A DNA stretch of 34,993 bases from positions 1 to 34,993 of the forward strand of contig CAIMVM010000309.1 in NCBI GenBank assembly GCA_903844895.1, in the 5' to 3' direction. A model generated the notes under the pieces. It was not told the origin of the DNA. It did not search any database and saw only the letters and a program-made list of their open reading frames with translations. Numbering within the stretch: the first letter of the stretch is position 1; every line of letters starts with the position of its first letter. Below are positions 1 through 34,993 of this stretch, piece after piece. The position numbers were made by a program, and so were the translations under genes. Origin of the DNA: an uncultured Pseudomonadota bacterium. GTDB lineage: Bacteria; Bdellovibrionota_B; Oligoflexia; Oligoflexales; CAIMVM01.

Positions 1-180
1 ATGCTTTGACAGGCTTTGTCACGGGTCGGGAACCGGCCTCAGGTGTGGAGGAGAAGAACTCTTTTCCTGTGAAACACGAAACTCCATCCCATACCGGAGC
101 AAGCCCCCAGGGCATGTGAGGATTGGGTGGAGTAGTTCATTTTGCACATACACAGTAAGACGCGTCTTTAACAGGCGCGT
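1..180 (+). ncRNA. Possible RNase P RNA (rnpB) 3' part, divergent, cut by the window edge
   Basis: No protein reading is convincing here. Around 84-109 the text AAACTCCATCC, then a short insert, then CGGAGCAAG resembles the well-conserved bacterial class A RNase P segment that reads AAACTCCACC followed by CGGAGCAAG. Upstream, GGAGGAGAAGAACTC (about 47-61) loosely recalls the AAGAGC-containing stem before that segment. Downstream, CACATACACAG (about 143-153) loosely recalls the ACAGAA joining region, and a GACGCG/CGCGTC hairpin follows at 158-180. The 5' half would lie outside the window. The last conserved block is poor and there is no clear terminator, so this is only a candidate. A different structured RNA, or chance similarity, remains possible. 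Confidence 0.35.
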
Positions 181-703
181 CAAGGGGATCAATTGTCAAA
201 ACCGTTCGACCGTGATAGTGAGATTCTACAGCTAGCGCCTCATTATCTGGCCGCGATTGTCGGAGAGGACTGAAGCAGCCAACCGAAAACTTACGCAAAC
301 TTGATCATTCGTCTTGTAACTACCTGTAATCACGCGGGCGGCAATTGGTAAAACTGGATAGAAACGTATTAGGTAAACAGCTTCTCCCATTTGATATTCT
401 AAAAACCGTCAATGTTTTTTCTGCAAGCCTTTGAGGGAAAAAGAGCTCAAAAGAACATAAAAATCACTTGACGGCAAAACAATGCATATGTATGGTTTTT
501 GTCACCGGCGGTATTCAAACAAATTTTTTATATCAAGCTACCAATCGAGCCAGTATAAAAGTATTGCAACCTAAGATCCAAACGCCTCTGAAATGCTTAA
601 AAACCACAAATTTTCATGGGGAAAGCAGATCTAGATTTGAAATGTGCTCTTCTTACTGACTCATAATAGGGAGAATTTTTTTTGGTAAAAACTTAAATGC
701 ATC
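181..703. other. Intergenic stretch with no supported gene
   Basis: About 520 bases without a credible coding region. The one ORF over 60 codons here (468-659, plus) has no ribosome binding site and a composition unlike the neighbouring proteins. A weak sigma-70-like pair occurs on the plus strand: TTGACG near 468, then TATGGT 17 bases later. It could serve something downstream, such as the small ORF at 704 or the hydrolase at 916. Nothing else was recognised. Confidence 0.4.
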
Positions 704-859
704 ATGGGCTTTAGAAATTTAATAAAAATAGGGCCAGCTAGGCCCAAATCTACGCCCAGGGAGATGACGGCTCTGGATCTTTGGAAACTTTCCATCGGTT
801 CAACCAGCATCGAAGAATTGGGAAATGAACTGCAAGCTTGCATGCGCAAGAGTGCGTAA
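704..859 (+). CDS. Possible small protein of 51 residues
   Basis: An ATG-to-TAA frame of 51 codons that starts MGFRNLIKIGPARPKS and ends CMRKSA. The second half looks like an amphipathic helix (around SIEELGNELQACMRK), and the residue mix is typical of real soluble proteins in the window. An in-frame stop just upstream (686-688) makes ATG 704 the only start. No good Shine-Dalgarno sequence precedes it; the only purine-rich run (AGGGAGA) is about 30 bases away. It lies 56 bases before the hydrolase gene on the same strand. It matches no family I recognise, and a chance ORF is a fair alternative. Confidence 0.25.
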   Translation: MGFRNLIKIGPARPKSTPREMTALDLWKLSIGSTSIEELGNELQACMRKSA

Positions 860-915
860 GTTTCAAGTAGCGGTAGTCACTTAAAGTCACACCATTTCCA
901 AAGAGCTAAACAGAC

Positions 916-1827
916 ATGACCGTTCCTAAATCCTCTTCAAAACTAACACAGTCGGGAATTGCTTATACGGTAATAGGCCAAGGTCCGGCTTTAATATTAG
1001 TTAACGGTTTAGGTCGCTCAGCCTCCCATTGGGTTGGCTTTGATCAATTACTAGCCGATCGATTTACCGTGATCACCTATGATCCACGTGGCATTGGTGA
1101 AAGCAGGGCGCCCTTGAACTGGAATCTTACAGTAGATCTTTTGGCGCAAGATGTTAGAGACATTACTGAAGCTGAAGATCTTACAGAAGTTTTTGTCTAT
1201 GGTTTTTCCTTGGGCGGCATGATTGCTTTGACGCTGGCTTTAAGGGAACCAGATATCTATACAAAAATAGTGTGTGTGAATTCAAGTGTGGGCGGTCTGC
1301 CACGACTAAGAATAAGCCCAAAGGCCATCGCGACGATGGCTAAAGGCGGTATTGCCGACCGTATTTCCTCTTATCAACATTTGTTTCAAAAAGGCTTTCT
1401 TAAAAAGCTCATAAAAGAAAACAATCCGATTTTGTCGCGAATTACAAAAAGTGATATGCATTTAGATCTATCTTATCTGCTTTTAGGTCATGAGTTAGGT
1501 CTTTCCAATCGTAGATCAACTGTGGATCGATGGCGCATGATAGAACGCCAGCACGGTCGCCCCATTGTGCAGACCATCAAACAGTTGGGTGCGGCGATTC
1601 GGTTTTCAAATCCTCTGAGTCTTAGATCAATCCGAGTTCCTACTTTGATGATTTGTGGGGGAAATGATGTTTTCGTTCCCAATTTGAATTCCAAAATATT
1701 AGGAAATTTAATTCCTGGCAGTATGTGTCGTTTGGTTCCAGATGGTGGTCATGAGCTTCATGTTGACAAGCCATTGATGCTCAAAACCATGCTCATAGAT
1801 TTTTATCTCAACCCTCCCAAGACCTAA
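916..1827 (+). CDS. Alpha/beta hydrolase fold protein
   Basis: A 303-residue alpha/beta hydrolase of unknown substrate, probably cytoplasmic, since there is no signal peptide or membrane segment. The oxyanion region reads LVNGLGRS (29-35), with Asn where HG is usual. The nucleophile elbow is GFSLGG with Ser98. The probable catalytic acid is Asp251 in GGNDVFVP and the catalytic His is His279 in GGHELHVD, so the triad is complete and correctly ordered. The segment at about 130-230 is the cap. The overall pattern resembles 3-oxoadipate enol-lactonase-like and esterase-like members, but substrate cannot be read from sequence. The start has a modest AAAGAG purine run upstream. It stands alone, with about 170 bases before fliK. 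Confidence 0.88.
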   Translation: MTVPKSSSKLTQSGIAYTVIGQGPALILVNGLGRSASHWVGFDQLLADRFTVITYDPRGIGESRAPLNWNLTVDLLAQDVRDITEAEDLTEVFVYGFSLGGMIALTLALREPDIYTKIVCVNSSVGGLPRLRISPKAIATMAKGGIADRISSYQHLFQKGFLKKLIKENNPILSRITKSDMHLDLSYLLLGHELGLSNRRSTVDRWRMIERQHGRPIVQTIKQLGAAIRFSNPLSLRSIRVPTLMICGGNDVFVPNLNSKILGNLIPGSMCRLVPDGGHELHVDKPLMLKTMLIDFYLNPPKT

Positions 1828-1863
1828 AAGATAAGCCAGCATTGACACGGTAATTTTTGCCTA

Positions 1864-1890
1864 TAAAGAAACCTAACTTTATGCCGAACT
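1864..1890 (+). promoter_or_regulatory. Sigma-28 (FliA)-like promoter for the fliK operon
   Basis: TAAA at 1864-1867 is followed by exactly 15 bases and then GCCGAACT at 1883-1890. The enterobacterial FliA consensus is TAAA-N15-GCCGATAA, so the first element, the spacing and the first five bases of the second element agree. It lies about 110 bases upstream of the fliK start in the correct orientation. FliA control of late flagellar genes is established knowledge; its use here is inference. Confidence 0.6.
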
Positions 1891-2000
1891 TAGACGTCTA
1901 GTAGCGGCTTATTAGGTGGGCATTACTTGCCATAGGCAAAAGTATAGGGAAAGAGCATAGTACCTCAAAGTGTAGTTATTTAAGAACTATCGGAGGCACT

Positions 2001-4097
2001 ATGGATAACATGCCTATTGGAGGACGCTCGACTGCTCCAGACAAGAACTCTTCCGTTCCCAAAAACAAGTCGGGTGCAGCAAGTCAGGAGAGTTCAAGAG
2101 CCTTTTCAAAAGAGCTTTTAAATGAATCAACTCCTGCCCCCAAAAGTACCAGCAAGGCACGTGATACTTCGAAAAATGAAAGCGCATCTGAAAGCTCTAG
2201 TGCGTCTGCTCGCACAGCACAGAAGCCATCTAAAAAATCGCCTAAGTCACAGTTAGAAGATGATACAAATTTAGAAGCCTCGTCAGGGGAAGATTCCAAT
2301 GGCTCTCGCGACGTAGAAGCTTCGAAAAAAACTGATCGTGCTCAACCTAAAGATGCTACTTCAAAAGAGCAGGCGGATTCTAGTTCTGCAAAAACAGCTT
2401 TGCGAAAAATCGCTGCACAAATGAAAAGTGAGGGGCAAGATCCACAAATAGCATCCCCTATATTAGGAATTCTATCGGGAAAGCCTTCTTCTGTGCCATT
2501 AGAGTCTGTACCGGAACTTATCGTGACGAGTCCTTTTGTGGTCAGAGCTCTAGGGGAAGATCTCCCGCAGTATCTAAGTACTCCGCAATCTTTGGAAAGT
2601 CTATCGAACAGCTTAGATCTCTCTGATGAGGTTTTGGATCGTGCTAAAGAGATGGGTGTTGATCCTATGGTAGCCCTGACACCTAAAGATTTGTTCATGG
2701 CCCTGGGAATTGATACTCAGAAAATCAGTTCAGAACTTCTAAGAATAAGAGAACGCGGACCTATGGAAGGTCTCAGCGGCATTATTAACGGATTAAAAAA
2801 ATCATCATTGCCAATTGAAAGCGATGTTCCAGCGGTCTCTGGTCGTCCCATCATCAGAACTAAGGATGATTTGCTTCGAGTTTCCGAAGCAGCTCGCAAG
2901 GCTAGTGGCGTAGATCTTTCCGGCGTGACTCCACAATTTGCGACTGGCGGGGCTTCAGCCCCTGAGAGTGCAAGCTATAATGCTGCAAGTGAAAACGAAG
3001 ATCCCAACTTCGCCCTATTGATGGAAAATCAGCTTGGAAATCAGACGCTTTCCAGTGCGTCCAGCTCAAGATCAGACTTTTTGAGTAATCCTCTAGCAAA
3101 AGGGGAAGACGTCATAGATAGATCTCAATTCGCCAGAGTTGAGCGCAGCTCAATTGACCCTTATGATGCGATGAGTCTTCAGATGGAAGATATTCAAAAA
3201 TTGAGTTTAGACTCTAAAATCTCGCCCTTGACTCCTCAAACAGCGTCCATACAGGACCTCGCAATGAATCGCGATCTTACGGGGGAAGTTTTAAGACTTC
3301 GCATTCAAGAAGGCGCTCCAGACTTGAAAGGTCCTTCGCTTTTTGAGAGAAAAAATCTTAAAGTTGATGATTCAGCTGATTTTTCATCCGATTTAGCTCT
3401 AAATGATAGATCTTTCTTTGCTGATGAGGCCCTTACTAGTTTGGGGGTAAGTCTATCCGAGGAAAGAAACTCTCAGTTTAGCTCTGATAGAGACCAGCGT
3501 TCTGATTTGTTCTCAAAGGGTGATGAGCGAGAGTTGATAGATGATTCTCAAGTTCCAAATCATTCTCACCAAATGAGTCACGTAGAAGCCGGGAAAAGTA
3601 AATTTCAAGGCCTTGTGGAGCAGGCGCCTTCAGGAAATATCTCACAGGCCTCAAGTGTACGTGACATGATTGATAAAGCACAAATGCATTTAGACAAAAA
3701 TGGCGGATCGATGCGTATAGAAATGGGGGGCGAAAATCCTGTTTCTCTCGCTATAAGAGTGGTGGAAAATGAGGTAAGTCTCAAAGTGTCAACTCAAAAC
3801 GATTCCATGCGTGACCTTATTTCTAGCGAGATATCTAGACTTCAAGATTCGCTTACATCTCGAAATCTAAAACTCACGGAAGTTGACCTAGGTCGTCAGA
3901 CATTCTCAGGGTCCCATGAAGGCCAAAAGCAAAACCAGACCAATGGCTTTATGGATTTCAACTCTGGGTCAGGTAGCCGGCAAAATCCTTTTAGAGAAAA
4001 CTCAAAAAATCAAATCCAAGAAATTCAAGAAACCGGCTTTTCTAAAGTTGGGGAGAGAATGCGTAATGACTTAGGCAAACTTTTGGTGAGGGTATAA
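2001..4097 (+). CDS. fliK: Flagellar hook-length control protein FliK
   Basis: A 698-residue secreted ruler protein that sets hook length and switches the flagellar export gate to filament substrates. The conserved Flg_hook C-terminal domain occupies about residues 550-640. It includes GGSMRIEMGGENPVSLAIRV, then an amphipathic stretch with LKVSTQNDSMRDLI and a leucine-rich helix SEISRLQDSLTSRNLKL, all typical of FliK. The first 130 or so residues are very rich in Ser, Lys, Glu and Ala and look disordered; the centre is also low in complexity. It is much longer than enterobacterial FliK (about 400 residues). A good ribosome binding site, GGAGG, lies four bases before ATG 2001. It follows a FliA-like promoter and is spaced three bases from flgD, which fits co-transcription. 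Confidence 0.9.
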   Translation: MDNMPIGGRSTAPDKNSSVPKNKSGAASQESSRAFSKELLNESTPAPKSTSKARDTSKNESASESSSASARTAQKPSKKSPKSQLEDDTNLEASSGEDSNGSRDVEASKKTDRAQPKDATSKEQADSSSAKTALRKIAAQMKSEGQDPQIASPILGILSGKPSSVPLESVPELIVTSPFVVRALGEDLPQYLSTPQSLESLSNSLDLSDEVLDRAKEMGVDPMVALTPKDLFMALGIDTQKISSELLRIRERGPMEGLSGIINGLKKSSLPIESDVPAVSGRPIIRTKDDLLRVSEAARKASGVDLSGVTPQFATGGASAPESASYNAASENEDPNFALLMENQLGNQTLSSASSSRSDFLSNPLAKGEDVIDRSQFARVERSSIDPYDAMSLQMEDIQKLSLDSKISPLTPQTASIQDLAMNRDLTGEVLRLRIQEGAPDLKGPSLFERKNLKVDDSADFSSDLALNDRSFFADEALTSLGVSLSEERNSQFSSDRDQRSDLFSKGDERELIDDSQVPNHSHQMSHVEAGKSKFQGLVEQAPSGNISQASSVRDMIDKAQMHLDKNGGSMRIEMGGENPVSLAIRVVENEVSLKVSTQNDSMRDLISSEISRLQDSLTSRNLKLTEVDLGRQTFSGSHEGQKQNQTNGFMDFNSGSGSRQNPFRENSKNQIQEIQETGFSKVGERMRNDLGKLLVRV

Positions 4098-4100
4098 GCT

Positions 4101-5396
4101 ATGGCTAATGCACTAGTACAAAGAGCTGTAGGGCTGCCAGTTGGAGCTAATCGTCAGGATTTAAGTGCTCAAAAAATATCTAACCCCACAGGCATTGTCA
4201 AGAATGAAGCAACCAATACCGATTTTAAATCTATTTTGATGAACTCGAATTTTGAAGAAAAAAAGAAGCGTGAATCAGATGCGAAAGGAGATCTTTCTGG
4301 GGCTAAAAACTATGAAGATTTTCTCGAAAAACTAAATCGTCAAACGAAACAAAAAGACGCACCAAAGAATAATTTAGATAAGAATGATTTTTTAAAGTTG
4401 TTCGTAACCCAACTTCAAGCGCAAGACCCGCTCAATCCGCAGGATGGGACGCAGATGGCGTCTCAGCTGGCGCAATTCAATGGCTTAGAGCAAATGCTTA
4501 ACGTCAATACCACCCTTGAGAAAATGATGGCTGCACAAAACTCGGGCCGTGCCATGCAGTATGTAAACTACATAGGCAAGGAGCTGTCCATTTCGGGCGG
4601 CGATGTCAGAATGGATCAGGGAAAAACCAATGATGTATTCCTCTCAAGTCCTATGGCCTTGGGAAGGGCGACTTTAACCGTTAAAGATTCTTTTGGGAAA
4701 ATCGTCGCAGAAAGGGAGCTTGGAGCCCTGGAGCAGGGTGAGCACCGGATTGCTTGGGACGGAAAAGATAATACCGGTAAGTCCTTGGGAGATGGTAAGT
4801 ATACGTTTGATATCAGCGCGAAAAACGGAAACGGCGAGTCCGTCGATCTCAAGCTTTCCTCAAAAGTGCAAGTTACCGGCGTTGATCTAGGAGACGCCGG
4901 ACAGAACGTCTATACAACAGTTGGAGCTGTGCCCTTTGACAAAATTCAAGCGGTTGGTGCCACTGGGTTTACCTCAGCTAAAGTCCGAGAAGTGAATGCT
5001 GCCATTGAATTAAAAAAGAATCCATCGGGAGACAATGAACCTAATGGAGGCATAGATGGCGCTGGCGAGACACCGGCCGCGCAAAATCTAGATAAGCCTG
5101 CGGGCATTGTGGCAGAAGGCGACGCTCCCATAGGGGCACCTTCGGAGGCTAAATTGGGCGGTGAATCCCGTGGGAACAACTCTCAAGTCCCTGCGCAAAA
5201 TGGGAAGCCAGGAGCCCCTAAGAGTGTAGAAGCTGGCTCAGATCCGAGTAAATCTATCTCTGCGGATCAGCTCCCTCCAGAAATTAGAAAGTCTTTAGAG
5301 CAGCAGTTTGGTGGAAATGGCAAGACTTCCCCCGCAAAGCCAAGTAAAATAGCCGTGACGAATCCACCAGTACCAAAAAATGAGGTTGAACTTTAA
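4101..5396 (+). CDS. flgD: Flagellar hook capping/scaffold protein FlgD with extended C-terminus
   Basis: FlgD caps the growing hook and is needed for FlgE assembly. Residues 91-165 carry the diagnostic N-terminal region, including DFLKLFVTQLQAQDPLNP, then QMASQLAQFNGLEQM. A beta-rich Ig-like section follows at about 165-290, with HRIAWDGKDNTGKSLGDGKY, which is typical of FlgD. The core is preceded by about 90 extra residues and followed by about 135 Gly/Pro/Ala/Ser-rich residues (about 300-431), so it is well above the usual 230-260 residues. The start sits three bases after fliK, with a GAGGGT purine run upstream. Its stop overlaps the next start by one base (TAATG). Confidence 0.93.
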   Translation: MANALVQRAVGLPVGANRQDLSAQKISNPTGIVKNEATNTDFKSILMNSNFEEKKKRESDAKGDLSGAKNYEDFLEKLNRQTKQKDAPKNNLDKNDFLKLFVTQLQAQDPLNPQDGTQMASQLAQFNGLEQMLNVNTTLEKMMAAQNSGRAMQYVNYIGKELSISGGDVRMDQGKTNDVFLSSPMALGRATLTVKDSFGKIVAERELGALEQGEHRIAWDGKDNTGKSLGDGKYTFDISAKNGNGESVDLKLSSKVQVTGVDLGDAGQNVYTTVGAVPFDKIQAVGATGFTSAKVREVNAAIELKKNPSGDNEPNGGIDGAGETPAAQNLDKPAGIVAEGDAPIGAPSEAKLGGESRGNNSQVPAQNGKPGAPKSVEAGSDPSKSISADQLPPEIRKSLEQQFGGNGKTSPAKPSKIAVTNPPVPKNEVEL

Positions 5397-7012
5397 TGTT
5401 AAGAAAAAATTTTTGGCCCTTGGCTCTGTGCTTAAGCACCTTGTTTCAGTTTTCCTGTGGGAAGAAAAAAGAAGAAACAAAATCGGTTCCTAAAGATGTC
5501 CAAGTAGCGGAAACGCCTAATTGTGATCTTTCCACAGTTGGTTGTGCCGTGACATTTACCGGTGCCACCATGGCACCTACCTTGCCAGATGGGGACTATG
5601 TTGGGGTTTCATTTACACTAGGTGATACAGCCACTCGAAACGATGGTGGAGAGTCAGGCGATAAAGTAGTCATGGAAAACAGTTCCAAACTTTCTTTGAC
5701 TTCAAAAAATTTCGCCCCTGAGTTCGTCGACCTAAATTATATGAGACGACTTATCGCCAATCGCTATACGAGATCGGCTACTGACCGAGATCCTATTTGG
5801 GGCCTTATTCGCGCCTATGATGAAGCCGCTTCGGCTCAATTTTTGACAGGAAACGTATCTTTATGGGATTACTTTAAAAGTGAGCAGAAAAAAGCGGGAT
5901 CGATTCCCAGTCTCCCATTGACCTCTCCAGAACTAGTCTGTCCTCCAGGAGAGCTTGATTTAGGAGCTTTTGGTGGCAAAATTAATCCCACAAGTAGATT
6001 GGAAAGATTAAATGTTTGCGTGATGGTGCAGGACCAAATTTCAGGGTCGGTGTCTAGCGATGACGTTTTAGCTTGGTCAAATTCCATTGTCTCTAGGTAT
6101 GAGGAAATTTTTGGTGCTCAGGCAGCTGTAGATGGATTTAAACCGATACCTTGGATTGTTTTAATGAACGCGAGCGCCACTCCAAGTTTGGCTACGACAT
6201 TGGGAGCGTTTGTCAGAGATCCTAGTGCCGCGAATAAGCATCCGGTCATCATTATTAACACATCTCAAATCAATCAAACCACAAGTCGCATCGACACGCT
6301 GGGTACGATAGCCCATGAGATCTACCACGGAATTTCTTATTATTATAAAATTGTTGTAAACAAAAAGACGCTCGAAACAGTCGCTATCGACGAGGGGATA
6401 GCCCACGTGATGGAAGATATCTTTGGAAACTCTGCCAAAGTGGAAACCGGATGGACTTCGTCTTTTATTGGAGCTGCGATAGATAGCACTTATCCGGTAC
6501 TTAACAACTGGGTTGCTGGTTTTAGCCAGCCCCAAGCTCGCGGTGGTGCCCATTCTTTTATGTACTATTTGACCGACATGTTTGGTGGTCTTTCTGCCGC
6601 TACCGCAAGCGCGACCACCGCAAGTGGAAATGGGATCAATTTGCTTCGGGATCTCATAAAATCCCCAAGTATCGGACCAGCCAATATAGAAGCTGTGACT
6701 GGGTTTAAGATTCCGCAGTTGATGGGCGATTTTGCAGCAACTGTCGTTTTAGATAAGTCATCTGTAAAGGCAGCCTCGGAAAGGTGGACATTAAAAACAC
6801 CGTTCTCATTGACTTCGATCAGCGGCGAAAAGGTGGACATAGGGCACCGCTTTGCTTATGACGTTTCTACCTTAAGCCCTCTTGCTCAAGATGACTTTGA
6901 CTCCCCTTATTATGCACTTAATGGTTTTCTATGGACCCAGTCAGGCACAAAAAAACTTGAGCTGAGTTCAAATGTAGCTAACGCGGGACTTACATTAGTG
7001 AGGATTAAATGA
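5396..7012 (+). CDS. Putative lipoprotein zinc metallopeptidase (HExxH, gluzincin-like)
   Basis: A 538-residue protein of no family I can name. It begins with a hydrophobic signal and Cys21 in LFQFSCGKKKEE; the lipobox is imperfect at -3, but the charged tail after Cys is typical of a bacterial lipoprotein. An HEIYH zinc-binding motif lies at 307-311 (TIAHEIYHG), and DEGIAHVME at 332-340 offers Glu333 as third ligand about 20 residues later. This spacing fits gluzincin-type peptidases. Residues 35-300 and the C-terminal 150 residues match nothing recognised. It overlaps flgD by one base and the next gene by four, so it is translated with the flagellar genes. Roles in hook, sheath or envelope remodelling are inference. 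Confidence 0.75.
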   Translation: MLRKNFWPLALCLSTLFQFSCGKKKEETKSVPKDVQVAETPNCDLSTVGCAVTFTGATMAPTLPDGDYVGVSFTLGDTATRNDGGESGDKVVMENSSKLSLTSKNFAPEFVDLNYMRRLIANRYTRSATDRDPIWGLIRAYDEAASAQFLTGNVSLWDYFKSEQKKAGSIPSLPLTSPELVCPPGELDLGAFGGKINPTSRLERLNVCVMVQDQISGSVSSDDVLAWSNSIVSRYEEIFGAQAAVDGFKPIPWIVLMNASATPSLATTLGAFVRDPSAANKHPVIIINTSQINQTTSRIDTLGTIAHEIYHGISYYYKIVVNKKTLETVAIDEGIAHVMEDIFGNSAKVETGWTSSFIGAAIDSTYPVLNNWVAGFSQPQARGGAHSFMYYLTDMFGGLSAATASATTASGNGINLLRDLIKSPSIGPANIEAVTGFKIPQLMGDFAATVVLDKSSVKAASERWTLKTPFSLTSISGEKVDIGHRFAYDVSTLSPLAQDDFDSPYYALNGFLWTQSGTKKLELSSNVANAGLTLVRIK

Positions 7013-7500
7013 TATCGACGGCATTTTTAAGACTTTTGAGTTCAGGTTTGCTTTTTTTGGGGGTCAGTCAGTCAGGATTTTCTGGGTCTCTTAAAAAAGA
7101 AGGATTTGTCAAGAATGTGGGATCGTCAGGACAAACGGTTGCAAATCTAGGAGATGGATTAGATCTATGTCCTGCGGAAAAAGGCGAACTAGCCAAGAAG
7201 CTATCTGGCTACATGATTTCTGTGGAAGGAACTAAAAATGAACAAAAAAAATGCATTGAGGTTTCTAAAATAGAGGTTTTGAAGTCTTCTCGCGGAGAAC
7301 CCGTGCTTCTCGGGACGCTTAAAAAATCCAATGCAAATTGGGTCTTGCAAGGTGAAGATGGAAAATCTTATACCTTTCTAAAGATTCCCAAAGGCATGCG
7401 AGCGTTGGAAAATAAAAAACTTCTGGTGGATGCTGCTCAGACCTCTGGTCTCGAGACTTGGAAAGTAGTATCCTATATGATCAACCCTCTTACGGAGTAA
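7009..7500 (+). CDS. Small exported protein of unknown function
   Basis: A 163-residue protein with an N-terminal hydrophobic signal (LLSSGLLFLGVSQSGFSG, about 9-26) and probable cleavage near residue 26. The mature part is lysine-rich and holds two cysteines (in LDLCPAEK and KKCIEV) that could form a disulfide. No domain is recognised. The ATG overlaps the stop of the preceding gene (ATGA), and GAGG lies six bases upstream, which indicates translational coupling. Its position at the end of the fliK-flgD run suggests export to periplasm or outer surface with a flagellum- or envelope-linked role; this is context only. Confidence 0.7.
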   Translation: MISTAFLRLLSSGLLFLGVSQSGFSGSLKKEGFVKNVGSSGQTVANLGDGLDLCPAEKGELAKKLSGYMISVEGTKNEQKKCIEVSKIEVLKSSRGEPVLLGTLKKSNANWVLQGEDGKSYTFLKIPKGMRALENKKLLVDAAQTSGLETWKVVSYMINPLTE

Positions 7501-7502
7501 TT

Positions 7503-8153
7503 ATGAAATCTATTCGAGTCTTATTCGTGGCGCTATGTTTGTGCGCTCAATCAGCTTTTGCAGGATCTTACCTCATCGTTGCAGGTAAGGGTGGAAAATT
7601 TGATGGGGATCTTGCCAAGTCTTATAAATCTGCAGGCGCAGGCAAAATGGAATTTGTCCTAGATGCTACAAAAAAAATCGATGGTAGCTCTGCGATGGCT
7701 AGTTTTACTTCGGTAAAAGCCTCTTTAGAGAAGCAGTTGGGCGCCAAGTGGAGTGTTAAAGTTTCTGGTTCTGAAGCAGCTACTTTAGTGGAGTTCAAGG
7801 GTAAAGAAGCTGATTTTCTGAAGGCCGTGTCTCAGACCAAAATAAAGGCAAGCGCGACGGAAGAAATCGCCATGGAGGGAAGCTCCTCCGATACGGGTAT
7901 TAGAGCTAAAGGCATTCCTCCTCGTGAGCCTAAGGAAGACGAAGTTCGTGGGACAGTCCTTAAAGTCGACGCCAACATGATGGTTGTCGTTGTGGATGCA
8001 AAAGGTACGGGCGCCATAGCTTCGAAAGTAGCGAGCGGAAAAGTAAAAGTAACTCCCGTTCAGCCAGGCTTTGTTGCGAAATCCACGATTTATTTTGTAC
8101 CTGAAGCCATTGAAGCGACGGGTGTTAAGATTAAATCTGCAACTTCGAAATAG
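7503..8153 (+). CDS. Small exported protein of unknown function, last gene of the flagellar run
   Basis: The frame opens further upstream at 7458, but ATG 7503 is the better start. It has GGAG six bases before it and gives a textbook signal peptide, MKSIRVLFVALCLCAQSAFA, followed by GSYLIV. The protein has 216 residues. The mature part contains alternating hydrophobic strands and a short proline/charged hinge (about KGIPPREPKEDEVRG, residues 136-150), suggesting two small domains. No family is recognised. It begins two bases after the previous stop. It converges with rng, with only eight bases between stop codons and no visible terminator. Confidence 0.75.
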   Translation: MKSIRVLFVALCLCAQSAFAGSYLIVAGKGGKFDGDLAKSYKSAGAGKMEFVLDATKKIDGSSAMASFTSVKASLEKQLGAKWSVKVSGSEAATLVEFKGKEADFLKAVSQTKIKASATEEIAMEGSSSDTGIRAKGIPPREPKEDEVRGTVLKVDANMMVVVVDAKGTGAIASKVASGKVKVTPVQPGFVAKSTIYFVPEAIEATGVKIKSATSK

Positions 8154-8161
8154 TTGCCATT

Positions 8162-9661
8162 TCAGTTGACGTCAAAGACGGGCTGTCTCAAATCTTCATT
8201 TGATAGAAATCCAGGTTCAAAATGAACTTGGATTTTTTTATCCAGCACGAGTATCTTAAATACATCTGACAGTTCATTTTGAATCGAGTGAATGATGTCT
8301 TTTCGTGCTTTTACTTGAATGTCCATTTTAGAATGCAGTAGAGAAATTCTGACGATTTCTCGAATCAGTTCCAGGGCTTCAAACTTGCTAGTTTTTACGC
8401 TTCCTGAACCGTCGCAGCGAGGGCAAGGTTCCATAAAACGGCGCTCTAGGGATTCCGAGGTTCTCTTTCTAGTCATTTGCACCAATCCTAGCTCTGATAT
8501 GCGTAGGACATTCGTTCTGGCGCGGTCTTTTTTGAGTTCCTCTAAAAGTTTATTGTAAATGATCTCCCGGTCGACAGGGTCTTCCATATCAATAAAGTCT
8601 ACGATTATGATTCCACCAATATTTCTCACTCTTAATTGTTCCACCAACAGGACCGTAGCTTCTAAATTGGTTTGCAAGATTGTGCTGCGAGCGTTTTGCC
8701 GGCCGACAAACTTCCCTGTGTTGACATCCACAGACGTAAGAGCTTCCGTTTGCTCAAGGATCAGATATCCCCCAGAGGGTAAAGCAACTCGACCGGAGAG
8801 GGCGCGGGCCAAATCCAGTTCTAGGCCGAATTCATCAAAAATGGGCTTGGTCCCTATATAGTGCTTTAGTTTCATAGCTGCATAAGGAATGTTTTGATTT
8901 AGGAATTCCTTAAGCCCTAAAAAGGAGTCAAGGTCATCACAAAGAATCTCGGTCACATCTTCAGAATAAATGTCTCGAATCAACTTCTGGGACAGTTTCA
9001 GGTCTTGGTAGAGAATGCCAGGAGCTTCAACGTGAGACATTCCATGCTGTACACCTTTCCACGTTTGAATCAATTGCGCCAAATCGTCTTTTAACTGTTC
9101 CTCATCGGCACCGACTGCCGCCGTTCTGACGATCACACCGAGGTTTTCTCGCTCGAGCGAGCAAACGATTTGTCTGAGTCTGTCTCGCTCTGGCCCAGCT
9201 TCGATGCGCCTAGAAATACCTACATGCCTAAAGTTAGGTAGCAAAACGAGATAACGCCCAGGAACGGTGACAACTTGGGTTAATCGCGGTCCTTTGGAGC
9301 CTAAAGCCTCCTTGGCGACTTGGACAATAATGTGCTGACCTTCAGATAGAATTTTTTCAATGGGAGTCGAGTTTTTGGGTTTGGCATCTGTATGATCCAA
9401 GTTGGATTCGTCAAATAATTGAATGGCACTCACATCAAGGACATCGCCGCCAAACAAAAATCCCGTCTTGGAAAGTCCGATGTTGATAAATGCAGAGTTC
9501 ATTCCCGGAAGAATTCGCGACACCACTCCTTTATAGACATTTGAGACAATTCCTATTTTTTCACATTCCTCAATGTAAAGCTCACTCAGCCGTGAGTCTT
9601 CCACAAGAGCTATGCGTGTTTCATAGGAGTTTGAGTTGATGATTATTTTCTTTGATGTCAT
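8162..9661 (-). CDS. rng: Ribonuclease G (RNase E/G family)
   Basis: An endoribonuclease for rRNA maturation and mRNA decay. From the chosen start it has 499 residues, the usual RNase G size, without the long RNase E scaffold tail. An S1-like RNA-binding section includes VYKGVVSRILPGMNSAFINI (43-62). The catalytic core holds VDVNTG with Asp312 and IIVDFID with Asp355, matching the two Mg-binding Asp residues of RNase E. CPRC at 413-416 is the zinc-link motif. The frame is open 12 codons further up, to ATG 9697. ATG 9661 is preferred because GAGAAG lies just before it and the protein then starts with the family-like MTSKKIIINS. It follows waaA and probably shares its transcript. Confidence 0.9.
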   Translation of the reverse strand: MTSKKIIINSNSYETRIALVEDSRLSELYIEECEKIGIVSNVYKGVVSRILPGMNSAFINIGLSKTGFLFGGDVLDVSAIQLFDESNLDHTDAKPKNSTPIEKILSEGQHIIVQVAKEALGSKGPRLTQVVTVPGRYLVLLPNFRHVGISRRIEAGPERDRLRQIVCSLERENLGVIVRTAAVGADEEQLKDDLAQLIQTWKGVQHGMSHVEAPGILYQDLKLSQKLIRDIYSEDVTEILCDDLDSFLGLKEFLNQNIPYAAMKLKHYIGTKPIFDEFGLELDLARALSGRVALPSGGYLILEQTEALTSVDVNTGKFVGRQNARSTILQTNLEATVLLVEQLRVRNIGGIIIVDFIDMEDPVDREIIYNKLLEELKKDRARTNVLRISELGLVQMTRKRTSESLERRFMEPCPRCDGSGSVKTSKFEALELIREIVRISLLHSKMDIQVKARKDIIHSIQNELSDVFKILVLDKKIQVHFEPGFLSNEDLRQPVFDVN

Positions 9662-9704
9662 ATCTTCTCTCATACCTTTTGTACTACCTTCTCTCATGTT
9701 TTCA

Positions 9705-11033
9705 CTAGCGCAATTTTTGGAGGTAATTGTGGTTCATTTTTCGGATTTTTACGTCATATAGGATTTCATGAATGCGTTCTGAGGCACCTATTTTGTTTTG
9801 CATTGTCTTTAGCAAGTTTTCATCCGACTTTGCCGGTGTGGAACGGATCCAATGGGCAAGCTGATTTGCGTCGTTTGTAGCAAAGGCAACTCCCTCAGCG
9901 ACAAGGTCTCGAGCCTCCTGGCTATTCGTGAATCTCAAGCCAAAGGCAGTAGGGGTACCACGAATGGCTGGCTCGAGGACATTATGAACTTGATGGTGCA
10001 GAGCGCCTCCCACCCAGGCCCATGAGGCTAAGTCATACATTTCAAAAAGAAGTCCCAGTTGGTCGACGATGATGACATCCTTACCATCTTGCATAGGGAG
10101 GGGGGCTAAATGTCGCTTGGAATACATTTGGAAGCCATAGCCAAATCTCTGTACGATTTTGGCTAGTTCTAGGCACATTTCAGGAGACGTGTCGTGGGGA
10201 ACTAGGGCGACCGAAATCTCTTGCTTTAGAAATTTTAGGGCACTCATGACTAAAACAACGTCTTCTGGCCAAGCGGAACCTACAACGATCGTTGGATGAT
10301 CGCCAAAACACCTCTTCCAATCTTCACAGATTGACGCTCGTTTTTCTTTGGAACTTTGATGTCTTTCATGAGCGCGATCAAATTTCGTATCTCCCGTGAT
10401 GTCTAATTTTTTAGGAGACAAACCAAACTGGACAAACCAGTCGTAATCTTTCTGGGAAACGCAAAAAATGCCATGAAAAAGGCTATACATAGAAAGGAAT
10501 TTGGGGGATAAAACCAGCGAATTTCTTTTTAACATTCTTTCGCTTACCGAAGCATCGACTAAAAATAGACTGGATTTTTCCGAGGCTACCCAGAGAAAAC
10601 AAGGCCAAAGTTCTTGCTTGGAAACCAAGACAATATCTGGCTTTAAAGTTTCGAAAAATGAATTTACATGCCAAATGGTATCTATAGGAGAAGCAACATA
10701 GGGAATCTCATCTTTTCTTGCTTGAGCAAATTTGATCCCAGAGGGACTAAAAAAACATACTAAAGCCGACCAGCCTTCAGAGATAAGTTGATGGATCACG
10801 GGTAGAATTTGTTCATATTCTCCGGCAGAACTTGCAAAAGCAAGCACAACAGGTCGTCCCACTGACTTTACTTCTGTGAGTACGCGCATTGTCGCCTTTT
10901 GATCTTGTCTAGGCGAAAGCCAGTTCTGAGCTTTTTGGGAGCCCATCTTTGACAGGACCCACAGCAGGCCCCAACCTATCGTTACCAGGCAGCTTGATCC
11001 ATAAGTTATCCACTTCCAGAGCCTTGGTTTCAA
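9705..11033 (-). CDS. waaA: 3-deoxy-D-manno-octulosonic acid (Kdo) transferase WaaA
   Basis: A 442-residue GT30 transferase that adds Kdo from CMP-Kdo to lipid IVA at the inner membrane. An N-terminal anchor lies at about 10-28. The conserved region ASSAGEYEQILP (67-78) carries Glu72, corresponding to the catalytic base. LVDASVSERM and DITGDTKFDRA match the family middle motifs. GSAWPEDV and the C-terminal WVGGALHHQVHNVLEPA match the nucleotide-sugar domain. Its ATG overlaps the heptosyltransferase stop by four bases. Together the pair indicates inner-core LPS synthesis. Whether it adds one or two Kdo residues cannot be told. Confidence 0.92.
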   Translation of the reverse strand: MKPRLWKWITYGSSCLVTIGWGLLWVLSKMGSQKAQNWLSPRQDQKATMRVLTEVKSVGRPVVLAFASSAGEYEQILPVIHQLISEGWSALVCFFSPSGIKFAQARKDEIPYVASPIDTIWHVNSFFETLKPDIVLVSKQELWPCFLWVASEKSSLFLVDASVSERMLKRNSLVLSPKFLSMYSLFHGIFCVSQKDYDWFVQFGLSPKKLDITGDTKFDRAHERHQSSKEKRASICEDWKRCFGDHPTIVVGSAWPEDVVLVMSALKFLKQEISVALVPHDTSPEMCLELAKIVQRFGYGFQMYSKRHLAPLPMQDGKDVIIVDQLGLLFEMYDLASWAWVGGALHHQVHNVLEPAIRGTPTAFGLRFTNSQEARDLVAEGVAFATNDANQLAHWIRSTPAKSDENLLKTMQNKIGASERIHEILYDVKIRKMNHNYLQKLR

Positions 11034-12181
11034 CGTTCGTGGCCTTCCCTAAATGGCGTAGCGTTTTGGTTTCGAGGTGCCTTGAGACGATGCAACATCC
11101 AATCTACTATGAGGTTTTTTGGTATACTTGTAAAGCAGGCCTTATCGTTATAGCGACATGATGTGCGGCCATGTTTCGAGCAGGGACGACACCCCAACGG
11201 AGCAGAAAATGCCTGACTCTCATGGGAAAAAGGCATAAAGCCAAAAGCTTCCGTGGTAGGTCCAAAGATCACGCCTGCTGGAGTGCTGACGGCCTCGGCA
11301 ATATGAACGAGGGACGTATCACTACATAATATGAGGCGCACTTGTGATAGGACGAGCATGGTTTCTGGAAGCGTTGTTTTACCGCATAGATTTAGGGTTT
11401 TTTCGGGCCAAGTCAACGATGACAAGATTTTGTCTGCCGCTATTTGATCGTTCATGTCCCCTAAAAAAACGAGGTTGGGTATCCGATCAGAGGAAAGACG
11501 AGCGGCAAACATTTTTAAAACGTCTCGAAATTCTTGCTCGGGATATTTCTTAGTGGCAAATGAGGCGCCAGGTCCTATGGCGATCCAGCTGCCAGTCTCT
11601 AAAGAAATTTGCGACATGAACTCGGTATGAGTTCTTAGTGAGGGACGAGCCTTTTCCAAGGCTTCAACTGCCTTGATCGAACGAAGATTGAGCCCGAATT
11701 CTTCCAAAGATTGTGCGATGGTTTGAACGACAGTATGATACTGGAATGCGATGGGTTTGAGGTCGAGATCGGAAAGTACTCTCGATCTTCCATACCAGCG
11801 AGCTTTTAAAACTAAAAAAGCCCGCTGCCACCGAAACTTCTTGGACTTGATCGCTGATCTTCCCGTTACTTTACTATAATAGCGAGCGAGCCATTGAGAT
11901 CTTGGATTGTCTTGCAAATCAATCAAAATATCCAAACTTTTCAGGAAATTAGCATCCTTGATGCGGGGCTCGTCCGCCTCCATATCGAGAACTTCCACTT
12001 GGGAAAGGGCTGATTTTAAAAGGTCAAGGCATGGTTTTTTTGAAATAAAGTAAATTTTAAAGTTTAAATGGGGAGATGAGGCTTCAATTTGCCGCAAATA
12101 GTCTATGGCAGACGTCGAAAGAACCACATCTCCGATGCTCGAGGTTCTAATGATTCCTAGGGTAATAGTTTGTTGCGTCAA
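11030..12181 (-). CDS. ADP-heptose:LPS heptosyltransferase family protein (GT9), TTG start
   Basis: A GT9 glycosyltransferase that probably adds heptose to the LPS inner core on the cytoplasmic face. It shows the N-terminal LGIIRTSSIGDVVLST (family pattern IRxSSIGDV), a middle WIAIGPGASFATKKYP, and a C-terminal CSDTSLVHIAEAVSTP with VIFGPTTEAFG, followed by a Cys-rich end (CRPCSKHGRTSC) common in heptosyltransferases. The frame stays open to ATG 12238, but I choose TTG 12181. It has GAGGT six bases upstream, puts the conserved motif near the N-terminus, and lies downstream of an extended -10 promoter that falls inside the longer version. This gives 383 residues. It overlaps waaA by four bases. 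Confidence 0.85.
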   Translation of the reverse strand: MTQQTITLGIIRTSSIGDVVLSTSAIDYLRQIEASSPHLNFKIYFISKKPCLDLLKSALSQVEVLDMEADEPRIKDANFLKSLDILIDLQDNPRSQWLARYYSKVTGRSAIKSKKFRWQRAFLVLKARWYGRSRVLSDLDLKPIAFQYHTVVQTIAQSLEEFGLNLRSIKAVEALEKARPSLRTHTEFMSQISLETGSWIAIGPGASFATKKYPEQEFRDVLKMFAARLSSDRIPNLVFLGDMNDQIAADKILSSLTWPEKTLNLCGKTTLPETMLVLSQVRLILCSDTSLVHIAEAVSTPAGVIFGPTTEAFGFMPFSHESQAFSAPLGCRPCSKHGRTSCRYNDKACFTSIPKNLIVDWMLHRLKAPRNQNATPFREGHER

Positions 12182-12224
12182 ATCATACCTCGAGTGAGCT
12201 AACTGTGCTAAAATTACAGGCAGG

Positions 12225-12233
12225 ATTATATCA
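12225..12233 (-). promoter_or_regulatory. Extended -10 promoter for the heptosyltransferase-waaA-rng run
   Basis: On the minus strand the text TGATATAAT is a perfect extended -10 (TGn plus TATAAT). A -35-like ATGTCA lies about 18 bases upstream. Initiation would fall near 12218, downstream of ATG 12238, so the longer reading frame would not be fully transcribed from it. This supports the TTG start at 12181. Confidence 0.5.
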
Positions 12234-12252
12234 GACATATGGGAAAAGTGAC

Positions 12253-13359
12253 ATGACTAACAAGCCGTCTCGAAGATCTGTGCCCCTCAAAAAGCGGAAA
12301 CTTAATATCGTCTATTTTTTGGATTCCGCAAAAAGCAGATCCATTCAGTTGTCCTTAAGGTCAGCAGCGCTTTTTACAGCCTTTTTTGCGGCTTTTACAG
12401 TGTTAGCGGTCATTGGTATTATTGGGGCATCCGACAGAGCTTTGAAAATTCAAATGCTTTCCTCCGAGAATAAGGACTTGAGGAAGTCTCTTTTCGACTA
12501 TCAGACGCGATATGAAGGCGCTTATGCAAAGGCCTATCCAGAAAGTGGAGGTAATTCAGGCAGTTCTGCCGTAAATACCGCCATAGCGCCCGAGAATTTG
12601 CCAACAGAAAAATTTAAGTTGTCGCAAAAAATGGCAGCTAAAACGGCAGATTTTGTAAATGGTTCGAAAAGTGAGATTAGTGCAGATGCAGCCAGCAATT
12701 TGCACGCGTCTAACGAATCTAAAAATGTAGAATCTGATTTGTTGCAGGCGAAGAAGATTCCTAATTCATCACAGACTTTACCTGAAAACAAAGCGAATTC
12801 TGGCGCAAAAAATGACACTCAAGGCGGAATCTCTCCTGAGCTCTCTCTGAGGAAAGAGAAAGTTGCTTTACAAGACGTTGGTAAGGAGGCATCTGCTTCA
12901 AATGCGGATTCCGAATCTTTGACAATCCATAATTCACCGAGTGCTGCAAACAAAAAAAGTGGCAATTTTCCTAAAATCAGCAATGCAAAAATAGAGCAAA
13001 AAGACGGTAGCTACCTTGTTCGGTTTGAGCTTAGAAGCATTCCGGCTAACACCCAGCTCTCAGGCCATCTCTGGGTTGTTGGGGAATTTGACAACGACGG
13101 GAAAAAAGTTTTTTTTACTTCGCCTAAGAGTGTTGAGGTCGACGATTCAGGCATGATTAGGGATACTCAAGCAGGTGAGCGGTATCGCGTCAGAAATTTC
13201 ACAGCTAAGTTTCTAACGCTCAAAGCGGGAACAGCCAAAAAAAGTGAATTGAGAAAAGTAACTATTGGAATCTCTGATGAATCAGGTAACAGGTCGAGTT
13301 ATCCGATTGATCTACCAACCGTCAGCGGCGAAATGGGACAACTTTCTAAAGGTGGCTAA
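12253..13359 (+). CDS. Single-pass inner-membrane coiled-coil protein, unknown function
   Basis: The frame opens at 12205, but ATG 12253 is preferred: it has GGAAAAG upstream and gives a basic cytoplasmic tail (SRRSVPLKKRKL) before the membrane segment. The protein has 368 residues. A membrane helix at about 38-57 is followed by a short coiled coil (about 58-90, LSSENKDLRKSLFDYQ). A long Ser/Ala/Lys/Asn-rich linker, probably disordered, spans about 95-235. A compact beta-rich C-terminal domain (about 240-355) carries VRFELRSIPANTQLSGHLWV. The layout resembles the membrane-proximal part of envelope M23 peptidases such as MepM, but no M23 catalytic domain is present. It precedes a lipoprotein gene by two bases, so the two may span the envelope together. 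Confidence 0.8.
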   Translation: MTNKPSRRSVPLKKRKLNIVYFLDSAKSRSIQLSLRSAALFTAFFAAFTVLAVIGIIGASDRALKIQMLSSENKDLRKSLFDYQTRYEGAYAKAYPESGGNSGSSAVNTAIAPENLPTEKFKLSQKMAAKTADFVNGSKSEISADAASNLHASNESKNVESDLLQAKKIPNSSQTLPENKANSGAKNDTQGGISPELSLRKEKVALQDVGKEASASNADSESLTIHNSPSAANKKSGNFPKISNAKIEQKDGSYLVRFELRSIPANTQLSGHLWVVGEFDNDGKKVFFTSPKSVEVDDSGMIRDTQAGERYRVRNFTAKFLTLKAGTAKKSELRKVTIGISDESGNRSSYPIDLPTVSGEMGQLSKGG

Positions 13360-13361
13360 AG

Positions 13362-15791
13362 ATGAGATTTTTAGCTTTTGTGGTCGTTTTGCTCGTCGGT
13401 TGTAGCCGACCTAAAGTGACACAGAGTATTGAAGTTTTAGTAAAGTCTCAGGGAATAGGCGTCGTTTCATCAGCGCAGATTTCCATAGACCAGCGCCCCA
13501 TAGGAGTGAGCAACGCGCAAGGGATTTGGCGTGGGCGGATGCAATTTGAGGCCAACTCTAAACACAAGATTTCCATTGATGTCGAGAAAAATGGTATTTA
13601 CTTCTCTTCTTGGGAAGCTGAATTTGTGGCAAATGGCGACGCCATAAAGAAAGTTGCAGATCTATTTTCTGTACCTAAACTGTCGGGGAATGCAATTGGA
13701 GACAACGGATCCAAGTTAGAAAGTCATGCCGTCGGTCTTTCCAAATCGCCGGCAGAAGCTCTGGGAGATGCTCTGGGAGATGCTCTGGGAGAAAGGCTGC
13801 GAGAAAGGCTGGGAGAAAGGCTGGGAGAAAGGCTGGGAGAAGCGCCTTCAGAAAGGGCGGCAGAGGCGGCTGAAGATCCCTTCGAAATTTGGCGCAAGAA
13901 CTATACGAAATACACATCCTCCCTACCTCCGATGATGCCTTGGTTGGACCAAACCAGAAGTAGGGTATTTGCTAACCACAAACAGGTAGAGGTCCCTCCC
14001 GAAGGTACCGCTGAGAAAGCTATGCAGACTTCCACGTTCTACCTTCATTCTCAAAGCCGTGCTCAGGAAGGCGGGAAGTTCTGGGTGGGGCTCAAGGAAC
14101 CTAAAGAAATTTGTTCCACAAATAGCCGTGGGCGGTGCTCCGTAGAGACTCCCCCTCAGACAAATCATCTGTTAGTGACTCATGAGGGATTCAAGTCGCA
14201 GATTGTGAGACCAAGAGGGCAGGGGACCCATTATTTAAGACTGGAGCGGGGGTTTAGTCGCGATTTGTTCGTTGCGGCAGGTGATGAGTCCTGGAAAGTC
14301 ACAGCCAAAGGAATGGAAGTGGTGAGGGGCGTGGGAGCAAGCTTTGTCGTCTTAGATCACGATACGGATGAGCTCTATCTGGAATGTGCTGAGCAGTGTT
14401 CCTCGAAACCTCAAAAGATCGTCTTCTCTGGAAGTGGCATTACAACCATCCAAACGCGTTTTACTCGCGATTTATCACCTCTTAAGGTGGAAAAGATGCG
14501 TTTTGCAGGCGACTTTGAAGGGTCTTTGGATCATGCCTATTCGGAAATCGCAAATAGTATTCCGTTAGTTCTTAAAAAGCATGGTTTTAGACAGCCCCGT
14601 GCTGATGAAAACGATTCACCAAGTGTCGTTCTGACATTCGTTAAAAATGCCACATCTGCTGAGAATGTTTCTTCTAAAGATCTTTCTCTAGAGGTTCTTT
14701 TTTTAAATGCCAAGGCCGATGTTATGGGAGCCAGTCTTGGAACGTGTGACAACCGGATAGCAGCATGTTTTGTCCATAGCTTTGAGCGTGCCTATTGGAA
14801 CAGTCGTAACCTGAAGCCTGATGACATTAAAAATGACTCTAAGTCGTCACCAGATACTGAAGTTAAGCTGGTAAACCTCGAAGGAAAACCGTTAAGCGGC
14901 GCTCGCCTCTACAGGGACGGCCTATTTCTAGGAAAAAGTAGGGAGAATGGGAACATGTTAGTCCCTTCTTTGACAAGTAAGACTTTAGAAATAGTCAATG
15001 AAGGCTACAAGTTCTATAGAAACTATATATCCTCGCCCCAGGGGGATCTTCCTGTTTCCTTGGCCCGCGGATCAGCCCTTGTATTGAGTCATAATCCAGA
15101 GATTTCAGCATCTATTTATCAAGATGGATTACGAGTAGGAAAACTTCCTGGTGTCGTCGCGGTGAAATCTACGAAAATAGAACTGGATGCTGGCGAACAT
15201 CTTAAAAAAATTGAATTGAGTTTGGAGTCTGGCGAGTCTTTGGATTTGAGCACGCTCAAATTCTATCCTGACTTACTTGCAACATGGAAGAATCAGGTCT
15301 TGTCTCGAGATTATGCGGGTGCTGAAAAAACAGCAGAGTTAGTAACTAACGATCATCCGGACTGGGCTCCTTTGGCTTATCTGCGGGCTGAAAAGCTCTT
15401 TGTGGAAAAAGGCCTGATATCTGCTGATTTGGAAACCTTGGGACATTATCCTACAGCCCGTTGGTTAAACGCTAAAATTACGGCGCTGAAGACCATTGAG
15501 TCGGCCAAGAGTGTGGATGATTTTAAATCTTTAGATGCATCGGTGGCAGATATTCTGCTCGTTTCTGGCAAGGGGCCTTCCTACGAATTTTTTTCTGAAC
15601 TGCATTATTTAAGGTCTCTCAGTGATCTTAAGCGTTCGATGATTTTAAAGGACCCCCTCGAGTCCGACTTAGCACTTCGTAAGGTCAACGAATGGTTCGA
15701 ATGGGGCTATGGGAATCAATATCAAAGTTTTGGTCGTAGAATGTGGGCTTTGGCGCGAGAACAGTCGATGACCAATAGAAAGGGAATGTGA
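13362..15791 (+). CDS. Large lipoprotein with PEGA-like repeats and a tandem-repeat helix
   Basis: An 809-residue lipoprotein. The signal MRFLAFVVVLLVGCSRPK has a clean LVGC lipobox, Cys14. Residues about 133-161 are a tandem repeat of four-residue units (ALGD, then GERL), encoded by 12-bp DNA repeats. Small beta modules follow. Two around 505-610 (TEVKLVNLEGKPLSGARLYR and SASIYQDGLRVGKLPGVV) resemble PEGA-type surface modules. The final 150 residues are helical and may hold TPR-like pairs (LATWKNQVLSRDYAGAEKTA). No enzyme motif is seen. The gene lies two bases after the coiled-coil membrane protein, and its stop overlaps the following PilZ gene. A structural or scaffolding role at the outer membrane is inference. 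Confidence 0.78.
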   Translation: MRFLAFVVVLLVGCSRPKVTQSIEVLVKSQGIGVVSSAQISIDQRPIGVSNAQGIWRGRMQFEANSKHKISIDVEKNGIYFSSWEAEFVANGDAIKKVADLFSVPKLSGNAIGDNGSKLESHAVGLSKSPAEALGDALGDALGERLRERLGERLGERLGEAPSERAAEAAEDPFEIWRKNYTKYTSSLPPMMPWLDQTRSRVFANHKQVEVPPEGTAEKAMQTSTFYLHSQSRAQEGGKFWVGLKEPKEICSTNSRGRCSVETPPQTNHLLVTHEGFKSQIVRPRGQGTHYLRLERGFSRDLFVAAGDESWKVTAKGMEVVRGVGASFVVLDHDTDELYLECAEQCSSKPQKIVFSGSGITTIQTRFTRDLSPLKVEKMRFAGDFEGSLDHAYSEIANSIPLVLKKHGFRQPRADENDSPSVVLTFVKNATSAENVSSKDLSLEVLFLNAKADVMGASLGTCDNRIAACFVHSFERAYWNSRNLKPDDIKNDSKSSPDTEVKLVNLEGKPLSGARLYRDGLFLGKSRENGNMLVPSLTSKTLEIVNEGYKFYRNYISSPQGDLPVSLARGSALVLSHNPEISASIYQDGLRVGKLPGVVAVKSTKIELDAGEHLKKIELSLESGESLDLSTLKFYPDLLATWKNQVLSRDYAGAEKTAELVTNDHPDWAPLAYLRAEKLFVEKGLISADLETLGHYPTARWLNAKITALKTIESAKSVDDFKSLDASVADILLVSGKGPSYEFFSELHYLRSLSDLKRSMILKDPLESDLALRKVNEWFEWGYGNQYQSFGRRMWALAREQSMTNRKGM
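13758..13842 (+). repeat. 12-bp minisatellite inside the lipoprotein gene
   Basis: Seven near-identical 12-bp units: three of the form GCTCTGGGAGAT or close, then four of the form AGGCTGGGAGAA. They encode ALGD and ERLG units, which put Leu at every fourth residue and suggest an amphipathic helix. The unit length is a multiple of three, so slippage would change helix length without breaking the frame. Confidence 0.85.
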
Positions 15792-16693
15792 TGTCGGCAA
15801 CAAATATTGAGAACTCTATAGAAGAGGTCATTAAAAATGCTGACAAGAAAAGCATGTTGGAGCACTTACAAGCTCCAAGGAAAAAACGGCGAAACTACGT
15901 GTTTGTCGCTTTTGGTAGTGACGTAGATAAGGGTATAAATATTAAGATAGAACAGTTTGTTAACTTAAATTTTCCCATCATGACCGTCTATCCCGTGCCC
16001 TCTATTGAAGATTTGGAGAAGCTTGTTTCCAAGCAAGTAAACCTTCTGATTGTAAGTGATGGATTTGCTCCCCCCGATAAAATCATGCCTCTTCTTAAGC
16101 TTTTCAAAGAGACAAATGCCCAGACGGGTGCACCCATTCTGTTTTTAACCAGGGATGAGGCCACTTTGATCTCTAAGTATCATGAGGATTTAGCGCCTTA
16201 TCAAGAGAGTGATGACTATTTAAACTTATCGCATTTGAATGAAAAGCATCTATTAACTAAAGTTCATGAGCGGCTCAATCCTAAATTGCCCGCTAGACGT
16301 GCAAGGAGATTTCCTGTCAATTTGAGGGTGAGATACTCGGATTTACGCACTGGGAAGATCTATTCAGGTGTTATTGAAGACTTGAGTGCCTATGGCTGTC
16401 TTTTGTCTAAGGATCCTTCGTCACCCCAATTTACCAAGTTTGATCAGATTCGAATCTACATTCCTAATGATGGATATGTGCCAAAAAATTTAGGTGATTC
16501 TCTTCCCTTCTATGCTAGGACCTCGAGAGTTCTTTTAGGAGGTGATCGCACTGGGCTAGCTTGGTCTCAGCTGAGTGAAGATAAACATGCGATTCTTTTT
16601 AAGATCCTTTCCGATATGGTAGATCGACGTCTTGCCGACTCATCTATTAGAGAGCGAAATGCGGAAGCCATTCGCAAGAAAAATGTGAAGTGA
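15791..16693 (+). CDS. PilZ-domain protein with receiver-like N-terminus
   Basis: A 300-residue predicted c-di-GMP effector. The C-terminal PilZ domain has the RxxxR signature at Arg169-Arg173 (RRARRFPVNLRV) and DLSAYG at 198-203, matching D/NxSxxG, so binding residues are present. Residues about 34-165 look like a degenerate receiver (VFVAFGSDVDKG, then LLIVSDGF, then APILFLTRDEA), without the standard acidic pair at the front. ATG 15791 overlaps the lipoprotein stop (TGATG); a GTG one codon earlier is the alternative start. The coupling suggests that c-di-GMP controls the lipoprotein/coiled-coil pair upstream; this is inference. No terminator is seen before the convergent acyltransferase. 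Confidence 0.85.
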   Translation: MSATNIENSIEEVIKNADKKSMLEHLQAPRKKRRNYVFVAFGSDVDKGINIKIEQFVNLNFPIMTVYPVPSIEDLEKLVSKQVNLLIVSDGFAPPDKIMPLLKLFKETNAQTGAPILFLTRDEATLISKYHEDLAPYQESDDYLNLSHLNEKHLLTKVHERLNPKLPARRARRFPVNLRVRYSDLRTGKIYSGVIEDLSAYGCLLSKDPSSPQFTKFDQIRIYIPNDGYVPKNLGDSLPFYARTSRVLLGGDRTGLAWSQLSEDKHAILFKILSDMVDRRLADSSIRERNAEAIRKKNVK

Positions 16694-16771
16694 AACTTTG
16701 AGGATTGACTCTGTTGAGCAAAAGACGATTTTCGTATCCGTTCTCTTTGTTAGTTATTGTTTGACTTAGTT

Positions 16772-17647
16772 TTAGTTGGGTCCCTTCCAAAGTGGACTTC
16801 CGGAAAGTGCCAACTTTTTAGAACTAATTTCCTGTTCTTGGTCAACATTGAGCTTTGCTTTAGAAAGATTCCTGGTGGCTCTAGCTGCTGGGAGGCAGTA
16901 GTGGGATTCTCCGCCATTTTTTAACATATCAAGACTGATCTTTAAGACTTTTGCATGAAAGTCTGCGACTTGCTTTTCAAATACCTGGGGATTTGAGGAC
17001 ATTTTGGGCGGCCTGATAGGCGCGCTCAGAAAATGTACAAGACGCACCGGCCTCGGCAGAGGGGTGCCGCCCATGCCAGTTGCAAAAAAGAAGGGGATTT
17101 TTAAATGTTTGTACATCCATTTGGTGAGGGTACTGGGGTAGACTTTATAGAGGTCGTCGGCTCTTGGGCATATCGCTAAAATGACCGGTGTCCCAGTTTC
17201 CATGGCCAGTCTGGCAAACCCCTTCCTTTTGTCCCAAAGAGTTATATATTTTTCAGAAGAAGGCCGAAGTGCTTCCCGCATGCCTCCCGGGGCGACAAGA
17301 ACTAAATTTTTTTCTTCCAAAAGCTTTCGCGCATTTTCTTTGGTTCCAGCCTGACACCCGACAGAGTCCATAAATTTTCCCAAAAAAGGGAACTTATAGA
17401 AGAGGTTGTCGACTAAAGGCCGCACAAATCTGCCGGTCTCGAAGTAGATCGCATGGATCAGAAGAGCCATATCATAGGTGGCAAGTGAATGGTTGGCGAC
17501 TAAAAGGGACTTACCCCTTTTGGGCAAATTGTCGATGCCCACGACGCGATGACGGTGGTAAAGCCGAAGCGCTTTGACCATCGGCTCGATCGAAGTCCAA
17601 ATTTCCTGATTTATAGCAGCAACCATAGCCAGTCTCCGAGTTTCCAT
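16772..17647 (-). CDS. TMEM68/DGAT-like lysophospholipid acyltransferase (PlsC superfamily)
   Basis: A 291-residue acyltransferase that probably esterifies a glycerolipid at the inner membrane. The catalytic block reads NHSLATYD (52-59), His followed by five residues then Asp. The second block is APGGMREALRP (118-128), where classic PlsC has PEGTRS. This PGGxREA pattern, together with WDKRKGFARLAMETGTPVI, is characteristic of the TMEM68/DGAT2-like branch. No strong membrane helix is obvious. The acceptor could be lysophospholipid, diacylglycerol or another alcohol. It lies 47 bases after the MurQ-like gene on the same strand, with no functional link that I can see. Confidence 0.85.
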   Translation of the reverse strand: METRRLAMVAAINQEIWTSIEPMVKALRLYHRHRVVGIDNLPKRGKSLLVANHSLATYDMALLIHAIYFETGRFVRPLVDNLFYKFPFLGKFMDSVGCQAGTKENARKLLEEKNLVLVAPGGMREALRPSSEKYITLWDKRKGFARLAMETGTPVILAICPRADDLYKVYPSTLTKWMYKHLKIPFFFATGMGGTPLPRPVRLVHFLSAPIRPPKMSSNPQVFEKQVADFHAKVLKISLDMLKNGGESHYCLPAARATRNLSKAKLNVDQEQEISSKKLALSGSPLWKGPN

Positions 17648-17694
17648 TATGATTGATGCGGGCCGGAGTTCCGAGAGGAAATTTTGCCTACTTT

Positions 17695-19239
17695 TCAGAG
17701 TTTGTGCTGGCTTTTGTAATAGTTTGCGACCTCAACAACCAAAGGGCGATCGCTTGGGACTTTGTCTTTGATTTCAAAGATTTTTCTAGCGATATCATTG
17801 TACGGAACTTCTAAATGACTTTGCTTCAATATCATGGTTATGTAGCGAATGGTTCGATCAATCAGTTTGTAGTTTGAGGATCTTACCCATGTCATGACGT
17901 TCCCGTCATATCGAGACATTCGTCCCATAATGGAAGTGGAAAGGCAGTTGAGAATGATTTTTAAGAATAGATGTTGTTCCAGGAAATCAAGATCGGAAAT
18001 ATCTAACTCGTGGGCTTGATCATCTAGCTTAAATTGGATCCCCTTTTCGTTGGGAAGTATAGAGAAGAAGTGAGACTTCTTTTGATGCCAAAGTCCTCTT
18101 TCTTCCACTATGTTTCTGCTAAAGTCGAAGCCCATGAGTCTGTCTTGATTTGTCCTGTCGGTGACTTCTGTCCAATGGAAAGTTCTCGGTGATCTTTGTA
18201 ATAAGTCGAGCCAAGCGTTTGCTGCATTATCTATACTATTAAAAAGGAGATAGCAAAGGCTTGGATTTTTTTTGGCATCATGCTTATTCTCGAAAGGATG
18301 GAGACTAAATGTCGGGGAGCGCTCGGTGGTATCGGTTAGAATCGTAATTCCAAATTCAGAAGTCGTATCATAGAAAACGAGTTCGCCTTTCTGGTAGATT
18401 TCGGATTCTTTTTTTATAAAGGACTCTAGAAAACTAAGAGGCGTGGTTTCCAGCTTTTTTATAAATTTCAGAACTCTTTTTTCAATATTTGAAAAACTCT
18501 TTCCGTGCTCGACGAGGCAAAGGCCAATGCCATACATGAGGGCGGTTGACGCCTGCATGCGGGTGCTTCCAGTTATCGCCATGGGGCCCACGGTTAGATT
18601 TATTTTTTCGATTGCAGGATTCTGGATGATTTGACGTGAGCGAATGATGTTTTCGGTCAGAAGTTCGTCTGGATTGCAGTACATAAAAAAGGGCTTTCGC
18701 TTGGAAATCTTTGAAGCTTCTTCAGCGGCTCCGATTACAAACGGTGTTTCTCCTCCTTCGCTTGAACCAATGAACAAGTCATTCTCGCCGAAACCTAGTT
18801 CTCGGAGTTGTCTTGCGCCATATTCCGGAAAGTCTTCAAATTTTTCGATGGAAGCGATGAGCGCGACGTCTCCGCCCGCCATAAAACCAATAACTCGGTA
18901 TTTAAGTGGTGAAGACTTGTGACTCCACCGCCAAATAAACTCACATACCAACGAAAGTCGCCCCGTCGCGCCGCAACCGCCAAGATAGATATTTCCGCCC
19001 GTGGATAGGGTGTCGTGGACGGCTTGGTGAAGTTTTTGGAGTTGTGGAATCCTTTCTTTAAACATTTCTAAGGCCATGAGATCGACTTTTTTGAAAGTTT
19101 GGATGGATTTTGGAATATCATTTTGAGTTAGAAAGGAAAGGTCTACAGTTGTCGGATGAGGAGATTCTGTAAGAAGATTTCCTAGCTGAAACTGGTTTTT
19201 AACCTTTAAAAATTCTTCCACATTGTTTTCATAGCTCAT
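17695..19239 (-). CDS. Two-SIS-domain MurQ/GCKR-like sugar-phosphate protein
   Basis: A 514-residue protein. The first 300 residues follow MurQ (N-acetylmuramic acid 6-phosphate etherase). They carry LTESPHPTTVDLSF near the start, IYLGGCGATGRLSL (85-97; MurQ has YLGAGTSGRLG), Glu100 at the place of the first catalytic Glu, and AGGDVALIASIEKFED (121-136) around the second. SSEGGETPFVIGA and GSTRMQASTA also match. MurQ has about 300 residues; the extra 200 here resemble a second SIS-like part, as in glucokinase regulatory protein. The protein could be an etherase, a regulator or an isomerase. Its ATG overlaps the deacetylase stop by one base, linking it to amino-sugar metabolism. Confidence 0.8.
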   Translation of the reverse strand: MSYENNVEEFLKVKNQFQLGNLLTESPHPTTVDLSFLTQNDIPKSIQTFKKVDLMALEMFKERIPQLQKLHQAVHDTLSTGGNIYLGGCGATGRLSLVCEFIWRWSHKSSPLKYRVIGFMAGGDVALIASIEKFEDFPEYGARQLRELGFGENDLFIGSSEGGETPFVIGAAEEASKISKRKPFFMYCNPDELLTENIIRSRQIIQNPAIEKINLTVGPMAITGSTRMQASTALMYGIGLCLVEHGKSFSNIEKRVLKFIKKLETTPLSFLESFIKKESEIYQKGELVFYDTTSEFGITILTDTTERSPTFSLHPFENKHDAKKNPSLCYLLFNSIDNAANAWLDLLQRSPRTFHWTEVTDRTNQDRLMGFDFSRNIVEERGLWHQKKSHFFSILPNEKGIQFKLDDQAHELDISDLDFLEQHLFLKIILNCLSTSIMGRMSRYDGNVMTWVRSSNYKLIDRTIRYITMILKQSHLEVPYNDIARKIFEIKDKVPSDRPLVVEVANYYKSQHKL

Positions 19240-19916
19240 TAGAAGGGTCTTTCTGTAGGGTTGTTTTTTCTATGTTCGAGATAATTGCGAAGCCATTCAT
19301 AGTTTTTAGTAACGGGGAGCTTGAAGTCTGGTTGAGTGAGATATTTGTAGATGGCGTTCACCTCGTCCTGGTCGGCTTTGATAAATCCATCTTCATGACG
19401 AGCGGGAAGCATGTTAATGAATCTCATAGTTTCTGTGCCATAGATGTCGGCAAGAATCTTGGTTCTTAGCTCAAATTGCGCCGCGGTGAGCGGAAAGGTT
19501 CTTTCAGGAAAAGTGTTATAGGCGGCCAGATAGACCTGGATTTTTTGATGATAGAAATTGGTAACTATAAAGCACACGTCTTGATGATGGGGATGCATAT
19601 ATTCCCCGATAGGGCCATGGGTGTAGACTTCTGAGGGGGGATCCAGTTCAGATAGTTTTGCCTGCAAAGTTGCAGGATCTAATCTTTTTTCATAGATATC
19701 GGGAAGGCCTAGCCAATGGCTTTTTTCGACTTTTAGCATGTCACATGCTTTTTCAAATTGCTTTCGACGTCGAAGGCCGTCCCCATCTGCATTTCCATCG
19801 GTTACGCAAGCGACGTGCCATGGACCTAGGTTTCGGTCCATAAGGGCGCCCATAAAGAATAGGCTTTCATCATCGGGATGGGCAACGACCAATAGTCTTT
19901 TTTTCGAAATGGACAT
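19239..19916 (-). CDS. PIG-L/LmbE-family N-acetyl-sugar deacetylase
   Basis: A 225-residue zinc deacetylase of the PIG-L (LmbE) superfamily. The metal motif AHPDDE is at 12-17 (His13, Asp16) and the second HPHHQD is at 108-113 (His111). These are the standard ligands. Known members deacetylate GlcNAc-containing lipids, mycothiol and bacillithiol precursors, or chitobiose. No signal peptide is present, so the substrate is probably cytoplasmic. The gene is coupled to the MurQ-like gene and divergent from a NagB-like deaminase 51 bases away. An N-acetylglucosamine-phosphate deacetylation step, in place of NagA, is a reasonable guess. No Shine-Dalgarno is visible at the start. Confidence 0.85.
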   Translation of the reverse strand: MSISKKRLLVVAHPDDESLFFMGALMDRNLGPWHVACVTDGNADGDGLRRRKQFEKACDMLKVEKSHWLGLPDIYEKRLDPATLQAKLSELDPPSEVYTHGPIGEYMHPHHQDVCFIVTNFYHQKIQVYLAAYNTFPERTFPLTAAQFELRTKILADIYGTETMRFINMLPARHEDGFIKADQDEVNAIYKYLTQPDFKLPVTKNYEWLRNYLEHRKNNPTERPF

Positions 19917-19921
19917 GGTGT

Positions 19922-19927
19922 ATTATA
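19922..19927 (-). promoter_or_regulatory. -10 element giving a possible leaderless deacetylase transcript
   Basis: A perfect TATAAT on the minus strand ends five bases before the deacetylase ATG (19914-19916), so initiation would fall at or next to the A of ATG. There is no Shine-Dalgarno sequence. The -35 region is poor. Confidence 0.4.
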
Positions 19928-19955
19928 CCTTGGACGTAAGTTAATCTTCAGATGG

Positions 19956-19961
19956 TAATAT
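19956..19961 (+). promoter_or_regulatory. -10-like element giving a possible leaderless nagB-like transcript
   Basis: TAATAT on the plus strand lies six bases before the ATG at 19968. No Shine-Dalgarno is present (the text before ATG is TTGAAAC). A TTGGAC sits 20 bases upstream, too far for a standard -35. Confidence 0.3.
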
Positions 19962-19967
19962 TGAAAC

Positions 19968-20663
19968 ATGGAAACGATTCTCTGTAAAGATTCCAGTCAT
20001 GCAGCTCGAACCTTACATGATTGGCTAGAAAAGGCCGTAGCGTCAACGAACGCAAAAAGTGTATTTCTCCCAGCTGGAAATACTCCGATCCCCTTGTATA
20101 GGTATTGGGAGAAGGTAAGGCCCAAGTTTTTGGAAGGCCTAAAATTCATTCAAGTCGACGATATTCTAGCGGGCGAGCGTCGGGGTTATTTTAAAAATTT
20201 CTTTATGGAGCATCTTCCGTCTTACAAAGATCAGTTTGTATGGATTGATGCGGAAGTGGGAGCAGGCGACTTCGAAGCAAATCGCCAAGTAGCTGACCTT
20301 GCCATACTAGGCCTAGGTATCAATGGTCATGTGGCTTTTCATGAGCCTTTCGTGCCAGCGGAGTTTACTTTCGGATGCGTTGCCTTAGCCAAAGGGACCT
20401 GCGATAGTTTAGGCATTCCAGAGGGTACGTGGGGGGTTACCTATGGTTTAGGGCATTTTTTGGAAGCGAAAAAGATTGCTATTATAGCTACAGGGCGCAG
20501 CAAGGCCCTAATGGTAACTAAGATTTTGGCTAGGGACAGATCGATTCCTGCGGGATGGATGATGGACCATGACGATTTTACATTGGTCGCCGATGAGGAG
20601 GCGTTTCCAGGGGGCGCCCAAGATTTCACGGTATCTCGAGCCGCTGATTTCAATCTTTTCTAG
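19968..20663 (+). CDS. Glucosamine-6-phosphate deaminase-like protein (NagB family)
   Basis: A 231-residue member of the NagB/6-phosphogluconolactonase superfamily, predicted to convert glucosamine-6-phosphate to fructose-6-phosphate and ammonia. It has the phosphate-loop-like LPAGNTPIPLY (34-44), QVDDILAGE (62-70) where NagB has MDEY, and LGLGINGHVAFHEP (114-127). His121 and Glu126 match the catalytic His and Glu, and Asn119 matches the ENGH form found in Gram-positive NagB. It is shorter than E. coli NagB (266 residues) and lacks most of the allosteric region, as in small NagB forms. It is transcribed away from the deacetylase/MurQ-like pair, supporting a shared pathway. 6-Phosphogluconolactonase is the main alternative, but the FHEP motif favours NagB. 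Confidence 0.8.
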   Translation: METILCKDSSHAARTLHDWLEKAVASTNAKSVFLPAGNTPIPLYRYWEKVRPKFLEGLKFIQVDDILAGERRGYFKNFFMEHLPSYKDQFVWIDAEVGAGDFEANRQVADLAILGLGINGHVAFHEPFVPAEFTFGCVALAKGTCDSLGIPEGTWGVTYGLGHFLEAKKIAIIATGRSKALMVTKILARDRSIPAGWMMDHDDFTLVADEEAFPGGAQDFTVSRAADFNLF

Positions 20664-20717
20664 GAAGCTTCTCGGCTCTTACAGATTCTATTTTGTCTTC
20701 CATAGATTGAGGTTTAT

Positions 20718-21602
20718 ATGCGTGTTAAAAAAGCCATTATCCCCGTAGCAGGCAAAGGCACCAGGTTTCTTCCAGCGACCAAGCAAACCCCGAAAGAGAT
20801 GCTGCCGATCATTAATCGTCCCATGATTGACTACGCTGTCGATGAAGCAATTCGTTCAGGAATTGAGCAGATCGTTTTTATTACGGCGAGTGGTAAGGAG
20901 ATGATCGAAAATTATTTTGATCGCAACTTTGAATTGGAGGCTTACCTAGAGAAAAAGGGTCAGCTCGACTACCTTAATCTAGTGCGAAATATAGGCTCTA
21001 AGGTGGATATCTACACGGTCCGGCAGAAAGAGCAGTTAGGTTTAGGTCATGCCATTTCTTGCGCAAGGCCCTTTATTGGGGAGGGTGAGAGTTTTGCAAT
21101 TATTTTGGCAGATGATTTGGTTCTTCATCCTAAACCGGTGACTGCCCAACTATTGGATGTGTTAGATAGCCATCCAGGAGCCTCGGTGATTGGCGTCATG
21201 GAAGTAGACCAGAAAGATACCTACAAATATGGTATTGTGGCTGGTGACTATTTGGACTCTTCTAAACGCCTTCTTAAAATGAGTGGCATGGTGGAAAAGC
21301 CTAAGCCCCATGAAGCGCCGACTAATCTCGCCACTCCAGGAAGATATATTTTAAACAGTAACATTTTCGGTTGTTTGGAGCGCATTTCTAAAGGCGCTGG
21401 TGGGGAATATCAGCTTACGGATGCGATAGGGCTCTATCTCGCGGATCATCCCACTTTGGCTTATAAGTTTGATGGGGTTCGCTATGATACTGGTAATGTA
21501 CCTGGATATTTGGCGGCAACCATTGACTTTGCTTTAGCGGATCCTGCCACGAGAGACGTTATGATACAGATCATTAAGGCTAAGAGTAAGGAGTTGGTTT
21601 GA
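20718..21602 (+). CDS. galU: UTP-glucose-1-phosphate uridylyltransferase GalU
   Basis: A 294-residue enzyme that makes UDP-glucose from UTP and glucose-1-phosphate for LPS, exopolysaccharide and glycolipids. The N-terminal VAGKGTRFLPATKQTPKEML (10-29) is the nucleotide-binding signature. DEAIRSGIEQIVFIT, ADDLVL, MVEKPKPHEAP, GRYILNSNIF and GEYQLTDAI follow in the normal order. The length is standard. GAGGT lies just upstream of ATG 20718. The stop overlaps the TTG start of a receiver-domain gene, so the two are translated together. Confidence 0.95.
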   Translation: MRVKKAIIPVAGKGTRFLPATKQTPKEMLPIINRPMIDYAVDEAIRSGIEQIVFITASGKEMIENYFDRNFELEAYLEKKGQLDYLNLVRNIGSKVDIYTVRQKEQLGLGHAISCARPFIGEGESFAIILADDLVLHPKPVTAQLLDVLDSHPGASVIGVMEVDQKDTYKYGIVAGDYLDSSKRLLKMSGMVEKPKPHEAPTNLATPGRYILNSNIFGCLERISKGAGGEYQLTDAIGLYLADHPTLAYKFDGVRYDTGNVPGYLAATIDFALADPATRDVMIQIIKAKSKELV

Positions 21603-21943
21603 AACTCGTCGTCATTGATGATGAAGAATTTTTTAGAAATGCTTGGCATGAGTTCTTAGGCAGTGAAGTCGAGGTTTTGTCTTACGAAGATCCTTCCGTG
21701 CTCGCCTCCGATGTGCTTTCCGGAGTTCTTGAGCTATCCCAGATCGATGTGATTATCTCGGATTTCTACTTCAAACGAAATGATTTAACTAGTATGAAGC
21801 TTCCTAGTTTTTTAAAGAGTCATGGTTATGTAGGCAAAATTTGGTTGGCTACGAATGCCCTTGACATTGAAATCCCAGAAGGTGTCAGCGGTAAAATAGC
21901 CAAAGTGCCATGTGATATTAGAACGTTAAAAAATTTAATGTAA
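21599..21943 (+). CDS. Stand-alone receiver (CheY-like) domain protein, TTG start
   Basis: A 114-residue single receiver domain with no output module. The acidic pair is Asp7-Asp8 (VVIDDEE), the phosphoacceptor is Asp55 (VIISDFYF), the conserved Thr is Thr85 (WLATNA), and the conserved Lys is Lys102 (AKVPCD). All active-site positions are present, so phosphorylation is likely possible. The start is TTG 21599, with AAGGAG five bases before it, and it overlaps the galU stop. Partner kinase and target are unknown. It precedes the acyl-CoA synthetase by nine bases. Confidence 0.8.
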   Translation: MKLVVIDDEEFFRNAWHEFLGSEVEVLSYEDPSVLASDVLSGVLELSQIDVIISDFYFKRNDLTSMKLPSFLKSHGYVGKIWLATNALDIEIPEGVSGKIAKVPCDIRTLKNLM

Positions 21944-21952
21944 TGGGTATCT

Positions 21953-23845
21953 ATGATACATATAAAAACTCAGGCAGATCACGATAAGTACACAAAAATG
22001 GCGAGAACCGACAGGGATGGCTTTTGGCGGGAAGCCTCGGCCTCTTTTTTTTGGCGCAAAGCTCCCAAGCTGATCTCTCAAGGTAAACTTGGCGAAAAAG
22101 TGACTTGGTTTGAGGATTCCCTATTGAATCTTTCTGAGAACTGCCTCGATAGACATATGGCCTCCAAGGCAAATCAAACAGCTTTAATTTGGGAGCCCAA
22201 CAGTCCAGATGCCCCAAGTCGAAGTTTTACTTATCGCGAACTTAAGCGTGAAGTCGAAGTGTTTGCTAATACTCTTAAGAAATTGGGAGTCAAGAAAGGG
22301 GATCGTGTAGTCATTTATATGGCGATGATTCCAGAGCTCATGTTTAGTGTTTTGGCCTGCGCGCGCATAGGCGCCGTCCATTGCGTAGTGTTTGCTGGTT
22401 TTTCAGCTAAATCTTTGTCGGCTAGAATTGAGGATTCAGGAGCTGAATTTATAATTATAAGTAGCGGAGCTGCAAGGGGAGCTAAGTGCATTCCGCTCAA
22501 GGGAATCGTTGACGATGCTTTGATGATGTCTCCGAGAGTCAAAACATGTCTCGCTATAAAACATACGGATGAAGCTCTGTCGATGAAGACACCTCGCGAT
22601 GTTTGGTATCATGAAGCATCCATCGGTGTGTCTGACTCTTGTGAAGCAGTTTCAGTAAGCGGTGAAGATCCACTTTTTATTCTTTATACCTCTGGATCGA
22701 CCGGTAAGCCTAAAGGACTCCTTCACACCACTGCTGGTTATATGGTTTATGCGGAATATACCTTTAGAAATGTATTCCAAGTCCAACAAGGGGATCTTTT
22801 TTGGTGTACTGCCGATCTAGGTTGGATCACGGGTCATACCTATCTCACTTATGGCCCGCTTTTGAGTGGAGCCACCACATTGATGTTTGAAGGAATTCCG
22901 ACTTGGCCAGATGCTTCAAGATTTTGGCAAGTTATAGATCGTCACCAGGTCACTCACTTCTACACGGCTCCCACGGCTATCCGTACTCTGGAAGCTTTTG
23001 GTCTAACCCCCTTTACGGGGGTGGCCCTGGACTCCCTTAAAGTTTTGGGGAGTGTCGGCGAGCCTATTAATGAAGAGGCGTGGCAGTGGTATTTTGAAAA
23101 TGTGGGACGATCAAGGGTGCCGATTGTGGACACTTGGTGGCAAACCGAGACAGGTGGGATCATGATTTCCACTCTTGCTGGCGTAACTCCTGCTCTTCCT
23201 ACTTTTGCGACACTTCCTCTTCCTGGAGTGGAGCCGGTACTTTTGAATAGTGATGGTAAAGAAGTTGCGACGCAAGCCGGGGAAGGAGCTTTGTGTATCA
23301 AAGAACCATGGCCAGGAATGGCAAGGACTGTTTTTGGTGACTGGCAGAGATATCAAGACACTTATTTAAAGGCCTACCCGGGTTACTATTTTACGGGTGA
23401 TGGCGCTAAACGCGATGATCACGGCAATTACAGAATTACAGGCAGGATTGATGATATTATTATTGTCTCAGGCCACAATATAGGCACCGCAGAGGTAGAA
23501 GATGCTTTAGACCTTCATCCTAGTGTGGTGGAATCAGCAGTCGTTGGGTATTCTCATCCGGTGAAGGGGCAGGGGATTCATGGCTTTTTGATTTGTTCCG
23601 ACCCCAGTATAGATCGCGATAAGCTAAAAAGTGAGCTTCTTACCTTGGTGACACGTGAACTTGGACCTATTGCTAAACCCGAACGCTTTCAGGTGGTGGC
23701 TGGGCTGCCAAAAACTCGATCAGGAAAAATCATGCGCCGCATTTTGCGCAAAATAGCAGAAGCGGAAACCAAAGACTTTGGAGATGTCTCTACTCTGCTG
23801 AATCCAGAGATTGTCGACCAAATTTTAAAGGCCGAGATTTTTTAA
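21953..23845 (+). CDS. acs: Acetyl-CoA synthetase (AMP-forming)
   Basis: A 630-residue enzyme that activates acetate, or possibly a related short acid, to acyl-CoA through an acyl-AMP intermediate. The P-loop-like YTSGSTGKPKGLLHT, the WWQTETGG motif, the hinge TGDGAKRDDHGNYRITGR, and TRSGKIMRRILRKIA near the C-terminus (with the Lys that is acetylated in Acs enzymes) are all seen. The N-terminal ACS domain (FWREASASFFWRK) favours acetyl- or propionyl-CoA synthetase over long-chain ligases. Length is close to the usual 650. The ribosome binding site is weak. No intrinsic terminator is clear downstream. Confidence 0.93.
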   Translation: MIHIKTQADHDKYTKMARTDRDGFWREASASFFWRKAPKLISQGKLGEKVTWFEDSLLNLSENCLDRHMASKANQTALIWEPNSPDAPSRSFTYRELKREVEVFANTLKKLGVKKGDRVVIYMAMIPELMFSVLACARIGAVHCVVFAGFSAKSLSARIEDSGAEFIIISSGAARGAKCIPLKGIVDDALMMSPRVKTCLAIKHTDEALSMKTPRDVWYHEASIGVSDSCEAVSVSGEDPLFILYTSGSTGKPKGLLHTTAGYMVYAEYTFRNVFQVQQGDLFWCTADLGWITGHTYLTYGPLLSGATTLMFEGIPTWPDASRFWQVIDRHQVTHFYTAPTAIRTLEAFGLTPFTGVALDSLKVLGSVGEPINEEAWQWYFENVGRSRVPIVDTWWQTETGGIMISTLAGVTPALPTFATLPLPGVEPVLLNSDGKEVATQAGEGALCIKEPWPGMARTVFGDWQRYQDTYLKAYPGYYFTGDGAKRDDHGNYRITGRIDDIIIVSGHNIGTAEVEDALDLHPSVVESAVVGYSHPVKGQGIHGFLICSDPSIDRDKLKSELLTLVTRELGPIAKPERFQVVAGLPKTRSGKIMRRILRKIAEAETKDFGDVSTLLNPEIVDQILKAEIF

Positions 23846-23952
23846 CTTCTATTTTCTGAAATACTTTTTTTGCAGACAAAATCGCTCAGGCTTTTGATAG
23901 AGTCTGGGTCTTTTTGTGGAATCGGCAAGTCGCAAATCTAAGCAGTGCGAAG

Positions 23953-23961
23953 TTATCCACA
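23953..23961 (+). promoter_or_regulatory. DnaA box (perfect)
   Basis: TTATCCACA, an exact match to the strongest DnaA box consensus. Confidence 0.7.
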
Positions 23962-24192
23962 GGACTACATTATTTTACCCAAAGATGGGTGCTATCTTTT
24001 TTCAAAGTGCCTTCAAGATGGGAATCTTTAAAGAAAGGAGCGCTCTATTTAGGGCCTTCAAGCTGCCTACGTTTTCATTTTGGAGTGTCGCGACAAACTT
24101 ATAACAACAAATTTAACCACTTATGGGTTTTCCAAAAAGTGCCTAAAAAAGTTTATGAAGAGTGATGGGTAGAGTTGTATCTAGAAAGAGGT

Positions 24193-24201
24193 TGTGGATA
24201 A
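24193..24201 (-). promoter_or_regulatory. DnaA box (perfect)
   Basis: TGTGGATAA on the plus strand, the reverse complement of TTATCCACA. Confidence 0.7.
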
Positions 24202-24223
24202 CATCGTTTCCTGTGCGCAGCCC

Positions 24224-24232
24224 TGTGGATAA
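24224..24232 (-). promoter_or_regulatory. DnaA box (perfect)
   Basis: TGTGGATAA again, 31 bases from the previous box (about three helical turns) and in the same orientation. Confidence 0.7.
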
Positions 24233-24235
24233 TGA

Positions 24236-24244
24236 TGTGGATAC
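24236..24244 (-). promoter_or_regulatory. DnaA box (one mismatch)
   Basis: TGTGGATAC, reverse complement GTATCCACA, directly beside the perfect box at 24224 and in the same orientation. Confidence 0.45.
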
Positions 24245-24317
24245 ATTTATTCCATCTCATCCGAGCGAAGCAAAACAAAAATTACAAATCAACTTATCGT
24301 TCGTTTTCTTTCAACTT

Positions 24318-24326
24318 TTATTCACA
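24318..24326 (+). promoter_or_regulatory. DnaA box (TTATTCACA form)
   Basis: TTATTCACA fits the relaxed consensus TTWTNCACA. It sits in an A+T-rich stretch. Confidence 0.5.
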
Positions 24327-24389
24327 AATCATTTAACGAATATCGTCTGAATGGGATACAGGAATGCTATTTATTCTGCAAGTAAAAAG

Positions 24390-25370
24390 TTACGCCATAC
24401 CAAACTTTATTTCGGAAGGTGAGTTAGTTGAAATTTTAAGCACCGATTGCCGTTCTTCACCTTTAGAGTTTTCAACTTTCAATATATGAGTTCCAAAAGG
24501 CAACATCAGTTTTACTTCTTGGGCATGGGCTTTCACATCACCATTTACATAAACCAGGGACTGATCTGCGAACGATAGATTCACGCTTGCAGCCCCAGAG
24601 GAAAGTTCAGAAGGAAGTTTTGGTAGTTCTTCTAAAAAACAACAGTTTAGGGTTTCAAATCCGTCTTTGAGTTTAGTTTGTCTCACTGCAGCAAAACATC
24701 GAATTTGAATTCTGTTTTTTCCCCAACGCAAAGTTGTTTGGAGGTAAATCAGAATGGGGGGTGGTTCGTTGGCTTGAATACGCTTGATACCAAGGCCACC
24801 TTTGGACAGGGTTACAATCTCACCGTTGGTTTGTGTTTTAATATCAAAAAAGGGAGCTGATTTATCAGTTCCACGGTAAACCAATCTATCATTCCATATG
24901 GTTGTCACCCCTTTTTCAGCAGAATAGAAACTATTGCGCTCTAGGACAAGTTCGCCGGTCAATATTTTAGATGTAACTGCCTGGGGGACTCTATATACCG
25001 TGCATGGACTTTCTAATTGACGCCTTTCATGAAAGCGCGTCGGTGCACTCTGGAGTATAAGCGTATTACCAAAAGCCTCCCTAATGACGACCTGTGTGGT
25101 GATAAAAGGTTTCGTTAAAAAAGCGATCACTAGGCTTTGTTTGTACTCAAAGCCTCTGGGCATGGCCTTGACTTTGAGTTGAAGGTCTCCATTCACAAGT
25201 TTCGCAAAAGCATCAAGATTCGTTCCTGATCGGGAGAGAACCTTAACATTTAAGCCATTGGTGAGTAGGAGCTTAAAGGCCGGATCTTCAAGCATGATAT
25301 TTAGGGACAGTTGTCTTGCTTTGGGTCTAACCAAATTTCCTAAATCTTGTGGGGGAAATGTTTTTTTCAT
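24390..25370 (-). CDS. PilZ-like protein with a C-terminal PEGA-like beta module
   Basis: A 326-residue protein, probably cytoplasmic at its N-terminus, with no signal peptide. The frame opens two codons earlier (25376), but ATG 25370 has GAGGA at proper spacing and is preferred. Residues about 110-235 look like a diverged PilZ domain: a basic RFHERRQLE (112-120) where RxxxR would be, and VTLSKGGLGIKR (186-197) where D/NxSxxG would be, with Asp replaced by Thr. Residues about 260-326 form a beta-rich, PEGA-like module (QSLVYVNGDVKAHA, then LPFGTHILKVENSKGEERQS). c-di-GMP binding is doubtful given the replaced residue. It is the last gene of the minus-strand run. Confidence 0.6.
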   Translation of the reverse strand: MKKTFPPQDLGNLVRPKARQLSLNIMLEDPAFKLLLTNGLNVKVLSRSGTNLDAFAKLVNGDLQLKVKAMPRGFEYKQSLVIAFLTKPFITTQVVIREAFGNTLILQSAPTRFHERRQLESPCTVYRVPQAVTSKILTGELVLERNSFYSAEKGVTTIWNDRLVYRGTDKSAPFFDIKTQTNGEIVTLSKGGLGIKRIQANEPPPILIYLQTTLRWGKNRIQIRCFAAVRQTKLKDGFETLNCCFLEELPKLPSELSSGAASVNLSFADQSLVYVNGDVKAHAQEVKLMLPFGTHILKVENSKGEERQSVLKISTNSPSEIKFGMA

Positions 25371-25471
25371 AACCATCCTCTAAATTAAGGCTTCCTTAGC
25401 CCATAGTTTGAGGATCGGCAGCTCCACTTCCAAATCTAAATATAAATAAAAATTCTTGTATTTATAGATGG

Positions 25472-26389
25472 TTATATCTGAATTTTGCCTTCAAAGACAA
25501 ATCTTCCTGGCCCCGCTAGGGTGAAGGAATGTTTATCTTTTTTACAATATAGTCGCCCGCCAGGCATATCGATTGCGATCCAATGGGACTCACCTAAAAA
25601 GCCCTGGGACCAAGCTGCTGCTGCCACCGAACAAGCTCCGCTACCACAAGCAGGAGTTGCTCCGACCCCGCGTTCATAGCAAAAAACTACGTGGAGTTCA
25701 TCAATCGTTTCGCCAATATCTTGCATGGCACGTGCGAGGTCTTCCTTTTTAATGGGGACTTCCTCATCTAGATGAACATTGATGCCATCCCAACTTTTAA
25801 ATTTCTGAAGAGGAGGCCCTACCAACTCGAGGTTTTCGCTCGTCGCGGGTAAATTCTTTAAAACAAGATGCTTATTGCCTATGTCAACGGCGTGAGTATG
25901 AAGCGACACTAAATTTGCAGTCTTTAACCATTGATTAAGCTCCAGAGTTCCCTCTTCAAACCAAGGAAGTTCCTCATTTTGTTTTACCTGTCCCATGTTG
26001 ACGGCCACAAATGGTTGTGTGCCCTTGTAAAACTGACAAATAAAAGATCTTTGCATCACTTTGATTTCTACCACATCTGGCGAGGGAATTCCTAAATCCA
26101 AATGTTTCTTTCGTATGGCAAGGGCTGCCACTCGCAACCCGTTGCCGCAGTTTGCTGCCATGCTGCCATCAGCATTAATGATGGACATAAGCGATGGCAT
26201 AGGGTCTGAAGAGTTTCGATGGTGAAGAACGAGTATTCCGTCAGCGCCAATGCCTGTGCCATCTTTACTGCAAAGAGATTTCGCCTGACGTCTCAGAGAA
26301 TCTAAAACAATCTCGCCCTCATGATCAGGAAGCCACACAATTATAAAATCATTTTTGCATCCATGCCATTTTTCAAAAGTTTTAATCAT
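25472..26389 (-). CDS. dapF: Diaminopimelate epimerase DapF
   Basis: A 305-residue enzyme that converts LL- to meso-diaminopimelate for lysine and peptidoglycan synthesis. The N-terminal KWHGCKNDFIIV fits the family HGxGNDF. The two catalytic cysteines are Cys81 in AANCGNGLRV and Cys248 in ATPACGSGACSVAAAA. It is somewhat longer than the usual 275. The ATG overlaps the response-regulator stop (ATGA), with GGAG upstream, so it is translated with the two-component genes, an unusual partner set. Confidence 0.93.
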   Translation of the reverse strand: MIKTFEKWHGCKNDFIIVWLPDHEGEIVLDSLRRQAKSLCSKDGTGIGADGILVLHHRNSSDPMPSLMSIINADGSMAANCGNGLRVAALAIRKKHLDLGIPSPDVVEIKVMQRSFICQFYKGTQPFVAVNMGQVKQNEELPWFEEGTLELNQWLKTANLVSLHTHAVDIGNKHLVLKNLPATSENLELVGPPLQKFKSWDGINVHLDEEVPIKKEDLARAMQDIGETIDELHVVFCYERGVGATPACGSGACSVAAAAWSQGFLGESHWIAIDMPGGRLYCKKDKHSFTLAGPGRFVFEGKIQI

Positions 26390-27105
26390 TTAGGTTCTCC
26401 TGGATCCGTCAGCTTATAGCCCCGCCCACGTACACTTATCAAATATTTAGGATGAGAAGGATCAACTTCAAGAATTTTTCTGAGACGCAAAATAAAATTG
26501 TCGACGGTACGAGACTCAATGTCGCCATTAAGTCCCCAAACCTCTCTCAAAAGATGCTCTCGGCTAAGAACTTTATCTTTATTGGAAAGAAATTCTTTTA
26601 AAAGGTCCGCTTCGAGAGCTGTAAGTTGTGTCTCCTCTTGCCCAGAAACTTTAAGCATTAGGGAGTCGTGGTCAAGTGTCCAGCGCGTAAAACTGACGTT
26701 TTTAGTTTCAATTTTGTGCTCTTTAAATAATTTAGACCGCTCGATCATTCGGGAGACTCGTGCCATGAGTTCTAAAAGGTTAAATGGTTTTATAAGGTAA
26801 TCATCTGCGCCGCCTGTCAGTCCTTCTAGCCGATCTTGATCAGATGCTCTAGCTGTTAACATGAGGATTCCCGTTCTCGTGTCTTCAAGTCGAATTTTTT
26901 CAAGGATTTGAAACCCATCAACCTCGGGAAGGTTTACGTCTAAAATAATCGCGTCGAAAGGTTTTTCAGATTGGTAGAGATTGAGAGCAGTTTTTCCATT
27001 CATAGCGGCGACAATCTCATAGCCTTCAGCTTGCAGATTGTACTGTAGCATAAAGGATATATGTTGTTCGTCTTCAACAAGCAGTATTTTGGGCCGACTA
27101 TTCAT
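26386..27105 (-). CDS. OmpR/PhoB-family response regulator
   Basis: A 239-residue DNA-binding regulator. The receiver has the acidic pair in VEDEQ (10-14), phosphoacceptor Asp56 (ILDVNLP), Thr in MLTARAS and Lys in LIKPFN. The C-terminal winged helix carries LTALEADLLKEFLSN, REHLLREVWG and the end motif RGRGYKL. It is coupled to the kinase (the stop lies inside its start region, 8-base overlap) and to dapF. AAGGA lies before the start. Its target genes are unknown. Confidence 0.93.
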   Translation of the reverse strand: MNSRPKILLVEDEQHISFMLQYNLQAEGYEIVAAMNGKTALNLYQSEKPFDAIILDVNLPEVDGFQILEKIRLEDTRTGILMLTARASDQDRLEGLTGGADDYLIKPFNLLELMARVSRMIERSKLFKEHKIETKNVSFTRWTLDHDSLMLKVSGQEETQLTALEADLLKEFLSNKDKVLSREHLLREVWGLNGDIESRTVDNFILRLRKILEVDPSHPKYLISVRGRGYKLTDPGEPK

Positions 27106-28090
27106 GAAGAGGTCCTTTCCAAGGAATTTCTACTAAAAAGGAAGATCCGAACCCCTCCCCCAAACTTGAAACTTCGACTTTTCCTCCTAAAATTTTGGTA
27201 ACTGATTTTACTAAAAAAAGTCCTACTCCGGTTCCGGGCAAAGCTTTGGATATAGCGATATTTCCACGTTGAAAAAGCCTAAAGATTCGTTTCATGTCTT
27301 GACTTCTAATTCCAAATCCTTGATCGGTGATTGTGGTTCTTATGGACGTTTGATTTTTTTCGACAGAAATTTTAATGGGCGTGCCGGCAGGAGAGTACTT
27401 CACGGCGTTTTCAATGATATTGCCAAAAATTAAAATCAAAGCATTGATTGATGCATGTACGAAAATATCATCATCGCACTTCATTTCCACTCTTTCTTGG
27501 ATAGAAGGGTCAAGCCATGCCGCGCGTTCCGTCGATTGAATCAAAATAGTTTTGAGGTTTAAAATTTCTGCTGTTTTAGAAAAATCTTCTACGCCCCGGT
27601 CTAGCCTTGAGGAGAGTAGGACTTGATTGACTAAACGAAGCAGCCTTTCAATGTCGATCTTGGCCATGGAAAGCATTTGAGCTTGTAAATCGTGACTCAG
27701 CCGACGGGTTTCAGCGGTTTCAATCATAAGCTTTAGACTTGCAAGAGGCGACCGAAGCTCATGAGTGACACTTGAAACAAAGGCTTGTTGTTGCCGGAGG
27801 GAGACGGTTTGTCTTTGACTAACGACAAAGATCCAAATGGAGCCGACTAGAAGCATGCCTAACAGAATACAACCAACGACCAAGGCCGTAATGGTGATAT
27901 GTGATTCTATGGCGAGTGGTAGAGATGAGCGCATGACCTCAATGACTTCTCTTGCATTGACAAACCAATGCACCCATAGAATAGCAATGGAGATCCATAC
28001 CATTTGCGAAGTCACAAATATAAATATGGGATGCAATATAACTTTGAATGTAGAACGTAAAAAGGACATAACTACCGCCAAACGATTCAA
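27098..28090 (-). CDS. Membrane sensor histidine kinase
   Basis: A 330-residue kinase with two membrane helices (about 18-42 and 66-91) and a short periplasmic loop of about 25 residues, so it probably senses the membrane or a partner protein rather than a soluble ligand. The H-box FVSSVTHELRSPL carries His110. The N-box IIENAVKYSP, G1 DQGFGI and G2 GTGVGLFLVK are intact. It overlaps its regulator by eight bases. There is no HAMP or PAS domain. No strong ribosome binding site precedes the start, so an internal ATG at 28069 is possible. Confidence 0.9.
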   Translation of the reverse strand: MNRLAVVMSFLRSTFKVILHPIFIFVTSQMVWISIAILWVHWFVNAREVIEVMRSSLPLAIESHITITALVVGCILLGMLLVGSIWIFVVSQRQTVSLRQQQAFVSSVTHELRSPLASLKLMIETAETRRLSHDLQAQMLSMAKIDIERLLRLVNQVLLSSRLDRGVEDFSKTAEILNLKTILIQSTERAAWLDPSIQERVEMKCDDDIFVHASINALILIFGNIIENAVKYSPAGTPIKISVEKNQTSIRTTITDQGFGIRSQDMKRIFRLFQRGNIAISKALPGTGVGLFLVKSVTKILGGKVEVSSLGEGFGSSFLVEIPWKGPLHE

Positions 28091-28142
28091 GCACTCGGAC
28101 CGATGATTGTTAAAGTATCATGGCGTCCAGGCTATGTCATTA

Positions 28143-28706
28143 CTAGTGATAGAGGGTAATTGGAAGACCGTTCTTCTTCATGAAGTTTTGAATTTTCCAC
28201 AATATATTTAGAGATGTATGCGCGGTAAGACCTGACAGGGAAATAAAGGCCTTTTCAATCTTTTGATTGAAATACGATTTTTGCAGGATTTCTCCAACAA
28301 AAAGGAGAGTTTTTAGGGGATCAAGAAAGTTCTCGGGGAGATGGATTCCTACGTTCTTTTGGCCAATGCCTTCCATGTGCTGGCGAGCAGCTAAGCAATA
28401 TTCTGCCAAATCTTGGTGGGTGAGTGACTTGGGGGCGGGAAGCAATAAAAGTAGAAAAGGTTCGGCGCAGGTTTGTTGGGAAAAAAGTATCGGCTCGTTT
28501 CCGGCAGAAAGTCCCTTGGCAGCCAAATTTTGCATCAATTCTGATATGGATTCGAATTTGGAAAGGTCTGACGTTTTTAGAGAGCCTTCTTTAAAGAAAG
28601 TGACCCAGAAAAATGCAGTTTGGCTACTTACTTTTCGCAGAAGCTGTAAGGATAGTTCTGGCAAAATATCTTGGCTAGGTTCTAAACTTGCAGCTACGTT
28701 TTCCAT
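28143..28706 (-). CDS. Conserved-looking protein of unknown function downstream of nusB
   Basis: A 187-residue protein. The frame is open to 28772 inside nusB, but ATG 28706 has AAGGA six bases upstream and is chosen. It is mostly helical, with a leucine-rich strand (EPFLLLLLPAPKSL) and no signal peptide or clear membrane helix. It matches no family I know. It starts 37 bases after the nusB stop and likely shares the ribBA-ribH-nusB transcript. Confidence 0.65.
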   Translation of the reverse strand: MENVAASLEPSQDILPELSLQLLRKVSSQTAFFWVTFFKEGSLKTSDLSKFESISELMQNLAAKGLSAGNEPILFSQQTCAEPFLLLLLPAPKSLTHQDLAEYCLAARQHMEGIGQKNVGIHLPENFLDPLKTLLFVGEILQKSYFNQKIEKAFISLSGLTAHTSLNILWKIQNFMKKNGLPITLYH

Positions 28707-28743
28707 ATCTATCCTTTCATCGGTTTGATTGTGGTCAGAAAGC

Positions 28744-29160
28744 TTACTTTCGGATGGTTTTCGCAGCTGCATCTAAGAGTCCATTGACAAAGCGCGCAGA
28801 ATCCTCAGTGCCAAATTTCTTAGCCAATTCAATGGCTTCATTTAAGATGACTTTTGTAGGGGTTTCAGAGTCTAAGAGTTCCCATATGGCCATCCGTAAA
28901 AGACAACGATCGGTAGCAGGGAGTCGGCCTACAGACCATTGTTTTGCATTTTCGCCGATGATGACATCAATGGAATCTAGCCTTCCTAAGGTGCCTTCGC
29001 AAAGCATTCGACAGCGCTCCCTGGTATCAGAAGGGGCTTCAAAATGTTGGGTAAACGACTGAAAGTGGGGTTCAGAAAAATAATTTAAGGTTTCCGAATC
29101 ACATTGGTAGAGAAATTTGAAGGCATTTTCTCGTGCTAGTCTTAATTGGTCTGCTGACAT
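28744..29160 (-). CDS. nusB: Transcription antitermination factor NusB
   Basis: A 138-residue all-helical protein that binds boxA RNA with NusE (S10) in rRNA antitermination. It shows RENAFKFLYQCD near the N-terminus, PATDRCLLRMAIWELL, and the strongly conserved VILNEAIELAKKFGTEDSA followed by RFVNGLLD. Length is standard. The ATG overlaps the ribH stop by one base; the ribH-nusB pairing is common in many bacteria. Confidence 0.95.
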   Translation of the reverse strand: MSADQLRLARENAFKFLYQCDSETLNYFSEPHFQSFTQHFEAPSDTRERCRMLCEGTLGRLDSIDVIIGENAKQWSVGRLPATDRCLLRMAIWELLDSETPTKVILNEAIELAKKFGTEDSARFVNGLLDAAAKTIRK

Positions 29161-29585
29161 TAATTGAGCTCCCTAAGAACTTTGACCATAGCTAGGGCCG
29201 CATGAGCTGATTCCACGCCTTTGTTGCCAAGTTTTAAGCCTGATCGATTCATGGCTTGATCGACGGTATCTGTCGCTAAAACGCCAAAAATAACCGGTAT
29301 GCCAGAATCGAGGGAGACCTTCATAATCCCTGAAGCCACTTGGGAAGAGACTAAGTCAAAATGGGGAGTTTCACCGCGGATTACACAACCTAAACAAACA
29401 ATGGCATCCCAATTGCCGGTTTTAGCGGCTTTTTGAGCAGCTACGGGTAGCTCAAATGCACCAGGAACCCATAGGGATTTCACTTTGGCCTGAGCTTCCT
29501 CCAGGGTCTGACGGGCTCCAAGTTCCAGGGACCTCGTAACGGTATCATTGAATTTTGCTGTTAAAATCAAAACGCGGCTCGTCAT
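29160..29585 (-). CDS. ribH: 6,7-dimethyl-8-ribityllumazine synthase RibH
   Basis: A 141-residue enzyme that condenses 5-amino-6-ribitylaminouracil with dihydroxybutanone phosphate in riboflavin synthesis. GAFELPVAAQKAA, CLGCVIRGETPHFDLV (with the catalytic His) and the end NKGVESAHAALAM are family hallmarks. AGAGGT precedes the ATG. The 61-base gap to ribBA is A+T-rich and could hold an internal promoter. Confidence 0.95.
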   Translation of the reverse strand: MTSRVLILTAKFNDTVTRSLELGARQTLEEAQAKVKSLWVPGAFELPVAAQKAAKTGNWDAIVCLGCVIRGETPHFDLVSSQVASGIMKVSLDSGIPVIFGVLATDTVDQAMNRSGLKLGNKGVESAHAALAMVKVLRELN

Positions 29586-29646
29586 AGGTACCTCTTTATA
29601 TATAATATCAGCTAATTGGAAATCGATATAGATCTGCGCTCAAGCT

Positions 29647-30777
29647 TTACTTGGGATCCAGGAGTTCTTTGGAGGAAACTATTTCAAGCCCAAATGCTCC
29701 AAGCCCCCAGATCTGCTTCTTACCTGAAATATGTAAGCACATTTTTTTAACACCCAAGGTTCGAAGGATTTGAGCACCAATTCCATACATTCTAGGGTCC
29801 GTCACGGATTTTGAATTGGGATTCATGGTCTGGTTTAGCTCTTCCTGCATAAGTGAAGTTCCACTTGAGCCGCAAAGATAAACTAAAACTCCGCTTTCGG
29901 ACTCCTTGAGCATGCGAAGACCCGCATCAATTTTGCCAAAAGCTCCCTGCTCCATAAAAACGTCGGCAATGGGATGTTTTCTATGAACACGGACTTGAGT
30001 GATCTGCTCAGAAAAGTTGCTACCTTTGAGGAGAGCAAAATGTAGTTGTTGGTCTTGCTTATTTTGAAACCACACGCCCTGAAAGACTCCGTGAATGGTC
30101 TTCACTTCTTGACGAGCTACTTCTTCGACGAGGCTGTCATGCATGAGCCTAAAGGTAATGAGGTCCTCGATGGACACGATGTCCAAGGCATGTTTTTTAG
30201 CAAACTGTTCCAGATCCGCTCGACGTGCCATCGTCCCGTCGTCATTGATGATTTCGCAGATAACCGCGGCTTCTTTTTTGCCGGCTAATCGGGCTAAATC
30301 AACACTGCCTTCAGTATGTCCCGCGCGCTCCAATACCCCACCTACTCTGGCCTTTAAGGGGAATATATGTCCAGGTACGAGGATATCTTCAGGGGTTGTC
30401 TGGTCTGCAATTGCCGTAAGGATCGTATGGGAGCGATCTGAAGCGGAAATGCCCGTAGTAACGCCTGTTTTAGCCTCAATACTCACGGTAAAGGCAGTTG
30501 CTAATTGGGAATGAAATTTAGAATGGTCCCCCATTTGCGGCAGTTTTAATCTTTCGATAAATTCTGATGCCAGGGGAAGACAGATAAGGCCTCGGGCTTC
30601 TTTAGCCATGAAGTTGACTTTAGCAGGGGTGCAGTCTTGGGCTGCAAAAACTAAATCGCCTTCATTTTCGCGATCTTCGTCGTCAACCATAATAACCATG
30701 CCGCCGGCTTTAATGACTTCGATTGCACGAAGCACTCTTTCAACAGCTTTCTTTTGTGAAGCTTCAGGATGATTCAT
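29647..30777 (-). CDS. ribB: 3,4-dihydroxy-2-butanone-4-phosphate synthase with a degenerate RibA domain (RibBA/RibBX type)
   Basis: A 376-residue protein. The first 210 or so residues are a complete RibB, with [16 protein letters not shown] (31-46) and [16 protein letters not shown], and make dihydroxybutanone phosphate from ribulose-5-phosphate. The remainder follows GTP cyclohydrolase II and keeps [15 protein letters not shown]. It has lost the zinc cysteines: the segment after VRVHRKHP has no Cys where RibA has three. The RQEGRG-type motif is replaced by CGSSGTS. GTP cyclohydrolase II activity is therefore unlikely, and a separate ribA should exist. Such RibB plus inactive-RibA fusions are known as RibBX. 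No FMN riboswitch is seen upstream. Confidence 0.88.
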
Positions 30778-31008
30778 CCAAGAGGTCCTTTCATGTCAAA
30801 GATCATCCGGATACCCTTGGTAGGACCCGGTTTGGGCCAACATACAAGAAAGACCCGCCGTTTGGCAAGCAAAGCCTTCTGGGTGATGTTTTTTTTTGAG
30901 ATTTGGGGGACATACCCTAAAAAAGGAAGAATTCACCACCTTGGTTATTTAAATATTCAGCAATCTTCCGCGGTGGTTAATAAAGTAATAGTTAAGTGAT
31001 CTTAAATA

Positions 31009-31036
31009 TTGACCCTAGGCCGTTGCGGCGTAGTAT
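31009..31036 (+). promoter_or_regulatory. Sigma-70-like promoter for the structured RNA
   Basis: TTGACC at 31009-31014, then 16 bases, then TAGTAT at 31031-31036. Initiation would be near 31043, just at the start of the first hairpin. Confidence 0.55.
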
Positions 31037-31041
31037 TCACC

Positions 31042-31257
31042 ATGATCTTTAAAGGATCGTGTTTTGGGGTTCGAATCAGGGCTGGTTTTTCGCTTTTATA
31101 GCCCATCCGTCTCTTCGGAGACAACCGTCCTTAAAAGGACAACACTCTAGTCTTCCTGTCTTGCAAAGCTTCCAATTAGCGCACACCACTTTGAAAAGCC
31201 CTCCTGATTCCCCCAAAAAACTAAAATCCGGCACTAAACAGCCGGCTTTTTGTTTTT
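31042..31257 (+). ncRNA. Structured non-coding RNA with its own promoter and terminator (6S-like shape?)
   Basis: No plausible coding frame. A promoter precedes it and an intrinsic terminator ends it, giving about 215 nt. The 5' end forms CATGATC/GATCGTG (31041-31061 area). A long-range closing helix pairs 31052-31059 (TTTTGGGG) with 31211-31218 (CCCCAAAA), and 31063-31070 (GAATCAGG) with 31203-31210 (CCTGATTC), separated by a 3-nt bulge. It continues with GCT/AGC at 31071-31073 and 31197-31199. The 5' hairpin overlaps this helix, so the two would compete. Inside are two UUCG- and UAAA-capped hairpins (31099-31112 and 31117-31130), each within CCGTC...GACAA. The irregular long hairpin recalls 6S RNA, but no family match was confirmed. 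It is divergent from ribB. Confidence 0.6.
31228..31257 (+). terminator. Rho-independent terminator of the structured RNA
   Basis: CCGGC at 31228-31232 and GCCGG at 31241-31245 form a GC-only stem with an 8-base loop, followed by TTTTTGTTTTT (about 31247-31257). Confidence 0.75.
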
Positions 31258-31258
31258 A

Positions 31259-31523
31259 AAGAGACTTGGAAACAACCGTCTTTTCTGGGTCAGCTAGAGA
31301 GTTGCCAGCAATCTGCTGGCGCCTCCCAAACGGCCGCTTATTCGGGTCCGCTCGCGGTCAAAAAACAGCCCCGCTATCAGCCTCAAAGGCTATAAAACAG
31401 CCTTTAGCAACTACCGAAGGGGAGGGCATGTTCGGCGCTTAGTCAAAACTCCTTCATTCATTAAGGATTCTGCGGTGTAAATCTAGGTGACTTATGAGGC
31501 GGTTAAGATGCCCATATTAACGA
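31259..31523 (+). other. Structured leader between the RNA terminator and the PbgA-like gene
   Basis: About 260 bases with several hairpins and no gene. A perfect 7-bp stem GCCAGCA-ATC-TGCTGGC occupies 31304-31320. AGCC-TCAAA-GGCT (31379-31391) and AAAGGCT-ATAAAAC-AGCCTTT (31385-31405) share bases and exclude each other. CCTCCC (about 31322-31327) could pair with GGGAGG (about 31420-31425) over the distance. It may be the 5' leader of the gene at 31611 or a second RNA; there is no U-tract terminator. Confidence 0.4.
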
Positions 31524-31610
31524 TTGCAATCTTCAAGGCCAAATTTTACGGTTGGGGGCATTAGGGACTGCCGTTTAGCCTATGTGCTAGGAAAGAGAGT
31601 AACTATTTTA

Positions 31611-33488
31611 ATGCATCAAAATCTAGGTCATACCAAAAGCGGACTCGATCAACGCGCCAGGAATAACCCTGACTTTTTTTTCTATGCAACCAATTATGTC
31701 TTACTCTTTCTTTTGCACCTTGGCTTTGTGGGATCAGAGTCCAAAGATTCTGCTCTAAGCAGCATTTTCTATGCAGTAGTTATTTGCATGGCGCAAGCTG
31801 GGACCTATACCTTTTTCTTATACATCTTGGGTCGACTTCTTAATTTGTCTTCCTTAACACGATTCTTGCGCCCAAGTCTTTTAATCACAGTGTCAGGATT
31901 TCTTAGCTTTTTTCTACTCATAGACAATATTATCTATCGATTCTATAGATTCCATTTTAATGGTCTTATTGTAAATGTGCTCTCGGGGCTTGATGGCATC
32001 AAGTCGATGGGGCTCGTTCCACTTACTTACTATTTGATTCTATCGAGTTCCGCTGCCCTTTTAGGGCTTCAGGTTTTATTCTATAGGCTATCTACTCATC
32101 GATTTTCCGATTTCAAAGTTTCCCAAATGAAACCCAAGTCAATTTTCGTGGCGTTTCTTCTCTTAGTTTCTGTTGAAAAGACAGTTTTTGCGACTGCCGA
32201 TATCTTAAACGAGACCCACCTTACCATGGTGGCAAAAATTTTCCCTTTCTATTTCCCGCTCTATGTCAAAAATAAACTGGGTTTTATAAATGACGCAGAA
32301 ACCACCCCCGCCTTCCCATCCCATGGTCAATCCAAGTTGAACTATCTCTCCAAGACTTTAGCGGTGGTACCTACTCCAAAAAAGTATAACGTCCTTGAGG
32401 TGGTCATCGATGGGTGGCGATTTGACAAGTTTTCAAGTGAAGACACCCCATTCTTATTTGAAAACAAGTCGGATTTTACCTATTTTAATAGGCACGTATC
32501 TGGTGGAAATGGGACTAGGCATGGAGTTTTTTCGTTATTATATGGAATAGATTCCTATTATTGGCCTAATTTTTTACTTGAGAGACAAAGTCCCCATTTA
32601 TTCGACCTTCTGCAAAAGCAAAACTATAAATTCAAAATTTCCTCTGCAACCAGTCTTAATAGCCCTGAATTTCGTTCGACGGCATTTGTTCATTTGGAAA
32701 AAAGCATTAACGATGCCTATGCACAATCTGAAATTTGGGAACGAGATCAAGCTATGACCGATGACTTTAATGGCTTTCTTGATCAGGTGACCACAGGCGA
32801 ACATTTTTTTGGATTTATGCTCTACGGATCTACCCATACCTCTTATAGTTTTCCACCGGACTTTGCTAAGTTTTTGCCAATCTACCCGCCGATGTATCGG
32901 GGGCAAGTATGGAACAAAGAGCAGTTAACTTTTGCATTTAATAGCTACAGAAATTCGATCTTTTATGTAGATAGTTTAATTAAGTCCATTGTGGCCAACT
33001 TAAAGAAGAGAAATCTCTATGACAATACAATCTTGATTGTTACAGGCGACCATGGCGAAGAATTTTTTGAAAAAGGATTTTTAGGCCACCACAGTGCATA
33101 TACCGACTATCAAATTAGGGTTCCTATGCTCATTAGACATCCTGATTTTCGAGAGGTTAAGGAAGTTTCCAATCGAACCATCCATCAGGATATAACGGCG
33201 ATGCTTTTGGAAATGTTTTATGACCGAAAAGACATTTCTGAGGTGTCTACCGGCTTCAATCCTTTTGTCGTGGAGAAACGACCAAGTTTGCTGTCATGTA
33301 GCTTTTACGACTGCGGCATTCTTTTGGAAGATGGGGTGATTGTTTTTGGAACGGAAGCACACACTATTTGGCAATTTGACGCTCGAGATGCGGACTACAA
33401 AATTAGGGATCAGTCCCAACAGTTTATAAGTTCTAATTCTTCGGTGATTGTGGATACCTTACATAATATTTCTAGATTTCTAAAATAA
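31611..33488 (+). CDS. PbgA/YejM-like five-TM alkaline-phosphatase-superfamily membrane protein
   Basis: From ATG 31611 it has 625 residues; a TTG-initiated longer frame from 31524 adds 29 residues of non-conserved look and is less likely. Five membrane helices span roughly residues 20-215, as in PbgA (YejM/LapC), including FFLLIDNIIYRFYRFHFNGLI, very close in style to the YejM fifth-helix region. The periplasmic domain starts with VLEVVIDGWRFDKF, then SGGNGTRHGVFSLLYGI (Thr as nucleophile), TGDHGEEFFEKGFLGHHSAYTD and a C-terminal RTIHQDITA. Metal ligands missing in E. coli YejM appear present here (DHGEE, GHHS), so it may be an active phosphatase or phosphoglycerol/phosphoethanolamine-type transferase. 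The ribosome binding site is weak. Confidence 0.85.
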   Translation: MHQNLGHTKSGLDQRARNNPDFFFYATNYVLLFLLHLGFVGSESKDSALSSIFYAVVICMAQAGTYTFFLYILGRLLNLSSLTRFLRPSLLITVSGFLSFFLLIDNIIYRFYRFHFNGLIVNVLSGLDGIKSMGLVPLTYYLILSSSAALLGLQVLFYRLSTHRFSDFKVSQMKPKSIFVAFLLLVSVEKTVFATADILNETHLTMVAKIFPFYFPLYVKNKLGFINDAETTPAFPSHGQSKLNYLSKTLAVVPTPKKYNVLEVVIDGWRFDKFSSEDTPFLFENKSDFTYFNRHVSGGNGTRHGVFSLLYGIDSYYWPNFLLERQSPHLFDLLQKQNYKFKISSATSLNSPEFRSTAFVHLEKSINDAYAQSEIWERDQAMTDDFNGFLDQVTTGEHFFGFMLYGSTHTSYSFPPDFAKFLPIYPPMYRGQVWNKEQLTFAFNSYRNSIFYVDSLIKSIVANLKKRNLYDNTILIVTGDHGEEFFEKGFLGHHSAYTDYQIRVPMLIRHPDFREVKEVSNRTIHQDITAMLLEMFYDRKDISEVSTGFNPFVVEKRPSLLSCSFYDCGILLEDGVIVFGTEAHTIWQFDARDADYKIRDQSQQFISSNSSVIVDTLHNISRFLK

Positions 33489-33517
33489 GACCTCAGTGCA
33501 GAGGAACTCCTTTTATT

Positions 33518-33550
33518 CTAGAGTCAAAGCAATAAATTTGACTCTCTAGC
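33518..33550. repeat. Inverted repeat after the PbgA-like gene
   Basis: AGAGTCAAA at 33520-33528 and TTTGACTCT at 33537-33545 form a 9-bp hairpin with an 8-base loop, extended by partial CTAG pairing. There is no U-tract on either strand, so a rho-independent terminator is not clear. It could be a weak terminator or an operator-like site. Confidence 0.4.
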
Positions 33551-33702
33551 CCTTCGCGATCGTATGGAATTCACAACTTCCTTCAAATAGATTGCAAACC
33601 CATTTGGACCGACCTAAGAAGCTAAGTGTAGGCCACGATCTCTTACGTGTGCGGTTTGGCTTCTAGAGAATCATGTTTGGCACTATCTCAATCATTCGTC
33701 AT

Positions 33703-33741
33703 ATAAAAAAACCGGACTCTTAGATTTGTAAGAGTCCGGTC
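33703..33741 (-). terminator. Strong rho-independent terminator of the lipoprotein gene
   Basis: A perfect 11-bp stem: ACCGGACTCTT at 33711-33721 and AAGAGTCCGGT at 33730-33740, with an 8-base loop. On the minus strand it is followed by seven U residues. It lies 16 bases after the stop of the gene at 33757. The plus-strand side lacks a long U run. Confidence 0.88.
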
Positions 33742-33756
33742 TTAAACAGCTGAAAT

Positions 33757-34980
33757 TTAGAATTCTCGGGAATCTTTTTCCCAGGAGTTAATGCTTTTAC
33801 AAGACGAAGTTGGGATAGAGTTGCAAGTCACTTTTTTGACGATACACTTGCCGTTTTCTACGCCCATTTCGCTAGATAAGGTCATGCTATTGGTTGCAGT
33901 GTCTTTTCCGTCAGTACCGGTAAAACTACTTTTCAAATTCACCAGGAAAGATTTATCGGCTGTTTGAGCTAAAGAAAATTTAGCTTCGCCAGAGATTTTT
34001 GCGATGGGGCTTTGAGCGTCTGGCTTTCCTTCAAATTCACCTGTCAATTCTAAAGAAACTCCTGGAGTACTTCCTCCAGCTAGTTCTACGAAAGAGGATG
34101 CTTTAGCGTTCATGGGGCCATTTTGAGTTTTTCCTAAAAATGCAAAGCCGCCTCCAGCGCGCATTAAATTGGTTTTGGAATCCACTAATACTGCAGCAGT
34201 CATGGCCATTTCGCCATCCAGAATCTCTTTTTGCTCAGGAGCTGAGAGATTAGACGGTTCTCCGGGAAATTCATTCGGATCCATAGTTGTTTCTGATGTC
34301 AATTCTGCTTTAACTTTGAATTCGCCAGAAGCTTTTAGAAAGGCAGAAGTTGCATTGGAACCACCAGAAAGTGTTGCCCGAGCTCCTGCTTTTGGATCAT
34401 TGATAACAAAATTGAATGCTTCATTAGGAAGTCGTTCGCCTTTAGAAACGCCTTCCATTTTTAAAATTTGTTCTTCATTTATGGAATCTAGTGAAGATCG
34501 GACTGTCTTTAAGCCGGAATCTATAACTTGATCGACGCCACTAAAAAACGAATCACAGCTAGACATGTCGATGGAGGGAAGGCCTTTTTGATTCGAAGGA
34601 ATGCCTGAAGATCCTGATGGCCCAGCAAGTGATAATGAGTTTTTAGATTCTATGACGCTTGTTACGACTCGACCGATTACGCCGTTACTTGTGAGTTTCT
34701 TAATGACGACTTTGGGGCTAGTAGAAGTCTCTAGGCCTAAGTTAGAGCCTGGCCCTTTAATGGATTCCGTTTGAGTGGTTAGTGATGACTTCACGTCGTC
34801 AACACCACTGGCGTCATTGGAATAATCGGCGGGAACTACTTTACCGGCAAGTTGCAGGGAATTTTCAGTTAACGTGGGCTTATTAGGTGCCGTATTTTTG
34901 CTTTTTCCGGATTTTTTGCTACATCCCAAAAGAGAAAGACTTCCCACTAAGGCTATAATGGAGACGCTAGATACTTTCAT
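33757..34980 (-). CDS. Lipoprotein of unknown function
   Basis: A 407-residue lipoprotein. The signal MKVSSVSIIALVGSLSLLGC has a clean LLGC lipobox (Cys20), followed by SKKSGKSKN. A Ser/Asn/Lys-rich linker spans about 20-120. The rest is beta-strand-rich (SGEFKVKAELTSETT, ASSFVELAGGSTPGVSLELTGEF, SGEAKFSLAQTADKSFLVNL), suggesting a beta-sheet domain at the outer membrane. Three of the four cysteines after the lipidated one cluster in the last 35 residues and could form disulfides. TAAGGAG is a near-perfect ribosome binding site five bases before the ATG. It has its own strong terminator. No family is recognised. Confidence 0.8.
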   Translation of the reverse strand: MKVSSVSIIALVGSLSLLGCSKKSGKSKNTAPNKPTLTENSLQLAGKVVPADYSNDASGVDDVKSSLTTQTESIKGPGSNLGLETSTSPKVVIKKLTSNGVIGRVVTSVIESKNSLSLAGPSGSSGIPSNQKGLPSIDMSSCDSFFSGVDQVIDSGLKTVRSSLDSINEEQILKMEGVSKGERLPNEAFNFVINDPKAGARATLSGGSNATSAFLKASGEFKVKAELTSETTMDPNEFPGEPSNLSAPEQKEILDGEMAMTAAVLVDSKTNLMRAGGGFAFLGKTQNGPMNAKASSFVELAGGSTPGVSLELTGEFEGKPDAQSPIAKISGEAKFSLAQTADKSFLVNLKSSFTGTDGKDTATNSMTLSSEMGVENGKCIVKKVTCNSIPTSSCKSINSWEKDSREF

Positions 34981-34993
34981 TAGAAACTCCTTA

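Follow-up and report, generated by a model that had tools for sequence, protein, structure and literature searches.

The window analyzed here is the whole of contig C309 (34,993 nucleotides) of the draft genome G000, which comprises 4.23 Mb in 372 contigs, is 95.6% complete and is the single member of its family in our comparison set. Boxes were searched for with the perfect word TTATCCACA, the looser pattern TTWTNCACA and the Bdellovibrio consensus NNWTCCACA, and their coding or non-coding status was assigned by open reading frames. A 544-bp gap between two convergent genes (23846-24389) holds three perfect copies of TTATCCACA together with TTATTCACA and GTATCCACA, arranged as follows.

21953-23845, plus strand: acetyl-CoA-synthetase-like gene (AMP-binding), pointing into the cluster
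23884-23909, plus strand: terminator-like hairpin at the end of the acetyl-CoA-synthetase-like gene
23915-23923, minus strand: weak candidate box GATTCCACA, fitting NNWTCCACA (Bdellovibrio consensus)
23953-23961, plus strand: perfect predicted DnaA box TTATCCACA, by sequence pattern
24193-24201, minus strand: perfect predicted DnaA box TTATCCACA, by sequence pattern
24224-24232, minus strand: perfect predicted DnaA box TTATCCACA, by sequence pattern, followed by GG as in the origin box
24236-24244, minus strand: near-match box GTATCCACA, fitting NNWTCCACA, the Bdellovibrio consensus (PMC5124646)
24280-24339, no strand: A+T peak of the gap (75% over 60 bp), without a DnaA-trio
24287-24299, plus strand: IHF-like AATCAACTTATCG, one mismatch to WATCAANNNNTTR, between the boxes at 24236 and 24318
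24318-24326, plus strand: box TTATTCACA, fitting TTWTNCACA
24390-25376, minus strand: hypothetical protein gene (328 aa) without a Pfam match, pointing into the cluster

The initial annotation had described three perfect boxes, one further box and one near-match in about 375 bases; all five were located and they span 374 bp, a box cluster of the kind looked for in an oriC. The boxes at 24193 and 23953 form a 14-nt inverted repeat (93%). With its flanks, the box at 23953 reads GTTATCCACAGGACT; these 15 nt recur unchanged at the box between dnaA and dnaN, and the other boxes in the genome match them over 12 contiguous bases at most. The extension TTATCCACAGG is common to the boxes at 23953 and 24224 and to the dnaA-dnaN box, and is present in no coding copy in the genome. 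The IHF-like sites with one mismatch occur at chance level, with 44 in the window and about 0.7 expected per 544 bp.

The flanking genes converge on the boxes, as had been read from the sequence (21953-23845 on the plus strand, 24390-25376 on the minus strand), and no sigma-70-like promoter was seen in the gap. Searches of the gap likewise returned no Rfam family and no credible small gene, its RNA folding is nothing unusual (z -1.1), and the gap and window searches found no tRNA, iterons or rep gene. A second terminator-like hairpin lies at 23976. The closest relatives of the acetyl-CoA-synthetase-like gene (54-59% identity) are mostly Bacteroidota, which points to a possible horizontal transfer and made the gene unusable for establishing synteny. 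The 328-aa protein has distant homologues (22-30%) in five relatives, and no DnaA boxes were found beside the homologue genes in those five.

The looser pattern TTWTNCACA occurs eight times in the window against 3.6 expected, with four of the eight inside the 374 bp. Across the genome it is not enriched (289 matches vs 272 for the reversed pattern), and its frequency of one per 14.6 kb is near the figure of about one per 16 kb estimated earlier from base counts. Perfect boxes are mildly over-represented only, with 33 observed vs 23; 21 of these are coding and about 12 non-coding, the latter comprising three in the gap, one between dnaA and dnaN, two at one end of a small plasmid-like contig and six that occur singly. 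The gap is the one place in the 4.23 Mb draft where three perfect boxes fall within less than 300 bp. Finding three of the 33 within 280 bp has P = 7.5e-5 under uniform placement and P = 0.7-4e-4 when placement is confined to non-coding DNA, values that are weakened somewhat by the motif having been picked after the window was read. We also scanned 56 class genomes for two boxes on the same strand separated by 11-41 bp, using the reversed pattern as control. The reversed control gave zero matches and most true matches adjoin dnaA; the only same-strand pair of boxes at most 41 bp apart in this genome is in the gap. The box cluster is thus real and non-random, and the strong local excess noted at the outset is borne out as clustering, the overall word count not being enriched.

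The chromosomal origin is found elsewhere. Contig C367 carries dnaA (12091-13494), a 320-bp spacer, dnaN and then gyrB, and the spacer contains TTATCCACA, TCATCCACA and CTACTACTACTACTATTA, the last a DnaA-trio-like run with a five-fold CTA that is present likewise in the dnaA-dnaN spacers of order relatives. Genes for ParA and ParB lie 3-5 kb upstream of dnaA on the same contig, accompanied by four parS-like GTTCCACGTGGAAC sites. These four sites, of which GTTCCACGTGGAAC is the consensus, are at L037 8960-9325 (G000:C367), beside parAB and 3 kb from dnaA, and an ATP synthase subunit a gene sits between the parS/parAB area and dnaA. GC skew was calculated per contig at four-fold sites, with gene strand corrected and with bootstrap intervals. 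At dnaA-dnaN it changes from -0.10 to +0.06 (bootstrap P 0.055, suggestive by itself), whereas through the window it is steady at +0.11 to +0.14, with a change of +0.030 (interval -0.077 to 0.166). The comparison proposed in the initial annotation, GC skew and position relative to dnaA and dnaN, points to C367. The window contains no parS, no parAB, dnaA, dnaN or gyrB and no other origin-linked gene, and no DnaA-trio run of at least four units was found beside boxes in the gap or window.

The gap cluster is therefore not oriC, and the origin adjoins dnaA on C367: the dnaA-dnaN pair, the DnaA-trio, parAB/parS and the skew change are all on C367 and none is in the window. The suggestion of a possible oriC was dropped, and the doubt about an origin that had been raised from gene direction proved sound. 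It is highly improbable that the gap serves as the chromosome's origin of replication or as a second, active one; its several boxes and the adjoining 75% A+T stretch would suit an origin, but the flanking genes are convergent and the origin hallmarks stand on the other contig. Origin layout varies among the relatives. In the class-mate G043 (L215 4304-8723), a minus-strand gene separates dnaA from a cluster of 12 boxes, and the next plus-strand gene, presumably dnaN, comes after that cluster. Some genomes of families f7, f8 and f10 (L130, L135, L140, L141, L148, L150) have no NNWTCCACA in the dnaA-dnaN spacer, and in these either the origin may have moved or the DnaA-box consensus may have changed.

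Synteny was traced through ribBA in 20 order relatives, and none has a comparable cluster at that place, G012 having three weak or scattered boxes there. A DNA comparison of the gap against 57 further class genomes yielded just two short, chance-like matches, of which the G037 match lacks a box cluster. Because no comparable cluster is seen at the syntenic place in relatives, the location of the gap cluster appears, by this sequence comparison, to be lineage-specific.

The relatives do carry clustered DnaA boxes at another place. Of the 39 order genomes, 12 that belong to seven other families (f3, f5, f6, f9, f10, f11 and f7) have boxes clustered just 3' of rplT (ribosomal protein L20; rplT located by tblastn), at the following loci.

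G036: L174 and L203
G032: L260
G004: L241
G017: L242
G002: L264
G011: L266
G005: L191
G012: L240
G008: L226
G016: L229
G013: L233
G030: L261

Each site has two to five boxes or near-boxes, mostly no more than about 140 bp past the stop codon. By a strict count, 11 of the 39 order genomes have at least two boxes within 150 bp of rplT, compared with 2/463 other gene ends in a control set that itself includes some rplT ends; among class-mates outside the order, 0/14 have an rplT box cluster. In several genomes the terminator hairpin of rplT has the first box as one of its arms, as with TTATCCACAGACATCGAAAGATTCTGTGGATTTTTTTTT in G036. Further on, G002, G013, G032, G036 and G008 have a head-to-head pair, TTATCCACA-N6/7-TGTGGATAA or closely similar to it. 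The distance from rplT to dnaA is about 100-240 kb in the compared genomes that have both on one contig. Literature searched for DnaA boxes with rplT contained no rplT-linked DnaA-box cluster, and these clusters are a more novel part of our results than the gap cluster. Their occurrence in seven families means that extra-origin sites look selected in this order. The genome studied here has no boxes at its own rplT. That the gap cluster is the counterpart of the missing site is only suggestive, because rplT boxes are also missing in f8, f2 and most f7 and f11 genomes. A second tight box group is seen near an M48-peptidase gene in two genomes of one family, at L208 7308-7338 (G004:C68) and L202 2315-2369 (G028:C251); the L208 group is 35 kb from dnaA, and the M48-peptidase site is possibly a second conserved extra-origin site.

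Considering the known regulatory sites, a strict equivalent of datA or DARS, in which a DnaA complex catalyzes ATP hydrolysis on DnaA or the release of ADP with the help of a DNA-bending protein, is unlikely. The DARS core consists of three DnaA boxes of which I and II are in opposing orientation (PMC8682772). The gap does have three close boxes and two outlying ones, with an IHF-like site between the boxes at 24236 and 24318, and the genome encodes HU/IHF-family proteins (on C133, C190 and C301), one closest to IHF-beta yet under its cut-off. The close boxes (24193, 24224 and 24236), however, are all on the minus strand, no Fis match was found, and the IHF-like site is of a kind expected by chance. 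Since the close boxes include no opposing I/II pair, the possible DARS of the initial annotation is unsupported in its strict sense. That a nine-base word came together by chance in non-coding DNA, with no function, is quite unlikely as well: the single genome representing the family offers no demonstrable conservation and the word is only mildly over-represented, but the simulated clustering probability of about 1e-4, the flanks shared with the origin box and the empty reversed control all argue against it.

DnaA could instead act at the gap as a transcription factor or a roadblock, controlling an unannotated small RNA or halting converging read-through. DnaA bound at datA and near the asnC terminator of E. 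coli hinders transcription by RNA polymerase (PMC10950094), terminator-like hairpins are present at 23884 and 23976, and boxes form part of the rplT terminator in relatives. Against this, the gap has no promoter-like site, Rfam match or unusual RNA folding, and we regard such a role as improbable. Descent of the gap from a plasmid or phage origin that once integrated is very improbable. Plasmid origins often carry DnaA boxes, and the acetyl-CoA-synthetase-like gene may have been transferred, but the gap has no match in 72,556 plasmids or 50,697 phages, and it comes with none of the iterons, rep gene or tRNA sought. Separately, the 5.2-kb contig C314 (L038) has two perfect boxes at its end, at 59 and 168. 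This contig looks like a plasmid or like DNA foreign to the bin; the plasmid comparison gave no match for it, and its box pair was set aside.

A DnaA titration or conditioning site, a name that reflects probable action, is the simplest and best remaining reading of this promoter-free convergent gap, and we put its probability at about one half. It is supported by the only three-box group within less than 300 bp in the 4.23 Mb and by the origin-like flanks at 23953 and 24224, as well as by an intact DnaA, an origin located elsewhere, a gap devoid of promoter, Rfam family or small gene, and the extra-origin rplT clusters of the order relatives. Box density in the gap is far above background at a place outside oriC, as would be expected of an extra-origin titration-type cluster. 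DnaA itself is full-length and normal (TIGR00362, 512 bits), with its DNA-binding signature KDHTTVMHA conserved. No Hda-like gene was found among the PF00308 matches, which looked IstB- or DnaC-like, a weak absence given a genome 95.6% complete; with none seen, another check on DnaA would be useful. Counted against the titration reading are that three strong boxes make only a small sink, that the box arrangement differs from that of the rplT clusters, and that neither the ribBA synteny nor the DNA comparison with class genomes turned up a similar site. Of the earlier proposal of a titration or DnaA-reactivation site, the general titration or conditioning part stands as the best remaining reading, while the strict DARS part is unsupported, the close boxes being co-directional.

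It is established that the boxes exist and cluster, that they lie in a promoter-poor stretch between convergent genes and that the origin is elsewhere; DnaA binding, titration and an effect on timing at the gap are what we infer, with a mechanism drawn from the anatomy of the locus. DnaA, whose box-reading helix-turn-helix is conserved, would bind the perfect boxes first and the weaker neighbors next. Binding would leave less DnaA free to act at the origin, or tie DnaA up in a complex in which its activity is altered. Passage of the replication fork would duplicate the site, giving twice as many sinks and thereby delaying re-initiation.

DNA sites that inactivate or titrate DnaA are well proven in E. 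coli, and Bacillus subtilis has several intergenic DnaA-box groups outside oriC that are thought to titrate DnaA. By analogy, the element may act like datA or the DnaA clusters of B. subtilis, and we do not claim identity with datA or DARS. Like datA, it is a non-coding DnaA-box cluster off oriC with few strong boxes, weaker neighbors and an IHF-like site among them; datA, however, follows a tRNA operon and depends on IHF binding in the interval from box 2 to box 3, whereas the gap lies between convergent protein genes with an IHF-like site at chance level. The likeness seen is one of layout. The gap shares with DARS1 and DARS2 of E. coli an intergenic core of three close boxes and differs in their co-directional orientation and in the lack of a detected Fis site. 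It differs from the B. subtilis clusters in location and partners. The oriC of Bdellovibrio bacteriovorus has the same box consensus, NNWTCCACA, in a dnaA-dnaN spacer with an unwinding element (PMC5124646); unlike it, the gap is off the dnaA-dnaN spacer and is without a DnaA-trio.

It is conceivable, if doubtful, that this order ties its initiator to growth through extra-origin box clusters, that boxes at the rplT terminator let DnaA sense ribosomal transcription, and that the present family lost the rplT site, with the window holding its counterpart. The datA locus of E. coli, behind a tRNA operon, may be likened to the boxes at the end of the rplT operon in this order. To our knowledge, such DnaA control sites are little known outside a few model bacteria. 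The results bear on how bacteria without the E. coli regulators limit replication to once per cycle, and the gap cluster and the order-conserved rplT terminator boxes provide concrete places at which a widespread, ribosome-coupled control of DnaA by DNA sites may be tested.
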